This document shows, piece by piece, positions 1 through 64,000 of a stretch of 64,000 nucleotides of DNA. The position numbers and the translations under genes are program-made. This DNA is from Candidatus Gastranaerophilales bacterium (lineage in GTDB: Bacteria > Cyanobacteriota > Vampirovibrionia > Gastranaerophilales > Gastranaerophilaceae), in the NCBI GenBank assembly GCA_947630045.1, contig CANRGC010000006.1, positions 1 to 64,000 on the forward strand, given 5' to 3'. Positions within the stretch are counted from its first letter, which is position 1; each line of letters starts with the position of its first letter. The notes below the pieces were generated by a model. That model saw only the letters and a list, made by a program, of their open reading frames with translations, searched no databases and was not told the origin of the DNA.

Positions 1-27
1 TATTAGATAAAATGGAGCTTGTTTAAA

Positions 28-1677
28 ATGCCAACAAACATTTTTGGTGAAAGTAAAGAACAACTTATTGAAGAAATAAACAGGCGGGTAAATGACAAAA
101 TAATTGAAAAAAGTAATGCAGATTTGCTTATAAAATTAATAAATAACGCCGATAGTTTGGAAGAAGCTATTTCAATTGCGGAGCTTGGCACAACATATAA
201 AAAAACCGGTTTTCATTTTGACAAAAGACTTGAGAAAAAGGGAAACGATATAAAATATTTTAAAAAGAATAAAGAACTGAGCATTTCCGATAATAAAAGC
301 AACATCAAAAATAAATTAATAATCGGAGATAATTTTTATGCGCTCTTAAATTTGTTGATAGAATATCGAGGAAAAATTGATGTAATCTATATTGACCCGC
401 CCTATGGAAAAGATTCCATGGGAGAGTTTGCAGATATGAACTATAATAATGCAATAACCAGAGATAACTTGCTTTCCATGCTATATCCGAGATTGCTTTT
501 AGCGAAACAACTCTTGTCTGAAACAGGAGTTATCTTTTGCAGTATCGACGATAAAAATCAAGCTTATGTAAAATGTTTGTTTGATGAAGTGTTTGCTGAG
601 AAAAATTTCTCAGGAAATATAATATGGCAAAAGAAAAACAAGCCGTCTTTTTTATCAAGAAACTTTGGAACCATACATGAATATATTCTTTGCTATATCA
701 AAGATTTTAACTGCACTTTTCCTTTCGCAGTAGAAAAAACCAAAGTCGGAAAAAAATATCCTTTTAACAATGCAGGAAATCCTATGTCCAAGATTAAACT
801 TCCTCCATACTCTGTAAGTTTAAATTTTCCGGATGGGACTATAAAAGCTCAAGATATGTCAGAAGGAAACATTATAACAAAACTGTTAAATGATGTTATT
901 GTAAAAGACGGAAAAAATACAAACGAGATAATATTAGAAGGTGAATGGAGATGTTCTCAAAAGACGATTGATGAAAAAATAAAAGATAAAACCCCAATAA
1001 CTATTGCCAAAGTTCCTTTTAGACCAAACTTTATAGAAAATGGCGGTGAGATAAAAAAGATGAAGAATGTCTTGTCGAAAGCTTCTTATGACTGTGAAAC
1101 AAATGAAGACGGAGAAAAACAATTTAAAAATATACTTCCAAATACAAAATTTGATAACCCCAAACCCTCGGGATTAATTAAATTATTGATAAAAGCTTGC
1201 ACCTATGACAATAAAAATTCAATCATACTAGACTTTTTTGCAGGTTCAGGCACAACAGGGCAAGCTGTCTTGGAATTAAATAAAGAAGACGAAGGCAATC
1301 GGCAATTTATTTTATGCACCTTAAATGAAATTACGGACATTAATCCAAACGGCGTTGCATATGACGTAACAACAAAACGTTTAAAACGCATTATGACAGG
1401 CAAATGTTACGACGGAAACACCAATTTTGACTGGATAAAAAACAATCAGCCATACGGCGGAAATCTGGATGTATATGAAATAGAGTCGGTATCAAACTCC
1501 GAAAACACAACAGGAAAAACCGCCTTTGATGTTATTGACGAAACACTTTACGGTAAGGAAAAATTTGCAACATTAAAAGAAAAAATCGACTGGGTTTGTA
1601 ACAATTTTGACGGAACCCAAAAGTCAATTGAAAATGACGAGGAATGGCAAAAAAGAACGGAGAACAGACAATGCTGA
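28..1677 (+). CDS. mod: Type III restriction-modification DNA methyltransferase (Mod)
   Basis: This is a predicted DNA adenine N6-methyltransferase that should modify and recognise the target site of a type III restriction system. The catalytic motif IV, IDPPYG, lies near residue 120, and the AdoMet-binding motif I, FAGSGTTG, lies near residue 400. The order IV before I marks a beta-class enzyme, as in type III Mod subunits. The variable stretch between them is the likely target-recognition domain. I chose the ATG at 28 because GGAG sits at 14-17; an in-frame TTG at 19 is too close to it. The 549 residues are within the lower range for Mod. The stop overlaps the res start by 7 bases, so the two are translationally coupled. 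Anything upstream of base 1 is unseen. Confidence 0.9.
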   Translation: MPTNIFGESKEQLIEEINRRVNDKIIEKSNADLLIKLINNADSLEEAISIAELGTTYKKTGFHFDKRLEKKGNDIKYFKKNKELSISDNKSNIKNKLIIGDNFYALLNLLIEYRGKIDVIYIDPPYGKDSMGEFADMNYNNAITRDNLLSMLYPRLLLAKQLLSETGVIFCSIDDKNQAYVKCLFDEVFAEKNFSGNIIWQKKNKPSFLSRNFGTIHEYILCYIKDFNCTFPFAVEKTKVGKKYPFNNAGNPMSKIKLPPYSVSLNFPDGTIKAQDMSEGNIITKLLNDVIVKDGKNTNEIILEGEWRCSQKTIDEKIKDKTPITIAKVPFRPNFIENGGEIKKMKNVLSKASYDCETNEDGEKQFKNILPNTKFDNPKPSGLIKLLIKACTYDNKNSIILDFFAGSGTTGQAVLELNKEDEGNRQFILCTLNEITDINPNGVAYDVTTKRLKRIMTGKCYDGNTNFDWIKNNQPYGGNLDVYEIESVSNSENTTGKTAFDVIDETLYGKEKFATLKEKIDWVCNNFDGTQKSIENDEEWQKRTENRQC

Positions 1678-3764
1678 AAGAAGCGATTAATCTTCAAGAA
1701 AATGCCGTTTCTCAATTAATAGAACAAATTAACAAAAAAGATGAAATAACTTTTAAAGCTCCCACCGGCAGCGGTAAAACCTATATGATGTCTGATTTTA
1801 TGGATAGGACAATATCAGAAAATAAGGATGTTATATTTTTGGTATCGACTTTATCAAAAGGAAATCTGGCTAAACAAAATTATGATAAATTTATGCAATA
1901 TGCAAATAACGGAAACTTTCCCAATATTTGTGCATATTTAATAAATACCGAAAATTCAGGAGAAGAAACATTATACATTCCGACAGATTATAATGTATAT
2001 ATTCTTCCAAGAGATTTATATAAAAAGGGCGGACGCCTAATGGAAGGCGTTTTGGAAAACTTTTTAAATACAATAACAAATTCATTATTTGCATTAAACA
2101 AAAAAATTTACCTCATAAAAGATGAATGTCATATTGAAACATCTAATCTTGATTCTATTTCAAAACATTATTTCTCTAAGATAATTAATTTTTCGGCAAC
2201 TCCAAATTTAAAAAGAGGGCAGATTCCTGATGTTGAAATTAAAGAAAGTGACGCTATCGAAGCAAAATTAATAAAACATATAGAATTCGGAAACGATGAA
2301 GATACGGTTGAAACTGCGATTAATAAATTACAAGAAATAAAAAAAGAATACAGAAACCTGTTAGAAGTTAATCCTTGTTTAATTATTCAAATTTCAAACA
2401 AAGAAAAGGCAGACGAAGAATTAAAAAATAAAATTTTTCCCACTCTGGAAAAATATCAAGATTTAAAATGGATGCTTATTGTTGATAAAAACTCTGACTG
2501 CGATACAAACGACTTTTTTAAAATAAAAAAGCTTCCCGTATCAAAATGGAAAGATTATGCAAAAGAGAATTTATCAACAATAGATATAATTATATTCAAA
2601 ATGGTTATATCTGAAGGCTGGGATATTCCTCGTGCTTGTATGCTGTATCAGGTAAGAGATACAAAAAGCAAACAACTGGATGAACAAGTAATAGGCAGAG
2701 TCAGAAGAAACCCGAGATTGTCAGATTTTGAAAATTTATCGGGCGAAGCTCAAAAACTTGCCACAACATCTTGGATATGGGGAATTTCAAAAAACGAAAA
2801 AGGTAAAAGCTATTCGGTTAAACTGTTTGATGAGCCTGAAGATATTACAAATGAAATTAAACTTAAAATAACCCGTCTTAAAAATTTAACGGAAAAAGAC
2901 GATTTCAATCTGAGCGATTTTATTGAAAAACAAAACAAATTATATTCCTGTTCCAACATATTTGAATTATACAAAAAGCTGAACAAAAGTGATGATAATA
3001 TAAAAAAGATGTGTTATGAATATGCTGACAGTGTGGACAAATGGTGGAAATTTAATGACAATATTGATGCCATATCAAAGGAATGCAACAAATTTTCATG
3101 CGATTATGAAAAAAGTATGGAAACCGTAAAAGATGACAAAGGAAGCGAGCTTTTAATATCATTCCCGCCTGAGAGTTTTTATATTGACAATGAAAATTAT
3201 TTAAATGTTCCAAATTGGGTATGGAAAAAGAAGAACGGAAATGATAAGTTTTCTTTTGACAGCGAAGCGGAAAGAGAATGGGCGGACTTATTACAAACAC
3301 TCTCTTATGAAAATGCGATTAAAAAGGTAATATGCGGCAAGAAAAATCCCGCTGCACAAAATTTTTTAAAGGAACTTGTGCCTGATAAATTAGAGCCTGT
3401 TTCAAAATTTTTATGGGGTAAAAACTATATCGTTAATTCCGAAATAAAGTTTGAATATTATCTTGACGGAATACACAGTTCATATCCTGATTTTATATTA
3501 ATGGACAGCTTTAACAGAATACATATATTTGAAATAAAAAGCGTAAATATATCAGACTCCGCTAAATTTGACAACCAAAAATATAAAGAGAAAATTGAAG
3601 AACTGGAAAAATGCTATGCAAAAGCTTCAAAGCTTACAAAATATATATTTTATCTTCCTATACAAAAAAATGAAGAATGGCATATTATCAGATATATAAA
3701 CGGAAATAAAGATGTATTAACTAAAGAACAGTTTAAAGATTTTGTCCAAAAAGGCGAAAAATAA
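1671..3764 (+). CDS. res: Type III restriction enzyme, Res helicase-endonuclease subunit
   Basis: This is the ATP-dependent translocase and nuclease partner of the preceding Mod. An SF2 helicase core is visible: Walker A PTGSGKT at residues 31-37, the DECH box at 151-154, SATPN near 180, and a motif V/VI region with SEGWDIPRA and QVIGRVRRNP near 320-345. The C-terminus carries a PD-(D/E)xK-like nuclease motif, PDFIL near residue 604 followed by FEIKS near 620. I start at ATG 1671, which has GGAG at 1659-1662; the longer reading from 1644 would bury it further in mod. At 697 residues it is shorter than the 900-1000 typical of characterised Res proteins, but all key motifs are present, so it looks functional. 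Confidence 0.88.
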   Translation: MLKEAINLQENAVSQLIEQINKKDEITFKAPTGSGKTYMMSDFMDRTISENKDVIFLVSTLSKGNLAKQNYDKFMQYANNGNFPNICAYLINTENSGEETLYIPTDYNVYILPRDLYKKGGRLMEGVLENFLNTITNSLFALNKKIYLIKDECHIETSNLDSISKHYFSKIINFSATPNLKRGQIPDVEIKESDAIEAKLIKHIEFGNDEDTVETAINKLQEIKKEYRNLLEVNPCLIIQISNKEKADEELKNKIFPTLEKYQDLKWMLIVDKNSDCDTNDFFKIKKLPVSKWKDYAKENLSTIDIIIFKMVISEGWDIPRACMLYQVRDTKSKQLDEQVIGRVRRNPRLSDFENLSGEAQKLATTSWIWGISKNEKGKSYSVKLFDEPEDITNEIKLKITRLKNLTEKDDFNLSDFIEKQNKLYSCSNIFELYKKLNKSDDNIKKMCYEYADSVDKWWKFNDNIDAISKECNKFSCDYEKSMETVKDDKGSELLISFPPESFYIDNENYLNVPNWVWKKKNGNDKFSFDSEAEREWADLLQTLSYENAIKKVICGKKNPAAQNFLKELVPDKLEPVSKFLWGKNYIVNSEIKFEYYLDGIHSSYPDFILMDSFNRIHIFEIKSVNISDSAKFDNQKYKEKIEELEKCYAKASKLTKYIFYLPIQKNEEWHIIRYINGNKDVLTKEQFKDFVQKGEK

Positions 3765-3875
3765 AAACAACATTATTATATGACGTTTGGGCAATATCGG
3801 TTAATTTCCAAAGACACACAAAAACCGACAGAAAATGGAAAAGCGCCAAATTTAAAAATTTTTAGTTGTTATAAT

Positions 3876-3904
3876 AAAAAAACTAAGCTCTGAGCTTAGT
3901 TTTT
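3876..3904. terminator. Bidirectional intrinsic terminator between res and tRNA-Gly
   Basis: The stem actaagct/agcttagt (3882-3889 with 3893-3900) is flanked by an A-run on the left and a T-run on the right, so it can end transcription from both sides: res on the plus strand and the tRNA on the minus strand. The bases from 3765 to 3875 hold nothing else I can recognise. Confidence 0.75.
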
Positions 3905-3915
3905 ATCTTTTTAAA

Positions 3916-3990
3916 TGGAGCGGGAGACGAGGATCGAACTCGCGACATCTTCCTTGGCAAGGAAGCATTCTACCACTGAATTACTCCCGC
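3916..3990 (-). tRNA. tRNA-Gly (anticodon GCC)
   Basis: The minus strand reads a full cloverleaf. The acceptor stem GCGGGAG pairs with CTCCCGC, followed by discriminator T and an encoded CCA (3916-3918). The T arm is GCGAGTTCGATCCTCGT. The anticodon loop CTTGCCAAG puts GCC at 3956-3958. The D arm contains AGTGGTAGAA. Its 3' end faces the restriction-modification genes. It is the only tRNA I find in the window. Confidence 0.97.
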
Positions 3991-4049
3991 AAAATATACA
4001 CTTTGCATAATTAATAATATCTTATCAAGATTTCGTGTCAACTTTTAAT

Positions 4050-5279
4050 TTAAAAAACCATTGAATATATGTCAGGCACCAAAACAGGCTCTTTGTCTTT
4101 GTTTTTCACAAATTCTCTTTCATGCTTACTTTTTGGGTCAATCAAAGACCTTTTAACCCAATCTTTAGTTGAATTTCCCCAATTTTCAAAACAATTTTTA
4201 AGGCTTTCGCCAATTTTTCTTTGATATCTAAAATAAGTTTTTTCTTCCTCTTTAAGGTTTTCATTATTTAAAATTTCATCAATATTTTCTAAAAACCGGT
4301 CAGCCTTTTTAATTGTTAAATTCCAGTTTTTAATTGCACCGTTCGGGTTTTTTTCATAATTAACCGCCGTGTCAGCCTGTTCAAACGTGTATAATAAATC
4401 CATTCTTCTTGCTTCGTTTTTAATAACTTCTAAAGAAGGGTCTTTCAATATTTCCGCATAGTTTTCTTCATATGAAATCGAATTTTCCAAAGATTTGTTT
4501 TTAAGACCGTTTAAATTTTTTACTCTGTAAGAATAATATTCGCCCTTTGCCTTTAAATATTCAACAAAAGCTTCTTTGGGGGAAACATTTGTATCTTGCC
4601 AGCCTTGAATACAATCTTGAATTCCGTTGTGCTCAAAATTTATAAGGTTATTTTTTAAAATAAACGAAGGGTAAGGCTCACTTGCTTTTTCAAAAGGTTC
4701 AAAAAAGCTTCCTTCCCCAAAATCTATAAAATTTACCTTATCTTTATCAAAAAGACAGTTATTCATGTTCAAATCGCCGTGCAAAATTCCTTTTTCATCA
4801 AGCAAAGAAAGATTTTTGAAGAAATTTTTGAAACTTTCACTGTCTGATAAAATTCCTGACTTGCCTTGAACAAAGGTTGAAACAAGAATATCTTTGCCGG
4901 TTTTTTCGTCTTTGAAATAATCAACAAATTTTTGCCCGTCTATTTCTTTTGGGAGCGCTTTTAAAACTTTTGCTTCGTTTGAAAAATCGTTATTTCTGTC
5001 TTTTGCAACTTTTATTGCATAAGATTTCCCGTATTTATCCAGCCTGTAAACATCTCCCTTTAAGCCTTTTGAACTTATCACCCTGTTTTTATTTATTTCA
5101 TTTAAGATATTTTCTCTTGAAATTTTTTCTTTTTTTCCGAGGAATGAAGGGTGGTAATATGCGGGAATATTGCCTATTTCATTATTTTGTTCACATGCGC
5201 ATGATAAAATTTCCTTTTTTGGCGAATTTAAAGGAATATGATTAAAATTATTACCGATTTTATCAACCGAAATGCCCAT
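4050..5279 (-). CDS. Protein-kinase-fold protein with uncharacterised N- and C-terminal regions
   Basis: The middle of this 409-residue protein has a complete protein-kinase-like catalytic set. There is a glycine-rich loop near 69-78, an invariant lysine in YAIKVAKD (K90), a helix-C glutamate (E102), a catalytic loop HGDLNMNN (D169, N174) and a DFG triad at 186-188. HGDL is shared by Bud32/RIO-type and aminoglycoside-phosphotransferase-type kinases, so the substrate could be protein or small molecule. Residues 1-55 and about 200-409 match no family I know; the C-terminal half is charged and looks helical. No signal peptide or membrane segment is seen. It is monocistronic, facing away from pfp, with no clear ribosome binding site before ATG 5279. 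The fold is fairly sure, the function unknown. Confidence 0.7.
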   Translation of the reverse strand: MGISVDKIGNNFNHIPLNSPKKEILSCACEQNNEIGNIPAYYHPSFLGKKEKISRENILNEINKNRVISSKGLKGDVYRLDKYGKSYAIKVAKDRNNDFSNEAKVLKALPKEIDGQKFVDYFKDEKTGKDILVSTFVQGKSGILSDSESFKNFFKNLSLLDEKGILHGDLNMNNCLFDKDKVNFIDFGEGSFFEPFEKASEPYPSFILKNNLINFEHNGIQDCIQGWQDTNVSPKEAFVEYLKAKGEYYSYRVKNLNGLKNKSLENSISYEENYAEILKDPSLEVIKNEARRMDLLYTFEQADTAVNYEKNPNGAIKNWNLTIKKADRFLENIDEILNNENLKEEEKTYFRYQRKIGESLKNCFENWGNSTKDWVKRSLIDPKSKHEREFVKNKDKEPVLVPDIYSMVF

Positions 5280-5309
5280 ATATAAATGAAAACAAATAAA
5301 AATAAAAAT

Positions 5310-5318
5310 TGCTAAAAT
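5310..5318 (+). promoter_or_regulatory. Extended -10 promoter for pfp
   Basis: TGC followed by TAAAAT (5313-5318) is an extended -10 element, predicting a start near 5325 and a leader of about 50 bases. No convincing -35 is visible. Confidence 0.45.
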
Positions 5319-5376
5319 AGTTTTAAAATCAGGTTTTTTGTATTAAGATATTCATATAAACAAAAAGGAGATTATT

Positions 5377-7053
5377 ATGAGAGATGTATCACCGCTTCAT
5401 AAGGCAAGATTAACGTACAGCCCGAAATTGGCAGGCGTTCTTCAAAAAGGAATTAAAAATGTCAAAGTTTCTTTCGGCGAAAAAACATCCGCCGTTAAAG
5501 ACGAACAAGATATTCAAAATCTTTTTAAAGATGTATACGGCGCACCTATTGCTATTTTTTCAGACAAGGGTGATGAGCTTGAACAAAAAAGAACAAATGT
5601 CGGCGTAATCTTATCAGGCGGGCAAGCCCCCGGCGGACACAACGTTATTGCAGGGCTTTATGACGCTCTTAAACAATCTGATATAAATAATAAATTATAC
5701 GGCTTTTTGGGCGGGCCTTCAGGAATTATTGACGGCAAATATGTTGAATTTAACGACGAATTTATTGACGCATACAGAAACACGGGCGGTTTTGACATTA
5801 TCGGTTCGGGAAGAACAAAACTTGAAACCGAAGAACAGTTTGAAAAAACGCTTGAAAATTGCAAAAAATTAGACATAAACGCAATTGTTATAATCGGCGG
5901 AGATGACTCAAACACTAACGCTTGTATGCTTGCTCAATGGCTAAAAGCTAAAAATACAGGAATTCAGGTAATAGGCTGTCCCAAAACAATTGACGGCGAC
6001 CTTAAAAACGAACAAATCGAAATTTCATTCGGTTTTGATACTGCAACCAAAACTTATTCCGAGCTTATCGGAAATATTATGAGAGACGCTAACTCAGCTA
6101 AAAAATATTGGCACTTTGTTAAATTAATGGGAAGAAGCGCAACCCATGTCGGTCTTGAAGTTGCACTTCAAACACAGCCAAATATAGCGCTCATTTCAGA
6201 AGAAGTTGAAGCAAAAAAACAGTCTTTAAAATCAATTGTTGATTATATAACCGAAATTGTCGTAAAACGTGCTCAAAATGGCAAAAATTTCGGCGTTGCT
6301 TTAATTCCCGAAGGTTTGATTGAATTTGTTCCCGAAATGAAAACAATGATTTCAAACTTAAATGACATTTTGGCAGTTTTAGAAAAAGAAGAAAGCTTTG
6401 TTAATGCTGCCAATGAAGAAAAATATACAATTATTGAATCAAAGTTAAACCCTGAAAATGCTTCCGTATTCAACTCGCTTCCTTCGTTAATCAAGGCTCA
6501 GCTTTTAATGGACAGAGACCCTCATGGCAATGTTCAGGTTTCAAAAATTGAAACGGAAAAACTTTTAATTGAAATGGTAAAATCTAACCTCAAAAAATTA
6601 AAAGCCGAAGGCAAATATGACGGAAAATTTTCCGAACAGGCGCATTTCTTCGGATATGAAGGAAGATGCGCAATGCCTTCAAACTTTGATTCCGACTATT
6701 GCTATTCTCTCGGTTACAACGCATTTGCGCTAATTTTAGCCGGTTTAACAGGCTATTTGTCATCCGTTAAAAACTTAACTGCGCCGGCAAGCGAATGGAA
6801 GGCAGGCGGAGTTCCTTTAACAATGATGATGAATATGGAAAAACGCCACGGAAAAATGAAGCCGGTTATTCAAAAAGCTCTTGTTGAACTTGACGGTCCG
6901 GTATTTAAAGAATTTGAAGCGCATAGAAATCAATATGCTTATGACGATTGCTATGTCTTCCCCGGCGCAATTCAATATTTCGGACCAAGCGAAGTTTGCG
7001 ATGCAACCACAATAACACTTCAGTTGGAACAAAAGGCGGCTGTTAAATGTTAA
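5377..7053 (+). CDS. pfp: Pyrophosphate-dependent 6-phosphofructokinase
   Basis: It phosphorylates fructose 6-phosphate with PPi instead of ATP, reversibly, in glycolysis and gluconeogenesis. Visible family motifs are [11 protein letters not shown] near residue 72, the PPi-type GGDDSNT near 173, [11 protein letters not shown] near 200 (the lysine after PKTIDGD is characteristic of PPi enzymes) and [11 protein letters not shown] near 250. The 558-residue length fits the long group II PPi enzymes found in plants and spirochaetes. The start ATG has AAAAGGAG six bases ahead. The stop overlaps the ychF start by 7 bases. With pyruvate phosphate dikinase elsewhere in the window it suggests a PPi-saving glycolysis. 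Confidence 0.95.
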
Positions 7054-8144
7054 AATGCGGCATAGTGGGGCTTCCAAACGTTGGGAAATCAACCCTTTTT
7101 AACGCTCTTACGGTTTCCGAGAATGCTCAAAGTGCAAATTACCCTTTTTGCACAATTGAGCCCAATGTCGGTGTGGTAAACGTTCCCGACGAAAGACTTT
7201 ATGTTTTGCAGCCCATGGTAAAAACAAACAACGTGGTTCCCGCAAATATTGAATTTGTTGATATTGCGGGGCTGGTTAAGGGCGCAAGCAAAGGTGAAGG
7301 GCTTGGCAATCAGTTTTTGGCGAACATAAGAGAGTGCGACGCTATAATTCAGGTTGTCAGATGTTTTGATGACCCTAACACAATTCATGTTTCAGGCAAA
7401 ATTGACCCGATTGATGATATTGAAACAATAAACACGGAGCTTGCTCTTGCAGACATTCAATCGCTTGAAAACCGCCTTAAAAAAATATCCAAAACCGCAA
7501 AATCGGGCGATAAGGAAGCTATTATTGAAAATTCAATAATAGAAAGGCTTATGCCTCATCTTGAACAAGGACATTTTATAAATGTAAAAGAACTTTTTGA
7601 CGAAGAAGAACAAAAAATTATAAAACAGTTCTTTTTGCTTATGACAAAGCCCGTTATTTACTGTGCAAACGTTGCGGAAAGCGAGCTTGCAAGTGAAAAT
7701 GACTATGTCAAAAAGGTCAGAGAATACGCTGATAAACAATCGGCTCAAACCGTTGTTATTTGTGCAGGTCTTGAGGCAGAGCTTGTCAGCCTCGGCAAGA
7801 TTGAAGCGGAAAATTATTTAAAAGAACTTGGTGTTCAAACATCAGGTATAGATAAAATGATAAAGTCCGCATACGACCTTTTAGACCTTCAAACCTATAT
7901 AACAGCCGGCGAAAAGGAAGTTAAGGCTTGGACAATTAAAAAAGGAACAAAAGCTCCTCAAGCTGCGGGTGTTATTCATACAGACTTTGAGAAAGGCTTT
8001 ATTAAAGCGGAAGTTGTTTCATATGACGACTTTGTTGCTCAAGGGGGCTGGGTTCAGGCGAGAGAAAAAGGTCTTGCAAGGCTTGAAGGCAAGGACTATG
8101 TAGTTCAAGACGGCGACATTATGGTCTTTAGGTTTGCAAACTAG
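7047..8144 (+). CDS. ychF: Redox-regulated ATPase/GTPase YchF (Obg family)
   Basis: YchF is a conserved ribosome-associated P-loop NTPase of the Obg family, linked to stress and translation control. The P-loop GLPNVGKST is at residues 8-16, the G3 motif reads [10 protein letters not shown] near 70, and a C-terminal TGS domain contains [12 protein letters not shown] and ends in [13 protein letters not shown]. Length (365) is typical. It is the second gene of the pfp unit, with the ATG inside the last codons of pfp, so it is probably translationally coupled. A strong terminator follows. Confidence 0.95.
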
Positions 8145-8160
8145 CTTAAATTTTTAAAAA

Positions 8161-8196
8161 AATAAACCCTAAAACTTCTTTGTTTTAGGGTTTATT
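8161..8196. terminator. Bidirectional terminator between ychF and the aquaporin gene
   Basis: A near-perfect 15-base inverted repeat (AATAAACCCTAAAAC with GTTTTAGGGTTTATT, loop ttcttt) lies between convergent genes and can serve both. Confidence 0.8.
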
Positions 8197-8206
8197 AATT
8201 GAAAAT

Positions 8207-8851
8207 TTATTCTTCGGTTGTGACACACTTAAATGCCAGAGCGGCAACAATTCCGCCGATAAGGTTCGCTAAGATTGTGTATAACACGGCTTTCCATGAA
8301 ACCATGGATATAAGCCCGACTGAAATTGCAACAGCCGGATTAAATGCTCCCGCACAAAGCGTTCCGCCGACGGCAAAAGCCCCGACTAAAACCGTAAACC
8401 CGATTGCAAGCCCGTAATATGAATTGCCTTCGGTTTTTTTCGTTGTTGCGCTTAAAAGAACAACATAACAAAGGGCAAACGTGAATAAGAATTCCGCAAG
8501 TAAAAGCCCTTTTAAACCAAAGTTTGCAGGCATGATTGCCAAAATTGAATCTTGCGCCATAAATTTAAACAGGTAAACGGCAACAACACCGCCTAAAATT
8601 TGTGAAATAATATAAGGGATATAAAGTTTCGGCGTAAGAGCTCCCCTAATGCAAGATGCAAGTGATACAGCGGGGTTATAATGTCCGCCTGAAATGTGTC
8701 CGCCGGCATAAACCATTACCATTAAAGCCGAAGCTATTGCAAGCGGCGCAATTACACCGTCAGCGCCAAGCAAAGATGTGCATAGCACGGTTAACACCAG
8801 AAAAAAGGTTCCGATTGCTTCAACAAAGCATTTTTTCAAAGTTTCTTTCAT
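8207..8851 (-). CDS. MIP-family aquaporin/glycerol channel with atypical filter
   Basis: This is a six-helix membrane channel of the major intrinsic protein family, expected to pass water or small uncharged solutes across the inner membrane. Both half-helix NPA motifs are present, HYNPAVS at residues 59-61 and AFNPAVA at 171-173. In classical aquaporins and glycerol facilitators the second motif is NPAR, and that arginine forms the aromatic/arginine selectivity filter; here it is valine (V174), so the pore should be less restrictive or have a different selectivity. The 214-residue length is compact but complete. The start ATG has GGAAGGAG. It is transcribed alone, converging on ychF. Confidence 0.85.
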   Translation of the reverse strand: MKETLKKCFVEAIGTFFLVLTVLCTSLLGADGVIAPLAIASALMVMVYAGGHISGGHYNPAVSLASCIRGALTPKLYIPYIISQILGGVVAVYLFKFMAQDSILAIMPANFGLKGLLLAEFLFTFALCYVVLLSATTKKTEGNSYYGLAIGFTVLVGAFAVGGTLCAGAFNPAVAISVGLISMVSWKAVLYTILANLIGGIVAALAFKCVTTEE

Positions 8852-8995
8852 ATAAACTCCTTCCTACCTAACGTTTATAGTTCATCATTTTTTTAAAAAA
8901 CCACAAAATAATAAATTATTTTATAATTCAAATTTTAAAGCAATAATGTTTAAAACGTATAGCAAGAAAGGCTTAAGGCAATCGGGCAAGAAATT

Positions 8996-9643
8996 TTAAG
9001 CGTCTAAAAGTTTTTGAATAGAATATTTTCTGTTATCTGATTTAAAGACGTAATTTCCCGCAACAAGGCAGTTTGCCCCATATAATTTACATTTTTTTGC
9101 CGTAGTATCGTTAATTCCGCCGTCAACCTGAATATATTTTAAATTGGGCGCCATTTCTTTTATTTCTTTTATTTTTACGGCGGCTTTAGGCATAAACATT
9201 TGCCCCGAAAACCCCGGTTCAACCGTCATTACAAGCACCATGTCTATTTTTTTCAGATATGGGGCAATTTCACTGACTTTTGTTTTTGGTTTAATCGAAA
9301 TTCCCGCTATCAGGTTTGCTTCTTTTATCATTTTTATGCAATCAAGAGTTTTTTCCTTGCTTGCTTCAATATGAAAAGTTATAACGTCCGCACCCGCTTT
9401 AATAAAATCAGGAATGTATTTTTCAGGATTTTCAATCATAAGATGAACGTCCAATTTGGAATTTGTCACCCCTCTTAAAGATTTAACAACGGGCGCTCCG
9501 ATTGTGATATTCGGAACAAAATGTCCGTCCATAACATCAATATGTATCCATTTTGCGCCGTTCATAGTGACATCTTTAATTTCATTTTCAAGGTTTGCAA
9601 AGTCTGCCGATAAAATGGACGGTGAAATTATAGTTTCAGACAT
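8996..9643 (-). CDS. rpe: Ribulose-phosphate 3-epimerase
   Basis: It interconverts ribulose 5-phosphate and xylulose 5-phosphate in the pentose phosphate pathway. The (beta/alpha)8 barrel motifs are clear: SPSILSADFANLE, the metal-binding HIDVMDGHFVPN, DVHLMIENPE, MTVEPGFSGQ and QVDGG. I start at ATG 9643, which has AAGGAAG upstream and yields the usual MSETIISPSIL start; an ATG at 9661 would add six lysine-rich residues. The start overlaps the rnc stop by 8 bases. It is the last gene of the pyrH-frr-cdsA-rnc-rpe unit. I see no terminator in the 144 bases after it, which also hold the aquaporin promoter region. Confidence 0.95.
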   Translation of the reverse strand: MSETIISPSILSADFANLENEIKDVTMNGAKWIHIDVMDGHFVPNITIGAPVVKSLRGVTNSKLDVHLMIENPEKYIPDFIKAGADVITFHIEASKEKTLDCIKMIKEANLIAGISIKPKTKVSEIAPYLKKIDMVLVMTVEPGFSGQMFMPKAAVKIKEIKEMAPNLKYIQVDGGINDTTAKKCKLYGANCLVAGNYVFKSDNRKYSIQKLLDA

Positions 9644-10361
9644 TTTTTTCTTCCTTTTCATTAATCAATATTTCAAGTGCAAGTTTTGCCGCCTCAAACT
9701 CGGCAGCCTTTTTGCTTTTTGCCTTTCCGCTTGCAATGAGTTTTCCTTCGTAATAGACACCTGCCACAAAAGTTTTATTGTGCGCAGGGCCGCTTTCGCT
9801 CAAAGTTACATATTTTGGCAAATCGTGGTTATATTTCTGGGTAAATTCCTGCAATTTTGCTTTCGGGTTTGAACAGTCTACATTTAAAAGGTCATCTCTA
9901 AAGTGGTTCAGCAAAAATTCTTTTGCCTTAATAAAGCCCTTTTCTTTATATTCAAGATATATTGCGCCCAAAAAGGCTTCAAAAACGCAAGCTAAAATTG
10001 AGTCTTTTTCAATTAATTTACCTTTTTCACACTTTCCCGTTAAAATATAATTTTGCATATCAATTTTTTTTGCCAAAACGGATAAAGTTTTATCGGCAAC
10101 CATAAACGCTCTTTTTTCGGAAAGTTCGCCTTCATTGCCGTTCGGGTAGAGTGAATATAAAAAATCACTTACGGAAAGTTTTAAGACGGCATCTCCTAAA
10201 AATTCTAGCCTTTCATAGTTTAAATTTTTATCAATGCAATTGTCATAAACGTAAGAAGCGTGAGAAAAAGCCATATTTAAAAGTTCAAGATTTTTAAACT
10301 TTAAACCGGTTTTTTTAAGGAATAATAAAAGCTCTTTTTTTCTTTCTTTAGAAACCGACAT
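9636..10361 (-). CDS. rnc: Ribonuclease III
   Basis: This endonuclease cuts double-stranded RNA in rRNA and mRNA maturation. The catalytic signature NYERLEFLGDAVLKL is near residue 45, with the second acidic site in CVFEAFLGAIYLE. A C-terminal double-stranded-RNA-binding domain runs from about 155 to the end, with SGKAKSKKAAEFEAAKLAL as its typical last helix. I prefer ATG 10361 over the upstream GTG at 10370 because AAAGAG lies at a fitting distance from it. Start overlaps cdsA by 14 bases, stop overlaps rpe by 8. Confidence 0.95.
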   Translation of the reverse strand: MSVSKERKKELLLFLKKTGLKFKNLELLNMAFSHASYVYDNCIDKNLNYERLEFLGDAVLKLSVSDFLYSLYPNGNEGELSEKRAFMVADKTLSVLAKKIDMQNYILTGKCEKGKLIEKDSILACVFEAFLGAIYLEYKEKGFIKAKEFLLNHFRDDLLNVDCSNPKAKLQEFTQKYNHDLPKYVTLSESGPAHNKTFVAGVYYEGKLIASGKAKSKKAAEFEAAKLALEILINEKEEKNV

Positions 10362-11271
10362 GGAAAACACTCTTTATATAGGAAAAAAGTTCGGCGAAAT
10401 AATTATTCCCGCCCGTAAAATTAATAAAGTAATAATATGCAACGGGAAGCGCAAAGATATAGCTGTCCGATCTGTCTAAAAAGCCGCCGTGACCGGGAAG
10501 GATATTGCTTGAGTCTTTAACTCCCGCATCTCTTTTGATTAAAGATTCGGATAAATCTCCGAGTTGAGCGGCGACGGTAATTAAAAGACCGGCAATTGCG
10601 CATTCGCCCAAGGTAAGTTTTGTGTAAAAAACGCCCGTTAATGAAACGAGAACGGCAAAAATTGACCCGATAAGAGCGCCTTCCACTGTTTTCTTAGGGC
10701 TAATGACAGCAGAAAGCTTATGTTTTCCGTATCTTTTGCCGCCAAAGTATGCCGCAGTGTCGGTCACAAGAATTGATAAAAATACGAAAACAGAAAGCGA
10801 AAGCCCCTCTGAGAGCTCTTCACCGTTTAATATAGGGTATAGATATATATTTTGAGTTACATCAAAACCGATTTGCCTCATAAGAATAATATGTACCGGC
10901 ATGAGTGCGCCGTATAAAAAGCCCAATTCGGTTGTTGCAACATTTGCAATGTAAGGCTGTCTTCCCATAAATAAAACTATCAGGAACGAAAAAATTGTAC
11001 CCATAACAAGAATTGCGGGAATTAAATCAAGTCTGACAACGGAAATTGCAAGACAAATAAGCACTCCTACAAACCCGATAATTGAAAAACTCGGATGAAA
11101 GCCTTTCATTCGCAAAATATGAACATATTCTTTTGAAGCAACTAAAATGACCGTAAGTAAGAGCGCAAGCAGAGGCACGCCGCCCAAAACAATGCACAAA
11201 AGAGTAACTACGCCGGCAATTGTGCCTGTAATATATCTTTTAATTGAATTTTGGGTCTGAGTTTCTTCCAT
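10348..11271 (-). CDS. cdsA: Phosphatidate cytidylyltransferase
   Basis: It makes CDP-diacylglycerol from phosphatidic acid and CTP at the inner membrane, the branch point of phospholipid synthesis. The protein (307 residues) is mostly hydrophobic with several membrane helices. The family signature is intact: SPKKTVEGALIGS, then SLIKRDAGVKDSSNILPGHG followed by GFLDRSDS. Its ATG shares one base with the frr stop (TAATG). The frequent neighbour uppS, usually between frr and cdsA, is absent here. Confidence 0.93.
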   Translation of the reverse strand: MEETQTQNSIKRYITGTIAGVVTLLCIVLGGVPLLALLLTVILVASKEYVHILRMKGFHPSFSIIGFVGVLICLAISVVRLDLIPAILVMGTIFSFLIVLFMGRQPYIANVATTELGFLYGALMPVHIILMRQIGFDVTQNIYLYPILNGEELSEGLSLSVFVFLSILVTDTAAYFGGKRYGKHKLSAVISPKKTVEGALIGSIFAVLVSLTGVFYTKLTLGECAIAGLLITVAAQLGDLSESLIKRDAGVKDSSNILPGHGGFLDRSDSYIFALPVAYYYFINFTGGNNYFAELFSYIKSVFHVGF

Positions 11272-11831
11272 TAAACGGTCATAACCTCTTTTTCTTTTTC
11301 GACTACCACTTCGTCAATGATTTTGATATATTTATCAGTTGCTTTTTGAATTTTGTCCTGACCGTCTTTTGCAACGTCTTCAGGAAGATTTTCAGCCTTT
11401 TCGGCTTTTTTAAGGTCGTCTGCCATGTCGCGCCTTACATTTCTTATAGCAACTTTTGAAGCTTCACCCATAGCCTTAACGTCTTTGGAAAGAGCTTTTC
11501 TTCTTTCTTCCGTCAAAGGCGGAAAGGCAAGCCTGATAACAAGCCCGTCCGAGTTTGGAGTAATGCCGAGTTCGGCTTTAATTAAGGCTTTTTCAATTTC
11601 TTTAATGATTGTTTTATCAAAAGGCGCAATAACAAGCGTTGTGCCGTCTTGAACGGAAACCTGAGAAAGCTGTCTTAAAGGAGTTGGCGCACCATAGTAA
11701 TCAACAAGAACTTTGTCTAAAATCATGGGGTTTGCTCTGCCGGTTCTAACCGTTGCAAGGTCTTTTTTAAGCTGATTAATACATTTTTCCATTTTTTCAG
11801 AACCGTTTTTTAAAATATCTTCTATCGGCAT
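11271..11831 (-). CDS. frr: Ribosome recycling factor
   Basis: With EF-G it splits the post-termination ribosome. The 186-residue length and the whole sequence pattern are standard: VRTGRANPMILDKVLVDYYG, PFDKTIIKEIEKAL, the LAFPPLTEERRK segment and a long C-terminal helical hairpin. The gene starts two bases after pyrH, with GGAG placed over the pyrH stop, so the two are coupled as in most bacteria. Confidence 0.96.
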   Translation of the reverse strand: MPIEDILKNGSEKMEKCINQLKKDLATVRTGRANPMILDKVLVDYYGAPTPLRQLSQVSVQDGTTLVIAPFDKTIIKEIEKALIKAELGITPNSDGLVIRLAFPPLTEERRKALSKDVKAMGEASKVAIRNVRRDMADDLKKAEKAENLPEDVAKDGQDKIQKATDKYIKIIDEVVVEKEKEVMTV

Positions 11832-11833
11832 TT

Positions 11834-12547
11834 TTATTCTCCTACATATGTTCCTATATTTTCACCGTTTAAAACTTTAATTATACTGTCTTTTTCATCA
11901 AAATCAAAGACCACAACGGGTATATTATTCTGTTTACAAAGAGCGCATGCGGTTGTATCCATTACTTTTAAGTTTTTGACGATGATTTCATCATAACTTA
12001 TTTTGTCATATTTGGTTGCACTCGGGTTTGTTTTGGGGTCATCCGAATAAATTCCGTCTACCCCGTTTTTCGCCATTAACATAGCCTTGGCGTCAATTTC
12101 AGCCGCTCTGAGTGCAGCGGCGGTGTCTGTCGTAAAGAACGGGTTTCCCGTTCCTGCGGCAAAAATAACGACACGCCCTTTTTCAAGATGTCTTATGGCT
12201 CTGAACCTTATATAGGGTTCCGCAATTTTGCTCATTGTAATTGCGGACTGTACTCTGCAAGAAACGCCGAGTTTTCTTAATTCTGATTGAAGCGCAATTG
12301 CATTCATAACAGTCGCAAGCATGCCGACATAATCGCCCGAAGCCTGATCCATACCCAGTTTTTTAGAGTTTTTCATTCCCCTGAATATGTTCCCGCCGCC
12401 GACAACAACAGCAATTTGAACCCCCATTTCGGAAGCTTTTTTGATTTCCATAGAAATTTTTTCAACAGGGACAGGGTCAATTCCAAAGTCTTGAGAGCCC
12501 ATTAAGGCTTCTCCGCTAATTTTCAATAAAATTCTATCGTATTTCAT
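11834..12547 (-). CDS. pyrH: UMP kinase
   Basis: It converts UMP to UDP and so takes the product of the pyr operon at 28-37 kb into the nucleotide pool. It has the amino-acid-kinase fold: [10 protein letters not shown] at residues 9-18, GGGNIFRG near 50, [15 protein letters not shown] near 135 and a C-terminal DTTACALC segment. The 237-residue length is typical. First gene of its operon. The upstream minus-strand TATAAT (12583-12578) predicts a short leader. Confidence 0.96.
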
Positions 12548-12577
12548 ATCTTAATTCTTTATAAAATCTTTTTCATA

Positions 12578-12583
12578 ATTATA
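12578..12583 (-). promoter_or_regulatory. -10 box of the pyrH operon
   Basis: TATAAT on the minus strand, 30 bases before the pyrH ATG. It lies back to back with the plus-strand TATAAT at 12603-12608. No good -35 is seen. Confidence 0.45.
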
Positions 12584-12602
12584 CTAAAAAATTCAGATAT
12601 TG

Positions 12603-12608
12603 TATAAT
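12603..12608 (+). promoter_or_regulatory. Leaderless-type -10 box of the helical-repeat gene
   Basis: TATAAT ends six bases before ATG 12615. Transcription would begin on or next to the start codon, and there is no ribosome binding site in between. Confidence 0.5.
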
Positions 12609-12614
12609 ATTTAT

Positions 12615-13820
12615 ATGGATTTAGGTTATAAAACGTTAAATAATTTAATTTCTAAAGATGAAGCCCTTCAAAAACAGGCGGCGTCTGAAATTATAAACAC
12701 AAAAGACATAAAGGCTTATCAAATTTTATCCGAAAAAGGTGAGTTTCTTTTTGATTTTATTAAGGCAAAAATCATTAAAAACCTTTCTCTTGCCGTAAAT
12801 AAAGAAAATTTGTTTAACCTTTTTGAGTTTATGAAAGTTTACAGTGAAGATTTTAAAGACTTTATTTTAAATTCTCTTTCATATTATAATTCGTCCGATA
12901 TTGAAAAAGAAGCCCTGAAATTGTTGTCGGAAGGAACTTTTGCCCAAAAAACCCATATAATTGAATATTTTACAAAAACAAAAAACAAACTCGGGGTTGA
13001 TTTTGCAAAAAAATATTCAAATTCTGAATTTTTGCCCTTAAAGAGGGCTTCAATAAAGCTTCTTTTTGAATTCAGAGAAAAAGACGAGTTTTTAAATTCA
13101 ATTGAAATACTTTCTTCAAACGCTGACGATTATGAAAAATTACAGGCGGTTGAATTTCTTGCATGCTACGGGTCAAAACTCGGCTTTGAGCCCGTTTTTA
13201 ATTATTTAAAGCAAGCGGGCGCAAGCGAGTTTATTGCCTCTTGTCTTCTTTTAATAAAAAATTTCGAGGAACTTATTCGTGAAGAAAACGACGACGAAGT
13301 GCTTACGATTTTTTCTTCCCTTATTTATAATTTTCCCGACAGTGTCGGTTTTGGCGAAATATACTCCTATCTTGAAGAAGACGGAGTTTTTGAATTTCTT
13401 ATGGAAACTCCCGAAAATTTTGGAATGCTTTTAATTTTCTTTTTAGAGAAAAAATTAAAACTCGTTCTTGAAAATGAAGAATATTTAATAGATTTAACTA
13501 AAGACGAAAAAATTGAGGCGAAAAAACTTCTGGAAAAGATTTCTTATGTCATAAAAACCGCAGATTTAAATGAAGTTGTTAAAAATTCGCTAAAATCGTC
13601 TTTTAAAACGGAAAATCTTATTGCCGTTTTGCTTGCGGATGAAAAAAATTTCGATGATATAAAAACACTTTTAATGAAAACTTCAGACAACGAGATTATC
13701 TTGTGTGCACTAGGCGTTTTGAAAGAGCTTAACGGGCTTTGTGACGAATTAGTTTTTGAAATTGAAAACAAAGTTCAAAATGAAACGGTAAAACTTGAAA
13801 TTAAAAAGTTTTATTCTTGA
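12615..13820 (+). CDS. HEAT-like helical-repeat protein, function unknown
   Basis: I do not recognise a specific family. The 401-residue product is soluble, acidic and almost entirely alpha-helical in pattern, with repeated hydrophobic helix pairs that resemble HEAT/ARM repeats, for example around residues 90-150 and 170-230. That suggests a protein-binding scaffold. I start at ATG 12615 because the TATAAT at 12603-12608 makes a leaderless transcript; a TTG at 12600 would lie upstream of the transcription start. It diverges from pyrH, and its 3' end overlaps the convergent ftsQ by 10 bases. Confidence 0.6.
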   Translation: MDLGYKTLNNLISKDEALQKQAASEIINTKDIKAYQILSEKGEFLFDFIKAKIIKNLSLAVNKENLFNLFEFMKVYSEDFKDFILNSLSYYNSSDIEKEALKLLSEGTFAQKTHIIEYFTKTKNKLGVDFAKKYSNSEFLPLKRASIKLLFEFREKDEFLNSIEILSSNADDYEKLQAVEFLACYGSKLGFEPVFNYLKQAGASEFIASCLLLIKNFEELIREENDDEVLTIFSSLIYNFPDSVGFGEIYSYLEEDGVFEFLMETPENFGMLLIFFLEKKLKLVLENEEYLIDLTKDEKIEAKKLLEKISYVIKTADLNEVVKNSLKSSFKTENLIAVLLADEKNFDDIKTLLMKTSDNEIILCALGVLKELNGLCDELVFEIENKVQNETVKLEIKKFYS

Positions 13821-14698
13821 GGTTTTTCTTCCTGTTTGGGCTGAGTTTCTTTGTCTTCATATTTAATGTAATATGCGTCTTTCCACCTTAAATCAATATA
13901 TTTAACCTTTTGGCGCAGATTTTTTGCTTCGGGCAAAATTGTCGGTATCCATTTAATTCTGTCTTTTGTTGTGTCGTCAAAAATTCCGACTCTTAAAAGC
14001 TCGTTATCGAGTTTTACATAAACATCGTTTTTGTTTCTGAAATCAAGGTATTGGACTTTTTCTTTGGAATAAACCTCGACTGTTTTTATAAATTTTAAAA
14101 TGTCTTCAATGCGTTTTTTGTCCCATTTTTCGTAATTATCTTGATTTCCGTAGCTTAAAATTTTTACGGTTTTAAATTTTGAAGGAATTGGCATATATTC
14201 TCTGCCTATAAATTTTCCTTCTTTTGTGACGGCTGAAATTGGCATGGAATCAACATTCGGGGCAATTACAAAAACAGGCGTGACTTCATCAATAAAAACA
14301 ATTAACCTTGCGGGGAACCAAAATCTTCTCACGTATGCTTTTTTAACGGATTGAAGCTCTGAAATTTCGTCTTCAAGCTGTTTTGTATTAAATTTAAAAA
14401 TTTGTTCGGAAGGGATATCTGCCGTTCTTACAATGTCTGCAATTTTATTTTTCGGGGTTATAAGGTTTCCTTCAATTTGAACGACGGAAGGGTTCATATT
14501 CAAGATATCGTCGGGGTTTAGGCGCCACATGCTCAAAGTCAGCACCTTATATGAAAAGAAAATAATTCCCGCAATGAGTGAAACCCTTATCAGCATGCGC
14601 AATTTTCTGATATCTTTTCTTGCAGACGATATCTTGCGCCTCATTTTAAGAATTTTATATTTTCTTTTATAGTAAAGTTTTCGTTCAAATTCGTTCAT
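13811..14698 (-). CDS. ftsQ: Cell division protein FtsQ/DivIB
   Basis: FtsQ is a single-pass inner-membrane protein that links early and late divisome components. Visible are a basic cytoplasmic N-terminus, one membrane helix around residues 36-55, and an extracytoplasmic POTRA-like domain beginning with VVQIEGNLITPKNKIADIV, followed by a beta domain. The C-terminal tail is rich in E, K, P and Q. Its place directly after ddl in a murC-murB-ddl-ftsQ order strongly supports the call, since these genes sit together in many division and cell-wall clusters. The overall sequence is divergent. Confidence 0.82.
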   Translation of the reverse strand: MNEFERKLYYKRKYKILKMRRKISSARKDIRKLRMLIRVSLIAGIIFFSYKVLTLSMWRLNPDDILNMNPSVVQIEGNLITPKNKIADIVRTADIPSEQIFKFNTKQLEDEISELQSVKKAYVRRFWFPARLIVFIDEVTPVFVIAPNVDSMPISAVTKEGKFIGREYMPIPSKFKTVKILSYGNQDNYEKWDKKRIEDILKFIKTVEVYSKEKVQYLDFRNKNDVYVKLDNELLRVGIFDDTTKDRIKWIPTILPEAKNLRQKVKYIDLRWKDAYYIKYEDKETQPKQEEKPQE

Positions 14699-14705
14699 AT
14701 CAGCT

Positions 14706-15647
14706 TTAAATCAATGCGGTGTTTAAAATAATTTCAACAAGATTATTATAACTTATTCCCATGTTGTTTGCTTGAGCGGGAAGGTCGGAAAGGTCTGTCA
14801 TTCCGGGGTTTGTATTGATTTCTAAAATATAGGGAATATTTTCATATATTAAAAAATCAACCCTTGAAACCCCACGGCATTCGCAAGTCTTATGAGCCTT
14901 AACCGCCATTTCTTGAACCTCTTTTGTCAATTGAACAGAAAGGTTTGCCGGAAGCACAAATTTAGTCATCCCTTCCGTATACTTTGCCTCATAATCATAC
15001 CATTCCGTTTTGGTTTCAAAACCCAAAATCGGCGTTGCAAAAGTTTTTCCGTCATTTTCCAAAACCCCTACCGTGCAGCTGTAGCCTTGATAATATTCTT
15101 CGATTAAAACTTTTTTGTCAGATTTATAAGCAAGCTCCATTGCCTTTTTTAATTCTTCTTTGTCGGAAACCTTGCTCATTCCGATGCTTGAGCCTTCGCA
15201 TACGGGTTTTACCATTAGAGGGAAATTAAGAGAAGAAACGGAAGATAAATAATCGTCCCCTTCATTAACGCATATAGAATTGATGATATTTAAGCCGTTT
15301 TCTTTTAAAACATTTTTCGTAGTTTCTTTATCCATACAGATTGCGCTTGATTTAACCTTGCAGCCTGTATATTTAATTCCCATAATTTCCAAAAGCCCCT
15401 GAATACAGCCGTCTTCGCCGTATCTTCCATGAAGCGTGTTATAACAAATTTCAACTTTTTCATTTTTTAATTTTTCGCATATATCTCTGTCGACATCGAT
15501 TAAAACAGAATTTTTATATCCAAGCTCTAAAAGCGCTTTTAATACGTTTTTGCCGCTTCTTAGAGAAACTTCTCTTTCTGCGGACATCCCCCCGCACAAA
15601 ACTCCGATTTTTGTATTTTTATCTATTTTTGAGATATTTCTTTCCAT
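14706..15647 (-). CDS. ddl: D-alanine--D-alanine ligase
   Basis: This ATP-grasp enzyme makes the D-Ala-D-Ala dipeptide of peptidoglycan precursors. Family landmarks are GVLCGGMSAEREVSLRSG at the N-terminus, HGRYGEDGCIQGLLE, the KPVCEGSSIGMSKV nucleotide loop, RVDFL and the metal-binding EINTNPGMT. Length 313 is typical. The ATG lies within the end of murB (25-base overlap), and ftsQ follows after 7 bases. Confidence 0.95.
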   Translation of the reverse strand: MERNISKIDKNTKIGVLCGGMSAEREVSLRSGKNVLKALLELGYKNSVLIDVDRDICEKLKNEKVEICYNTLHGRYGEDGCIQGLLEIMGIKYTGCKVKSSAICMDKETTKNVLKENGLNIINSICVNEGDDYLSSVSSLNFPLMVKPVCEGSSIGMSKVSDKEELKKAMELAYKSDKKVLIEEYYQGYSCTVGVLENDGKTFATPILGFETKTEWYDYEAKYTEGMTKFVLPANLSVQLTKEVQEMAVKAHKTCECRGVSRVDFLIYENIPYILEINTNPGMTDLSDLPAQANNMGISYNNLVEIILNTALI

Positions 15648-16552
15648 AATTCTAACTCTTTCTTATCATCGCCAATATATATAATTTCAGGCTCCAGCCT
15701 TATATTAAACTTATCAAAAACACAGTCTTGCATTTTTTTCATTAAAGAAAGATAATCAAAACTCGTTGCATTATTAAAATTAATTATAAAATTTGCATGG
15801 TTGTGATATACCATTGCTCCGCCGACGGGGCTTGATTTCAACCCGCATTCATCCAAAAGTTTTCCTGCGGAGTGCTTTTCCCCGTTAACAGTCGGGTTTT
15901 TAAACACACAGCCAATATTTGGCTCTTTTAAATCGGGCTGAGAAGATTTTCTCTTGTTGATGTTTTCATCCATTAATTTTTGAATTTCATCAAAGGTTGA
16001 AGCCTCTTTAAGTTTAAATTTTGCGCTCAAAAGGTAAAACCTGTCTTGATTTTTGCAGATTGAATTTCTGTATGAAAATTTCATATCTTCTGCGCTAAAT
16101 TCTTTAATTTTGTCCTCATTTGAATCGTAAATTTCGGCGCAAAGAAAGGTATCCGAAATTGATTGACCTGTGGCGCCGGCGTTCATACAAACGGCACCGC
16201 CTATTGTTGCGGGAAGACATGACAAAAATTCAAACCCTGTCAGCTTTAATTCAAGCGCCATTTGCGCCAGTTTTGGAGTTTGAACGCCCGCTTGAGCTTC
16301 AATATAGGGCGAATTAACAGAAACTTTGTTTAAGTTTTTGGTTAAAATTACCGGTCTTTTAATTCCGCTGCTTGATAAAAGAAGGTTTGAGCCTCTCCCT
16401 ATAATTAAAGGGTTATCCAAATTTGCAAGCAAAAGAGCGAATTCATCCGTGTTTGCGGGAATATAAACATCTTGCGCAACGGACTCTATTCTTAAAGTGT
16501 TGTATGGAAGAAGGTTGTAATCGTTTACATGTTCAATTTCATTGTTTTTCAT
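15623..16552 (-). CDS. murB: UDP-N-acetylenolpyruvoylglucosamine reductase
   Basis: It reduces UDP-GlcNAc-enolpyruvate to UDP-MurNAc using FAD and NADPH. The FAD-binding region shows LIIGRGSNLLLS and PATIGGAVCMNAGATG; the substrate part shows FSYRNSIC and IGCVFKNP. In the last motif many MurB enzymes have serine (GSxFKNP) as the proton donor; here the residue is cysteine, which also occurs in the family. The short C-terminal domain fits the type II form. It overlaps murC by 14 bases and ddl by 25. Confidence 0.93.
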   Translation of the reverse strand: MKNNEIEHVNDYNLLPYNTLRIESVAQDVYIPANTDEFALLLANLDNPLIIGRGSNLLLSSSGIKRPVILTKNLNKVSVNSPYIEAQAGVQTPKLAQMALELKLTGFEFLSCLPATIGGAVCMNAGATGQSISDTFLCAEIYDSNEDKIKEFSAEDMKFSYRNSICKNQDRFYLLSAKFKLKEASTFDEIQKLMDENINKRKSSQPDLKEPNIGCVFKNPTVNGEKHSAGKLLDECGLKSSPVGGAMVYHNHANFIINFNNATSFDYLSLMKKMQDCVFDKFNIRLEPEIIYIGDDKKELELWKEISQK

Positions 16553-17918
16553 AATAATCCCTTAAATATCCGCCAATTTTAGTGACATCGCCCGCACCGA
16601 TTGTAAGAACGAAGTCATCTTTTTTCAATTTTTTAAAAATTTCTTCCGACGCTTCTTTCATGGTTCCTTTTATGTAAAAAACGTTTTTGTGATTAATTTT
16701 TTTTGCAAAATTTTCGCTGTTGAAAGTTTCGTCAAAAGGGTCGCCCGCAGAAAACGTATCAACCACAAACAAGGTGTCTGCAAGGTCAAAAGATTTCATA
16801 AAATCATTCCATAAGGCTTTCAGTCTTGTATATCTGTGGGGCTGAAAGATTGCCGTAATCTTTCTTTCGGTTTGTTTTTTTGCCGAGTTTAATGTTGCAA
16901 GAATTTCCGTCGGGTGATGAGCATAATCGTCAATTATTGTGATTTCCCCGTCATAAACCTTTTCAAACCTTCTTTTCATGCCTGAGAAAGAATAAACATA
17001 AGGCAGAATTTCGTCAATTTTAAAACCTTTTTTATCCAAAACCGCAATTACCGCCGTTGTGTTATAAACGTTATGCAGACCTCTTATCGAGGTTTTTATT
17101 TCTGATAAAAGTTCACCGTTTTTATATAATTTGAATTTGTTTAAATTTTCGGAAATTGAAATATCAGAGGCAAAATAGTCTGCATTTTTATCTTTTGTTG
17201 AATAGGTGACGTAGTTTCCTTCGGGGAAGGCTTTAATAAATTTTTGAACACCTGTATCGTCAATATTGACAAACACTACAGACGTTTTTTTCAGATTTTT
17301 GAAAAATATTCCAAACTGTTTTATTAAATCTGATTCGCCGTTTTTATAAAAATCAAAATGGTCGGGTTCAAGGTTGTTTATAACTATATAATCAGGTGAA
17401 TATTTTATTATTGTGCCGTCTGATTCATCAAGCTCCGCCACAAAAATTTCACTGTCTTTATAGGCATTTGCATTTGTGTCAAGACCCACAACAGTTCCGC
17501 CCGTTGCATATGCCGGATGTGCGTTAATTTTTTCCAAAATGTAAGACGCCATGCCTGATGTCGTTGTTTTGCCGTGCGTGCCTGAAAAACCGATAAAACA
17601 GGGATATTGTTTCGATATAATTTTTAAAATGTCTGAGCGGTGATACAAAGGAAGATTTAGTTCTTTTGCCCTTATAAGTTCAGGGTTATCTTCTTTAATT
17701 GCGCTGGATAAAACTATATTCATTCCCGATTGAATGTTTTCTTTTTTGTGTCCGATTGAAACTTTTACACCCAGCTTTTCAAGCATATCGGTATATTTAG
17801 ATTTGTTCATATCGGAACCCGACACTTCAAAACCTTTGGCGGCAAGAATTTTTGCAAGGGCGCTTTGTCCTACTCCGCCAATTGCAATAAAGTGATATTT
17901 TTCAGTTGTATTTGTCAT
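16539..17918 (-). CDS. murC: UDP-N-acetylmuramate--L-alanine ligase
   Basis: It adds the first amino acid to UDP-MurNAc in the cytoplasm. The N-terminal Rossmann motif FIAIGGVGQSALAKILA, the ATP loop GFSGTHGKTTTSGM near residue 110, ELDESDGT, NNLEPDHFDFY and the C-terminal DDYAHHPTEI are all typical of MurC. Length 459 is usual. Its ATG shares one base with the stop of the upstream glycosyltransferase gene. Confidence 0.95.
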   Translation of the reverse strand: MTNTTEKYHFIAIGGVGQSALAKILAAKGFEVSGSDMNKSKYTDMLEKLGVKVSIGHKKENIQSGMNIVLSSAIKEDNPELIRAKELNLPLYHRSDILKIISKQYPCFIGFSGTHGKTTTSGMASYILEKINAHPAYATGGTVVGLDTNANAYKDSEIFVAELDESDGTIIKYSPDYIVINNLEPDHFDFYKNGESDLIKQFGIFFKNLKKTSVVFVNIDDTGVQKFIKAFPEGNYVTYSTKDKNADYFASDISISENLNKFKLYKNGELLSEIKTSIRGLHNVYNTTAVIAVLDKKGFKIDEILPYVYSFSGMKRRFEKVYDGEITIIDDYAHHPTEILATLNSAKKQTERKITAIFQPHRYTRLKALWNDFMKSFDLADTLFVVDTFSAGDPFDETFNSENFAKKINHKNVFYIKGTMKEASEEIFKKLKKDDFVLTIGAGDVTKIGGYLRDYYEKQ

Positions 17919-19225
17919 TAAATAAGCTCCCCACAGGTGTTGTCCGCTACGCCATGCTGAGTTTTGCCCCAGTCCATAGTTCTTTTTGTGAAAATAATTT
18001 TAAAGATAATAAATATAACAATGGGGAACCAAATCGTTATAAAGTATGCCGAAGTCGTTATCGCAAACCAGATAGATTTTAAAAAGCCGTAATTGCTGTA
18101 TTTTCTAAAGCTGTAAATAAGTCCTGAGGCAAAAAATACCCCCACGCAAATAATCAAAATTATGGAAGATAAAATATAATTTTCATGTCCCTTTACAAAG
18201 TGAAAAGCCTGAATGATAATTTCTGCGATAAGCCAAAGGGGAAGCAAAAATTCGCTGATGTATGCAATCAGGTCAAAGCCGACTCTTAAAGACATTTCTT
18301 TTGCAAATAATACGTCCCAAATATATTCAAGATATCTTCTTATGCTTCCTTCCACCCAGCGTCTTCTCTGGCGAACAAGGGCGGAAAACGTTATAACGCC
18401 TTCTTCATAAACAATTGCGTCTTTTATAAACCTTATATCCCAGCCTTTAATATGAAGTCTTGTGGACATATCAAGGTCATCCGTTATGGTTTCGTTATTC
18501 CAGCCGCCAATATCCTCAAGGGCAGCTTTTTTAATGAGTTCGCCGTTTCCCCTCAACTCGACTGCGCCTTTAACTGCGTCCCTGCCGACTTGAAGGTGGG
18601 TATCCATAACATATTCGTTATACTGGCATGTTGTAAGAAAGTTTTGAGTTCCGTTAATAATAACTTTTCTTGCCTGAATAGCGCCTACATCTTCGTCTTC
18701 ATATTTTGTTAAAAGAAGCCTTAAAAAATCGGGCTTTATTCTTGCGTCAGCATCAAAAACAAGAAAAGCTTCGCCTTGCGCAATTTTAACAGCGTCATTC
18801 AAAACCGCCGATTTTCCGGGGTAGTCATTTTTGTTTCTGATTAAAGTTTTAACTTTTTTGTGGTTTTTTTCAAGCTCAAGAAGCGTTTCTTTGGTGTTGT
18901 CCTCGGAACGGTCGTCAATCAGGATAATTTCATAGTTTTGATAGTCAAGTTTTAATATGTTTTCAACGGTTTCTTTTATAACGACTGCCTCATTGTGGCA
19001 TGGAATTAAAATGCTTATAAAAGGGTTAACTTCCTTATATACGGGCGGGTTTTTCCTGAGTTTTCTTCTTTGGTGTTTAACGGCGATATACATGTAAATC
19101 ATATAAAGGGACATAAAAATTATCAGCGAAATAATCGCCCATGTGGTATTGAAAAAGTTCTGAAATAAAATCAGGAACGCTAAAAGAAGGCACAGAATAA
19201 ATAACAGTGTAACTCTATCTTTCAT
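17918..19225 (-). CDS. Membrane-bound family 2 glycosyltransferase (processive type)
   Basis: This is a predicted inner-membrane beta-glycosyltransferase like cellulose or poly-N-acetylglucosamine synthases. Two N-terminal membrane helices (about residues 6-50) precede a GT-A catalytic domain with ILIPCHNEAVVI, IDDRSEDNT, the DADA metal site, TDDLDM and the polymerase hallmark QRRRW near 290. Three further membrane helices follow. The exact sugar cannot be told. It is first in the envelope operon, just ahead of murC, so an envelope or capsule glycan is likely. GGGGAG precedes the ATG. Confidence 0.85.
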   Translation of the reverse strand: MKDRVTLLFILCLLLAFLILFQNFFNTTWAIISLIIFMSLYMIYMYIAVKHQRRKLRKNPPVYKEVNPFISILIPCHNEAVVIKETVENILKLDYQNYEIILIDDRSEDNTKETLLELEKNHKKVKTLIRNKNDYPGKSAVLNDAVKIAQGEAFLVFDADARIKPDFLRLLLTKYEDEDVGAIQARKVIINGTQNFLTTCQYNEYVMDTHLQVGRDAVKGAVELRGNGELIKKAALEDIGGWNNETITDDLDMSTRLHIKGWDIRFIKDAIVYEEGVITFSALVRQRRRWVEGSIRRYLEYIWDVLFAKEMSLRVGFDLIAYISEFLLPLWLIAEIIIQAFHFVKGHENYILSSIILIICVGVFFASGLIYSFRKYSNYGFLKSIWFAITTSAYFITIWFPIVIFIIFKIIFTKRTMDWGKTQHGVADNTCGELI

Positions 19226-19392
19226 TTTCTCCCCAACATTGAAATATCGTCATCCTGACATATGAATTTTAACATAAACAACAAAATATAAGCGTAAATG
19301 TTAAAAAAATTACACAGTTTTTCATATATTTATAGGATGTAATTCCATATTTACATGATTTAAACTTAATAGTGTTAAGGTGAAGATAAGTT

Positions 19393-19632
19393 ATGGCAAA
19401 CTGTAATGTTAAACATGCGGATATTTTTATTCCGCAAACAAACGGCGCTATCTCGGATTCACTTCTTCAAAACTGGACCTTGCAGGCGCTTGAGTGCTAC
19501 AAAATCAAATGTGATTGTTCAAAATGTTCAATCAACAGGAGAGATTATTCTTTTGTCTGCCAAATGCCAAGAGTTATCAAAAACCTTATTGCAAACAAAA
19601 TAAAACCCGACTTGTCTTTAATTATGGACTAA
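19393..19632 (+). CDS. Small cysteine-rich protein, function unknown
   Basis: This is a 79-residue protein with cysteines at 4, 35, 40, 42, 45 and 56, including a CDCSKC cluster that could bind zinc or an iron-sulfur centre. No known family is recognised. I believe it is a real gene: AAGGTGAAG precedes the ATG, it has its own terminator, and it stands between two minus-strand units. The basic segment after the last cysteine (about 59-70) could touch nucleic acid, which is speculation. Confidence 0.6.
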   Translation: MANCNVKHADIFIPQTNGAISDSLLQNWTLQALECYKIKCDCSKCSINRRDYSFVCQMPRVIKNLIANKIKPDLSLIMD

Positions 19633-19678
19633 TTCTCTTTAAATTTTCCATATATTCTCCTTCTTTAAGCAAATTTGA

Positions 19679-19708
19679 GCCGCTTTCAACTACCAAAGCG
19701 GCTTTTTA
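19679..19708. terminator. Terminator after the Cys-rich gene
   Basis: GCCGCTTT (19679-19686) pairs with AAAGCGGC (19695-19702) and is followed by TTTTT. It ends the plus-strand small gene. In the other direction it has only a weak T tract for the convergent membrane-protein gene. Confidence 0.8.
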
Positions 19709-19721
19709 TTTTTTAAAAAAG

Positions 19722-20198
19722 TTATTTTGTCTTATCAAAGAAGATTTTTAATGCGTCGTTTTCGTCGTTTGATATGGGAATTTCGCCCTCAGAGGGGTCT
19801 GTTTTATTTGTATCTTTTTTTGTGTTTATAAAATTAAACCTGTTCATTAAAAGAAGAATGACAAAAATCAAGACCGATGAAACAACCACAGCAAACATAA
19901 CGGTCAGAAATTTTTTAATTACGCTTTTTAAGTGACTGTTTGTGTCGTTTACTACCTCGTTTTTAATTTTTTCATTGGCATTCGGCGTCATTTCCTGAAC
20001 ATCTTCAACATGCGGGGTTTGAACCTCTTCAATATCGTTGTTCAGCGCCTCGTCTATCGAAGAATCAAGATTTTCTTTTGTAACTTCAACATGTACAGGT
20101 TCATCAAGCGTAATATTTTCCGCAACAGCCTGATTTAAAAAGAAAAACAGACATCCTGCCAAAAGAATAAATTTAAAATTTTTAAAACTAAACTTCAT
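19722..20198 (-). CDS. Bitopic membrane protein coupled to RNase E/G, function unknown
   Basis: The 158-residue product begins with a signal-peptide-like segment (about residues 8-27). An acidic extracytoplasmic stretch of about 65 residues follows, then a strong membrane helix (about 98-122) and a short polar tail. No family is recognised. I start at ATG 20198, which gives a clean signal peptide; the reading frame is open further upstream, but that part lies inside the RNase gene and is charged. The start overlaps the RNase stop by 11 bases, so the two proteins are made together. A role in placing the RNase at the membrane is possible but only inferred from this coupling. Confidence 0.6.
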   Translation of the reverse strand: MKFSFKNFKFILLAGCLFFFLNQAVAENITLDEPVHVEVTKENLDSSIDEALNNDIEEVQTPHVEDVQEMTPNANEKIKNEVVNDTNSHLKSVIKKFLTVMFAVVVSSVLIFVILLLMNRFNFINTKKDTNKTDPSEGEIPISNDENDALKIFFDKTK

Positions 20199-21942
20199 CA
20201 GTTTTTGCCTTTCTTGAAGTTTTTCTCGGCGTTCTTTTTCTTGCGGGTTTTTTTTCCGCACTTTCTTTGTTCTCGTTAACGGAAGGTGATGTTGTCTGGT
20301 TTTCTTCCGCTTTAACTTCCGTCTGTTGAGCTTCAGTTGATTTTTGTTCTTTTTTGGTTTGTTTTTTTGTTCTTCTTGAAACTCTTTGAGGTTTTACATC
20401 GGTTTTTTCAGGTTCAACCGGCGCTTGATTTTCGGCCGTTTCAACTTTAACCTCTTGAACAGTTTCTTTTTGCGGTTTTGAATTTATTTCCTCGTTTTCT
20501 TTATAGATTTGATCAATAAAATCTTGAATTTCAGAGGCTGAAATTTCGCTCTGTTCTTTTTGTTTATTTCTCTGTTCGTTTTGGAACTTATTTTTTGAAA
20601 AATCTTTCTTGTTTTCTTTTTTGTTAAATTTTTGGAAATTATTGTTCTTTTGACCGTTTTGAGGGTTTGGCTGCTGGTTAAAAGGCCCTTTAATTTTATT
20701 GATTTTTGCCCTTTGTTCGCCTTGTTGAACCGAAGACATAAATTTCATATCTTCAATCACAAAACCTTGACCCGAACATTTATCGCATTTTTTGGTAAAG
20801 ATTTCCGATATGCTTTGACCTTGTCTGTGTCTTGTTAACTCAACAAGTCCAAGGTCTGACAATTGCCCGATTTGCGGTTTAGCTTTATCTTGTTCAAGCG
20901 CAAGTTCAAAATATTCAAGAAGTTTTAATTTATCTTCTCTTGAAACCATATCAATAAAGTCGACAATAACCATACCGCCGATATTTCTTAACTTTAACTG
21001 ACGGGCAATTTCATCAGCCGCCTGAAGGTTGGTTTTTAAAATCGTTTCCGCTTGGCTTGATGAGCTTGTAAATTTACCCGAGTTAACGTCAACAACGGTA
21101 AGAGCTTCCGTTTGCTGAATAAACAAATATCCGCCCAAAGGAAGGCTTACTTTTGTTTGAAGCGCATTTTGAATTTCTTTATGCACTCCTTCCGCAACAA
21201 GCAAAGGCTCATTTCCTTTGTGCATTGAAACTTGAATTTTCATATTCCAGTGCTGTAAAAGCTGTGTTGTTCTGTGAAGCGCAAACGAAGTGTCCACAAT
21301 AATTTCATCCGTATCTTCCGTTGCGGCTTCCCTTATAACTTTATATAAAAGGTCCTGATCTCTGTATAAAAGACAGGGCGGATTTGAAGTGTCAGCGGCA
21401 GTCACTATTGAATTCCACTTTTCAAGAAGCATTTCCATATCTTCCTGAATATCTGTGTCAGATTGGTTTTCAGCTTCCGTTCTTACAATAACGCCGACAC
21501 CCACCGGCTTTAAAAGGCTCACTATAGATTTAAGTCTTGCTCTTTCTTTTGAAGAAACGATTTTTCTTGAAACGTTAATTCCCGTTTCGTCCGGAAGAAG
21601 AACCAAAAATCTTCCGGGCAAGCTTAAAGATGTTGTAACACGGGGACCTTTGTGTCCTGTCGGTTCTTTAACAACTTGAACTATAAGCTTTTGTTTGGGC
21701 TTAACTTTTTCATTTAACGGGCCTTTTCCCTGAATGTCGTCCGTATGAATAAAGCCCATTTTGTCCGGCATGCCGACATCCACAAAAGCTGCTTCAATAC
21801 TCGGAAGAACGTTATCTACAACGGAAAGATAAACATCTCCCAACAAAACGTCTCCCTTTGTTATAAAAAATTCCGAAACTTTGCCGTCTTCCATAACGGC
21901 AGCAATGCTATCACGTTCTGAGATTACAATTTTTTTTGTCAT
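20188..21942 (-). CDS. rng: Ribonuclease E/G
   Basis: This endoribonuclease acts in mRNA decay and rRNA processing. It has an N-terminal S1-like region (FVDVGMPDKMGFIH), and DVNSGK near residue 290 and DFIDM near 330 supply the two metal-binding aspartates of the DNase-I-like active site. The zinc-link motif reads CDKCSGQG near 395. After about residue 405 the protein becomes a 180-residue disordered tail rich in K, N, Q and E, as in RNase E forms that scaffold other decay factors. So it is closer in layout to a short RNase E than to plain RNase G. The gene is followed by the coupled membrane protein. Confidence 0.9.
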   Translation of the reverse strand: MTKKIVISERDSIAAVMEDGKVSEFFITKGDVLLGDVYLSVVDNVLPSIEAAFVDVGMPDKMGFIHTDDIQGKGPLNEKVKPKQKLIVQVVKEPTGHKGPRVTTSLSLPGRFLVLLPDETGINVSRKIVSSKERARLKSIVSLLKPVGVGVIVRTEAENQSDTDIQEDMEMLLEKWNSIVTAADTSNPPCLLYRDQDLLYKVIREAATEDTDEIIVDTSFALHRTTQLLQHWNMKIQVSMHKGNEPLLVAEGVHKEIQNALQTKVSLPLGGYLFIQQTEALTVVDVNSGKFTSSSSQAETILKTNLQAADEIARQLKLRNIGGMVIVDFIDMVSREDKLKLLEYFELALEQDKAKPQIGQLSDLGLVELTRHRQGQSISEIFTKKCDKCSGQGFVIEDMKFMSSVQQGEQRAKINKIKGPFNQQPNPQNGQKNNNFQKFNKKENKKDFSKNKFQNEQRNKQKEQSEISASEIQDFIDQIYKENEEINSKPQKETVQEVKVETAENQAPVEPEKTDVKPQRVSRRTKKQTKKEQKSTEAQQTEVKAEENQTTSPSVNENKESAEKKPARKRTPRKTSRKAKTDEV

Positions 21943-22186
21943 TTCTAGGTCCTTTGCATAAAAATTTTAAAATTTGCACTATACCGCTCATTAAAGCCGT
22001 AAACAAAGCAAAATAATAAAACGTAACTATATCTTTTCAGACATTTTCAACATCTGTGACTGTATGCACAATTGAAAACTATCTTTTAACAAAAATTATA
22101 ATACAACATTACTTCTTTTTTTAAAATACCCAACAAAATGTATATTACGAGAATATATGTAGAAACGTAAACATTTATTAAATTAT

Positions 22187-22215
22187 TTGCATAACTAATT
22201 TATTTTGTGTAATAC
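22187..22215 (+). promoter_or_regulatory. Promoter of the candidate small RNA
   Basis: TTGCAT (22187-22192), a 17-base spacer and TAATAC (22210-22215) make a good sigma-70-type promoter with a predicted start near 22222. Confidence 0.5.
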
Positions 22216-22221
22216 TATGAG

Positions 22222-22284
22222 AGTTAATAGTCTAACCATTCCTTTCTTGACTTATGCGGTTTTTTAAAAAAGACCGCATTTTTA
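22222..22284 (+). ncRNA. Candidate small RNA upstream of ruvC
   Basis: This is a predicted transcript of about 60 bases from the promoter at 22187-22215 to a strong intrinsic terminator (ATGCGGT at 22254-22260 pairs with ACCGCAT at 22273-22279, then TTTTT). The upstream gene runs the other way, so the terminator must serve a transcript that begins inside this gap. The unpaired part before the hairpin includes the pyrimidine-rich CCATTCCTTTCTTG (22237-22250), which is complementary to purine-rich ribosome binding sites. Expression is not shown. Confidence 0.5.
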
Positions 22285-22327
22285 TTTTGCAAATTTTTAT
22301 TAAATAAAGATTATAAAAATTTCAGTT

Positions 22328-22336
22328 TGATATAAT
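22328..22336 (+). promoter_or_regulatory. Extended, leaderless-type -10 box of ruvC
   Basis: TGA-TATAAT (TATAAT at 22331-22336) ends seven bases before ATG 22344, leaving no room for a ribosome binding site. Confidence 0.55.
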
Positions 22337-22343
22337 TATGTTT

Positions 22344-22838
22344 ATGAGAATTTTAGGAATTGACCCCGGAATAGGGATAACAGGATACGGACTTATTGAA
22401 ACCGACGGAAATGAGGTTGAGCTTATTTCTTGCGGTTCAATTCAAACCGATAAAAGCAAATCTTGTCAGGAAAGACTTCTTGAAATTTATAATGACATGA
22501 AAGAGCTTTGTGCCAAATTAAAGCCCGATTTTGCGGGAATTGAACAACTTTTCTTTTTCAAAAATCAAAAAACAATAATTCCCGTTGCGGAAGCAAGAGG
22601 GGTTATTTTAGCCGTCTTACAGGAAATGGGCATAAAAACGGGAGAATATACCCCGCTTGTTGTAAAACAAGTTATAACAGGTCATGGAAGGGCGACAAAA
22701 GAAGAAGTTCATTCAATGGTCAAAAGATATGTAGACGTTGATAAATATACTAAACTGGACGATACTGTTGATGCAATTGCTATTGCAATTTGTCATGCCA
22801 GAAACATTGAAAGCGGGGCTTTAATTGGAAAAAATTGA
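22344..22838 (+). CDS. ruvC: Holliday junction endonuclease RuvC
   Basis: It resolves Holliday junctions at the end of homologous recombination, together with RuvAB. The RNase-H-like active site is visible: D7 in ILGIDPG, the glutamate in FAGIEQLFF near 68, and the acidic pair near the C-terminus in LDDTVDAIAIA. Length 164 is typical. I start at ATG 22344 (MRILGIDPG) and not at the ATG at 22338, because the former matches the family start and falls on the predicted transcription start. A membrane-protein gene follows after four bases. Confidence 0.95.
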   Translation: MRILGIDPGIGITGYGLIETDGNEVELISCGSIQTDKSKSCQERLLEIYNDMKELCAKLKPDFAGIEQLFFFKNQKTIIPVAEARGVILAVLQEMGIKTGEYTPLVVKQVITGHGRATKEEVHSMVKRYVDVDKYTKLDDTVDAIAIAICHARNIESGALIGKN

Positions 22839-22842
22839 AATA

Positions 22843-23271
22843 ATGTTTTTTAAAAAACTGGGAATTTATTCCCTTATTTTGGGTGCAATTTCGGGCATTA
22901 TTTCTTTAATCCCCCCTCTTATGCCGGCTGTGGCGTTTTTTATTTTGCCTGTGTTTGGGGCGGTTGCGGTTTTAGTTTATATGATGAAAAAAGATAATTT
23001 TGCGGCAAATGAAGTTAAAACATTTGCAATCTTAGGCGGACTTTCGGGGGTTGTTATCGCCGCCGCTTTTCTTGTTGCCTTTATTCCTCTTGTTGAAATA
23101 ATTTATTTGATAAATAAAAATTACTATGATTACGGAATTCAGGCTTTAAATCTGTTTCTTTGCGTTCTTCTTTTTGGCATGATTGCAGCCACTTATTTTT
23201 TGACAAGTTGTGTTGCGGGGCTTTTAACGGGCGCAATTCATACATATTTCAAAGGAAAAAATAATGGATAA
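22843..23271 (+). CDS. Small polytopic membrane protein, function unknown
   Basis: This is a 142-residue hydrophobic protein with about four membrane helices (near 5-27, 30-47, 60-85 and 100-135). No family is recognised. It starts at ATG 22843, four bases after ruvC; a TTG at 22825 overlapping ruvC is an alternative start adding six residues. Its end overlaps mtnA by 8 bases, so it is part of the ruvC transcript. Nothing in the sequence tells its role. Confidence 0.6.
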   Translation: MFFKKLGIYSLILGAISGIISLIPPLMPAVAFFILPVFGAVAVLVYMMKKDNFAANEVKTFAILGGLSGVVIAAAFLVAFIPLVEIIYLINKNYYDYGIQALNLFLCVLLFGMIAATYFLTSCVAGLLTGAIHTYFKGKNNG

Positions 23272-24295
23272 GACAATAGAATGGATAAATGAAGGGGAAT
23301 TCGGCTATTCTTTATTAATAGACCAGACCCTGCTTCCCGCCGAATATAAAAGGGTTAAAATTTGCGGGGCGCAAGAAATGTTTGACGCAATTAAAACAAT
23401 GATTGTAAGGGGGGCACCCGCTATAGGAATTGCAGGCGCTCATGGCGTTTGTCTCGGCGCAATTGAACTTGCAGAGGAAGAAAATTTTATTGAAAAATTG
23501 CTTCAAATCGCTGACTATATCAATTCTTCCCGCCCGACGGCGGTTAACCTTTCATGGGCAATAAAAAAACAAAAAGAGATTATTTTATTAAACAAAGAAA
23601 AGTCAAACCGTGAAATTATCCGAGAATTAATCAAAAATGCGATAAAACTTGAGAATGAAGACATTGAGATAAATAAAAAAATAGGCGAATACGGCTCAAA
23701 GCTTGTTCCCAAAGGGGCGGGAATTTTAACCCACTGTAATGCGGGTTCGTTGGCTACAGTCGGATACGGCACCGCCCTCGGGGTTATCAGAAGCGCATAT
23801 AAAAATGACCCTTCAATTAAGGTTTTTGCGGATGAAACACGCCCGAGACAGCAAGGAGCAAGACTTACAGCTTTTGAACTTTTGGCGGACAACATTGAAA
23901 CAACTTTAATCACGGACGGCATGTGTTCATATTTTATGGAAAAGGGAATGATAAACTTTGTTGTGACGGGGGCGGACAGAATTGCCTCAAACGGTGACAG
24001 CGCAAACAAAATAGGCACTTTAACAGTCGCAATTGCGGCAAAATATTTTAACATTCCCTTTTATATTGTGGCGCCAAAATCAACCGTGGATATGAACCTG
24101 AAAACAGGCAAAGAAATTGTAATTGAGCTTCGTGATAAAAAAGAAGTTACCCATGTTAACGGAAAGCCCGTGTGTCCTTTGGGGGTAAATGTAATAAATC
24201 CTTCGTTTGATGTTACTCCAAACAGCTTAATAACGGGAATTATAACGGAATGCGGGGTTTTTAAACCCGATGAAATATATAAGGCTTTTTCTTAA
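23264..24295 (+). CDS. mtnA: S-methyl-5-thioribose-1-phosphate isomerase
   Basis: MtnA belongs to the eIF2B-related fold and isomerises methylthioribose 1-phosphate to methylthioribulose 1-phosphate in salvage of the by-product of polyamine and quorum-signal synthesis. Typical motifs are IVRGAPAIGIAGAHG near 45, the catalytic cysteine in LTHCNAGSLATVGYG near 160, DETRPRQQGARLT, and the catalytic aspartate in VTGADRIASNGD near 240. Length 343 is standard. No other methionine-salvage gene is in the window, so it may act in a shortened pathway or on a related sugar phosphate. Confidence 0.92.
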   Translation: MDKTIEWINEGEFGYSLLIDQTLLPAEYKRVKICGAQEMFDAIKTMIVRGAPAIGIAGAHGVCLGAIELAEEENFIEKLLQIADYINSSRPTAVNLSWAIKKQKEIILLNKEKSNREIIRELIKNAIKLENEDIEINKKIGEYGSKLVPKGAGILTHCNAGSLATVGYGTALGVIRSAYKNDPSIKVFADETRPRQQGARLTAFELLADNIETTLITDGMCSYFMEKGMINFVVTGADRIASNGDSANKIGTLTVAIAAKYFNIPFYIVAPKSTVDMNLKTGKEIVIELRDKKEVTHVNGKPVCPLGVNVINPSFDVTPNSLITGIITECGVFKPDEIYKAFS

Positions 24296-24307
24296 TTAAA
24301 TCTTAAT

Positions 24308-24336
24308 TTGCAAAGAAAAAACCTTTTAAATAAAAT
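24308..24336 (+). promoter_or_regulatory. Promoter of glmS
   Basis: TTGCAA (24308-24313), a 17-base spacer and TAAAAT (24331-24336) lie before glmS, whose AAAGGAT ribosome binding site is a few bases ahead of the ATG. The leader is only about 20 bases, so no glmS ribozyme is present. Confidence 0.55.
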
Positions 24337-24362
24337 AGAATAATATTTAAAAAGGATAACTT

Positions 24363-26201
24363 ATGTGCGGAATAGTGGGATATACAGGCTTTCAAAATGC
24401 AATCCATATTCTTATGGACGGGCTTAGTCACCTTGAATACAGAGGATATGATTCATCGGGAATTGCGCTTGAAAAGGACGAAATCAACATTTTTAAGGCA
24501 TCAGGAAAACTCGTTAATCTGGTTGAAAGCTTAAAAAAAGCCGACGACGACAAACTTGACGCAAAAACGGGAATAGGACATATAAGGTGGGCAACTCACG
24601 GGCTTCCGACGGTTGAAAACGCTCATCCGCACACTTCAAGCACGGGGGATATTGCCCTCGTTCATAACGGCATTATTGAAAACTATAAAGAAGTCAAATC
24701 TTTTCTTGAAAATAAAGGCTACAGTTTTAAATCTCAAACCGATACGGAAGTTGCCGCAATGCTCATAGGTTATGAATATGACATTCATAAAGACCTTAAA
24801 ACGGCGGTTGAAGCCGCAATAAAACAACTAAAAGGCGCATGGGCTTTTTGCGTTATGCACAAAAATGAAAAAGGAACAATTGTTGCAACAAGAAAAAATG
24901 CCCCCCTTTTAATCGGTGTTGGCGAAGGCGAAAACTTTCTCGCTTCAGATATTCCGGCTATAATTAAACACACAAAAAGGGCAATATACTTAAATGACGG
25001 GCAAATTGCTAAAGTTACACCCGATTTAATTGAAATATTTAACCCTGACGGAACTATTGCTCAAAACAAGGTTGAAGTTTTGCCGTTTGAGCCTATGGCG
25101 CTTTCCAAAATGGGCTATAAACACTTTATGCTAAAAGAAATTCACGAACAGCCCGATGTTGTAAGGAACATTTTACAAAATAAAATCAAGGATGAATTCA
25201 GCAAAATTTTATTGTCGGATGTTAATCTTTCCGAAAAACAACTTAAAGATATTAACCGTATTCAAATTATAGCTTGCGGCACAAGCCTTCATGCGGGTCT
25301 TGTCGGAAAATATATAATTGAAGAATTAACGGGAATTCCAACCGATGTTGAGCCGTCGAGCGAATATATTTACAGAAGCACAATAGCCGACAAAAACACC
25401 CTTGTAATCGGCATTTCTCAATCAGGCGAAACCGCAGACACGATAACAGCCATAAAACAAGTTAAAGAAAAAGGCTCTCATGTTCTAATTATTACAAACA
25501 GAAAAGAAAGCCTTCTTGCAAGGTTATCCGACAGCTTGCTTCATGTTAATGCGGGAATTGAAGTTTCCGTTGCCGCAACAAAATCTTACATTGCCCAGTT
25601 AATGTCTTTATATCTTTTTGCGATTTATATGGCGGAAACCCTTAATAAAAGCGCAGATAAGGTTCAGGAAATTAAACATGAACTTTTAACTCTGCCGTCA
25701 AAACTCGAGGCGGTTTTATCAGAGGGAATGAAAATAAGAGAGATTGCAAAAAAATATTCAAGCTTTAAAAACTTTATTTTTATCGCCCGTGGAATTAACT
25801 ATCCGACGGCTTTAGAAGGGGCATTAAAATTAAAAGAAATCAGCTATATTAATGCAACGGGCTATGCGGCGGGCGAATTAAAACATGGACCTATCGCCAT
25901 GCTTGATGAAACCATGCCTGTTCTTGCAATTATGAATAAGGGTCTTGTTTATGACAAAGTCATGTCAAATTGCGAAGAAGCTTTTGCAAGACAAGCAAGA
26001 CTAATCGGGGTTGCAAACCATATTGACGACAAGCACAAAGCTATTTTTAACGACTATATTTTAATTCCTGATATTTCAGATTTGGTTTCACCCGCCTTAA
26101 ATATTACGGTATTGCAGCTTTTAGCTTATCATATAGCGGAATATTTGGGAAAAGACGTTGACCAACCGAGAAACCTTGCAAAATCAGTTACTGTTGAATA
26201 A
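24363..26201 (+). CDS. glmS: Glutamine--fructose-6-phosphate aminotransferase
   Basis: It makes glucosamine 6-phosphate, the first step toward UDP-GlcNAc for peptidoglycan and other glycans. The N-terminal nucleophile is Cys2 (MCGIVGYTG); LEYRGYDSSGIAL and HTRWATHG-like GHIRWATHG belong to the glutaminase domain. Two SIS domains follow (ACGTSLHAG, SQSGETADT), and the C-terminus ends DQPRNLAKSVTVE, the standard GlmS tail. Length 612 is typical. Transcribed from its own promoter. Confidence 0.97.
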   Translation: MCGIVGYTGFQNAIHILMDGLSHLEYRGYDSSGIALEKDEINIFKASGKLVNLVESLKKADDDKLDAKTGIGHIRWATHGLPTVENAHPHTSSTGDIALVHNGIIENYKEVKSFLENKGYSFKSQTDTEVAAMLIGYEYDIHKDLKTAVEAAIKQLKGAWAFCVMHKNEKGTIVATRKNAPLLIGVGEGENFLASDIPAIIKHTKRAIYLNDGQIAKVTPDLIEIFNPDGTIAQNKVEVLPFEPMALSKMGYKHFMLKEIHEQPDVVRNILQNKIKDEFSKILLSDVNLSEKQLKDINRIQIIACGTSLHAGLVGKYIIEELTGIPTDVEPSSEYIYRSTIADKNTLVIGISQSGETADTITAIKQVKEKGSHVLIITNRKESLLARLSDSLLHVNAGIEVSVAATKSYIAQLMSLYLFAIYMAETLNKSADKVQEIKHELLTLPSKLEAVLSEGMKIREIAKKYSSFKNFIFIARGINYPTALEGALKLKEISYINATGYAAGELKHGPIAMLDETMPVLAIMNKGLVYDKVMSNCEEAFARQARLIGVANHIDDKHKAIFNDYILIPDISDLVSPALNITVLQLLAYHIAEYLGKDVDQPRNLAKSVTVE

Positions 26202-26232
26202 AACAATATTTTTATAAATCTGCCCTTTATTT

Positions 26233-26260
26233 CAAAAAAAACCGGCAAATGATTGCCGGC
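26233..26260 (-). terminator. Terminator of the pilin-like gene at 26.4 kb
   Basis: CCGGCAA (26242-26248) pairs with TTGCCGG (26253-26259), and an eight-base T-run follows on the minus strand. It may also stop plus-strand glmS transcripts, although the T tract on that side is separated from the stem. The remaining bases up to 26369 show nothing clear. Confidence 0.75.
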
Positions 26261-26369
26261 GCTAAATTTTTTTAGCTTTTACTCTATTTTAGTGATTTGT
26301 AAATAACTTCCAAAACCAAACCCGTTTAAGAGAATGGTTTTGAAGCTGTGATTAAGAACGTAATTAATT

Positions 26370-27062
26370 CTATTGTTGTGATTCGTACATTACCTTTTGA
26401 GCCAATGTTCCGTAAGGAATTGCGCCATCTTTTGTAATCAAGATTGTAAATATATCGGTATAAGTTGTACCGTATGGGCTTGGGTAACTGTCTGACCACA
26501 TATCATTATTAACATTTACTATCGGGTGAGGTTTTCTGTCCCCGTTAACGTCAACCATAACTACGCAAGGGTAGTTGTTGTTTGTCATATCGTTTCCTTG
26601 GGTTTTTAAGCCGTAGTCGCCACATTTTCCGTTGCCGGGACTCCAAGAGGTGTAGCCTGATTCATACAGTCTATATGGAAAAGTGCCTTCATAAACTTCA
26701 TACCTCATGCCGTCTTTCGTATAAAAAGCTTTGTTTTTTACAACGCTTCTGCTGCTTCCATAGCCGTTACTGGTATTATAGTTTGCAATTCCGTTATGAA
26801 CACCTGTTGTTGAGTTTCTAATTACTGTCATATGTCTTTGCAAATAAGTAAAAAGGTTTGAATTTTCATAAGGTGTTTCATTTTCAATGGCAATATTTAA
26901 GGCAACAGCCTGATCGAGTGAAGATACGGCCTTTTTCAAGCCTGTTTTAAATTCTTGCTGATGGGCATTTGCAACAACCGAAGGAATTGTAATTGCAGCA
27001 ACAATACCGATGATTGTTAACGTAATTAACACTTCAGCAAGTGTAAATGCACGTTTTAACAT
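26370..27062 (-). CDS. Type IV pilin-like / pseudopilin protein
   Basis: The N-terminus MLKRA-FTLAEVLITLTIIG is a class III signal: a short basic leader, a cut before F6, and glutamate at mature position 5, followed by a membrane helix that packs in pilus or pseudopilus fibres. The rest (230 residues in all) is a globular domain with the motif VDVNGDRKPHP near 170 and an IPYGTLAQKVM-type end shared with the two pilin-like proteins at 61-63 kb. I start at ATG 27062, which has AAAGGAG. No secretion or pilus assembly gene is nearby. Unlike the other two it lacks an EF-hand loop. Confidence 0.85.
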   Translation of the reverse strand: MLKRAFTLAEVLITLTIIGIVAAITIPSVVANAHQQEFKTGLKKAVSSLDQAVALNIAIENETPYENSNLFTYLQRHMTVIRNSTTGVHNGIANYNTSNGYGSSRSVVKNKAFYTKDGMRYEVYEGTFPYRLYESGYTSWSPGNGKCGDYGLKTQGNDMTNNNYPCVVMVDVNGDRKPHPIVNVNNDMWSDSYPSPYGTTYTDIFTILITKDGAIPYGTLAQKVMYESQQ

Positions 27063-27183
27063 ATTTTCTCCTTTAATTACACACATTATTTATTATAACA
27101 TACTAAATCTTAACTTTATATTAAAGTTTACAATTATTAATTTTCTAATCGAATAATTGTTAAATAAAATCGGGCAAAATATA

Positions 27184-27214
27184 ACAAAAAACCGACTGAA
27201 ACTCTTCAGTCGGT
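27184..27214 (-). terminator. Terminator of the 157-residue unknown gene
   Basis: ACCGACTGAA (27191-27200) pairs with TTCAGTCGGT (27205-27214); the minus strand then reads a six-base T-run. Confidence 0.85.
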
Positions 27215-27242
27215 CATAAAAACTTACGAAATTATGGAGTTA

Positions 27243-27716
27243 TTATTTTTCTTCCTTCTTTTGCGAGTCTTCTTCGTTTCCGTAAAAGAAGGGGTTAAAA
27301 TCTTTTTTATCTTTATCGGCTTCAAAGGTGTATAAAGCGTTAAAAGAGTCGTCGGCTTTTGAAATAAATTCAAGCTCGTCAAGATTTTTATCTATTGTCA
27401 TTTCGCCTCTGTGAGCTCTTTTTGCGCTTTCATTATATGTTTGAAGCGCCGCATAGGAATTTAAAGACTGAACCGCATTTAAAACATTTCTGTTTTCAAA
27501 CATGCCTGAATTTGCAATTGCAATTTGTCTTTGAAAAGTAAGATCGGTTTTTTGGCTGTAAAAATCAACACCGAGGGTTTGTCTGTTAAATTTAGACAAA
27601 TCAACTTTTGAATAGTCAACAGATTTTTTTGAAAGAGCGGCAAATATGTCTTCAGTAACTTTTGCAGCACTTTGAGCGTCTATAATATTTTGATTATTAA
27701 TTCCGTTGACGTTCAT
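27243..27716 (-). CDS. Hypothetical protein, 157 residues
   Basis: I do not recognise it. It is a hydrophilic protein without signal peptide or membrane helix, rich in N, D, K and Q. The first 25 residues and the stretch around 95-110 look helical, and the C-terminus ends in an acidic then basic tail (EEDSQKKEEK). Evidence that it is real: AAGGAG before the ATG, a strong terminator right after the stop, and even codon use. It is monocistronic and diverges from the pyrimidine operon. Confidence 0.55.
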   Translation of the reverse strand: MNVNGINNQNIIDAQSAAKVTEDIFAALSKKSVDYSKVDLSKFNRQTLGVDFYSQKTDLTFQRQIAIANSGMFENRNVLNAVQSLNSYAALQTYNESAKRAHRGEMTIDKNLDELEFISKADDSFNALYTFEADKDKKDFNPFFYGNEEDSQKKEEK

Positions 27717-27831
27717 TTTTCTTCAATCTCCTTACATGGTATATGTCGGCAAAACCGTTTCATACTTTATATTTGAAAGGAGTTTTGTAACAAATATTTA
27801 CAAGAAACTTTAATTTTAATTTTTTGAATTG

Positions 27832-27837
27832 TATAAT
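27832..27837 (+). promoter_or_regulatory. -10 box of the pyr operon leader
   Basis: TATAAT with a predicted start near 27844. It lies before the leader mini-ORF and terminator. No strong -35 is visible. Confidence 0.5.
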
Positions 27838-27858
27838 TTTGTTGACTAAAGGGGTTTT

Positions 27859-27894
27859 ATGAATAAATTTAAGCAAAATTTAATAATAATATAA
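27859..27894 (+). CDS. Putative pyr operon leader peptide (11 residues)
   Basis: The open frame MNKFKQNLIII follows AAAGGGG, a good ribosome binding site. Its TAA stop (27892-27894) abuts the terminator stem that begins at 27895, so a ribosome finishing this peptide would cover the hairpin. This is the geometry of translation-coupled attenuators. The leader is A/U-rich. It is too short to support by coding statistics. Confidence 0.45.
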   Translation: MNKFKQNLIII

Positions 27895-27927
27895 AAAGGA
27901 AAGGCGATTTTGTCTTTCCTTTTTTTT
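27895..27927 (+). terminator. Intrinsic terminator (probable attenuator) ahead of pyrK
   Basis: AAAGGAAAGGC (27895-27905) pairs with GTCTTTCCTTT (27112 offset: 27912-27922) around a GATTTT loop, followed by a run of T up to 27927. It ends 27 bases before the pyrK ATG on the same strand as the operon. The upstream gene runs the other way, so only a leader transcript can meet it. Confidence 0.75.
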
Positions 27928-27953
27928 GACTTAAAGCACGGGTTTAAAAGAAA

Positions 27954-28664
27954 ATGAGAAAAAATCATCAAGGCACTGTAATTAAGAATATTGAAATAAA
28001 AAAAGATATTTACGAATTAAAAATAAAGTCTGACATGAAAGAGGCTTTTGCGGGGCAATTTATTTCCGTACTTTGCCCGAATAAAACGTTAAGGCGTCCG
28101 TTTAGCATTTCAAACTTTAATAACGGAGAAATTACCGTTTTATATAAATTAAAGGGAGAAGGAACAAAATATATATCAAGCCTGAAAACCGGCGATGTCA
28201 TAGACTTTTTGGGGGCGCTCGGGAACACTTTTTCTTATGAAAATACGAACTCTGCCCTTTTAATCGGCGCTGGAATCGGAATTGCGCCAATGCTCTTTTT
28301 GAAAAAAGAAATGAATGAAAAAGGAATTAAAAATTTTTTAATATCAGGGTTTAAAACAAATGAAGAAGCGCTTTTGGGCTCTGACAAAACGGTAATAGGC
28401 GGAAGCGTTATGGATAATATTGATGAAATAATTGAAAAAACAAAACCTGACACAATTTATTCTTGCGGGCCTTCAATTGTATTAAAACTTGTGTGTAAAA
28501 AGGCGGAAGAAAAAGGCTTAAAGGCTCAAGTTGCGCTTGAAAAAGTTATGGCATGCGGAATCGGAGTTTGCAGAGGCTGTGTTATAGAACTTAAAGACGG
28601 CTCAAACGCTTCTGTTTGTAAGGACGGACCTGTTTTTGAAGGCGAGGTTATACAGTGGAATTAA
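27954..28664 (+). CDS. pyrK: Dihydroorotate dehydrogenase B, electron transfer subunit
   Basis: PyrK carries electrons from the PyrD flavin to NAD+ via FAD and a 2Fe-2S cluster, giving a class 1B dihydroorotate dehydrogenase. The FAD site RRPFSISN is near residue 45, the NAD-binding GAGIGIAPMLF near 105, and the cluster cysteines lie in ACGIGVCRGC near 200 and SVCKDGPVF. Length 236 is slightly short but complete. First gene of the UMP operon, directly after the attenuator-like terminator. Overlaps pyrD by 10 bases. Confidence 0.93.
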   Translation: MRKNHQGTVIKNIEIKKDIYELKIKSDMKEAFAGQFISVLCPNKTLRRPFSISNFNNGEITVLYKLKGEGTKYISSLKTGDVIDFLGALGNTFSYENTNSALLIGAGIGIAPMLFLKKEMNEKGIKNFLISGFKTNEEALLGSDKTVIGGSVMDNIDEIIEKTKPDTIYSCGPSIVLKLVCKKAEEKGLKAQVALEKVMACGIGVCRGCVIELKDGSNASVCKDGPVFEGEVIQWN

Positions 28665-29569
28665 GAGTTAATTTAAACGGTTTTGAATTAAAAAATCCGA
28701 TTATGACAGCCTCGGGAACATACGGATATGCTGACGAATATGAAGTTTTTACCGACGTTTCAAATATAGGGGCGATTGTTACAAAGGCAATCTCAATTAA
28801 TCCGAAAAAAGGAAATCAGGGAGAAAGAATTTTTGAAACAACGTCAGGCATGATAAACAGAATTGGGCTTGAAAACCTTGGAATTAAAGAGTTTATCGAA
28901 AAGAAACTGCCGATTTTAAAAGAAAAAAATATAAATTTTGTAATGAATCTTGCAGGTTCAAGTTTTGAAGATTACGTCGAAGCCGCAAAAATTGCCCAAA
29001 AAGAAGGAATAAAAGCAATTGAGGTTAACGTTTCATGCCCGAATGTTAAAGAGGGATGTTTGGAATTCGGGGTTGACCCTTCTTCTCTTTCAAAGCTTAT
29101 AAGCGCCATAAGAGAAGTCTATCTCGGCTTTTTAATCGTTAAGTTAACTCCAAATGTTTCAGATATTGAATCTTTGGCGCTGTCTTGCGAAAAAGCAGGC
29201 GCAAACGCAATAAGCGCAATAAATACACTAAAGGGGCTCGGAGTTAAAATTGAAATTCTTCCGAACGGAGAAATAAAAAAAACAAGCGTGCAGGGCGGCT
29301 TGAGCGGAAGGTGTATAAAACCCGTTGCGCTTTCAATGGTAAAAAGAATTTATTCCGTGGTAAAAATTCCAATTATCGGAATTGGCGGAATTTCTTGCCT
29401 TGAAGATGTTTTGGAATTTTTCTCCGTCGGGGCTGAGGCTGTTCAAATCGGAACGGAAAACTTTACAAACCCCGCAATAACGGGGCAAATTATTCAAGAT
29501 TTAGAAAAATTGTTATTAAAACTAAATTTAAAAAGTATTGACGAATTAAAAAGGAAATTAAGAGAATGA
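28655..29569 (+). CDS. pyrD: Dihydroorotate dehydrogenase B, catalytic subunit
   Basis: This FMN-containing barrel enzyme oxidises dihydroorotate to orotate. Typical class 1 motifs are NPIMTASGTYGYADEY, AIEVNVSCPNVKEG near residue 125 (in the substrate loop), VKLTPNVSDI, SGRCIKP and IIGIGGISCLEDVLEF. Pairing with pyrK makes it the NAD-dependent 1B type. The start codon is GTG at 28655, inside the last codons of pyrK. pyrE overlaps it by 4 bases. Confidence 0.95.
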   Translation: MELRVNLNGFELKNPIMTASGTYGYADEYEVFTDVSNIGAIVTKAISINPKKGNQGERIFETTSGMINRIGLENLGIKEFIEKKLPILKEKNINFVMNLAGSSFEDYVEAAKIAQKEGIKAIEVNVSCPNVKEGCLEFGVDPSSLSKLISAIREVYLGFLIVKLTPNVSDIESLALSCEKAGANAISAINTLKGLGVKIEILPNGEIKKTSVQGGLSGRCIKPVALSMVKRIYSVVKIPIIGIGGISCLEDVLEFFSVGAEAVQIGTENFTNPAITGQIIQDLEKLLLKLNLKSIDELKRKLRE

Positions 29570-30135
29570 ACGACGTTAAAGAACTTTTGATTAAAGCGGA
29601 CGGGCTTTTAAAAGGACACTTTTGCCTGACTTCGGGGCTGCACTCAGATACTTATTTTCAGTGTGCAAAACTGTATCAGTATCCTGATATTGTTGAAAAA
29701 ATCGGCAAGGAACTTGCAAAAAAGCTTGAAAATATTGAATATGACACTATAATCGCTCCGGCAATCGGCGCAATAATTTTCGGATATGAAGTTGCAAAAC
29801 AGGCGGGAAAAAGAAATCTTTTTGTTGAAAGAAAAGATGACATAATGCAATTAAGAAGGGGTTACACCCTAAAAAAAGGCGAAAGAGTTGTTATTATTGA
29901 AGACGTTATTACAACCGCAAGAACAATCTTTGAGACAATTGACGCCATAAAAGAATATGAAGCGGAAATTATGGGCGTGGGCTGTATTGTGGACAGAACC
30001 CAAGGCAAGCTTGATGATAAGCTAAAAATTAATTCGCTTTTAAAAATTGACCCTGTTGTCTATAACCCTGATGATTGCCCGCTTTGCAGACAGGGAATTG
30101 AAATTGTAAAACCGGGAAGCAGAAAAGGCAAATAA
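29566..30135 (+). CDS. pyrE: Orotate phosphoribosyltransferase
   Basis: It joins orotate to PRPP to give OMP. The PRPP-binding motif VVIIEDVITTART is near residue 107; FVERKD and RRGYTLKKGERV lie just before it. The C-terminal third resembles the long pyrE type with CPLCRQGIEIVKPGS at the end, found in several anaerobes. ATGA overlap with pyrD; its stop shares a base with the pyrB start (TAATG). Confidence 0.93.
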   Translation: MNDVKELLIKADGLLKGHFCLTSGLHSDTYFQCAKLYQYPDIVEKIGKELAKKLENIEYDTIIAPAIGAIIFGYEVAKQAGKRNLFVERKDDIMQLRRGYTLKKGERVVIIEDVITTARTIFETIDAIKEYEAEIMGVGCIVDRTQGKLDDKLKINSLLKIDPVVYNPDDCPLCRQGIEIVKPGSRKGK

Positions 30136-31019
30136 TGAGAGATTTAATAAAAATCGAATATCTTACAAACGCTGAAATTGAAGGTTTGATGAGCCTTGCG
30201 CAAGAATATAAGAACGGCAAAAAATCAAACTTTTCAAATCATCACTGCGCTTTAATGTTTTTTGAAAATTCAACAAGAACAATGTTTTCTTTTGAATGTG
30301 CCCTGAATAAGCTTGGGGCTTATTCATACATTTTTGATAACGCAAAATCATCAATTTTAAAAGGGGAAGAAATTTTTGACACAATTAATAACCTTTGTGC
30401 AATCGGAATTTCAACCTTTATAACAAGAACGGCAAAAGAAGGGTTTATTGACGAATTAAAGAAACTTGAATTTTACAAACCGATAAACTTTATAAATGCG
30501 GGCGAAGGGAAAAGTTCTCACCCGACACAAGCCCTTCTTGATTATTTCACAATGAAAGAAAAATTGAAGGATGTTAAAAATAAAAAAATTGTAATCGTGG
30601 GCGATATTAAACATTCAAGAGTTGCAAAATCAAACATAAAACTTTTATCTAAAATGGGGGCAAACCTTGTTTTGTGTGCGCCGAAATATTTTACCGAAGA
30701 AATTGACGGGGCGGAATATGTTCCGAATTTGAACGAGGCGCTTTTAGGCGCAGATGTTGTTATGTGTCTCAGAATACAAAAAGAAAGATTAAATGAAGAA
30801 GTCAGCATTCAAGATTACATCAAAAACTATCAAATAAATTCGGTAAATATGCCAAAAGACGCAATTTTAATGCACCCCGGACCCGTTAACAGAGATGTTG
30901 AAATTTCAAACGAACTTATAAATTCAAAATACGGCAGAACAATATTAAATCAGGCAGAAAACGGCGTTTATGTCAGAATGGCGGTTTTAGACAGTGTTTT
31001 TAAGGGGGATGAGGCATGA
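30135..31019 (+). CDS. pyrB: Aspartate carbamoyltransferase, catalytic subunit
   Basis: It condenses carbamoyl phosphate with aspartate, the committed step of pyrimidine synthesis. The carbamoyl-phosphate site is FFENSTRTMFSFE near residue 40, the bridging motif is SSHPTQALLD near 123, and the C-terminal motif is HPGPVNRDVEIS near 247. The usual STRTR is STRTM here; the residues known to contact carbamoyl phosphate are kept. No pyrI regulatory chain is in the operon, so an unregulated trimer is likely. Confidence 0.92.
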   Translation: MRDLIKIEYLTNAEIEGLMSLAQEYKNGKKSNFSNHHCALMFFENSTRTMFSFECALNKLGAYSYIFDNAKSSILKGEEIFDTINNLCAIGISTFITRTAKEGFIDELKKLEFYKPINFINAGEGKSSHPTQALLDYFTMKEKLKDVKNKKIVIVGDIKHSRVAKSNIKLLSKMGANLVLCAPKYFTEEIDGAEYVPNLNEALLGADVVMCLRIQKERLNEEVSIQDYIKNYQINSVNMPKDAILMHPGPVNRDVEISNELINSKYGRTILNQAENGVYVRMAVLDSVFKGDEA

Positions 31020-31975
31020 AAATTCCATCGTTAATTGATATGCACACCCATTTAAGAGAGCCGGGGTTTGTTGAGAAAGAAACAATCGAAACAGGTCTGA
31101 AAGCCGCAATAAAAGGGGGATATGGCGCAGTTATCGCAATGCCCAATACATTTCCCGTTAATGACAACAAGGAAGTTACAAAACTTATTTTGGAAAAGGC
31201 TAAAAAATTTGAAAATGAAATTTCTCTTTTGCCTGCAGGCGCTGTTACATACGGCTTAAACTCGGATGATTTAACAGATTTTGCCTCACTAAAAGAAGCG
31301 GGATGTATTGCTTTTTCAAACGACGGAATGTCAACAAGAAGGGTTGAAGACGCCCTTAAAACAGGCGAATTGATTTTATCTCACCTTGAAGATGAAACAA
31401 ATGAGGCAATTTATCAAATTGAAATTTTTGAAAAGCTTGTAAGGCAAGGGTTTTCACCAAGGCTGCATTTTTGTCATGTTTCCAAAAAATCTACGATTGA
31501 TGTTATAAGAAATGCAAAGGCACGCAAATTAAATATTACGGCGGAAACTTGCCCTCATTATTTTACATTTACCGATAAAGACAGGGATGAAACAGGCAGA
31601 TTTAAAATGAACCCGCCGCTTGGTCTTGAAGAAGATTTGAATGCGGTAATCGAAGGGGTCAAAGACGGCACAATTGATGTTATTTCAACAGACCATGCGC
31701 CCCATACAAAAGAAGAAAAATTAAGACCTTATAAAAGTTCGCCAAACGGAATAGTCGGGCTTGAAACGGCGTTTTCGCTTACTTTTATGAAATTCGGTCT
31801 GGAATTAACGCTTGAAAAAATGGCTTTTAGTCCAAGAAAAATTTTAAATATTAATCCAAAAAAAGAGGTTGAAATTGACCTTGATGAGGTTTGGAAAGTT
31901 GAAGGGGAAAAATTTCAATCAAAGTGCAAAATTTCCCCTTATGAAGGTATGATATTAAAAGGGAAGGTGTTATGA
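31016..31975 (+). CDS. pyrC: Dihydroorotase (compact form)
   Basis: It closes carbamoyl aspartate to dihydroorotate. The metal-binding motifs of the amidohydrolase fold are present: DMHTHLREPG at residues 8-17, HFCHVS near 152, ETCPHYF near 178 and STDHAPHTKEE near 223. At 319 residues it is about 100 shorter than class I enzymes. The protein starts almost at the HxH motif, so the N-terminal half of the usual beta-sandwich domain is missing, while the C-terminal part (ISPYEGMILKGKVL) remains. Four-base overlaps on both sides. Confidence 0.9.
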   Translation: MKIPSLIDMHTHLREPGFVEKETIETGLKAAIKGGYGAVIAMPNTFPVNDNKEVTKLILEKAKKFENEISLLPAGAVTYGLNSDDLTDFASLKEAGCIAFSNDGMSTRRVEDALKTGELILSHLEDETNEAIYQIEIFEKLVRQGFSPRLHFCHVSKKSTIDVIRNAKARKLNITAETCPHYFTFTDKDRDETGRFKMNPPLGLEEDLNAVIEGVKDGTIDVISTDHAPHTKEEKLRPYKSSPNGIVGLETAFSLTFMKFGLELTLEKMAFSPRKILNINPKKEVEIDLDEVWKVEGEKFQSKCKISPYEGMILKGKVL

Positions 31976-32709
31976 ACATAAAAGAAAAAATCGTTTTGGC
32001 GCTTGATGTTGAAACAATTGAAGAAGCAAAAAAATTAGTGGATGAACTATATGAATATACGGGAACTTTTAAAGTCGGTCTGCAATTATTTTGCGGCTAT
32101 GGGCTTGAAATTATAAATTATATTCTCTCTAAAAATTCAAATTTCTTTTTGGACGTTAAGCTCCATGACATCCCGAACACCGTTCAAAAGGCGGCGGAAA
32201 ACGTTATTTTAAGAGGGGCGAACTTTTTTAACGTACATGCGACAGGCGGGCTTGAAATGATGAAGGCGGCAAGAAAAGGGGCTGATACAGCGAGTGAAAA
32301 ATTGGGCAGAAAAAAAGCCTTAATTCTTGGTGTTACAATGCTCACAAGCATTTCCCAAGACGTTTTGGATAATGAATTTATGATAAATAAAAATGTTTCA
32401 GATTTTGCAATTCATCTTGCAAAGCTTGCCAAAGAAGCGGGACTTGACGGGGTTGTGGCTTCGGCTCTCGAGGTTGAAAAAATTAAAAATGAACTCGGAA
32501 GTGATTTCAAGGTGTTATGCCCCGGAATTCGCCCGAAATGGAGCCTGACAGATGACCAAAAAAGAATTGCAACTCCTTATGAAGCAATTAAAAGAGGCGC
32601 AGATTACATTGTAATCGGGCGTGCTGTTACAAAAAGCGAAAACCCGAAAGAAGCAATGATAAAAATATATGAAGAAATTAAAGAAGGTGAATTATGCTCG
32701 CAACATTAA
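31972..32709 (+). CDS. pyrF: Orotidine 5'-phosphate decarboxylase
   Basis: It gives UMP, the operon's end product. The catalytic array is in FLDVKLHDIPNTVQKAA (residues about 60-76), with ALDVETIEEA at the N-terminus, GVTMLTS near 120, and the phosphate-binding CPGIRPKW and YIVIGRAVTKSENP near the end. Length 245 is standard for the short bacterial form. The stop overlaps carA by 16 bases. Confidence 0.96.
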   Translation: MNIKEKIVLALDVETIEEAKKLVDELYEYTGTFKVGLQLFCGYGLEIINYILSKNSNFFLDVKLHDIPNTVQKAAENVILRGANFFNVHATGGLEMMKAARKGADTASEKLGRKKALILGVTMLTSISQDVLDNEFMINKNVSDFAIHLAKLAKEAGLDGVVASALEVEKIKNELGSDFKVLCPGIRPKWSLTDDQKRIATPYEAIKRGADYIVIGRAVTKSENPKEAMIKIYEEIKEGELCSQH

Positions 32710-33815
32710 TATTAGAGGACGGAAGTGTCTATAAAGGCGAACAATTCGGCGCATGCGGCACAAAAATCGGCGAAATTGTTTTTAATACTTCAATGACGGG
32801 GTATCAGGAAATTTTGACCGATCCGAGTTATGCAAATCAGATAATAATTATGACTTATCCTGAAATCGGAAATTACGGAATAAATGAAGAAGACTTTGAG
32901 TCGTATGCTCCCAAATGTCTGGGGTTTGTGGTTAAAAAGAACTGTAAGAACGATTCTCACTATAAATCAAAAGAAACCCTTTCAAATTATCTTGAAAGAA
33001 ACGGTGTTATCGGAATTGAAGGAATTGACACAAGAAGCCTTGTTATCAAAATAAGAGAAAAAGGCACAATGAGATGTATGCTTACAACCGATGAAATTAA
33101 AAGCGAAAGCGAAATTGTTGAAAAAATCGGTGAAATTTGTACGCATAACGCCGACAAAGATGTCGTATTGCATGTTTCACCGAAAGAGAAATATGTAGTG
33201 AACGAGGAAGGGGAAATTGACCTTGCTTTGATTGATTACGGCTGTAAGTCGGGAATTATTAATTCGCTTGCCGAAAGAGGCTGTAAGGTGACTGTTTATC
33301 CCGCTTCCGTGAGTGCGTCCGAAATTTTGGATAACGGGCACAAAAACCTGTTTCTTTCAAACGGCCCCGGTGACCCTGCCGATTGTGAGATTGAACTTGA
33401 AACAATCAAAAACCTTATAGGGAAAATTCCGATTTTCGGAATATGTTTGGGATATCAACTTTTGTCCATTGCACTCGGCGCAAAAACTTATAAACTAAAA
33501 TACGGCCACAGAGGCGGAAATCACCCCGTAATTAACCTTCAATCGGGTCAGGTTATGGTAACTTCGCAAAACCACGGATATGCCGTTGATACGGAGAGTT
33601 TATCCGAAATTATGAGGGCGACATATAAAAATTTGAACGATGACACTATGGAAGGTTTTGACGCCGAAAGACTAAAGATTTTTGCCGTTCAGTTTCACCC
33701 CGAAGCAAAACCGGGACCAAATGACGCAGCGGTGATTTTTGATGAGTGGATAAAATTAATGGAAGAATTTCATAAAAACCCTGTTAGAAAAGCAGATGAC
33801 ATGGCAAACGTGTAA
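32694..33815 (+). CDS. carA: Carbamoyl-phosphate synthase, small (glutaminase) subunit
   Basis: It releases ammonia from glutamine for the large subunit. The C-terminal class I amidotransferase has LSNGPGDPAD near 222, the nucleophile cysteine in FGICLGYQL near 249, GHRGGNHPV, and the catalytic histidine-glutamate in VQFHPEAKPGP near 338. Length 373 is typical. Because it is in the pyr operon and no arginine genes are near, it may supply both pathways but is set up for pyrimidines. Confidence 0.97.
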   Translation: MLATLILEDGSVYKGEQFGACGTKIGEIVFNTSMTGYQEILTDPSYANQIIIMTYPEIGNYGINEEDFESYAPKCLGFVVKKNCKNDSHYKSKETLSNYLERNGVIGIEGIDTRSLVIKIREKGTMRCMLTTDEIKSESEIVEKIGEICTHNADKDVVLHVSPKEKYVVNEEGEIDLALIDYGCKSGIINSLAERGCKVTVYPASVSASEILDNGHKNLFLSNGPGDPADCEIELETIKNLIGKIPIFGICLGYQLLSIALGAKTYKLKYGHRGGNHPVINLQSGQVMVTSQNHGYAVDTESLSEIMRATYKNLNDDTMEGFDAERLKIFAVQFHPEAKPGPNDAAVIFDEWIKLMEEFHKNPVRKADDMANV

Positions 33816-33824
33816 GAGGTTAAA

Positions 33825-36800
33825 ATGGGAAAGAATATAAACATAAAAAAAGTTATGGTGATTGGCTCAGGCCCGATTGTAATCGGTCAGGCGGCGGAAT
33901 TTGACTATGCGGGCGTGCAGGCATGCAGAGCACTTAAAGAAGAAGGAATTAAAGTTGTTCTTGTAAACTCAAATCCGGCAACGATTATGACGGATGAAAA
34001 CATTGCGGATAAAGTCTATATTGAGCCTTTAGAAATCACAATGCTTGAAGACATTATCCAAAAAGAACGCCCTGACGGCTTAATTGCTTCTCTCGGGGGG
34101 CAGACCGGTTTAAACCTTGCAATGGAACTTCACAAGGCTGGAATATTGGAAAAATATAACCTTAAACTTTTGGGCACAAACATTGACTCAATTAACAAAG
34201 CCGAAGACAGAGAACTTTTCAAAAACCTTATGAAAGAGATAAATGAACCCGTTCCCGAGTCTGAAATTGTTTCAAACCACAAAGACGCTCTGGCGTTTGC
34301 CGAAAAAATCGGCTTTCCCATAATAATTCGTCCCGCATTCACTCTCGGCGGCTCCGGCGGCGGAATTGCAAAAAATGCGGAAGAATATGAACAGTATGTT
34401 ACAACAGGGCTTCAACAATCGCCGATAAATCAAATTCTTGTTGAAAAGAGCATTGCGGGCTTTAAGGAAGTTGAATATGAAGTTATGCGTGATTCAAACG
34501 ACACCTGTATTACAATTTGTAATATGGAAAACATTGACCCGATTGGAATTCACACGGGCGATTCATACGTTGTTGCGCCGAGTCAAACCCTTACAAATAA
34601 CGAATATCAAATGTTAAGAACTTCCGCCATAAAAATTATTCGTTCTCTTAAAATTGAGGGGGGCTGTAATGTTCAATTTGCGCTTGATACAACTTCAAAC
34701 CAATATTATGTAATTGAGGTTAACCCCCGTGTTTCAAGGTCATCCGCCCTTGCAAGCAAGGCTACGGGTTATCCTATCGCAAAAGTGACAACAAAAATTG
34801 CAATAGGATATAAACTTCATGAAATTCAAAACGCAATTACCAAAAAAACGGTTGCCGCATTCGAGCCCAGCCTTGATTATGTTGTAATAAAAATTCCGAA
34901 ATGGCCGTTTGATAAATTTGCAAACGGGGACAGAATTCTCGGCACAAAAATGAAAGCAACAGGCGAAATTATGTCAATAGGAAGGACATTTAACAGCGCC
35001 TTTAAAAAGGCAGTTGCCTCTTTGGAAGAAAAAGTGCCGAGCTTGGCGTTAAGGGAAGAATTTGAAAAACTGACATACGGCGAACTTTTAGACGAGCTTT
35101 CAATTCAAGACGACAGAAGAATTTTCAGAGTTTCCGAAGCCATAAAAAGGGGAATTGAACCTGAAACAATCTGCAATATTACAAAGATTGATTTTTGGTT
35201 TATTTCAAAAATTAAGGAAATAATTGATTTCGGAAAGTCGCTTGCCTGCATGGAGCTTACAAAAGAAAAATATATTGAAGCAAAAGAAATGGGCTTTTTA
35301 GATTGCGAAATTTCAAAGCTGACAGGCAAAAGCGAGGAAGAATTTAAGGCATTTAATGTTGAGGCTTCGTTTAAAATAGTAGACACCTGTGCTGCGGAAT
35401 TTTCGGCAAAAACTCCTTATTTCTATTCAACCTATAATGAAGAATGCGAACTTTCGGCTCTAAAAGGAAACAGTAACAAAAAAGGAAGCATTCTTGTTTT
35501 GGGTTCGGGTCCGATTAGAATAGGTCAAGGAATTGAATTTGACTACTGTTCCGTGCATGCCTCATGGGCAATTACAAACAACGGATATGAATCTGTCATG
35601 ATTAATTCAAACCCCGAGACACTTTCAACCGACTTTGATATAGCTGACAGACTTTATTTTGAACCTATGCACATTGAAAACGTTATGAACGTTGTCAAAA
35701 AGGAAAACCCGATAGGCGTTATGGTTCAATTTGGCGGACAAACGGCAATAAATCTCGCTTCCAAACTTGAGGAAAGAGGAGTTAAAATTCTCGGAACAAG
35801 CTTAGAGAGCATTAATGCGGTAGAAGACAGAAAAGTTTTTGAAAAGCTTTTAAGAGAATTAAAAATTCCTCAACCTAAAGGAAGAGGGGTAAAATCTGCT
35901 GCAGAAGCGCTGGATGCCACAAAAGAACTCGGTTACCCCGTTCTTGTTCGCCCGAGTTACGTAATCGGCGGAAGGGGAATGCAGGTTGTATATAACGATG
36001 AAGAGCTTTTAACTTATATAAACGAGGCGTTTAAATTTTCAACCGAACACCCCGTTTTGATTGACCAATATTTGGAAGGTCAAGAAGTTGAACTTGACGC
36101 AATTTCAGACGGAAAAGAAGTTTTAATCCCCGGAATTTGCGAACATATTGAGCGTGCGGGCGTTCACTCAGGCGATTCCATGAGCATATACCCGAGCCGA
36201 AATATTTCGAGAAAACACGAAAAAACCCTTGTTAAATATGCAAAAGAAATTGCCAAAAAGACAAAAATCGTCGGGCTTATGAATATTCAATTCATTATAA
36301 AAGACGATGTTGTTTATGTAATCGAAGTTAACCCCAGAGCCTCAAGAACCGTTCCTATCATGTCAAAGGTGACGGGCATTCCGATGGCAAAGATTGCCGT
36401 TAACGTAATTTTAGGAAAATCTTTGCGCTCTCACGGGTTTGGGGTTGGTTTATATCGAAAAACAAATCTTGTCTGCGTAAAAATGCCGATATTCAGTTTC
36501 CAAAAATTAAACAGAATTGACCCCGCACTTGCACCTGAGATGAAATCTACAGGCGAGGTTTTGGGAATTGATACAAACTATAAACGTGCGCTGTTAAAAG
36601 CCTTTATAGCGGGCGGGTTTAAATTCGGTCAAAGAAAACAAAGAGTTCTTGTTTCTTTAAATGACCACTATAAAAAGCCCGCTTTAAAAATCATCAAAAA
36701 AATGTTTGCTCAGGGATATTTCATTATGGCAACCTGGGGAACGCATAAATTCCTTGAAAAAAACGGAGTTCCGTCTAAAATGATTGAAAAATTTATGATA

Positions 36801-37064
36801 GATAAACTTCAAAAACGTATGAAAGAAGGGCGTTTAAGCTTTGTTATCAACACTCCGACTCTGGGCAAAAATTCTCAAACCGCAGGTTTTCAGATAAGAA
36901 CAATTGCGGAAATGTATTGTATTCCTTGCTTTACAAGCATAGACACCGCAAGAGCATATTTGAGCGCAGTTAAAACATACGATAAAAAAGCCCGTCTCAC
37001 GGCAGATACGGTTTCAAACTACAGAAAAAGACATTTTTTTGATTTTTTAATAAAAAACAAATAA
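33825..37064 (+). CDS. carB: Carbamoyl-phosphate synthase, large subunit
   Basis: It makes carbamoyl phosphate from bicarbonate, ammonia and two ATP. The protein (1079 residues) shows the ancient duplication: two ATP-grasp halves beginning with VIGSGPIVIGQAAEFDYAG and VLGSGPIRIGQGIEFDYCS, each with NSNPAT/NSNPET, GGQT and EVNPRVSRSSAL/EVNPRASRTVPI motifs. A C-terminal allosteric domain follows (from about residue 935). AAGAGG precedes the ATG, 9 bases after carA. It ends the operon before a clear terminator. Confidence 0.97.
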   Translation: MGKNINIKKVMVIGSGPIVIGQAAEFDYAGVQACRALKEEGIKVVLVNSNPATIMTDENIADKVYIEPLEITMLEDIIQKERPDGLIASLGGQTGLNLAMELHKAGILEKYNLKLLGTNIDSINKAEDRELFKNLMKEINEPVPESEIVSNHKDALAFAEKIGFPIIIRPAFTLGGSGGGIAKNAEEYEQYVTTGLQQSPINQILVEKSIAGFKEVEYEVMRDSNDTCITICNMENIDPIGIHTGDSYVVAPSQTLTNNEYQMLRTSAIKIIRSLKIEGGCNVQFALDTTSNQYYVIEVNPRVSRSSALASKATGYPIAKVTTKIAIGYKLHEIQNAITKKTVAAFEPSLDYVVIKIPKWPFDKFANGDRILGTKMKATGEIMSIGRTFNSAFKKAVASLEEKVPSLALREEFEKLTYGELLDELSIQDDRRIFRVSEAIKRGIEPETICNITKIDFWFISKIKEIIDFGKSLACMELTKEKYIEAKEMGFLDCEISKLTGKSEEEFKAFNVEASFKIVDTCAAEFSAKTPYFYSTYNEECELSALKGNSNKKGSILVLGSGPIRIGQGIEFDYCSVHASWAITNNGYESVMINSNPETLSTDFDIADRLYFEPMHIENVMNVVKKENPIGVMVQFGGQTAINLASKLEERGVKILGTSLESINAVEDRKVFEKLLRELKIPQPKGRGVKSAAEALDATKELGYPVLVRPSYVIGGRGMQVVYNDEELLTYINEAFKFSTEHPVLIDQYLEGQEVELDAISDGKEVLIPGICEHIERAGVHSGDSMSIYPSRNISRKHEKTLVKYAKEIAKKTKIVGLMNIQFIIKDDVVYVIEVNPRASRTVPIMSKVTGIPMAKIAVNVILGKSLRSHGFGVGLYRKTNLVCVKMPIFSFQKLNRIDPALAPEMKSTGEVLGIDTNYKRALLKAFIAGGFKFGQRKQRVLVSLNDHYKKPALKIIKKMFAQGYFIMATWGTHKFLEKNGVPSKMIEKFMIDKLQKRMKEGRLSFVINTPTLGKNSQTAGFQIRTIAEMYCIPCFTSIDTARAYLSAVKTYDKKARLTADTVSNYRKRHFFDFLIKNK

Positions 37065-37067
37065 GCT

Positions 37068-37098
37068 AAAAGCCCCTGATTAAAGGGGCTTTTATTTA
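37068..37098 (+). terminator. Terminator of the pyr operon
   Basis: AAAAGCCCC (37068-37076) pairs with GGGGCTTTT (37085-37093), followed by a T-rich tail. It can partly work for the convergent minus-strand gene too. Confidence 0.85.
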
Positions 37099-37131
37099 GT
37101 AAGCAGTAGGATGTAATTATGCGTTTTAAAA

Positions 37132-38727
37132 TTATGCTGCTAAAGCGAAGATGTTATATTGTTCAGCGTCTTTAACTAATTTTGCATATGCATCTTTAGC
37201 GTTGTCAGAGTTTTCAAAGAAGTTTTCTTCTTCATCGTATTCTTTTTGAGTTAAAACGTCATCATATTTATCTTCTTTAGCATTTTCATCTTTTGTGATG
37301 ATTGATTTGAATTGTGTTAAAAGGTGTTCGCCGTCAGCTTTTGCTGTGTTAGCTTCTGTGCTTTCAGCTTCATCGGTTGTTGTTTGAATTGATTTAGCAA
37401 CGCTTGTTGATTTTTCAATTTCTCTTGTCAATACATATTCGCCTGATGATAATTTGTTTGCAACTTTGTTGATTGAGTTATAGTTTGTTTCATCAGCAAC
37501 GCTTACGAATGTTACGTTAGCGCCTTGAAGTTTGTCTTGAACTTCTGAGAATGCTTCAAAGAAGTTTGTTGCAGCTTCTTGGTTTTCATCTGCCGTTGCA
37601 TAGTCTGTTTTTTTAGAAACGTTTGTTGTGTAGTTGTTTTGAAGTTTTAAGCTTTCGCCTGCTTCATCAATTGCGTCTTTTGCGTTCATTCCAACGATTT
37701 CATCTTTGTTCATATTTTTGATTTCGCCGTTGAACATATCGTCGAGAATGACATCAGCCATATCTTCGTCTGTAACTTCGTTCTTTTCAATTTTTTCTTC
37801 AGCATCAGCTTTAACTTCTTCTTCGTTTTCAACTTTTGCTGTTTCGGGTTCTTCAGCAACAACGGTTTCTTCTTGTTGAGCTGCAACTTCTTGTTGTTCT
37901 TCTTGATAAACGGGTTCTTGATATTCTTCTTGTTGAGCTGCAACTTCTTGTTGTTCTTGTTGTTGATATTCTTCTACTTTTTGTTCTGCAGCTTGTTCTG
38001 TTTCTTGTGATTCTGAAGCGCCTTGTTCTGCACTTGCTGCAACGCCTTCATCTTCGCCTTTAAGACCTTCGATTTCGCCGTCGATTGAAGCTTCTTCAGC
38101 TTTTGCTTCAGCTTTTTCGTTTTCGGCTTCAGCTTTTTCAGCTTCAGCTTTTGCTTTTTCGTTTTCACCTTCAGCTTTTTTAGCTTCAGCTTCAGCTTTT
38201 GCAGCTTCAGCTTCAGCTTTTGCAGCTTTAGCTTCTTCGATTTGAGCTTTTGCATTGTTTAATTGAGCTTGAGCTGCATCATATGCTGATTGGAAAAAGG
38301 GTTTTTGTTCATCGCTGAGTGATTGGTATGTTGATATTGTTACTTGTGCTGCTGTCATTGCTGCGCTTGCATTTGCAATTTTTGCTTGAGCTTCTGAAAT
38401 TTTTCCTTCAGCTTCGTTGATTTTTTCTTCAGCTTCGCTGATTTTTGTTTCAGCTTTATTAATTTCTTCTTCTTTTTCGTTAGCTGTGTTGTCAGCATCT
38501 TTTTCTTTGCTTTCAGCTGCTTCTCTTGAAGAATTTAAGCCTTCACCTACTGAAGCAATTGCTGAAGATTGTGAAGAAACTCCGTCTGCATTTGAAGCTT
38601 CGCTTTGTGCTTGACCGAAGAGGGGGTCATTAATCGGTTGAAGGGGAGCTGCTGCAGAGAGTGCTGCTTGCGCACCAGCGATAAATGCTTGAGCTAAAGG
38701 ATTTGAAACTGATGAGAAAGTAGACAT
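37132..38727 (-). CDS. Large acidic Ala/Glu/Lys coiled-coil protein, unknown
   Basis: No known family. The 531-residue product has an Ala/Ser-rich N-terminus (1-70) and a long coiled coil from about 70 to 215 built of alternating K/E and A (such as KAEAEAAKAEAEAKKAEGEN). A Gln/Glu-rich linker (about 240-300) contains a duplicated QEVAAQQEE block, and a mixed, possibly folded C-terminal region (about 310-531) ends in NIFALAA. There is no signal peptide or membrane helix. Codon use is strongly one-sided (GCT/GCA, GAA), which hints at high expression. The ATG has AGGTGGTG. It is monocistronic and converges on carB. It may be a structural or surface-associated protein, but this is a guess. Confidence 0.6.
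   Translation of the reverse strand: MSTFSSVSNPLAQAFIAGAQAALSAAAPLQPINDPLFGQAQSEASNADGVSSQSSAIASVGEGLNSSREAAESKEKDADNTANEKEEEINKAETKISEAEEKINEAEGKISEAQAKIANASAAMTAAQVTISTYQSLSDEQKPFFQSAYDAAQAQLNNAKAQIEEAKAAKAEAEAAKAEAEAKKAEGENEKAKAEAEKAEAENEKAEAKAEEASIDGEIEGLKGEDEGVAASAEQGASESQETEQAAEQKVEEYQQQEQQEVAAQQEEYQEPVYQEEQQEVAAQQEETVVAEEPETAKVENEEEVKADAEEKIEKNEVTDEDMADVILDDMFNGEIKNMNKDEIVGMNAKDAIDEAGESLKLQNNYTTNVSKKTDYATADENQEAATNFFEAFSEVQDKLQGANVTFVSVADETNYNSINKVANKLSSGEYVLTREIEKSTSVAKSIQTTTDEAESTEANTAKADGEHLLTQFKSIITKDENAKEDKYDDVLTQKEYDEEENFFENSDNAKDAYAKLVKDAEQYNIFALAA
37867..37958 (-). repeat. Internal 57-base (19-residue) repeat in the coiled-coil gene
   Basis: A 35-base block at 37867-37901 recurs almost exactly at 37924-37958, a period of 57 bases. 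In protein it gives two QEVAAQQEE units 19 residues apart. In-frame gain or loss of units would change linker length only. Confidence 0.7.
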
Positions 38728-38866
38728 AATTTACACCACCTGAGTTTATTACTTACATATATATAAAGTATATAGAATATGTATAATTTCAAGTTTATCT
38801 TTTTTTGTTACATATCTTTACATAAAAATTTAAAATGGCGTAAATAAAGGGTTTTAGCCTTTAAAA

Positions 38867-39346
38867 TTATTTTTTTATTGTTAATCTTTCAAGAAATCTT
38901 ACAAATCTTGTTAAAATTCCCTCATTTTCTTTTGAAATTGAATCAACAAGTATGGTTTTCATTCCGACTTTTTTGCCCGCAAGAATGTCTGTTAACGGTC
39001 TGTCACCAACCATAACAACCTCTTTAATCTCAAGCCCCATTTCAAAACATGCTATTTTTAAAATTTTAACGTCAGGTTTTCTGGCGTTGCCGTAAACTTT
39101 AACGGGGGATGATTTTTGAACCTTATCAATATAACCTTTTTTGTGGTTATTTGAAATAATGGCAACTTTAAAATCTTTTTGAAGTTCTGATAAAAAATCA
39201 AGAGTTTTTTTGGTAAATTTTCCTGTTTTGGACTGCATTACGGTTGAATCAAGGTCAAAGAAAATGCCTTTAATTCCCTTGTTTTTTAATTCGGTTTTAT
39301 CAATGTCATATATAGACTCAAGATTATAATCAGGTTTAATTCTCAT
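38867..39346 (-). CDS. HAD-superfamily phosphatase, YqeG type
   Basis: This is a IIIA-type HAD hydrolase. The nucleophile motif FFDLDSTV is near residue 28, the second motif IISNNHKK near 58 and the third GDRPLTDILAGKKVG near 110. This matches the YqeG family; related mitochondrial enzymes dephosphorylate phosphatidylglycerophosphate, so a role in lipid synthesis is possible but unproven here. I start at ATG 39346 with GAGG upstream, in place of a TTG at 39358. It follows the U32 gene after 15 bases and is likely co-transcribed with it. Confidence 0.83.
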   Translation of the reverse strand: MRIKPDYNLESIYDIDKTELKNKGIKGIFFDLDSTVMQSKTGKFTKKTLDFLSELQKDFKVAIISNNHKKGYIDKVQKSSPVKVYGNARKPDVKILKIACFEMGLEIKEVVMVGDRPLTDILAGKKVGMKTILVDSISKENEGILTRFVRFLERLTIKK

Positions 39347-39361
39347 CTTTTTCCTCAAACT

Positions 39362-40582
39362 TTATTTTTTAATTCCTACTGTTCTCAAAAGGGCATAATC
39401 CCATTCTTTTTCCCAAGATTTGTCTTTTGTTTCAAATTCAATCAAAACTTCATCATTGGTGTTCGCAACCTCGTTAGTTTCTCTTTTCGGGTTTAAAATC
39501 TTTGTAACTTTTGCCAAAGTCGAAAAGTTCGGTGTAATTATTTCAATTTCATCGTTAATATTAATTTTATTTTTAATTAACACCTTATATAAATTTTCGC
39601 ACACATCCTGAACAATTCCAAGAAAATCCGCCCCCGCAAGACCTTTTGAAATGTCATAGCTGTATGAGGTTTCATCGTTTTTGCCGAGGAAAAAGCCCGT
39701 TGTGTATCCTCTGTTTCCGACTTTTAAAAGTTCATAATACCCTTCTTTTTCTGAAATTTTGCCGTCAAGCACCATTCTGTAAGCCTTTGCTGTGGCGCTT
39801 ACATAATAAAGGCTTTTTGTTCTTCCTTCAATTTTAAAGGAGTCTATATTTAATTCGGAAAGTTTTTTAACGTAATCGACAAGGCATAAATCTTTTGTTG
39901 ATAATATATGAGAACCTTTGTCGTCTTGAACGATTTCAAAATATTCATTGGGTCTTGTTTCTTCAAGAAGCTTATAACTCCACCTGCAAGGCTGTGCGCA
40001 CCCTCCCTGATTTGCCTTTCTTTCGTAACCGGTCATATAATCAGACAAAAGGCAGCGTCCGGAATAGCTCATACATTGCGCCCCGTGGATAAACATTTCA
40101 ATTTCAATATCTTGAACGTTTTTTCTTATTTCTTTAATTTGCTCAAAAGACAATTCTCTTGCAAGAATTACCCTTGAAGCGCCCATATCTCTCCAAAATT
40201 TAACCGCTTCCGAATTTAAAATATTTGTTTGAGTTGAAATATGAATGTCTATATTTTTAATTTCTTTTTTTATTATGTTATAAATTCCAAAATCAGAAAT
40301 AATGAGGGCGTCAGGGTTTGAATCTTTTATTATGTCAATATGGTCGTACATTTTTTTAATGTCATCGTCATATGCAAAAATATTGAAAGTGACATAAATT
40401 TTTTTGTTGAGCTTGTGAGCTAATTCAACGGCAGACTTAAGGTTTTCAGCCGTGATAATATCCCCTTTTCTTAAGGTTCTTAATGAAAAATCGGCAAGTC
40501 CCAGATAAACGGCGTCTGCCCCCCAATGATAGGCATAACGCATTTTCTCCATACTTCCTGCGGGTAATAAAAGTTCGCTCAT
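39362..40582 (-). CDS. U32 family (YegQ/TrhP-like) protein
   Basis: This belongs to the 'peptidase U32' family. Its best-studied members are not proteases but Fe-S enzymes that use prephenate to hydroxylate tRNA or rRNA (TrhP, RlhA). The signature EMFIHGAQCMSYSGRCLLS is near residue 160-180, and further cysteines in GGCAQPCRW complete a likely cluster. The protein begins with ELLLPAGSMEKMRYAYHWGA, typical of the family. Length 406 fits the short form. Which RNA it modifies cannot be told. Confidence 0.85.
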   Translation of the reverse strand: MSELLLPAGSMEKMRYAYHWGADAVYLGLADFSLRTLRKGDIITAENLKSAVELAHKLNKKIYVTFNIFAYDDDIKKMYDHIDIIKDSNPDALIISDFGIYNIIKKEIKNIDIHISTQTNILNSEAVKFWRDMGASRVILARELSFEQIKEIRKNVQDIEIEMFIHGAQCMSYSGRCLLSDYMTGYERKANQGGCAQPCRWSYKLLEETRPNEYFEIVQDDKGSHILSTKDLCLVDYVKKLSELNIDSFKIEGRTKSLYYVSATAKAYRMVLDGKISEKEGYYELLKVGNRGYTTGFFLGKNDETSYSYDISKGLAGADFLGIVQDVCENLYKVLIKNKININDEIEIITPNFSTLAKVTKILNPKRETNEVANTNDEVLIEFETKDKSWEKEWDYALLRTVGIKK

Positions 40583-40602
40583 AAAAATATAATATCAAAA
40601 AA

Positions 40603-40633
40603 ACCAAAAAGCGGTAAAATTTTTACCGCTTTA
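40603..40633 (-). terminator. Terminator after the 87-residue gene
   Basis: AAAGCGGTAAAA (40608-40619) pairs with TTTTACCGCTTT (40621-40632); the minus strand continues into T-rich sequence. Confidence 0.75.
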
Positions 40634-40653
40634 TTCAACATAAAAAATTTTAA

Positions 40654-40917
40654 TTAATCTTCAATAAGACAACATTGAAAGGTGAAAGCAATAATTTTGT
40701 GTGCGGGAATATTCAGCCATCTGTAATGTTTTTCAGTGCCCGTGTGTTTGCATTTTGTTGTGACATCCTGAAGGGTTACTACATCCGAGATACATTTATT
40801 GTCTTGACAATCAAGCAAAATGCCTGAAATTTCGCTTCCTTCCACAAAAATATGAATGACATCCGATTCAACATTTTTTGCAATTTTATAAATTGCTTCA
40901 TAAACTTTTTCGCCCAT
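40654..40917 (-). CDS. Hypothetical protein, 87 residues, Cys-containing
   Basis: Not recognised. The 87-residue product has cysteines at about 37, 42, 56, 81 and 82, and alternating hydrophobic patterns that suggest a small beta-rich fold (IHIFVEGSEISGILLDC). AGGAG lies before the ATG and a terminator after the stop, so it is a real gene. It lies 75 bases after uvrA on the same strand and may share its transcript, though it has space for its own promoter. Confidence 0.6.
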   Translation of the reverse strand: MGEKVYEAIYKIAKNVESDVIHIFVEGSEISGILLDCQDNKCISDVVTLQDVTTKCKHTGTEKHYRWLNIPAHKIIAFTFQCCLIED

Positions 40918-40991
40918 TATAAGCTCCTTTCTAAATACAAAAGAAACTATAACGGGAATTAAAATTTATTTGTATTACCCGAATATTTAAC

Positions 40992-43838
40992 CTATGGGGC
41001 AACTTTTTCCCTTGACAGATATTCGTTTAAAAATTTTGCGGTGTGAGAGGTTTTTGATTTTAAAATTTGGTTTAAAGTTCCTTTTGCAATAACTTCTCCG
41101 CCGTATTCCCCGCCTTCGGGTCCAAGGTCAATTATATAATCCGCACATTTTATAATATCGAGATTGTGTTCAATAATTAAAATGGAATTTCCCGAGTCTG
41201 CAAGTTTTTGCAAAATTTTAACAAGTTTGTCGACATCATAATAATGAAGCCCGACGGAAGGTTCGTCCATAATATATAAAGTTTTTCCCGTTGCCCTTTT
41301 ATTTAATTCAAGCGCAAGCTTAATTCTTTGAGCTTCGCCGCCTGACAGGGTGGTTGCGCTTTGTCCGAGCTTTATATAATCAAGCCCGACATCATAAAGA
41401 GTTTGAAGGCGGCTTTGTATTTTTGGAATGTTTCTGAAAAATTCAAGCGCTTCCGAAACCGTCATATCAAGAATGTCGGAAATGCTTTTCCCTTTATATT
41501 TAACTTCTAAAGTTTCAAGGTTATATCTTTTTCCTTTACAAACATCACAGGTAACGTATACATCGGAAAGGAAGTTCATTTCAATCTTTAAAACGCCGTC
41601 GCCTTTGCATTTTTCGCACCTTCCGCCTTTGACATTAAAGCTGAAACGCCCCTGTTTATAACCCCTGACTTTAGATTCGTTTGTTTGAGCAAAAAGTTCT
41701 CTTATATGCCCGAAAAGGTCTGTATACGTTGCGGGGTTTGACCTCGGAGTTCTTCCGATTGGCGACTGGTCAACCATAACAACTTTGTCAATATTCTCAA
41801 AACCCTTGATTTCATCTACCCCGATTGGTTTTGGGCGATTTCCTCTTAATTTGTGAAGGGAATATTCATATAAAATATCATTAACAAGCGTAGACTTTCC
41901 GGACCCTGAAACGCCCGTTACGGCAACAATTTTGCCCAAGGGGATATTAACGTCAATATTTTTTAAATTGTTCAGGTGTGCATTTTTGATTTCAAGAAAA
42001 TTGCCGTTTCCAAGTCTTGAATTTTTCGGAACGGGAATTTCAAGTTTGCCTGACAGATATTTGCCCGTGATTGAGTCTTTTGCCTTAATTATATCCTGTA
42101 ATGAGCCTTCCGCAATTACATTGCCGCCGTTTACGCCGGCATTCGGACCGATATCAACAATATAATCGGCATTTCTTATGGTATCCTCGTCATGCTCAAC
42201 CACAATGAGGGTGTTTCCAAGGTTTCTTAATTTAAACAGGGTTTGAATTAACATGGAATTATCCCTTTGATGAAGCCCGATTGAAGGCTCATCCAAAACA
42301 TATAAAACCCCCGATAAACCGCTTCCAATTTGGGTTGCAAGCCTTATTCTCTGTGATTCTCCGCCCGAAAGAGTTGCGGCTTTTCTTTTTAAAGAAAGGT
42401 AAGAAAGCCCGACATCAAGCAAAAATTTGAGCCTTGCCCTTATTTCATCCAAAACCTGTTTTACAATTTTGAGCTTAAAATCATCCAAACTTAAATAAAG
42501 CTCTTGAATAAAGTCATATGCGGCTTGAATGGACATTGAACAAAATTCGTCAATATTTTTTCCGCCAACCGTTACTGCAAGCACAAACGGGTTCAGCCTT
42601 GCGCCACTACAAGCCTTACAGGTAATTTCACCCATATACTTTTGAATTTCAGCCCTTATAATATCGGAATCAGACTGTTCAAACTTTTTCATCATATAAG
42701 GAATAACACCCATATAAGGATGATAATGAACTCTCATATTTTTTGTGCCGAAGTCCATATAGCGCATTTTTATAATTTCATTATCGTTGCCATATAAAAT
42801 TATTCCTTTTTGTGCGGGAGAAAGCGATTTAAAAGGGATGTCGGGGTTTATTCCGTAATGTTCGCAAACCGAATTTAAGACATCGGAATAATATTTGTTT
42901 CCTGTTTTGTGCCAAGGGTAAATTGCCCCTTGATTTATCGACTTTGAATCGTCGGGAACAACAAGCTCCATAGTAACTTCATAGTGCGCCCCAAGACCGT
43001 TACAAACTTTGCAAGCTCCGTACGGCGCATTAAAACTGAACATTCTCGGAGAAAGCTCCTCAAAGCTCAGTTCACAATCGGGGCAGCTTAATTTTTCGGA
43101 AAAGAGCCTTTCTCCTTTTCCTATGATATCAACCGCAACCAGACCGTCCGAGCGCATAAGAGCTGTCTGAACACTGTCAAATATTCTTGATTTGGCGGAA
43201 TCTTTAACTATAATTCTGTCAATTACGACATCTATGTCATGTTTTTTGGTTTTTTCAATTGTAATTTCATCTTCGTCAAGGTTGAATGTTTCTTTGTCAA
43301 TTCTGACCCTTACAAACCCTTCCTGTTTTAATTCGGATAAAAGCCCTTGAAATTCTCCCTTTTTTCCTCTTATAACGGGGGATATAATCTGAATTTTTGT
43401 TCCTTCATCTAATGACATTATTTTTTCAACAATTTCATCAATTGTTTGGGGCAAGATTTCCCTTCCGCATTTCGGACAATGAGGAATGCCGGCTCTTGCG
43501 TATAAAAGCCTTAAATAATCGTAAATTTCGGTAATTGTTCCGACCGTTGACCTCGGGTTATTCGTTGTTGATTTTTGGTCAATTGAAATTGCGGGTGAAA
43601 GCCCTTCAATTGAATCAACATCAGGTTTATCCATTTGACCCAGAAACTGTCTTGCATAAGTAGAAAGGCTTTCAACATAGCGCCTTTGCCCTTCCGCAAA
43701 TATTGTGTCAAATGCGAGAGAAGATTTCCCCGACCCCGAAACGCCCGTAAAAACAATTAATTTGTTTTTGGGAAGGCTGATTGAAACGTTTTTTAAATTA
43801 TGCTGCCTTGCAGATTTTATAACAATGTCATCACTCAT
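40992..43838 (-). CDS. uvrA: Excinuclease ABC subunit A
   Basis: UvrA is the damage-scanning ATPase of nucleotide excision repair. Two ABC modules are visible, each with a Walker A (GVSGSGKSSLAF near 32, GVSGSGKSTLVN near 640) and an ABC signature (LSGGESQRI, LSGGEAQRI). Zinc fingers with paired cysteines lie near 250-285 and 735-765. Length 948 is typical. I start at ATG 43838 (MSDDIVIK), since the TATAAT at 43850-43845 puts the transcription start there; a TTG at 43856 would be upstream of the promoter. Confidence 0.96.
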   Translation of the reverse strand: MSDDIVIKSARQHNLKNVSISLPKNKLIVFTGVSGSGKSSLAFDTIFAEGQRRYVESLSTYARQFLGQMDKPDVDSIEGLSPAISIDQKSTTNNPRSTVGTITEIYDYLRLLYARAGIPHCPKCGREILPQTIDEIVEKIMSLDEGTKIQIISPVIRGKKGEFQGLLSELKQEGFVRVRIDKETFNLDEDEITIEKTKKHDIDVVIDRIIVKDSAKSRIFDSVQTALMRSDGLVAVDIIGKGERLFSEKLSCPDCELSFEELSPRMFSFNAPYGACKVCNGLGAHYEVTMELVVPDDSKSINQGAIYPWHKTGNKYYSDVLNSVCEHYGINPDIPFKSLSPAQKGIILYGNDNEIIKMRYMDFGTKNMRVHYHPYMGVIPYMMKKFEQSDSDIIRAEIQKYMGEITCKACSGARLNPFVLAVTVGGKNIDEFCSMSIQAAYDFIQELYLSLDDFKLKIVKQVLDEIRARLKFLLDVGLSYLSLKRKAATLSGGESQRIRLATQIGSGLSGVLYVLDEPSIGLHQRDNSMLIQTLFKLRNLGNTLIVVEHDEDTIRNADYIVDIGPNAGVNGGNVIAEGSLQDIIKAKDSITGKYLSGKLEIPVPKNSRLGNGNFLEIKNAHLNNLKNIDVNIPLGKIVAVTGVSGSGKSTLVNDILYEYSLHKLRGNRPKPIGVDEIKGFENIDKVVMVDQSPIGRTPRSNPATYTDLFGHIRELFAQTNESKVRGYKQGRFSFNVKGGRCEKCKGDGVLKIEMNFLSDVYVTCDVCKGKRYNLETLEVKYKGKSISDILDMTVSEALEFFRNIPKIQSRLQTLYDVGLDYIKLGQSATTLSGGEAQRIKLALELNKRATGKTLYIMDEPSVGLHYYDVDKLVKILQKLADSGNSILIIEHNLDIIKCADYIIDLGPEGGEYGGEVIAKGTLNQILKSKTSHTAKFLNEYLSREKVAP

Positions 43839-43844
43839 AAGAAT

Positions 43845-43850
43845 ATTATA
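43845..43850 (-). promoter_or_regulatory. Leaderless-type -10 box of uvrA
   Basis: TATAAT on the minus strand ends six bases before the uvrA ATG, with no ribosome binding site between. Confidence 0.5.
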
Positions 43851-43874
43851 ATTCAAATTATTTATTCAACCAGT

Positions 43875-45077
43875 TTATTTAATATTAAAGTCAAAAGTGA
43901 AAATTATGTCTAAAAATTCTCTGTATAAATTTTCCGGCAAGGGCGGAAACGGCGCAGACAAAGTGATTGCTCCGAGTGCAGCCTTATCAAACTCAACATT
44001 GCCCGAACTTGAATAAATTTCATTTGAAACAAGTTCTCCTTTAGAGTTAATTGTAAATTTAACCGAAGCTTTTTTCATGTTTGTTCCGCTTGGGGGCGTC
44101 CAGTTTGATTTAATGGAAGGTTCGATTTTTTCAATATATTTTGTGACAATTTCTTTGTCTATGGGCGGTTCATTCTTTTTAGCCTCAACTGTGCGGGCTA
44201 TAGTCTCATTTTTTGATGAAGCTTTTTTATATTCAATAGCTTTTTTTATTGAAAGAGCCTGTTTATTATCTTTATTTTCCGCCAAAACCGTATTAATAAC
44301 ATCAAGCGCTTCATCGTATCTGTTAAGCTCAAAATAACATTTTGCAAGCATAACCGCCGTTTGGGCTTCAAAAATTATGTTTAATGAATTTTTAAAATAA
44401 TATTGGGCATTTTCATATTGAAGCCTTTGAAAATAAATTTCACCTATTTTTGCATACGCAAAAGCACTGTCAGGGCTGTTTTCTATGATTTTTTCAAAAA
44501 TTTTTATCGCATCGTCCGCATGCCCCGAGCGTTTATAGGAATCGGCAATAAGGCTTAAGAGCTCATTGTTGTCAGATTGAACCCTTGAGGCTTGAGTTAA
44601 ATATTTTGAAGCGTTTTGATAATCGTTAAGGGAAAAATAAATTTTCCCCAGTTCAAAATTCGGCTCAAAAAACGAAGGGTTAATGTCAAGTGCGTGTTGA
44701 TAATTTTCAATTGCAAGAGCCTGATTTCCTTCTTCCTGATAAATTTTGCCGAGACAGTTATATGCGTCAGGGTCTTCGACAAGCGCTATTTGTTTATTCA
44801 GGCTTTCTATGGCATGCGCAAAATCTCCTTCTTCATAATATTTAATTGCGTCAAGATAATGTTCCTGAGCCTCTTTTAGGTCAGATTTTTGGATAATTGA
44901 GCCAAACCCTTTAAATTTAAAATTGATATTTGAAATAAACGCCCCGTAAATAAGAAAGCCGAAAGTTAAAATAAGGACGACAATAAAAACCTTAAATGCC
45001 GTTTTGATTTTTTTCGGACTTTTGTTTTTTTCGGTGAAAAACTCTTTATCTATATCAAATTCTTTTTTAAAAAGCAC
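43875..45077 (-). CDS. Membrane-anchored TPR protein with TonB-like C-terminal domain
   Basis: It has a cytoplasmic N-terminus of about 25 residues and one membrane helix (about 27-50). About six tetratricopeptide repeats follow from 70 to 275 (AIKYYEEGDFAHAIESLNKQ, AIENYQHALDINPSFFEPNF and so on). The last 90 residues resemble a TonB C-terminal domain, with VKFTINSKGELVSNEIYSSS, FDKAALGAI and FPPLP. TonB normally passes energy from the inner to an outer membrane; here the usual proline-rich spacer is replaced by TPRs. No ExbB/ExbD or receptor gene is near. It directly abuts the ATP-grasp gene upstream and ends 36 bases before the uvrA promoter region. Confidence 0.75.
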   Translation of the reverse strand: MLFKKEFDIDKEFFTEKNKSPKKIKTAFKVFIVVLILTFGFLIYGAFISNINFKFKGFGSIIQKSDLKEAQEHYLDAIKYYEEGDFAHAIESLNKQIALVEDPDAYNCLGKIYQEEGNQALAIENYQHALDINPSFFEPNFELGKIYFSLNDYQNASKYLTQASRVQSDNNELLSLIADSYKRSGHADDAIKIFEKIIENSPDSAFAYAKIGEIYFQRLQYENAQYYFKNSLNIIFEAQTAVMLAKCYFELNRYDEALDVINTVLAENKDNKQALSIKKAIEYKKASSKNETIARTVEAKKNEPPIDKEIVTKYIEKIEPSIKSNWTPPSGTNMKKASVKFTINSKGELVSNEIYSSSGNVEFDKAALGAITLSAPFPPLPENLYREFLDIIFTFDFNIK

Positions 45078-46220
45078 TTATTTTCTCCTGATATAGTCTT
45101 TCATATTTAGTTTTAATATGTGTTTAATTTGGTTATAATCTTTTGATTTAATAAAAAGTGAATTAAACATCGGTTTTTTCTTAAAATCATATTCTCTGAC
45201 ATCTAAAATTTCCGCATTTAAATCTTTTTTGTAATCATCAAAAGAAAAACAATCAATTGAATTTTTATCAATATCGGAAGGAACTTCCGCCATAACAAAT
45301 GCGTAAGTTGAATTGTTGTCTTTCAAAATTTTATCCCAATCGGGCTTTTTTTCTTCCATAAAATATTCGTAAGGGTTAATTTTCCAAGCAAAATAAGCAA
45401 TGTCACAAAGGCACCAGCCCGCAAAACGGAAAGGGTTAACCTCAATCGGAATTATTTTATCTTCATTTGCCCTAAGTTCAATATGGGCGGGAAAGTTTTT
45501 AAGCTTTCCTATTTTTCCTATCTTTTTAAATAAATCTTCAAACAAAGGAAGATATTTTGAAATAATTTCGCCCGAGGTGATGTACATTCTGTCTGAAACA
45601 TCGTTTTTATCAACAAAAGGGTGTTTAAATATGTTTAATATTACGGGGTTTGAATTTTTGTCAAAATAAACATCCAGCGCAAACTCTTCCCCTTCTATAT
45701 AATCTTCCAAAATAAAATTGTCACCGCTCAAAACGCTTTTCGGGAAAAACCCCTTTGCCTTTTCAACAGAGTTTTTTGCCTTTTGAACAACTTCTCTGAA
45801 ATCATCTTTTGAAAAAATGGTGTAAACCCCAAAACTCAAAAACCCGACGGCAGGCTTTATAACAAGCGGGAATTTTAAATTTTCGGGGTCAAGTTTTGTT
45901 AAATCGTCAATTTTAACCTTTTTATAAAAAAAGTCAGGGTAAATTTCTTTTAAAAGCTCTCTTGTTTTTGATTTGTCTTTGAAAATGGTTAAAACTCTTT
46001 CAAATTCATCATCGTTTAAAATTGAAATAATTCTTTGAATTGAATTTTCGGAATTTGTATATATTTTTTTCGATTTGAAATAGATTTTTTTAAATTCATC
46101 GTCAGAAAGCGGGTTTTTTAATTTTCCGCTCAAAAGGTCTGAATTTAAAGCGGGGTAATTATTTTTATTTATTGTTTCCGTGCAAAAGTCAGAAATATAA
46201 GGGTCATCCAGCGCAAACAT
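45078..46220 (-). CDS. ATP-grasp family protein, substrate unknown
   Basis: The 380-residue protein has ATP-grasp landmarks: FPLVIKPAVGFLSFGVYTI near residue 118 (nucleotide lysine and loop), ILEDYIEGEEFALDVYF near 170, and the metal-binding IIPIEVNPFRFAGWC near 253. Such enzymes usually ligate a carboxylate to an amine or thiol through an acyl phosphate. The N-terminal and C-terminal parts match no subfamily I know. AAAGGAT lies before the ATG. The next gene (TPR-TonB) starts right after its stop, so they form a two-gene unit. Confidence 0.7.
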   Translation of the reverse strand: MFALDDPYISDFCTETINKNNYPALNSDLLSGKLKNPLSDDEFKKIYFKSKKIYTNSENSIQRIISILNDDEFERVLTIFKDKSKTRELLKEIYPDFFYKKVKIDDLTKLDPENLKFPLVIKPAVGFLSFGVYTIFSKDDFREVVQKAKNSVEKAKGFFPKSVLSGDNFILEDYIEGEEFALDVYFDKNSNPVILNIFKHPFVDKNDVSDRMYITSGEIISKYLPLFEDLFKKIGKIGKLKNFPAHIELRANEDKIIPIEVNPFRFAGWCLCDIAYFAWKINPYEYFMEEKKPDWDKILKDNNSTYAFVMAEVPSDIDKNSIDCFSFDDYKKDLNAEILDVREYDFKKKPMFNSLFIKSKDYNQIKHILKLNMKDYIRRK

Positions 46221-46274
46221 CTTTTATCCTTTTTTTCAATTTCAATAAAATTTTATAATAAAAAATTATTTTTG

Positions 46275-46283
46275 TGGTAGAAT
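46275..46283 (+). promoter_or_regulatory. Extended -10 promoter of ppdK
   Basis: TGG-TAGAAT (TAGAAT at 46278-46283) predicts a start near 46290 and a leader of about 65 bases with AAGGAG before the ATG. Confidence 0.45.
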
Positions 46284-46354
46284 TTTCTTAACTTTTGACT
46301 TTATTTTTTAAAAAAAGTGACAATTAAAAACAATCTTAAATAAGGAGAATTTTC

Positions 46355-49006
46355 ATGACAAACAACAAACGAGTTTGGCTGTTTAAAGAGGGAAATGCCA
46401 ACATGCGAAACGAGCTTGGCGGAAAGGGCGCAAATCTTGCCGAAATGACAAATTTGGGCTTGCCTGTTCCCCCCGGTCTTACAATTACTACAGCCACCTG
46501 TATGGAATATATAAATAACGGCAACAAAATGCCGGAAGGCTTAATGGATGAAGTTAAGACATATTTAAAAGAAGTTGAAAAACAAGCAGGTAAAAAATTT
46601 GGTGACACAACCAATCCGCTTTTGGTTTCCGTTCGTTCAGGCGCAAGAGTTTCAATGCCCGGCATGATGGAAACCATTTTAAATTTGGGCTTAAACGATG
46701 AAACCGTTGAGGCAATGGTTAAATTAACCAACAACCCGCGCTTTTGCTATGACAGCTACAGAAGATTTTTGACCATGTTCGGTTCCGTTGCTTGGGAAAT
46801 GGACAGGCAGAAATATTTTGAATCAGAAGTTGAAAAAGTTAAAGCAAAAGAAGGGGTTACATCCGATACGGAAATTTCCGCAGAAGGCTGGAAATCGTTA
46901 ATTCCCGTTTATAAAAAAGTTATAAAAGAAGTAACCGGAAAAGAATTTCCGCAAGATCCTTTCGTACAGCTTCAAGAAGCTATTGAAGCTGTATTTAGAA
47001 GCTGGAACATCCCAAGAGCGGTTGCATACAGAAACATGAATAAAATTGACCATAACTACGGCACGGCGGTTAACGTTCAAACAATGGTGTTCGGTAATAT
47101 GGGAAATGATTGTGCAACGGGCGTTTCGTTTACCAGAAACCCCGCAACGGGCGAAAATAAATTTTACGGCGAATATCTTGTAAACGCTCAAGGTGAGGAT
47201 GTTGTTGCGGGAATCAGAACCCCGAAACAAATTTCGGAACTTGAAGTTGACATGCCTGATATTTACAAACAGTATGTTGAAATTGCAAAACAACTTGAAA
47301 GAGGATATCACGATGTCCAAGATATGGAATTTACCGTAGAACGTGGAAAACTCTGGATACTTCAAACAAGAAACGGAAAAAGAACCGCAAAAGCTGCAAT
47401 TAAAATTGCGGTAGATATGCACAACGAAGGTATTATCACTAAAGAAGAAGCAATTTGTCAGGTTGATCCTTACAGTGTTTATCAAGTTCTTCTTCCTTGC
47501 TTTAACCCTGCCGCAGTTAAATATGCGCACAAAGTTTCTAAAGGGGTTAACGCTTCCCCCGGAGCAGCTGTCGGAAAAATTGTTTTTGACACTGAAGAAG
47601 CTGCAAAACGTGGCGAAGCCGGTGAAAAAGTTATTTTGGTCAGAATTGAAACCTGCCCTGATGATATTCACGGAATGGCAGTTTCTCAAGGCGTTTTAAC
47701 CTTAAGAGGCGGAGCAACTTCTCACGCTGCCGTTGTTGCAAAAGGTATGGGCAAACCCTGTGTTTCAGGTTGTGAAGACTTAAAAATTGACCTTGCAAAC
47801 GAAACAATAACATGTTCCGACGGAACGGTTTTCCATAAAAATGACGTTATTTCGCTTGACGGCGGAACGGGTGAAGTTATGGAAGGGGCTGTTGAACTTG
47901 TTGAAGCGGGAATTGACAGCGACTTTGCAACATTCTTTACTTGGGTAAATGAATATAAGAAATTAAAAGTTGAAGCAAACGCAGACACACCAAAAGACAT
48001 TGAAAACGCTGTTAAATTTGGCGCAGAAGGTGTCGGACTTTGCAGAACGGAACATATGTTTATGGACCCCGACAGACTTCCTTGGGTTCAAAAAATGATT
48101 ATTGCAGGAACTAAAGAAGCAAGAAAAGAAGCTTTGGACAAACTTCTTCCAATGCAATATTCAGACTTCTATGCAATGTTTAAGGGAATTGGCGAACTTC
48201 CGATGACAATAAGGCTTCTTGACCCGCCGTTACACGAATTCTTGCCTTCCAAGATTGAACTTGTCGAAAAGGTTGCAACAAAAAAAGCGTTAAACCAAGA
48301 TTACGAAGAAGATGCTAAAATGCTTGAAATTGTTGAAAATCTTTCCGAATCAAATCCTATGATGGGGCTTAGAGGCTGCCGTTTAGGTTTAACATATCCC
48401 GAAATTAACGAAATGCAAGTAAGGGCTATATTTAGCGCTGCATGCGATGTTAAAAAAGAAGGAATAAACGTTAAACCTTGGGTTATGATTCCTTTAATCG
48501 GGCATGTAAACGAACTTAAAGCGGCTGAAGAAACCCTTGTGAAAGTTGCAAAAGAAGTTATGCAAGAAAAAGGAATTGAACTTGAATATAAATTCGGCAC
48601 AATGATTGAAATTCCTCGTGCGGCTCTTACCGCCGATGAAATTGCGCCGATTGCCGAATTTTTCTCATACGGAACAAACGACTTAACTCAGATGACATTC
48701 GGTTATTCAAGAGATGATGCGGAAGGCAAATTCCTTAAAAACTATGTTGAACAAAAAATTCTTCCCGCTAACCCCTTTGTAACACTTGACACAAAAGGCG
48801 TCGGCAAATTAATTGAAATGTCAATTAACGAAGGAAGAAAGGTTAACCCCAAACTTGTTGGCGGAATTTGTGGCGAACACGGCGGAGATCCCGATTCGGT
48901 TAAATATGCACATAAAATCGGCTTAAATTACGTTTCATGTTCTCCCTACAGAGTTCCTCAGGCAAGACTTGCCGCTGCACAAGCCGCAATTTCAGACAAA
49001 AAATAG
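46355..49006 (+). CDS. ppdK: Pyruvate, phosphate dikinase
   Basis: It interconverts PEP + AMP + PPi and pyruvate + ATP + Pi, so it can replace pyruvate kinase and yield extra ATP when PPi is the partner. The N-terminal ATP-grasp part begins GGKGANLAEMTNLGLPVPPG. The swivelling phosphohistidine is in LRGGATSHAAVVAKGMGKPC near 455, and the C-terminal PEP-binding barrel has the catalytic cysteine in GGICGEHGGDP near 838. Length 883 is standard. It stands alone, between its own promoter and terminator. Confidence 0.97.
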   Translation: MTNNKRVWLFKEGNANMRNELGGKGANLAEMTNLGLPVPPGLTITTATCMEYINNGNKMPEGLMDEVKTYLKEVEKQAGKKFGDTTNPLLVSVRSGARVSMPGMMETILNLGLNDETVEAMVKLTNNPRFCYDSYRRFLTMFGSVAWEMDRQKYFESEVEKVKAKEGVTSDTEISAEGWKSLIPVYKKVIKEVTGKEFPQDPFVQLQEAIEAVFRSWNIPRAVAYRNMNKIDHNYGTAVNVQTMVFGNMGNDCATGVSFTRNPATGENKFYGEYLVNAQGEDVVAGIRTPKQISELEVDMPDIYKQYVEIAKQLERGYHDVQDMEFTVERGKLWILQTRNGKRTAKAAIKIAVDMHNEGIITKEEAICQVDPYSVYQVLLPCFNPAAVKYAHKVSKGVNASPGAAVGKIVFDTEEAAKRGEAGEKVILVRIETCPDDIHGMAVSQGVLTLRGGATSHAAVVAKGMGKPCVSGCEDLKIDLANETITCSDGTVFHKNDVISLDGGTGEVMEGAVELVEAGIDSDFATFFTWVNEYKKLKVEANADTPKDIENAVKFGAEGVGLCRTEHMFMDPDRLPWVQKMIIAGTKEARKEALDKLLPMQYSDFYAMFKGIGELPMTIRLLDPPLHEFLPSKIELVEKVATKKALNQDYEEDAKMLEIVENLSESNPMMGLRGCRLGLTYPEINEMQVRAIFSAACDVKKEGINVKPWVMIPLIGHVNELKAAEETLVKVAKEVMQEKGIELEYKFGTMIEIPRAALTADEIAPIAEFFSYGTNDLTQMTFGYSRDDAEGKFLKNYVEQKILPANPFVTLDTKGVGKLIEMSINEGRKVNPKLVGGICGEHGGDPDSVKYAHKIGLNYVSCSPYRVPQARLAAAQAAISDKK

Positions 49007-49023
49007 TCTAAAGATAAAAATAT

Positions 49024-49060
49024 AAATGCGCCTTTTAATTCAAAGGGCGCATTTTATTTA
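49024..49060 (+). terminator. Terminator of ppdK
   Basis: AAATGCGCC (49024-49032) pairs with GGCGCATTT (49046-49054), followed by T-rich sequence. Confidence 0.8.
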
Positions 49061-49086
49061 ACAAAGTTTGCATTTACAAACAAATT

Positions 49087-49095
49087 TGTTAAAAT
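49087..49095 (+). promoter_or_regulatory. Extended -10 promoter of the 174-residue gene
   Basis: TGT-TAAAAT (TAAAAT at 49090-49095). It ends five bases before the ATG of an eight-codon mini-ORF at 49101-49127, whose TGA stop overlaps the ATG of the next gene (ATGA). Confidence 0.45.
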
Positions 49096-49123
49096 ATAGT
49101 ATGAAACTAAACAGAGTTAATAA

Positions 49124-49648
49124 ATGACCATTAAAGACGAATATGAATATTTAAAAACCGAACTTATGGTAAAGCTTACGGATGTTACCAACATTTGCAA
49201 TTTAGATTGCCCCTTTGGTGTACAATTTACACAGGAAGAAGAAAAGAAATATCTTCCCAAAACCTCTAAAGCGAGAGTTTTGGCAAAAAAAGCATTTATT
49301 ATTCTGGATAACACTTATAAAAAGGTCAGACTTTACCCCGTCGATGAATTTATAGATATTTTTGTTGAGGCTGTTAACGATACACTTTCTGATTTTAAAA
49401 GAAATGTAATGGAAGCTTATCTTGAGGAACAGAGCCGTTTTGCGGAAAAAGACTATATAGAATATGATAAATATATTGATTCATTAATTGAAAAAATTAA
49501 ATCGGCAACAGAACCTTATGTCAAACAGCTAAAAGAGCTTACTCCGGCTGATATTGAAAGAGAAATCGCCATGAAAGATAAGGTTAAAAAAGCCGAAGAT
49601 GACAGCCTTATAAAGATTGATGAAACTAACCCCAAAGGACTTTTTTAA
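49124..49648 (+). CDS. Hypothetical protein, 174 residues
   Basis: Not recognised. The product is highly charged and mostly helical, with two close cysteines at CNLDC near residue 25-29 and long amphipathic helices from about 70 to 160. There is no signal peptide or membrane helix. No good ribosome binding site precedes the ATG. Instead a mini-ORF (MKLNRVNK) ends on it, so reinitiation may start translation. Its 3' end overlaps the convergent pgeF by 4 bases. Confidence 0.55.
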   Translation: MTIKDEYEYLKTELMVKLTDVTNICNLDCPFGVQFTQEEEKKYLPKTSKARVLAKKAFIILDNTYKKVRLYPVDEFIDIFVEAVNDTLSDFKRNVMEAYLEEQSRFAEKDYIEYDKYIDSLIEKIKSATEPYVKQLKELTPADIEREIAMKDKVKKAEDDSLIKIDETNPKGLF

Positions 49649-50373
49649 TTTAGGCAAATAAATGCGCTCATTCTGTTGGTGGTTTTATTTTCTTTTCTGT
49701 ATGAAAAGAAGTTGTCGTTGTTGCAACAGGTGCAAAAACTTGTGACATCAACATTTTCCACCCCGATTTCAAAAAGCTGTTCTCTGTTTATTCCTTTTAA
49801 ATCGGCATAAAATTTGTCATTTTTCTTTTTTATGAAACCTTCCTTTGAAATTGTGGAAGAAACTTTTTTTGCAATTTCTTCGCTTGTTTCAAAACAATCA
49901 AAGCAAATCGAAGGTCCGATAAGGGCAATAATGTTTTTTGGGGATGAAGAAAATTCGTTTATTAATTTTAATGCCGTTTTTTGAGAAATTTTTTGTTCGG
50001 TGCCTCTCCAGCCGGCATGGGCAATTGCGCCAATTTTATTTAATTTGTCATATAAAATTATCGGGGTGCAGTCTGCAAAGTTTAAAAATATTCCGATATT
50101 TTTGTCTTTTAAAATAAGAGCGTCCGTTTCTTTGTATTCATCTTTTGAAAGCGTTGCTATGTCTATATTACAGGTGTGTCTTTGGTGGGGGGTGATTATT
50201 TTTTTTAATTTAAACTCTTTTTTTAAAATTTCTCTGTTTTTTAATGAAATCTCATAATTTTCTTTTTCTTTTGTTTTTAAAACAAAATTTCTCGTTGTGA
50301 AAAAATGGTTTATTTCTGATAAAAGGTCAGATTTTAAAACCTTAAAGCCGATAAAGTTGTCGAAATAAAACAT
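49645..50373 (-). CDS. pgeF: Polyphenol oxidase / laccase-domain protein (YfiH/YlmD family)
   Basis: Members bind zinc and act on purine nucleosides; the E. coli protein has also been linked to peptidoglycan editing. Conserved sites are HQRHTC near 63, FADCTPIILYD near 98, the histidine in AHAGWRGTEQ near 115, and CFDCFE and FCTCCNNDNFFSYR near the end. Length 242 is typical. It begins directly after the aroA stop, and it ends in a 4-base overlap with the convergent unknown gene. Confidence 0.88.
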   Translation of the reverse strand: MFYFDNFIGFKVLKSDLLSEINHFFTTRNFVLKTKEKENYEISLKNREILKKEFKLKKIITPHQRHTCNIDIATLSKDEYKETDALILKDKNIGIFLNFADCTPIILYDKLNKIGAIAHAGWRGTEQKISQKTALKLINEFSSSPKNIIALIGPSICFDCFETSEEIAKKVSSTISKEGFIKKKNDKFYADLKGINREQLFEIGVENVDVTSFCTCCNNDNFFSYRKENKTTNRMSAFICLN

Positions 50374-51669
50374 TTAATTAAGTTCTCCAAACAGTTTTAA
50401 AAACTCGGGAAATGAAGTATTCACCCAAGAAAAATCTTTTATCAAAGAGTCCTTTTTGCTTGCAAGGGAAGCCACATAATAGCTCATTGCAAGCCTGTGA
50501 TCGTGGTTCGGGTCAAGCTCACAACCGCCTTCAATTTCTTTTTTGCCGTTTATAATAAAGCCGTCCTCTGTCGCTTTAATGTCAAAGCCCATTTTATAAA
50601 GCCCTGAGGCGGTGCAATTTATTCTGTCCGATTCCTTGTTTTTTAAATCTTGCGCATCTTTTATTACTGTTTGACCGTTGGCAAAGCCCGCAAGAACACA
50701 GATTATTGGAATTTCATCAATAAGTCTCGGAATAATATTCCCTGAAATTTCGCACCCTTTTAAGTTTGGAGAATATTTAACCCTGATATCGCCCATATCT
50801 TCGTTATTTACGGTCTTTTTATCCAAAATTTCAATATCGGCATTCATTTTGAATAAAACATCAATAATGCCTGTTCTTGTTTCATTTAAGCCGACATTTT
50901 TAATTATTATATCGCTGTCTTTAACAATTGAAGCTGCCGCCATAAAAAATGCCGCAGAAGAAATGTCGCCCACAACAAAAATATCTTTCGGACATAAAAA
51001 AGTGTTCCTTATTGAAGAATAAAAGCCTTTTGCATCATTTCCCGTTTTAATGTCCGCATCAAAATATTTAAACATATTTTCGGTGTGATTTCTTGATAAG
51101 AAAGGCTCATACACTTTTGTTTCGCCGACAGCATTAAACCCCGCAAGCAAAATCGAAGATTTTACCTGAGCGGAAGCTATTTTTGAAAAATATGTAATTC
51201 CGTTTAATTTTTTTGTGCCTCTGATATCTAAAGGGGCTTTTCCTTCATTTGAAGCGATAAACGCCCCCATTTGGCACAAAGGTTCAATCACACGCCTCAT
51301 CGGTCTTTTTGAAAGACTGACATCTCCTATAAGTCGTGAATTAAAGTCCATGCCGGAAAGATAACCCGCAAGAAGCCTCATGGATGTTCCCGAGTTTCCG
51401 CAATCTAAACTTCCCTTATATTCCTTTAGCCCGTTTTTTGAATTTATTGTCAGAGTTTTATCGTCAATAAAATCAACCTCAAGCCCCAAATTTTTAAAAA
51501 TGTTCAAGGTTGATATACAGTCTTGCCCTTTTGAAAAGTTTGATATTTTAACTTTCCCGCAGGTAAGCGAGCCTATAATAATTCCCCTGTGAGAAACAGA
51601 CTTGTCGGGCGGAATAATAATTTCGCCTTTTAAGGGAGAATTTAACGGTTTTGCTATAATATCTTTCAA
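50374..51669 (-). CDS. aroA: 3-phosphoshikimate 1-carboxyvinyltransferase (EPSP synthase)
   Basis: It makes EPSP in the shikimate route to aromatic amino acids. Signatures are PDKSVSHRGIIIGSL near the N-terminus, LDCGNSGTSMRLLAGYL, SRPHTE-like SRNHTENM, and GCELDPNHDHRLAMSYYVA near the C-terminus. I start at TTG 51669, which has AAGGA seven bases ahead and gives a normal family N-terminus. A TTG at 51708 would add 13 residues, but it coincides with the predicted transcription start from TATAAT at 51719-51714. pgeF follows with no gap. Confidence 0.93.
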   Translation of the reverse strand: MKDIIAKPLNSPLKGEIIIPPDKSVSHRGIIIGSLTCGKVKISNFSKGQDCISTLNIFKNLGLEVDFIDDKTLTINSKNGLKEYKGSLDCGNSGTSMRLLAGYLSGMDFNSRLIGDVSLSKRPMRRVIEPLCQMGAFIASNEGKAPLDIRGTKKLNGITYFSKIASAQVKSSILLAGFNAVGETKVYEPFLSRNHTENMFKYFDADIKTGNDAKGFYSSIRNTFLCPKDIFVVGDISSAAFFMAAASIVKDSDIIIKNVGLNETRTGIIDVLFKMNADIEILDKKTVNNEDMGDIRVKYSPNLKGCEISGNIIPRLIDEIPIICVLAGFANGQTVIKDAQDLKNKESDRINCTASGLYKMGFDIKATEDGFIINGKKEIEGGCELDPNHDHRLAMSYYVASLASKKDSLIKDFSWVNTSFPEFLKLFGELN

Positions 51670-51713
51670 GGTTTTTCCTTCATATGACAAATTATTAAAT
51701 AAATCCAAAATTG

Positions 51714-51719
51714 ATTATA
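51714..51719 (-). promoter_or_regulatory. -10 box of aroA
   Basis: TATAAT on the minus strand, predicted start near 51707, back to back with the plus-strand promoter at 51738-51746. Confidence 0.4.
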
Positions 51720-51737
51720 CAAAAAAAGCAAAAAATT

Positions 51738-51746
51738 TGATAGAAT
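51738..51746 (+). promoter_or_regulatory. Extended -10 promoter of the 100-residue gene and ysxC
   Basis: TGA-TAGAAT (TAGAAT at 51741-51746) predicts a start near 51753, leaving a leader of about 8 bases before ATG 51761. Confidence 0.45.
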
Positions 51747-51760
51747 GGGTTTACTACATT

Positions 51761-52063
51761 ATGAAGAAAAATATTCTGCAAACATTTGAAGACTTTTTAA
51801 GAGAACCCTTGAGCATTCTTAAAAAGACCATAATTCATATTGTCGGGCTTGAAACGCCTGATTTATCTTCAAAGTCTATCTCTGTTGAAAAAACCAATGA
51901 CGGGCTTCAAATTAACGTGGTTAACTCTGAAAAAGCATACAGACTTTTATCTTCAGTAATTTATAAAAGGCAAATAAGCGAATTAAGGCACCTTGCAAAT
52001 GAAAATAAAACAAGCAAAATTCAGCAAAAGTTCTCCCGACATAAAATCGGCGCCAACTTATAA
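51761..52063 (+). CDS. Hypothetical protein, 100 residues, upstream of ysxC
   Basis: Not recognised. It is a small, basic protein with an amphipathic N-terminal helix (about 8-30), a short beta-like middle (SISVEKTNDGLQINVVN) and a basic helical C-terminus. The frame extends upstream to 51602 but that part overlaps aroA, and the promoter at 51738-51746 favours ATG 51761. The last 65 bases overlap the start of ysxC in another frame, an unusually long overlap that suggests close coupling of the two. Confidence 0.55.
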   Translation: MKKNILQTFEDFLREPLSILKKTIIHIVGLETPDLSSKSISVEKTNDGLQINVVNSEKAYRLLSSVIYKRQISELRHLANENKTSKIQQKFSRHKIGANL

Positions 52064-52583
52064 CTGTTGTGAGTTTGCGCTTTTAGGGCGCTCAAATGCG
52101 GGGAAGTCGACTTTTATAAATGTTATGGCGGGGAATAACAAACTTGCAAAAACTTCCAATACCCCCGGAAAAACAAGACTTATTAACCATTTTGAAATTA
52201 TAACCGATAGGGGAATGTTTGTTATTGCCGACCTTCCGGGATACGGGTATGCAAAAGTTTCAAAAACAATGCAAAACGATTGGCAAAAAAATCTGGAAGA
52301 ATATCTCTTGCACAGAGAAAATTTAAAATATTGCATTCAATTTTTGGACGCAAGACACGGGCTTCTTGAAAATGATATCCAAATGATTAGCTGGCTTAAA
52401 ATTAACAATCTTCCTTTTATAAACATAATGACGAAATGCGACCTTGCAAAGGCAAGCGAAGTTTCGAAAAACTTAAAAGAAGCCGAAAATTTTACAAAGA
52501 CCCTATGTTTGCCTTTTTCATCAAAAAAGCCTTATTACAAGGATAAAATTCTTGATTTTTTGGAATGTAACATTAATTTATAA
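51999..52583 (+). CDS. ysxC: Ribosome biogenesis GTP-binding protein YsxC/YihA (EngB)
   Basis: This is an essential GTPase in assembly of the large ribosomal subunit in many bacteria. The G1 motif is GRSNAGKST near residue 31, the G2 region TPGKT, G3 DLPGYGYAKV near 76, G4 TKCDL near 147 and G5 FSSKK near 175. Length 194 is typical. ATG 51999 gives the family-like start MKIKQAKFSKSSPD; a TTG at 51993 lies just before it. Confidence 0.94.
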   Translation: MKIKQAKFSKSSPDIKSAPTYNCCEFALLGRSNAGKSTFINVMAGNNKLAKTSNTPGKTRLINHFEIITDRGMFVIADLPGYGYAKVSKTMQNDWQKNLEEYLLHRENLKYCIQFLDARHGLLENDIQMISWLKINNLPFINIMTKCDLAKASEVSKNLKEAENFTKTLCLPFSSKKPYYKDKILDFLECNINL

Positions 52584-52604
52584 ACAAATATTAATTTAGT
52601 TGCC

Positions 52605-52865
52605 ATGCCTTTTAAAAAATCGGAATATCTATATATGAGTTTTTACGGGTTTATTGAAAAAGCAGAGTTTCAATCTTTAATCAGAGAAGCCAAAAAGTCT
52701 TGCATGGAAGATGCGCTTTTAAGGCTTAAAAATTTTGACCCCATGAATGAACTTTTTTACAGAAGCGCTATGCCGGATGATACCCCGAAAGCGCTTATTC
52801 AAAAAAGAATAAATCCGCTTCGCTTGAAAAAAGAAGAAAAAGAATTAAAGCGTCTTTTGGGCTAA
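52605..52865 (+). CDS. Hypothetical protein, 86 residues
   Basis: Not recognised. The small basic helical protein carries a conserved-looking middle (AKKSCMEDALLRLKNFDPMNELFYRS) and a lysine-rich C-terminus. The start is unsure: ATG 52605, 21 bases after ysxC, or ATG 52635 (MSFYGFIEKAEF). It lies in the ysxC unit just before the 6S RNA promoter, and no terminator is seen between them. Confidence 0.5.
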   Translation: MPFKKSEYLYMSFYGFIEKAEFQSLIREAKKSCMEDALLRLKNFDPMNELFYRSAMPDDTPKALIQKRINPLRLKKEEKELKRLLG

Positions 52866-52876
52866 GACTTAACCTG

Positions 52877-52906
52877 TTGGCAAATATTTAAAAATAATGT
52901 TAAAAT
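52877..52906 (+). promoter_or_regulatory. Promoter of the 6S-like RNA
   Basis: TTGGCA (52877-52882), an 18-base spacer and TAAAAT (52901-52906) preceded by TGT form a strong extended -10 promoter. The start falls near 52913, exactly at the base of the RNA's closing stem. Confidence 0.6.
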
Positions 52907-52912
52907 GAAATT

Positions 52913-53090
52913 GCTCTGTGTGGGTTCAATTTTGTTCCTACATTTTTAAAAATCGGGAGAGCAGCTCTTATTTATGACACATGAAGTATACCTTGGGCAT
53001 TTTGCTTTTTTAAAGGAAACGGATATGTCGAGGCACTCACCCCCCTGCCGGAGCTTGGCAGGTAACAAAATCACCCGCATGGAGCATTAT
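52913..53090 (+). ncRNA. ssrS: Probable 6S RNA
   Basis: 6S RNA mimics an open promoter and binds housekeeping RNA polymerase when growth slows. The ends form a 14-pair closing stem (52912-52925 with 53073-53086, including four G-U pairs). The middle is a long, irregular, partly open rod. The 3' side carries a small hairpin (CCTGCC 53044-53049 with GGCAGG 53057-53062) where the E. coli RNA also has one, followed by a GGTAACA stretch similar to its GGTTACA. Length of about 175 bases fits. No reading frame explains the segment. It has its own promoter. Identification is by hand folding, without a covariance-model search. Confidence 0.72.
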
Positions 53091-53113
53091 TTAAGGATAA
53101 TTTTAAAATTTTT

Positions 53114-54460
53114 ATGAGTGAAGATTTTGAATATAAAATTCATAACACTAAGCTGAAAGCCCTTCAAACTCTTGATAATTTGAGTTTATACAAATATAAA
53201 GGTGTTGTTTCAAAGCTTGTGGGATTGACTGTTGAAGTTAAACTTCCGGGGCTTAAAATCGGCGATTTATGCTATATTCAAACTTATACAGGTCAAAAAA
53301 AAGCGGCGGAAGTTGTTGCTTTCAAAGGGGACGCAGCCCAGCTTCTTTTATTATATGACGGAGAAGGAATCGGACAGGGAAGTCTTGTTGAAACAACAGG
53401 CGGACCGATTATGCTTCCTGTGGGCGATTTTCTTTTGGGAAGGCTTATAAATCCGCTTGGCGAACCCATGGACAGCCGTCCGCTTGATTTAACAAATGCG
53501 GAATATGTAAATATAAACGGAAGTGTTCCCGACGCATTCCACAGACCAATTATTAAAAATACAATTTCAACCGGAATTAGAGCGATAGACGGACTTTTAA
53601 CTCTTGGCGGCGGACAGAGAATGGGGCTTTTTGCGGGTTCAGGTGTCGGGAAAAGTACCACTCTCGGTATGATTGCAAGAAACTCGGAAGCTGATGTTAA
53701 CGTTATGGCGCTAATTGGCGAACGTGGCAGAGAAGTTAAAGAATTTATGGTTGATTCTCTCGGCGAAGAAGGAATGAAAAAATCTGTTGTTGTTTGCGCC
53801 ACAGGCGACCTTCCGCCGTTAATCAGAATGAAGTGCCTTCTTGCGGCAACGTCCGTATGCGAATATTTCAGAGATAAAGGCAAAAAAGTTTTCTTAATGA
53901 CAGATACGGTTACCCGTTGTGCAATGGCGGGGCGTGAAGTTGGTCTTGCAACAGGGGAACCGCCTACCATGAAAGGTTATCCGCCTTCCATATTTTCTTG
54001 GCTTCAAAGAGCGCTTGAGCGCACGGGCAATTCCGAAAGAGGCTCAATTACGGCATTATATACGGTTCTTATGGAAGGGGACGACATCACAGACCCTATA
54101 GTCGATATTGTTAGGGGTATTGTTGACGGGCACATCTTTTTATCAAGAAAAGTTGCCGAACAAAACCACTACCCCGCAATTGATGTTTTGGGCTCTGTTT
54201 CAAGGCTTTTTACCACAATTACCGACAAGGAACATCAGGAAGCGGCGGCAAAAATGCGTCAGTTGCTTGCTTTGTATCGAGAAAATAAAGACTTGATTGA
54301 TGTCGGCATGTATCAGGCGGGTTCTAACCCTAAACTTGATATTGCAATTGAGCTTATGCCCCAAATTAACGCTTTTTTGCAGCAAAAAACAACCGACCTT
54401 GTTTCAATGGATACAACAATTCAGGCGCTAAAAGACCTTATGAGGGATGTAAATATATAA
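53114..54460 (+). CDS. fliI: FliI/SctN-type flagellar or type III secretion ATPase
   Basis: This hexameric ATPase unfolds and delivers substrates to a flagellar or type III export gate. It is related to the F1 beta subunit, with Walker A AGSGVGKST near 177, ALIGERGREVKEF near 200, TDTVTRCAMAGREVGLATGEPP near 272 (family hallmark, split as TDTVTRCAMAGREV and GLATGEPP) and SIFSWLQRALERTGN. Length 448 is typical of FliI. No other flagellar or secretion gene is in the window, so its machine must be encoded elsewhere, or this is a remnant or a repurposed copy. No close ribosome binding site precedes the ATG. Confidence 0.9.
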   Translation: MSEDFEYKIHNTKLKALQTLDNLSLYKYKGVVSKLVGLTVEVKLPGLKIGDLCYIQTYTGQKKAAEVVAFKGDAAQLLLLYDGEGIGQGSLVETTGGPIMLPVGDFLLGRLINPLGEPMDSRPLDLTNAEYVNINGSVPDAFHRPIIKNTISTGIRAIDGLLTLGGGQRMGLFAGSGVGKSTTLGMIARNSEADVNVMALIGERGREVKEFMVDSLGEEGMKKSVVVCATGDLPPLIRMKCLLAATSVCEYFRDKGKKVFLMTDTVTRCAMAGREVGLATGEPPTMKGYPPSIFSWLQRALERTGNSERGSITALYTVLMEGDDITDPIVDIVRGIVDGHIFLSRKVAEQNHYPAIDVLGSVSRLFTTITDKEHQEAAAKMRQLLALYRENKDLIDVGMYQAGSNPKLDIAIELMPQINAFLQQKTTDLVSMDTTIQALKDLMRDVNI

Positions 54461-54461
54461 A

Positions 54462-54533
54462 AAAAACGGCAATCTTAGAAGATTGACCGTGATGGATAGA
54501 ATTAGTATTACGGAGTTTATAGAGGAGTTTACA
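54462..54533 (-). ncRNA. Candidate small RNA between fliI and oadB
   Basis: On the minus strand a hairpin (CGG and AATCTT arms, 54466-54490) is followed by eight T, a good intrinsic terminator. It lies 120 bases beyond another terminator that already serves oadB. A possible -10 TATTAT (54545-54540) would start an RNA of about 70 bases whose unpaired 5' part contains ACTCCTC and ACTCC, both complementary to Shine-Dalgarno sequences, as in the cyanobacterial Yfr1 RNA. No good -35 is seen, and it may simply be a back-up terminator. Confidence 0.35.
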
Positions 54534-54608
54534 TCATCTATAATAACCCTGAAAAAAGTTTTTTGCGTCATGATGCAAGTTTTTTAACAAAATTGTTACA
54601 AATATTCA

Positions 54609-54645
54609 CAAAAAAATACCCGCTTTTAAAATAGCGGGTATTTTC
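54609..54645. terminator. Terminator of oadB (bidirectional)
   Basis: AAAATACCCGCT (ending at 54624) pairs with AGCGGGTATTTT (54633-54644). The minus strand has the longer T-run, so it mainly serves oadB; it is also the only stop signal available to fliI. Confidence 0.75.
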
Positions 54646-54657
54646 CTAATATTAAAA

Positions 54658-55923
54658 TTAATGGCACATCGAAAGCAAAACGCCTGCAGCAACGGCAGAG
54701 CCGATTACGCCCGAAACGTTAGGTCCCATAGCGTGCATTAATAAATAATTTTGGCTGTTAGCTTCAAGCCCGACTTTATTTGCAACACGTGCCGCCATAG
54801 GTACGGCAGAAACTCCGGCTGCACCAATAAGCGGGTTTATCGGAGTTTTTGAAAATTTATTCATAATTTTTCCGAAAATAACACCCATTGCAGTTGCCAA
54901 GCCAAACGCAATAATGCCGAGTATCAGGATAAACAGGGTTTTAACAGTTAAAAACTGATTTGCCGAGAGTTTTGAACCAACGGAAAGTCCAAGAAAAATT
55001 GTGACTATATTAATGAGTTCGTTTTGCAAAGTTTTGTTTAACCTTTCAATAACTCCCGATTCTCTTGCCAAATTACCGAATGCAAGAGCGCCGATTAGAG
55101 GGCAAGCGTCAGGCAAGAGCAAAATGCAAAGCCCTAAAACCAAAAGCGGGAATACAATTTTTTCTCTTTGTGAAACTTCTCTCAATTGAACCATTTCAAT
55201 TTTTCTTTCGGCTTCAGTTGTTAAAAGTTTCATAATCGGCGGCTGAATAACAGGAACGAGAGCCATATAAGAATATGCGGCAACGGCAATTGCGCCCAAA
55301 AGGTCAGGGGCAAGTTTGCTTGTTACATAAATTGAAGTAGGACCGTCCGCCCCGCCGATAATACCAATTGAAGCCGCTTCCGGCATTGAAAATCCAAAAA
55401 CGCAAAGCGCCAAAAGAAGCGCACCAAATATACCAAATTGGGCGGCACCGCCTAAAAGTGCGGTCTTAGGGTTTGCAATCAAAGGTCCGAAGTCGGTCAT
55501 TGCGCCAACCCCCATAAAAATTATAAGCGGGAAAAGACCCTGATGAATACCGGCTTCATAAATAATATTCAAAAATCCGCCCGTTTCGGCAATGCCTGCA
55601 AGCGGGATGTTGGATAAAATTCCGCCAAAAGCTATAGGAACAAGAAGCAGAGGTTCAAACTGTTTTTTAATTCCGAGCCATAAAAGAAAACAGCATACAA
55701 CAAGCATAATAGGCATACCAAATTGGTGCAAAAACTGCGTTAAGTTGTATTGTAATATCTGAAAGACTTGTTCGGAACCGCCCTGTAAATTAAAAAGCTG
55801 GTCTAAACCACACTGTGATAATTCACTCGCAGTGCATAATTTCGGATCAGGGTCAGGCGGCAAAATTATATTTGCAATACCAGTCGACGATGATAGAGCT
55901 TTTAAACTGTCAATAAAATTCAT
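54658..55923 (-). CDS. oadB: Sodium-pumping decarboxylase, beta subunit
   Basis: This multi-span inner-membrane subunit decarboxylates carboxybiotin and exports Na+. It has about ten membrane helices and the family segments [28 protein letters not shown] and [16 protein letters not shown]. The last contains the aspartate known to be essential for Na+ transport in the Klebsiella oxaloacetate decarboxylase. Length 421 is typical. The short N-terminal hydrophilic stretch before the first helix is a usual feature. It follows oadA after 13 bases. No gamma subunit gene is in the window. Confidence 0.92.
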
Positions 55924-55936
55924 TTAATGCCCCCTT

Positions 55937-57745
55937 CTATCCGATAACTACCAACACTTGCGAGTTTTTGACCTGATCGCCGACGGAAACTTCAATTGAT
56001 TTAACCACGCCTGAAACGGGAGATTTAATTTCCGTTTCCATTTTCATAGCTTCAAGAATTAAAATAACATCGCCTTCAGAAATCGAGTCGCCTTCGGAAA
56101 CGTTAATTTTAAGAACGGCGCCCGGAAGTGCAGCCTTAATCGGTGTTCCTTCGGAAGGCGCAACTCCCTGTTTTGCTTCAACGCCTTCTTTAACGGAAAT
56201 ATCATATGTTTTTCCGTTAACGACAGCTTTTGAACCTTCAATTCTGACCGAATATTTTTTATTGTTAACCGAAACCGTGTAGCCGTCGGGTGAAGAAGCG
56301 GAAGCGTTTGAAGCTTTTTGTTTTCCCGCAGATTTATCAACCGAAACAACCCCTTTACCGAGTAAGAAATTAATTCCCTTGTCAGCGTTGCCGTCTTTAC
56401 AAGCGGCAGCAATGAAAAGGTTTTCGTCGGTAACGGGCAAGCCTGCGGCTTTTAATCTTTCTTCAGCGGCTTTTAAACCTTTTTCAGGGTCTTTTTCGTT
56501 TAAGTCGACAACTTTTTCAGTTGTAGGTTCCAACCCGAGTTTTTCCGAAGCCCATTTAACAAGTTCGGGATCAGGCGGGCATGGAGTTTTTCCAAAATAT
56601 CCGAGAAGCATTTTAGCATATCCGGGGTTAGCTTGGTCCCAAGGTTTTTCTGAAATTGCATTCAAGAAAGATTGTTGTGCATAGAATTGTGAAACGGGGG
56701 TAACTGATGTTGCAAAGCCGCCACGTTCAACAACTTCTTTCATATTTGCAATCAATTTCGGGAATTTATCAAGCATTCCCAAATCTTTTAATTGGTTAAC
56801 CGTTGTGGCAGTAGCGCCTCCCGGAAGCGGTGCCTGAATTAAAATCGGGTTAACCGCTAAGGATATAGGTGAAATCGGATAATCTTTCATGCATTCTTTA
56901 AAGATTTCTTCGGTTTCCATAACTTTTTTAATGTCTAAACCTAAGTCATAGTCAGTGCCTTTAAGTGCGTGCCACATTGAAATAATGTCCGGTTGACCCG
57001 TTCCGCCCGATACAGGTTTCATTGCAAGGTCAATTCCGTCAGCTCCGCCGTCAAGAGCGGCAAGATAAGCTGCAAGACCTGTTCCTGCGGTTTCGTGCGA
57101 ATGGAAGCGGATATGGAAATCAGCCCCTAAAATTTCACGTGCCATTTTAACCGTTTCATAAACTTTTCTCGGGTTTGAAGTTCCGGAAGCGTCTTTGAAT
57201 GCTAAAGAATCAAAGGGAAGATTTGAATTTAAAATATTTCTTAAAACTCTTTCATAAAAAGGAACATCATGCGCACCTTCGCAGCCGTATGGAAGTTCCA
57301 TCATGGTGATTGTCACTTCATGTAAGAGCCCGTGTTTTTTTATGCTGTTAGCTGAGTCAATCAAGTTGTCGACATCATTCAGTGCGTCAAAGTTTCTGAT
57401 GACGTTAACTCCGTGTTTTGCAAACATTTTGGCATGAAGGTCAATAACGTCACGAGGTTGAGAATTTAAACCTACAACGTTTACCCCTCTTGCTAACGAT
57501 TGCAATTTAACGTCGGGGCCGACAGCTTCTCTTATTTTATCCATTGTTTCAAATGCGTTTTCATTACAGAAAAATATAGGTGCTTGAAATCTTGCGCCGC
57601 CGGCTGTTTCAAAGTGTTTAATTCCGGCGTCAACGGCAGATTGCAAAGCGGGGATGAAATCATCCACAAGAACTTTTGCGCCGTAAATAGATTGGAAACC
57701 GTCTCTAAATGAAGTATCCATAACTTTAATCTGTTTTTTAGCCAT
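55937..57745 (-). CDS. oadA: Oxaloacetate decarboxylase alpha subunit (biotin-containing)
   Basis: It transfers CO2 from oxaloacetate to biotin. The N-terminal barrel carries the metal and substrate site motifs DTSFRDGFQS (usually DTTLRDAHQS), LARGVN and FKDASGTSNP with the lysine that is carboxylated in the family. A central PYC/OADA domain follows. After an Ala/Ser-rich linker (about 475-490) comes a biotinyl domain with EAMKMETEI and biotin lysine near residue 567. The first motifs diverge from the usual sequence, so the true keto acid could differ, but pairing with oadB and birA supports a Na+-pumping decarboxylase. Confidence 0.88.
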   Translation of the reverse strand: MAKKQIKVMDTSFRDGFQSIYGAKVLVDDFIPALQSAVDAGIKHFETAGGARFQAPIFFCNENAFETMDKIREAVGPDVKLQSLARGVNVVGLNSQPRDVIDLHAKMFAKHGVNVIRNFDALNDVDNLIDSANSIKKHGLLHEVTITMMELPYGCEGAHDVPFYERVLRNILNSNLPFDSLAFKDASGTSNPRKVYETVKMAREILGADFHIRFHSHETAGTGLAAYLAALDGGADGIDLAMKPVSGGTGQPDIISMWHALKGTDYDLGLDIKKVMETEEIFKECMKDYPISPISLAVNPILIQAPLPGGATATTVNQLKDLGMLDKFPKLIANMKEVVERGGFATSVTPVSQFYAQQSFLNAISEKPWDQANPGYAKMLLGYFGKTPCPPDPELVKWASEKLGLEPTTEKVVDLNEKDPEKGLKAAEERLKAAGLPVTDENLFIAAACKDGNADKGINFLLGKGVVSVDKSAGKQKASNASASSPDGYTVSVNNKKYSVRIEGSKAVVNGKTYDISVKEGVEAKQGVAPSEGTPIKAALPGAVLKINVSEGDSISEGDVILILEAMKMETEIKSPVSGVVKSIEVSVGDQVKNSQVLVVIG

Positions 57746-57784
57746 TTCCTCTTTTCTCCTTTATAAAATAGTGTTGTTTTGCAT

Positions 57785-58357
57785 TTATTGAATGTATGTA
57801 AGTTCCTTAATTCCGTTTTTTAGAAAATCGTTATAATTTTCTTTAAACTTTGTCATAAAACGGTTTAAAAAGTCGTCTTTATCAACATTTTTGCCCGTTT
57901 CAACAAAAATTGAAGTTGCGGGAATATCAATCTTATTAACTTCGTTTTCATCGAGGTTTAAGTTAATTCCAACTCCCACAACAACCCCTTTGAAATCTGA
58001 ACCTTGAAATACTGATTCTGCAAGAATTCCGCAGATTTTTTTACCCGAAATTAAAATGTCGTTCGGAAACTTAAAATCGGGTTTCAGTCCGAATTCGACA
58101 AGAATATCGGAAGCAACAATGCTTGTAAATCTTGTTAATTCATTTAAGTGTTCAATATTTTGCGGCTTTAAGACAATTGAAATATAAATATTTCCGCCGT
58201 TATCAGAACTTGAAAACCATTTTCTTTCAAACTGACCATGCCCCATTGTTTGCATGTCTGCCGAAACAACGTCAAAATCATTCAGGCTCTCAAGGTTCTT
58301 TCTTGCCCAAACACTGGTTGAATTTATACTTTCGATTTTGATTACATTGTGTTGCAT
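57785..58357 (-). CDS. birA: Biotin--protein ligase, minimal form
   Basis: It attaches biotin to carrier lysines, here most likely on the adjacent OadA. The biotinyl-AMP loop reads GHGQFERKW (consensus GRGRxxRxW) near residue 39, and the catalytic lysine region reads FPNDILISGKKICGILAE near 98. At 190 residues it lacks both the N-terminal DNA-binding domain of group II repressors and most of the C-terminal SH3-like domain, so it should be only an enzyme. It starts the birA-oadA-oadB unit. Confidence 0.9.
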   Translation of the reverse strand: MQHNVIKIESINSTSVWARKNLESLNDFDVVSADMQTMGHGQFERKWFSSSDNGGNIYISIVLKPQNIEHLNELTRFTSIVASDILVEFGLKPDFKFPNDILISGKKICGILAESVFQGSDFKGVVVGVGINLNLDENEVNKIDIPATSIFVETGKNVDKDDFLNRFMTKFKENYNDFLKNGIKELTYIQ

Positions 58358-58404
58358 ACTATTTTAATTATATTTCAAACAAAATTTTATGCATAAAAAA
58401 AATT

Positions 58405-59196
58405 TTAAACTCTATATCCGAAAGGAACGACAATATTTGAATTTACATGCCCGATATCGGGGTTATTTTCATAAGGAACGTCAAGTTTTTGGATAAATTC
58501 TTCTTTTATATTTTCAATATATTTTCCGCACCCCGTAAAACTTCCGAAAATCACACCCTTTATTTTTGATGTTAATTCTTTTTTTCTTAAAATCTGGGTT
58601 AACATTCTGTCTATTTTATAGTCAGGTTCGTTTATATCTTCAAGAAAAAGGATAATATCTTCATTCGGAAGATAACTTTCGGTTTTTGAGCCAAAAAGCG
58701 AAACAATTGTTGCCAAATTTCCGCCCCATAAAATTCCGTTTTTTAAACCCGTTTTAAAACTCGGGTTTTCAATTGAATTTTTATAATTTTCAAATTCAAT
58801 ATTATCCATGTTTAAAACCCCGTTAACAAGCATTTTTCCATGGAAGCATGGCAAATTTGCATTTTTATAAAACGAAACCAAAAGTGCGGTTACATCTGAA
58901 AAACCGATAAAATTTTTCTTATTTTCTTTGATTATTGAATAATCAATTTTGTCTAAAAGTCTGAGCGCCCCAAATCCCCCTCTTGCGCAAATTATTGTAT
59001 CTATTGATTTATCGGAAAAAGAACAGTGGATATCATTAAGGCGAATGTCGTCCGAGCCTGCCATATATCTGAATTTTTCAAAACAGGAAGGAAAAATTTC
59101 AACTTCAATTTTTTTTGAGTCGAAAAACTCTTTAACCTTTATTTCGTCTATATTTTCAACACTGCCCGAAGGGGCGATAATCCCAACTTTTTTCAT
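58405..59196 (-). CDS. ldcA: L,D-carboxypeptidase (peptidase S66, LdcA/MccF family)
   Basis: Enzymes of this family remove the terminal D-alanine from muropeptide tetrapeptides during wall recycling, or cleave microcin C. The N-terminus GIIAPSGSV, the CARGGFGALRLL loop near 85, the nucleophile serine in FIGFSDVTALL near 105, and the C-terminal histidine in IGHVNSNIVVPFGYRV fit. Length 263 is at the short end, with the protein stopping right after the last motif. Its TAAAAT box is seven bases from the ATG. It diverges from dnaX. Confidence 0.87.
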   Translation of the reverse strand: MKKVGIIAPSGSVENIDEIKVKEFFDSKKIEVEIFPSCFEKFRYMAGSDDIRLNDIHCSFSDKSIDTIICARGGFGALRLLDKIDYSIIKENKKNFIGFSDVTALLVSFYKNANLPCFHGKMLVNGVLNMDNIEFENYKNSIENPSFKTGLKNGILWGGNLATIVSLFGSKTESYLPNEDIILFLEDINEPDYKIDRMLTQILRKKELTSKIKGVIFGSFTGCGKYIENIKEEFIQKLDVPYENNPDIGHVNSNIVVPFGYRV

Positions 59197-59203
59197 AAAT
59201 CTT

Positions 59204-59212
59204 ATTTTAGCA
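59204..59212 (-). promoter_or_regulatory. Extended, leaderless-type -10 box of ldcA
   Basis: TGC-TAAAAT on the minus strand (TAAAAT at 59209-59204) ends seven bases before the ldcA ATG; no ribosome binding site is present. Confidence 0.5.
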
Positions 59213-59229
59213 AAAAAAGTTTTTTATAC

Positions 59230-59235
59230 TATAAT
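59230..59235 (+). promoter_or_regulatory. Leaderless-type -10 box of dnaX
   Basis: TATAAT ends six bases before ATG 59242; no ribosome binding site is present. It stands back to back with the ldcA promoter in a 45-base divergent gap. Confidence 0.5.
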
Positions 59236-59241
59236 ATTTTT

Positions 59242-61113
59242 ATGGAGAATATTGAAAACAAAAACGAATATTTGCCGCTTTTCAGAAAGTATCGCCCCCA
59301 GTCTTTTGAAGATGTTATCGGACAAGATTTTACGGTCAAGGCGCTTGAAAACGCAATTAAGTTAAATAAAATTGCCAACGCTTATCTTTTTTGCGGACCG
59401 AGAGGAACGGGAAAAACTTCCTGTGCAAGAATTTTTGCCAAATCTTTGAATTGTGCGCAAGGTCCGACAACAAAACCATGTCAGAAGTGTCAAAGTTGTC
59501 TTGATGTTACAAACGCAGCCGGCATTGATGTTATTGAAATCGACGCAGCAACCAACAGGGGAATTGATGACGCCAAAGAACTCATAAGTCAGGTTCAATA
59601 TGCGCCTATGAGCGGAAAATATAAAATTTTTATAATAGATGAAGTTCATATGCTCTCTAAAGAGGCGTTTAACGCTCTTTTAAAAACTTTTGAGGAGCCT
59701 CCGAAAAACGTAATATTTATTCTTGCGACAACCGAACCTCATAAGGTTATTGAAACAATTGTAAGCCGCTGTCAAAGGTTTGATTTCAGAAGAATTACCA
59801 TTGACGATATAACAAAAAGATTAAGAGAGATTTCAGACAAAGAAAATATCAAAATTACAAACGAGGCGCTTTTTGCGATTGCAAAAAATGTTTCAGGCGG
59901 AATGAGAGATTCTTTGGCGCTTTTGGATCAGGCTTCAATTTTGGGGGCAGATAGCGAAATTACCGAAGATGTCATTGAAAGTTTGATTGGAAAACTCACG
60001 TTTAAATCTTTACACGAGCTGGTTGAGCTTGTTTTAAACGGAAAAATTACGGATGTTTATTCAAAAGTCGAAGAAATTTATTCTAAAGGGCTTGAACCAA
60101 GGTGTTTCAGCGAAAATTTGATTGAATTTTTAAGAAATATAGTCATTATAATCAATTCAAACGATATTGCCCTTGCTTCAGATTTAACCCTTATAGATAA
60201 AAATAATATAGAAAAAATCAAAAATAACGGGCTTTTTGACCACAATAAAATTATAAAAATTTTAGATAAATCTATTGAATTTTATAAAGAAATTAAAGTT
60301 GCAACAAACCCTTATCTTTGGGCGGAACTTATGTTAATCGAGCTTTGTTCAATTGATGTTGTTTCAAAAAAAGTTCAAAATTCGCCTTCAATCGGCGCTA
60401 TAAAAACGCCTGATAATATAAAGAATTTTGATAAGAAAGAGCCAAATAAACCCGAAGTCGATAAAAAAATTGAACCGATATATGAAGAAAAAAATGTTGC
60501 TTCTCTAAAAAGTGAGCAAAAGCCCGATGATAATAAGGAAAATGAAACGGTTTCCGTTAATCAGCCAAAAGAAAGTTTGCAGCCCGAGTGCGCAAATTTA
60601 GAAGATAGCGCAGCAAATAATGAAAATCCGGTTGAAATCTGGGCAAAAATCATAAACGGAATAGAGTCAATTCCCGCAAAATATTTTTATTCGGGTGTCG
60701 GAAAGCTTATCAACATTTCAAACGGGCATGTTATACTCGGGTTTGTCAATGAAAATGCTATTTCTCAGGCAAAAAGCGAAAATAAACACTCTCCCCTTTT
60801 AAAATCAATCGTTAACGTTCTGGGCGAAAAGGGAAGCGTTGAATTTATTACAATAACAAAAGATACAAAAATTCTTGAAACAAAAGCGCCTGTTTCATCT
60901 TCTTTTTCAAAGAAAGAGCCGCCAAGAGAAAACTTTGCCCCAAAACAGTCTGTTCCCGTATCAGACAGTTTTGAAGAAACTAAGGCATATTCAAACAACA
61001 ATACTTCTGAAATTCAAGACGAAACGAATGAAGAAGAAACGGAAGAAATTTCAGATTATACGGAAACAACCAGAGAAATGGTTGAAACCTTTAACGGCAG
61101 AGTTATTGAATAA
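59242..61113 (+). CDS. dnaX: DNA polymerase III subunits gamma/tau
   Basis: This is the clamp-loader ATPase of the replisome. The AAA+ core begins FRKYRPQSFEDVIGQDF, with Walker A GPRGTGKTSCARIF near 52, a four-cysteine zinc module (CAQGPTTKPCQKCQSC) near 75, Walker B FIIDEVHMLS near 130 and sensor ATTEPHKV. Domain III follows. A polar, repeat-poor linker runs from about 385 to 460, then a small domain typical of the C-terminal part, and a disordered acidic tail. Length 623 fits a tau-like form. I see no slippery A-run with the features of programmed frameshifting. The stop touches the convergent pilin gene. Confidence 0.96.
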   Translation: MENIENKNEYLPLFRKYRPQSFEDVIGQDFTVKALENAIKLNKIANAYLFCGPRGTGKTSCARIFAKSLNCAQGPTTKPCQKCQSCLDVTNAAGIDVIEIDAATNRGIDDAKELISQVQYAPMSGKYKIFIIDEVHMLSKEAFNALLKTFEEPPKNVIFILATTEPHKVIETIVSRCQRFDFRRITIDDITKRLREISDKENIKITNEALFAIAKNVSGGMRDSLALLDQASILGADSEITEDVIESLIGKLTFKSLHELVELVLNGKITDVYSKVEEIYSKGLEPRCFSENLIEFLRNIVIIINSNDIALASDLTLIDKNNIEKIKNNGLFDHNKIIKILDKSIEFYKEIKVATNPYLWAELMLIELCSIDVVSKKVQNSPSIGAIKTPDNIKNFDKKEPNKPEVDKKIEPIYEEKNVASLKSEQKPDDNKENETVSVNQPKESLQPECANLEDSAANNENPVEIWAKIINGIESIPAKYFYSGVGKLINISNGHVILGFVNENAISQAKSENKHSPLLKSIVNVLGEKGSVEFITITKDTKILETKAPVSSSFSKKEPPRENFAPKQSVPVSDSFEETKAYSNNNTSEIQDETNEEETEEISDYTETTREMVETFNGRVIE

Positions 61114-61959
61114 TTAATTTTTTGAGTCATAAAAGGCTCTTTGAGCAACAACGCCGTAAGGATATGCTGCAGAATCGGTAATCATAACCGCAAAAACATC
61201 CGATAAAACGTTTTCTGACGGGGAAGGAACGGTATATGCCGAGTGAATAAAATTATTTTTTGTTCCGACTTTCATATACCTTACGGGGTTTGGTTTTTTA
61301 TCTCCGTTAACATCAACAACAACAAGACAAGGCGGAACTTCCGTGTTATTCGGGTTAACTTTAAGCCCGTATGCTCCGCACTTTTGAGTCATTGACGAAT
61401 TTACATTCGGACATTTTCCGACTGAAGCAAGTCCGCAAGAGTTGTTTCCGATTTTAATGTTTGAATTTTCGTGTAAAGGAAGCCCTTTATCCGAGTTGTT
61501 ATATGGATATGGAACTTCAAATCTTATGCCGTCTGTTGTATAAAAAGCAAAGTTTGCGCTTTGTCCGACAGAGCTTTCTTCAGACGTAAGAGCAACTTTT
61601 ACAACATTTATATGCCTCATCAAAAATGCCGCTAAACCGTTTTGTGTAACCGCTTCGGCGTCATAAAGCTGATTTAAGAAATATGCGGTATCATGCGAAT
61701 CGACTTTTCCGTCACCGTTAAGGTCTGCCGAAATGTTTTTTATATCATATGGCGTATCGCCTTCCATTGTGCCGTTTAGTGAAATTGCATTATTTAAAAC
61801 GTTAAGCGCTTTTCTAAAAGATGTTTGAAATTCTTTTTGTTTTGAATTTGCCATAACGCTTGGAAGGGTTAATGCTGCAATAATGCCGATTACGGCAAGT
61901 GTTATGAGAACTTCGGATAAAGTAAAAGCTTTTTTTCTAAAACGGTTTATAATTGACAT
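61114..61959 (-). CDS. Type IV pilin-like protein with dockerin-like EF-hand loop
   Basis: The class III leader MSIINRFRKKA is followed by FTLSEVLITLAVIG, with glutamate at mature position 5 and a membrane helix. In the globular part residues 79-90 read DLNGDGKVDSHD, a complete 12-residue calcium loop with the dockerin pattern DxNxDGxVxxxD. The C-terminal half has VVDVNGDKKPNPV near 200 and ends YPYGVVAQRAFYDSKN, as in the other two pilin-like proteins. AAAGGAG precedes the ATG. It lies downstream of the related gene at 62.1 kb, but a terminator separates them. Its stop directly abuts dnaX. Confidence 0.85.
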   Translation of the reverse strand: MSIINRFRKKAFTLSEVLITLAVIGIIAALTLPSVMANSKQKEFQTSFRKALNVLNNAISLNGTMEGDTPYDIKNISADLNGDGKVDSHDTAYFLNQLYDAEAVTQNGLAAFLMRHINVVKVALTSEESSVGQSANFAFYTTDGIRFEVPYPYNNSDKGLPLHENSNIKIGNNSCGLASVGKCPNVNSSMTQKCGAYGLKVNPNNTEVPPCLVVVDVNGDKKPNPVRYMKVGTKNNFIHSAYTVPSPSENVLSDVFAVMITDSAAYPYGVVAQRAFYDSKN

Positions 61960-62019
61960 TTAGACTTTGTCTCCTTTTTTTTAAATTATCTCACTTTTAA
62001 AAAGACGTGTCAATCGTGC

Positions 62020-62055
62020 TAAAAAAGCCTTTCTCCGACTTGAAGAAAGGCTTTG
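62020..62055 (-). terminator. Terminator between the two pilin-like genes
   Basis: AAAGCCTTTC (62024-62033) pairs with GAAAGGCTTT (62045-62054); the minus strand then has a T-run. It ends the upstream gene, so the two pilin-like genes are separate units. Confidence 0.8.
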
Positions 62056-62095
62056 ATATAATTTGTTTGGTAAAATTTATTATACTTTATTCTGT

Positions 62096-62944
62096 TTATT
62101 TTTTTGTTGATTGCATTGCTTTTTCCCAGTCAGGATCATTATCACGGGTTGAATAAAGAGCCCTTTGGGCAACGGCACCGTAAGGAATAGCGGCTCTATC
62201 CGTAATCATGACAGTAAATACATCCATATACGTATTGTCTTCAGGTTTTGGAACTATATAACCAGTGTGGGTATAACTTGAATCTGTCGCTGCATCACCT
62301 CTATATATTCTTACAGGATTTGGTTTTTTATCTCCGTTAACATCGACGATAACAACACAAGGCGGTGCAGTTGTATTTTTTGGGTTTTGTGCCAAACCAT
62401 ATGATCCACATACGGTACTATAAGTAGTGTCACTACATAAACCAACGCTGACATGCTGTGCCGAACATCCGTCAGTTAATCTAACATCTTTTGATTCATA
62501 CAAAGGAAGATCAACGCCTTTTCCGGGATATGGAACCTCATACCTAATACCGTCCGTTGTATAAAAAGCAAAGTTGTTATTCACATGACCAGCTGAATTA
62601 TGATAAGTTATTCCTGTTTTCACAACATTTAAAGGTTTCATCAGAAATTCAGCAAGAGGTGGAGGGCTTTTATACATAGCTATGGAATCACCAACGGAAA
62701 TTTCTCCATTCTTGTCGAAGTCTAAACTGGCTGTGGAATTTGTAAATGTATATGGCGTTGTTCCGTCCTCTGCAAGGTTGGTTTGAATTGCGTCATTTAA
62801 GGCATTAAGAGCTTTTCTAAAGCCCGTTTCAAATTGTCGTTGTTGTACATTTGTCATAACGCTTGGAATGGTTAATGCGGCGACAATTCCGATTATTGCC
62901 AGCGTTATTAAGATTTCAGCTAAAGTAAACCCTCGTTTAAACAT
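62096..62944 (-). CDS. Type IV pilin-like protein with EF-hand loop
   Basis: The leader MFKRG is cut before FTLAEILITLAIIG, the best match to a prepilin peptidase site among the three. Residues 75-86 read DFDKNGEISVGD, a complete EF-hand-type loop at the same place as in the gene at 61.1 kb. The tail has VIVDVNGDKKPNPVRIY and IPYGAVAQRALYS. Several cysteines in the middle (near 165-190) may form disulfides. I start at ATG 62944, which has AAAAGGAG; an ATG at 62962 would add six residues. Length 282. Confidence 0.86.
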   Translation of the reverse strand: MFKRGFTLAEILITLAIIGIVAALTIPSVMTNVQQRQFETGFRKALNALNDAIQTNLAEDGTTPYTFTNSTASLDFDKNGEISVGDSIAMYKSPPPLAEFLMKPLNVVKTGITYHNSAGHVNNNFAFYTTDGIRYEVPYPGKGVDLPLYESKDVRLTDGCSAQHVSVGLCSDTTYSTVCGSYGLAQNPKNTTAPPCVVIVDVNGDKKPNPVRIYRGDAATDSSYTHTGYIVPKPEDNTYMDVFTVMITDRAAIPYGAVAQRALYSTRDNDPDWEKAMQSTKK

Positions 62945-63011
62945 AAATTTCTCCTTTTGCACACACTCTTATTATCTCACACAAGGGGTGCAAAGTCAAT
63001 ATGTAAAAGCG

Positions 63012-64000
63012 CTAAAACTTTTCTATAACCGATGTTTTAAGGGTTGCTTCGTTTGAGATTTTATATGCCGATTTTGCAAAATCGTAGGCTTCCTGAACCC
63101 TTGCCGAAGGAGCGGCATTAAAATAAAGAGTTAAAAGAACGTCGTCTTTATTTACCATATCGCCTTTCTTTTTGTGAATTACACAACCCGCCCCGAAATC
63201 AATTTTGTCGGTTTTTTTGTCTCTGCCTGCCCCGAGAAGTTTGCAAGAATGGGCAACATCAAGAGCGTCCAACACCTGAATGTATCCTGAAGCTTGAGCT
63301 TTAATTTCAAGTTGATTTTGCCCGATTTCAAAAAGAGAGTAATCGTCGACACAATTTGGGTTTCCGCCTTGCGCTTCAATAATTTCTTTAAATTTTAAAA
63401 GGGCACGTCCCGAATTAACGGCTTCATCCACCAAATTTTTGGCGCTGTCAAAATCAGGGGCAAGCCCTGCCAAAATGAGGGTTCTTACCGCAATTTCAAG
63501 CGTAACTTCATATAAATCAGGCGAAAACTTTCCTTTTAAAAATTCAATAGCTTCAATGACTTCAAGAGAGTTTCCGACACAATTTCCCAAAGGCTGTTCC
63601 ATTGAAGATATAACGGCGTCTATTTTTCTGTTTAACCTTTTTCCGACTTCTATCATTAAGTTTGCAAGGTCTTTTGCTTCTTCTTTTGTTTTAATGAAAG
63701 CGCCGGAGCCGTATTTAACATCAAGAACTATGATATCAGCCCCCGAAGCAATTTTTTTACTTACAACGGAAGCGCAGATTAAGGATTTGTTATCAACCGT
63801 TGCCGTTACATCACGCAGAGCATAGATTTTTCCGTCCGCAGGAACAAGGTTTGGGGTTTGCGAAGAAATGGCGGCATTAATTTTTTTAATCTGATTTTTA
63901 AAAGTTTCTTCATCCAAAAGACAATTGAAACCCTTGATAGATTCAAGCTTATCAATTGTTCCGCCCGTCATTCCAAGCCCTCTTCCCGATAATTTTGCGC
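63012..64000 (-). CDS. Pyrimidine-nucleoside (thymidine) phosphorylase, 5' part cut by window edge
   Basis: It splits thymidine or uridine to base and (deoxy)ribose 1-phosphate in salvage. The visible part begins AKLSGRGLGMTGGTIDKLES at the window edge, so the reading frame continues past base 64000 and about 95-100 N-terminal residues are missing. An ATG at 63971 is not the true start. Visible landmarks are IYALRDVTATV, the catalytic KxxGSGAFIK-type DVKYGSGAFIKTKEEA, NCVGNSLEVIEAIE, and the C-terminal lid with LGAGRDKKTDKID and GCVIHKKKGD. The commonly found histidine of SGRGLGHTGGT is methionine here. Confidence 0.92.
   Translation of the reverse strand, partial: AKLSGRGLGMTGGTIDKLESIKGFNCLLDEETFKNQIKKINAAISSQTPNLVPADGKIYALRDVTATVDNKSLICASVVSKKIASGADIIVLDVKYGSGAFIKTKEEAKDLANLMIEVGKRLNRKIDAVISSMEQPLGNCVGNSLEVIEAIEFLKGKFSPDLYEVTLEIAVRTLILAGLAPDFDSAKNLVDEAVNSGRALLKFKEIIEAQGGNPNCVDDYSLFEIGQNQLEIKAQASGYIQVLDALDVAHSCKLLGAGRDKKTDKIDFGAGCVIHKKKGDMVNKDDVLLTLYFNAAPSARVQEAYDFAKSAYKISNEATLKTSVIEKF

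Follow-up and report, generated by a model that had tools for sequence, protein, structure and literature searches.

How a single short leader could adjust the expression of a complete UMP pathway is the question raised by a locus in the 64,000 nucleotides of Candidatus Gastranaerophilales DNA analysed here (contig CANRGC010000006.1, hereafter the window). Eight UMP genes, from pyrK to carB (27954–37064), follow one another with adjacent frames that overlap or lie at most 10 nt apart, and a single transcript is therefore likely; the proposal of an earlier note on this sequence that one leader serves all eight genes fits this arrangement. The next gene upstream of the leader (27243–27716) is on the opposite strand, so the terminator at 27893 does not belong to it. 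This divergent neighbour (−, 157 aa) had no NCBIfam match, yet a similar upstream region recurs in several relatives. Here, we report that the leader (Table 1) is probably a transcription attenuator of minimal size, coupled to translation and serving the UMP operon as a whole, similar to E. coli pyrBI in its action and different from it in anatomy.

Table 1. Positions of the leader elements and UMP genes in the window, with the basis of each assignment.
Feature	Position	Strand	Basis
−10 promoter element TATAAT	27832–27837	+	sequence
Shine-Dalgarno-like AAAGGGG of the mini-ORF (purine-rich)	27848–27854	+	sequence
Mini-ORF, 11 codons and TAA, peptide MNKFKQNLIII	27859–27894	+	sequence; layout also in relatives
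Intrinsic terminator hairpin (attenuator), polypurine 5' arm, U-tailed	27893–27924	+	folding; compensatory changes
Pyrimidine tract UUUUGUCUUUCCUUUUUUUU, 19/20 U/C: loop, 3' arm and U-tract	27908–27927	+	sequence
pyrK, dihydroorotate dehydrogenase electron transfer subunit	27954–28664	+	best NCBIfam match 170 bits, below curated cut-off of 219
pyrD	28655–29569	+	NF005574, 352.5 bits, above cut-off
pyrE	29566–30135	+	TIGR01367, 197.8 bits, above cut-off
pyrB	30135–31019	+	NF002032, 297.4 bits, above cut-off
pyrC	31016–31975	+	best matches are dihydroorotases, all below cut-offs
pyrF	31972–32709	+	NF001273, 265.8 bits, above cut-off
carA	32694–33815	+	TIGR01368, 465.9 bits, above cut-off
carB	33825–37064	+	TIGR01369, 1488.2 bits, above cut-off

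The elements that the earlier note had placed ahead of pyrK, a TATAAT box, a Shine-Dalgarno sequence, an 11-codon frame and a terminator, were each found where it had put them. The −35 element is weak, with a best match of 3/6. The hairpin (−15.1 kcal/mol) is the sole terminator-like site within 27600–28100, where 0.2 would be expected. Since it starts at 27893, its first two paired bases (27893–27894) are the last two bases of the stop codon (27892–27894) of the frame that opens with the ATG at 27859, and stop codon and hairpin thus touch as had been described. The order of hairpin and pyrK was also correct, but the distance of 27 bases was not: pyrK starts 29 nt past the last paired base and 26 nt past the U-tract. 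No Rfam family reached its gathering score in the window leader, and no PyrR-type element or anything else relevant was listed there at E values up to 5, in agreement with the absence of a PyrR-type binding loop noted before.

The conservation of this layout was assessed in the same bacterial family, where PyrK relatives were sought in 383 genomes. A PyrK match with E < 1e-40 was present in 125 genomes (counted by hand); G037 and G272 were set aside because their PyrK matches start mid-protein, and the other 123 leaders, representing 17 genera, were read. The named relatives are mostly Candidatus Gastranaerophilales, Melainabacteria, Cyanobacteria bacterium and uncultured bacterium. A U-tailed hairpin lies upstream of pyrK in 119 of the 123 leaders (17 genera), and of the four without one (G185, G289, G294 and G358) three have less than 280 nt of upstream sequence. 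After G310 and G077 were dropped for too little sequence before the hairpin, 117 testable leaders remained; for G112 a weaker hairpin nearer pyrK was picked by hand over the best-scoring distant one. An ATG frame of 7–16 codons ending −10 to +3 nt from the hairpin was found in 101 of the 117 leaders, where 300 dinucleotide shuffles per leader predict 15.3, and the tighter interval of −3 to +3 nt retained 74 leaders against 9.1 expected. The layout is present in at least half of the leaders in 15 of the 17 genera (binomial p ~6e-12), while only 9 of 152 strong control terminators, drawn from 464 kb made up of the window and twenty stretches of six genomes, have a mini-ORF ending at the hairpin. 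The conserved mini-ORF that had been predicted for relatives is thus present, and hairpins are kept together with the frame rather than without it, which supports the layout, though not by itself the working, of an attenuator in which a ribosome close behind polymerase blocks the hairpin.

The two genera that fail the ATG rule depart from it in different ways. In g16 the mini-ORF starts with GTG and its stop ends at +1 or +2 of the hairpin, and in g9 the stop lies 18 nt inside the hairpin. When one frame per leader was chosen with the hairpin position known, a count for which the ATG-only 101 of 117 is the controlled figure, the stop ended −9 to +7 nt from the hairpin in 107 of 117, 15–19 nt inside it in five, and in a further five (G090, G131, G164, G033 and G123) the frame ran through the hairpin, resembling pyrL. 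Frames that end inside or run through the hairpin fit ribosome blocking and not a strict rule that the stop touches the hairpin. Double-sided changes were seen in 4 of 13 base pairs of the hairpin, with all cells paired, a count limited to nine equal-length hairpins of two genera because loop differences put the base pairs out of register in a first MAFFT alignment (37 hairpins) and two rows slid in a second.

At 16 pyrK loci from other families of the class no such leader was recognised by eye, a comparison that is not clean since pyrK is often not the first gene there. In such families L210, L211, L219 and L221 have pyrK a few nt past a TATAAT-like box, as if it were leaderless and had no attenuator. 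Another observation concerns repetitive insertions resembling gcgtagggtgaaatcgagcgaagcgag, which lie immediately upstream of pyrK in L045, L059, L066 and L070; those of L066 have a visible hairpin on their upstream side. Leader L161, from G011 of genus g12, is odd in having several ATGs in ATGGGAT-like repeats.

Upstream of the mini-ORF start, 108 of the 117 leaders have a −10-like hexamer (at least 5/6), at a distance of 17–25 nt in 96 and of at most 7 nt in 6, and 85 of 117 show an SD-like motif. Short spacings are exemplified by genus g39 (TTGACA-16-TATAAT-6-ATG, a consensus promoter with just 6 nt between the −10 element and the ATG in leaders L098 and L099) and by G145, G259 and G067, which suggests that mini-ORFs of this type are leaderless. 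Judged by consensus matches, two modes of immediate translation start after the promoter would then converge on the same layout.

The peptide itself appears to be of little consequence. Disjoint nearest pairs differed by 26 synonymous and 69 nonsynonymous changes, with 21.2 ± 3.7 synonymous changes expected for changes placed without regard to position along the frame, and differences were spread about evenly over the codon positions. By sequence comparison the mini-ORF peptide is under no detectable constraint and is not conserved beyond chance; the feature that is kept is consequently where translation stops, as set by start, stop and hairpin. No shared regulatory codon cluster was seen among the 117 peptides, and many g41 peptides share the pattern M-K-x-x-L-x-K-I-E-Y. 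Compared with 202 ordinary gene starts the mini-ORFs are A-rich (0.51 vs 0.39) and C-poor (0.05 vs 0.14), and their U content does not differ (0.32 vs 0.29, p=0.09). The earlier suggestion of a U-rich leader on which polymerase is slowed therefore fails for the mini-ORF, and the demand for pyrimidines is located inside the hairpin.

That demand results from a pronounced polarity of the terminator. Its 5' arm is nearly all purine in each of the 17 genera: the core purine fraction averages 0.88 over genera and is 0.78 in the lowest, as opposed to 0.47 both in 102 control terminators (Mann-Whitney p 1.9e-10) and in 49 terminators behind long genes (p 6.5e-9), sets from which the pyr hairpin and its reverse-strand image were excluded. 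With a 5' arm of this kind the loop, 3' arm and U-tract carry a U/C run, which is unbroken over at least 12 nt in 105 of 117 leaders, compared with 4 of the 102 controls and 2 of the 49 gene-end terminators, and which spans 24 to 37 nt past the first base of the stop codon (genus means). Hairpin sequences vary among genera and the purine/pyrimidine polarity stays. A conserved U-run in the loop was also considered as the whole signal; U-runs of at least 4 in the hairpin centre were found in only 45 of 117 leaders and in 21 of 103 controls, and this weak signal was replaced by the polypurine/polypyrimidine finding. Because the 3' half consists of U and C only, completing the terminator needs UTP and CTP just as the ribosome would reach the stop codon. 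The terminator itself could thus be the pyrimidine gauge, the speed of its completion reporting UTP/CTP and a 12-codon timer ORF reading that speed, an interpretation we advance tentatively, at a little under even chances. The polarity may instead prevent base pairing between the A-rich leader and the first arm. By duplex energies, pairing of the leader with the 3'-arm sequence would amount to −5.2 kcal/mol, and g29 and g39 keep the polarity although the two pairing energies are about equal. An RNA antiterminator was rejected, the mean duplex energy of leader and 5' arm being −1.7 kcal/mol against −14.1 kcal/mol for the hairpin.

In the proposed attenuator, transcription would start about 15 nt upstream of the mini-ORF. 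As long as UTP and CTP are plentiful, polymerase would complete the hairpin while the leading ribosome was still on the 11 codons, and the hairpin would fold and end transcription. When UTP, and perhaps CTP, runs short, polymerase would slow in the pyrimidine tract of loop, 3' arm and U-tract, allowing the ribosome to get to the stop codon and cover the 5' arm, and transcription would then read through into pyrK and the seven genes behind it. The pyr leaders place the hairpin 30–50 nt after the start codon and directly behind the stop codon; from this closeness to both, termination is expected by default and read-through upon slowing in the last 20 nt of the hairpin. The ribosome step would draw on this anatomy together with published E. 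coli experiments. Li et al. 2015 (PMC4824070, available text) found in E. coli that termination fell from ~90% to <10% when the distance between a stop codon and the terminator behind it was shortened from 28 to 5 bp, and that a terminator 30 bp past the AUG still worked because the ribosome could not catch up unless polymerase paused. The footprints given there, with the ribosome extending ~10 nt ahead of the A site and polymerase covering 11–13 nt, imply that a stop-codon ribosome touches polymerase at ~25 nt. For E. coli pyrL, the available parts of PMC10135430 and PMC5021804 describe that limiting UTP pauses polymerase and that the coupled ribosome prevents the terminator from forming. For the present leader we infer translation of the mini-ORF, blocking of the hairpin by a ribosome at the mini-ORF stop, and UTP/CTP as the signal.

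Several known systems share parts of this design. The E. coli rph-pyrE attenuator is controlled by transcription-translation coupling and, like the present leader, has a frame whose end lies close to an intrinsic terminator upstream of a pyrimidine gene; in E. coli this frame is rph, the preceding gene, and here it is a dedicated mini-ORF. PyrR-controlled pyr operon leaders also carry a terminator ahead of the pyr genes, and differ from the present case, in which the leader had no Rfam match and none of 59 genomes encodes a PyrR above the cut-off. The closest likeness is to E. coli pyrBI, where a short leader ORF (pyrL) follows a TATAAT promoter, a terminator precedes the first pyrimidine gene, and a shortage of UTP slows polymerase enough for a ribosome to block the hairpin, without a repressor being needed (for pyrBI, PMC10135430 in its available text). 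However, pyrL comprises 44 codons and a stop (135 bp), runs through the terminator and is 49% U (same source), while the frames here have about 12 codons and end at the hairpin. The U/C tract of pyrBI lies ahead of the terminator, whose arms are mixed; in the hairpin of the Gastranaerophilales type the arms are polarised and the loop, 3' arm and U-tract of the terminator themselves make up the tract. All eight UMP genes here stand behind the single leader. The pyrimidine operons here thus do have a leader ORF between their promoter and terminator (101/117), but since most leaders have neither a frame through the terminator (5/117 only) nor a U-rich frame, the system is not classed as a pyrBI-type member. 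In the spacing series of PMC4824070, as far as its available text goes, a stop ~5 bp before a terminator likewise lets the ribosome suppress it, in a laboratory construct behind a full gene and without nucleotide sensing. Salmonella mgtM, according to the available part of PMC3641672, depends on conserved adenines and not on its peptide, and so shares the importance of short-ORF nucleotide composition with an unconserved peptide; mgtM senses ATP via alternative stem-loops, and that part mentions no intrinsic terminator directly next to the ORF.

The leader anatomy requires a ribosome and nothing more, and the mini-ORFs lack pyrimidine enrichment, so a ribosome might block the hairpin in response to general translation or growth state, or to curb untranslated transcripts, rather than to pyrimidine pools. 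We consider this unlikely, since the layout is specific, being seen in nearly all pyr leaders read and rarely (9/152) at strong control terminators, and since a U/C-only 3' half is unusual and not readily accounted for unless nucleotides are sensed or structure requires it. The A content of the mini-ORFs (51% vs 39% in ordinary gene starts) and the unconstrained peptide would also suit sensing of ATP, as in mgtM of Salmonella mgtCBR. Such sensing is considerably less probable: raising pyrimidine synthesis at low ATP makes little physiological sense, A-richness also keeps the leader unstructured, and the U/C-only 3' half would be left unexplained.

An RNA-binding protein or ligand could govern the hairpin, with the mini-ORF incidental, and PyrR exerts such control in other bacteria. 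One PyrR-like match of note, weak at 78.5 bits and below cut-off, was found in G011; with 0/59 genomes above the cut-off, in keeping with the lack of a PyrR-type binding loop in the note, and a best score of 21 bits in the window's own genome, as well as no Rfam match, a mini-ORF frequency far above chance and no conserved element seen besides promoter, frame and hairpin, control of this kind seems slightly less probable than ATP sensing. Classical amino-acid-sensing attenuators and metabolite-sensing arrest peptides usually take the form of a short leader peptide encoded directly ahead of a terminator, and the pattern shared by many g41 peptides could be read accordingly. Yet no regulatory codon is shared and no strong competing antiterminator pairing exists, and with synonymous changes not in excess (26 vs 21.2 ± 3.7) this reading was rejected and is given less credence still. 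The least probable alternative is that the hairpin ends a small separate transcript and that pyrK has its own promoter behind it. Nothing positive speaks for it beyond the 26 nt past the U-tract in the window, and a pyrK transcript starting past the hairpin, which would have undone the earlier proposal, is countered by hairpin-to-pyrK gaps of 12–20 nt in many relatives, too short to hold both a promoter and a ribosome binding site.

The putative translation-coupled attenuator appears to be tied to the ability to make pyrimidines. PyrB was present in 26 of the 59 genomes that are at least 90% complete, representing 16 of 36 genera, and these 26 are also the ones that have a close PyrK (compared by hand), so the leader is confined to members still making UMP. 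The remaining 33 genomes (20 of 36 genera) have no PyrB match and no close PyrK, and these genera are probably pyrimidine auxotrophs. Within the openly licensed PMC literature, taken as titles and abstract beginnings, no paper on pyrimidine regulation in the group was found, and pyrimidines are not named in the available text of PMC2965389. A pyrBI-like mode of working is already known; new relative to pyrBI are a frame that stops at the hairpin, the lack of U-richness in that frame and the polarised terminator.

The polarised terminator offers a simple sequence mark by which nucleotide-sensing attenuators may be found elsewhere, and the leader is a compact design that is testable in E. coli. 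If the gauge reading is true, clock and sensor would be fused in a leader of ~80 nt that controls the whole pathway without a repressor. If the attenuator itself operates as proposed, repressor-free, ribosome-timed control of pyrimidine synthesis would extend beyond E. coli to a distant, uncultured gut lineage, in a form far smaller than the E. coli version and spanning the complete UMP pathway.
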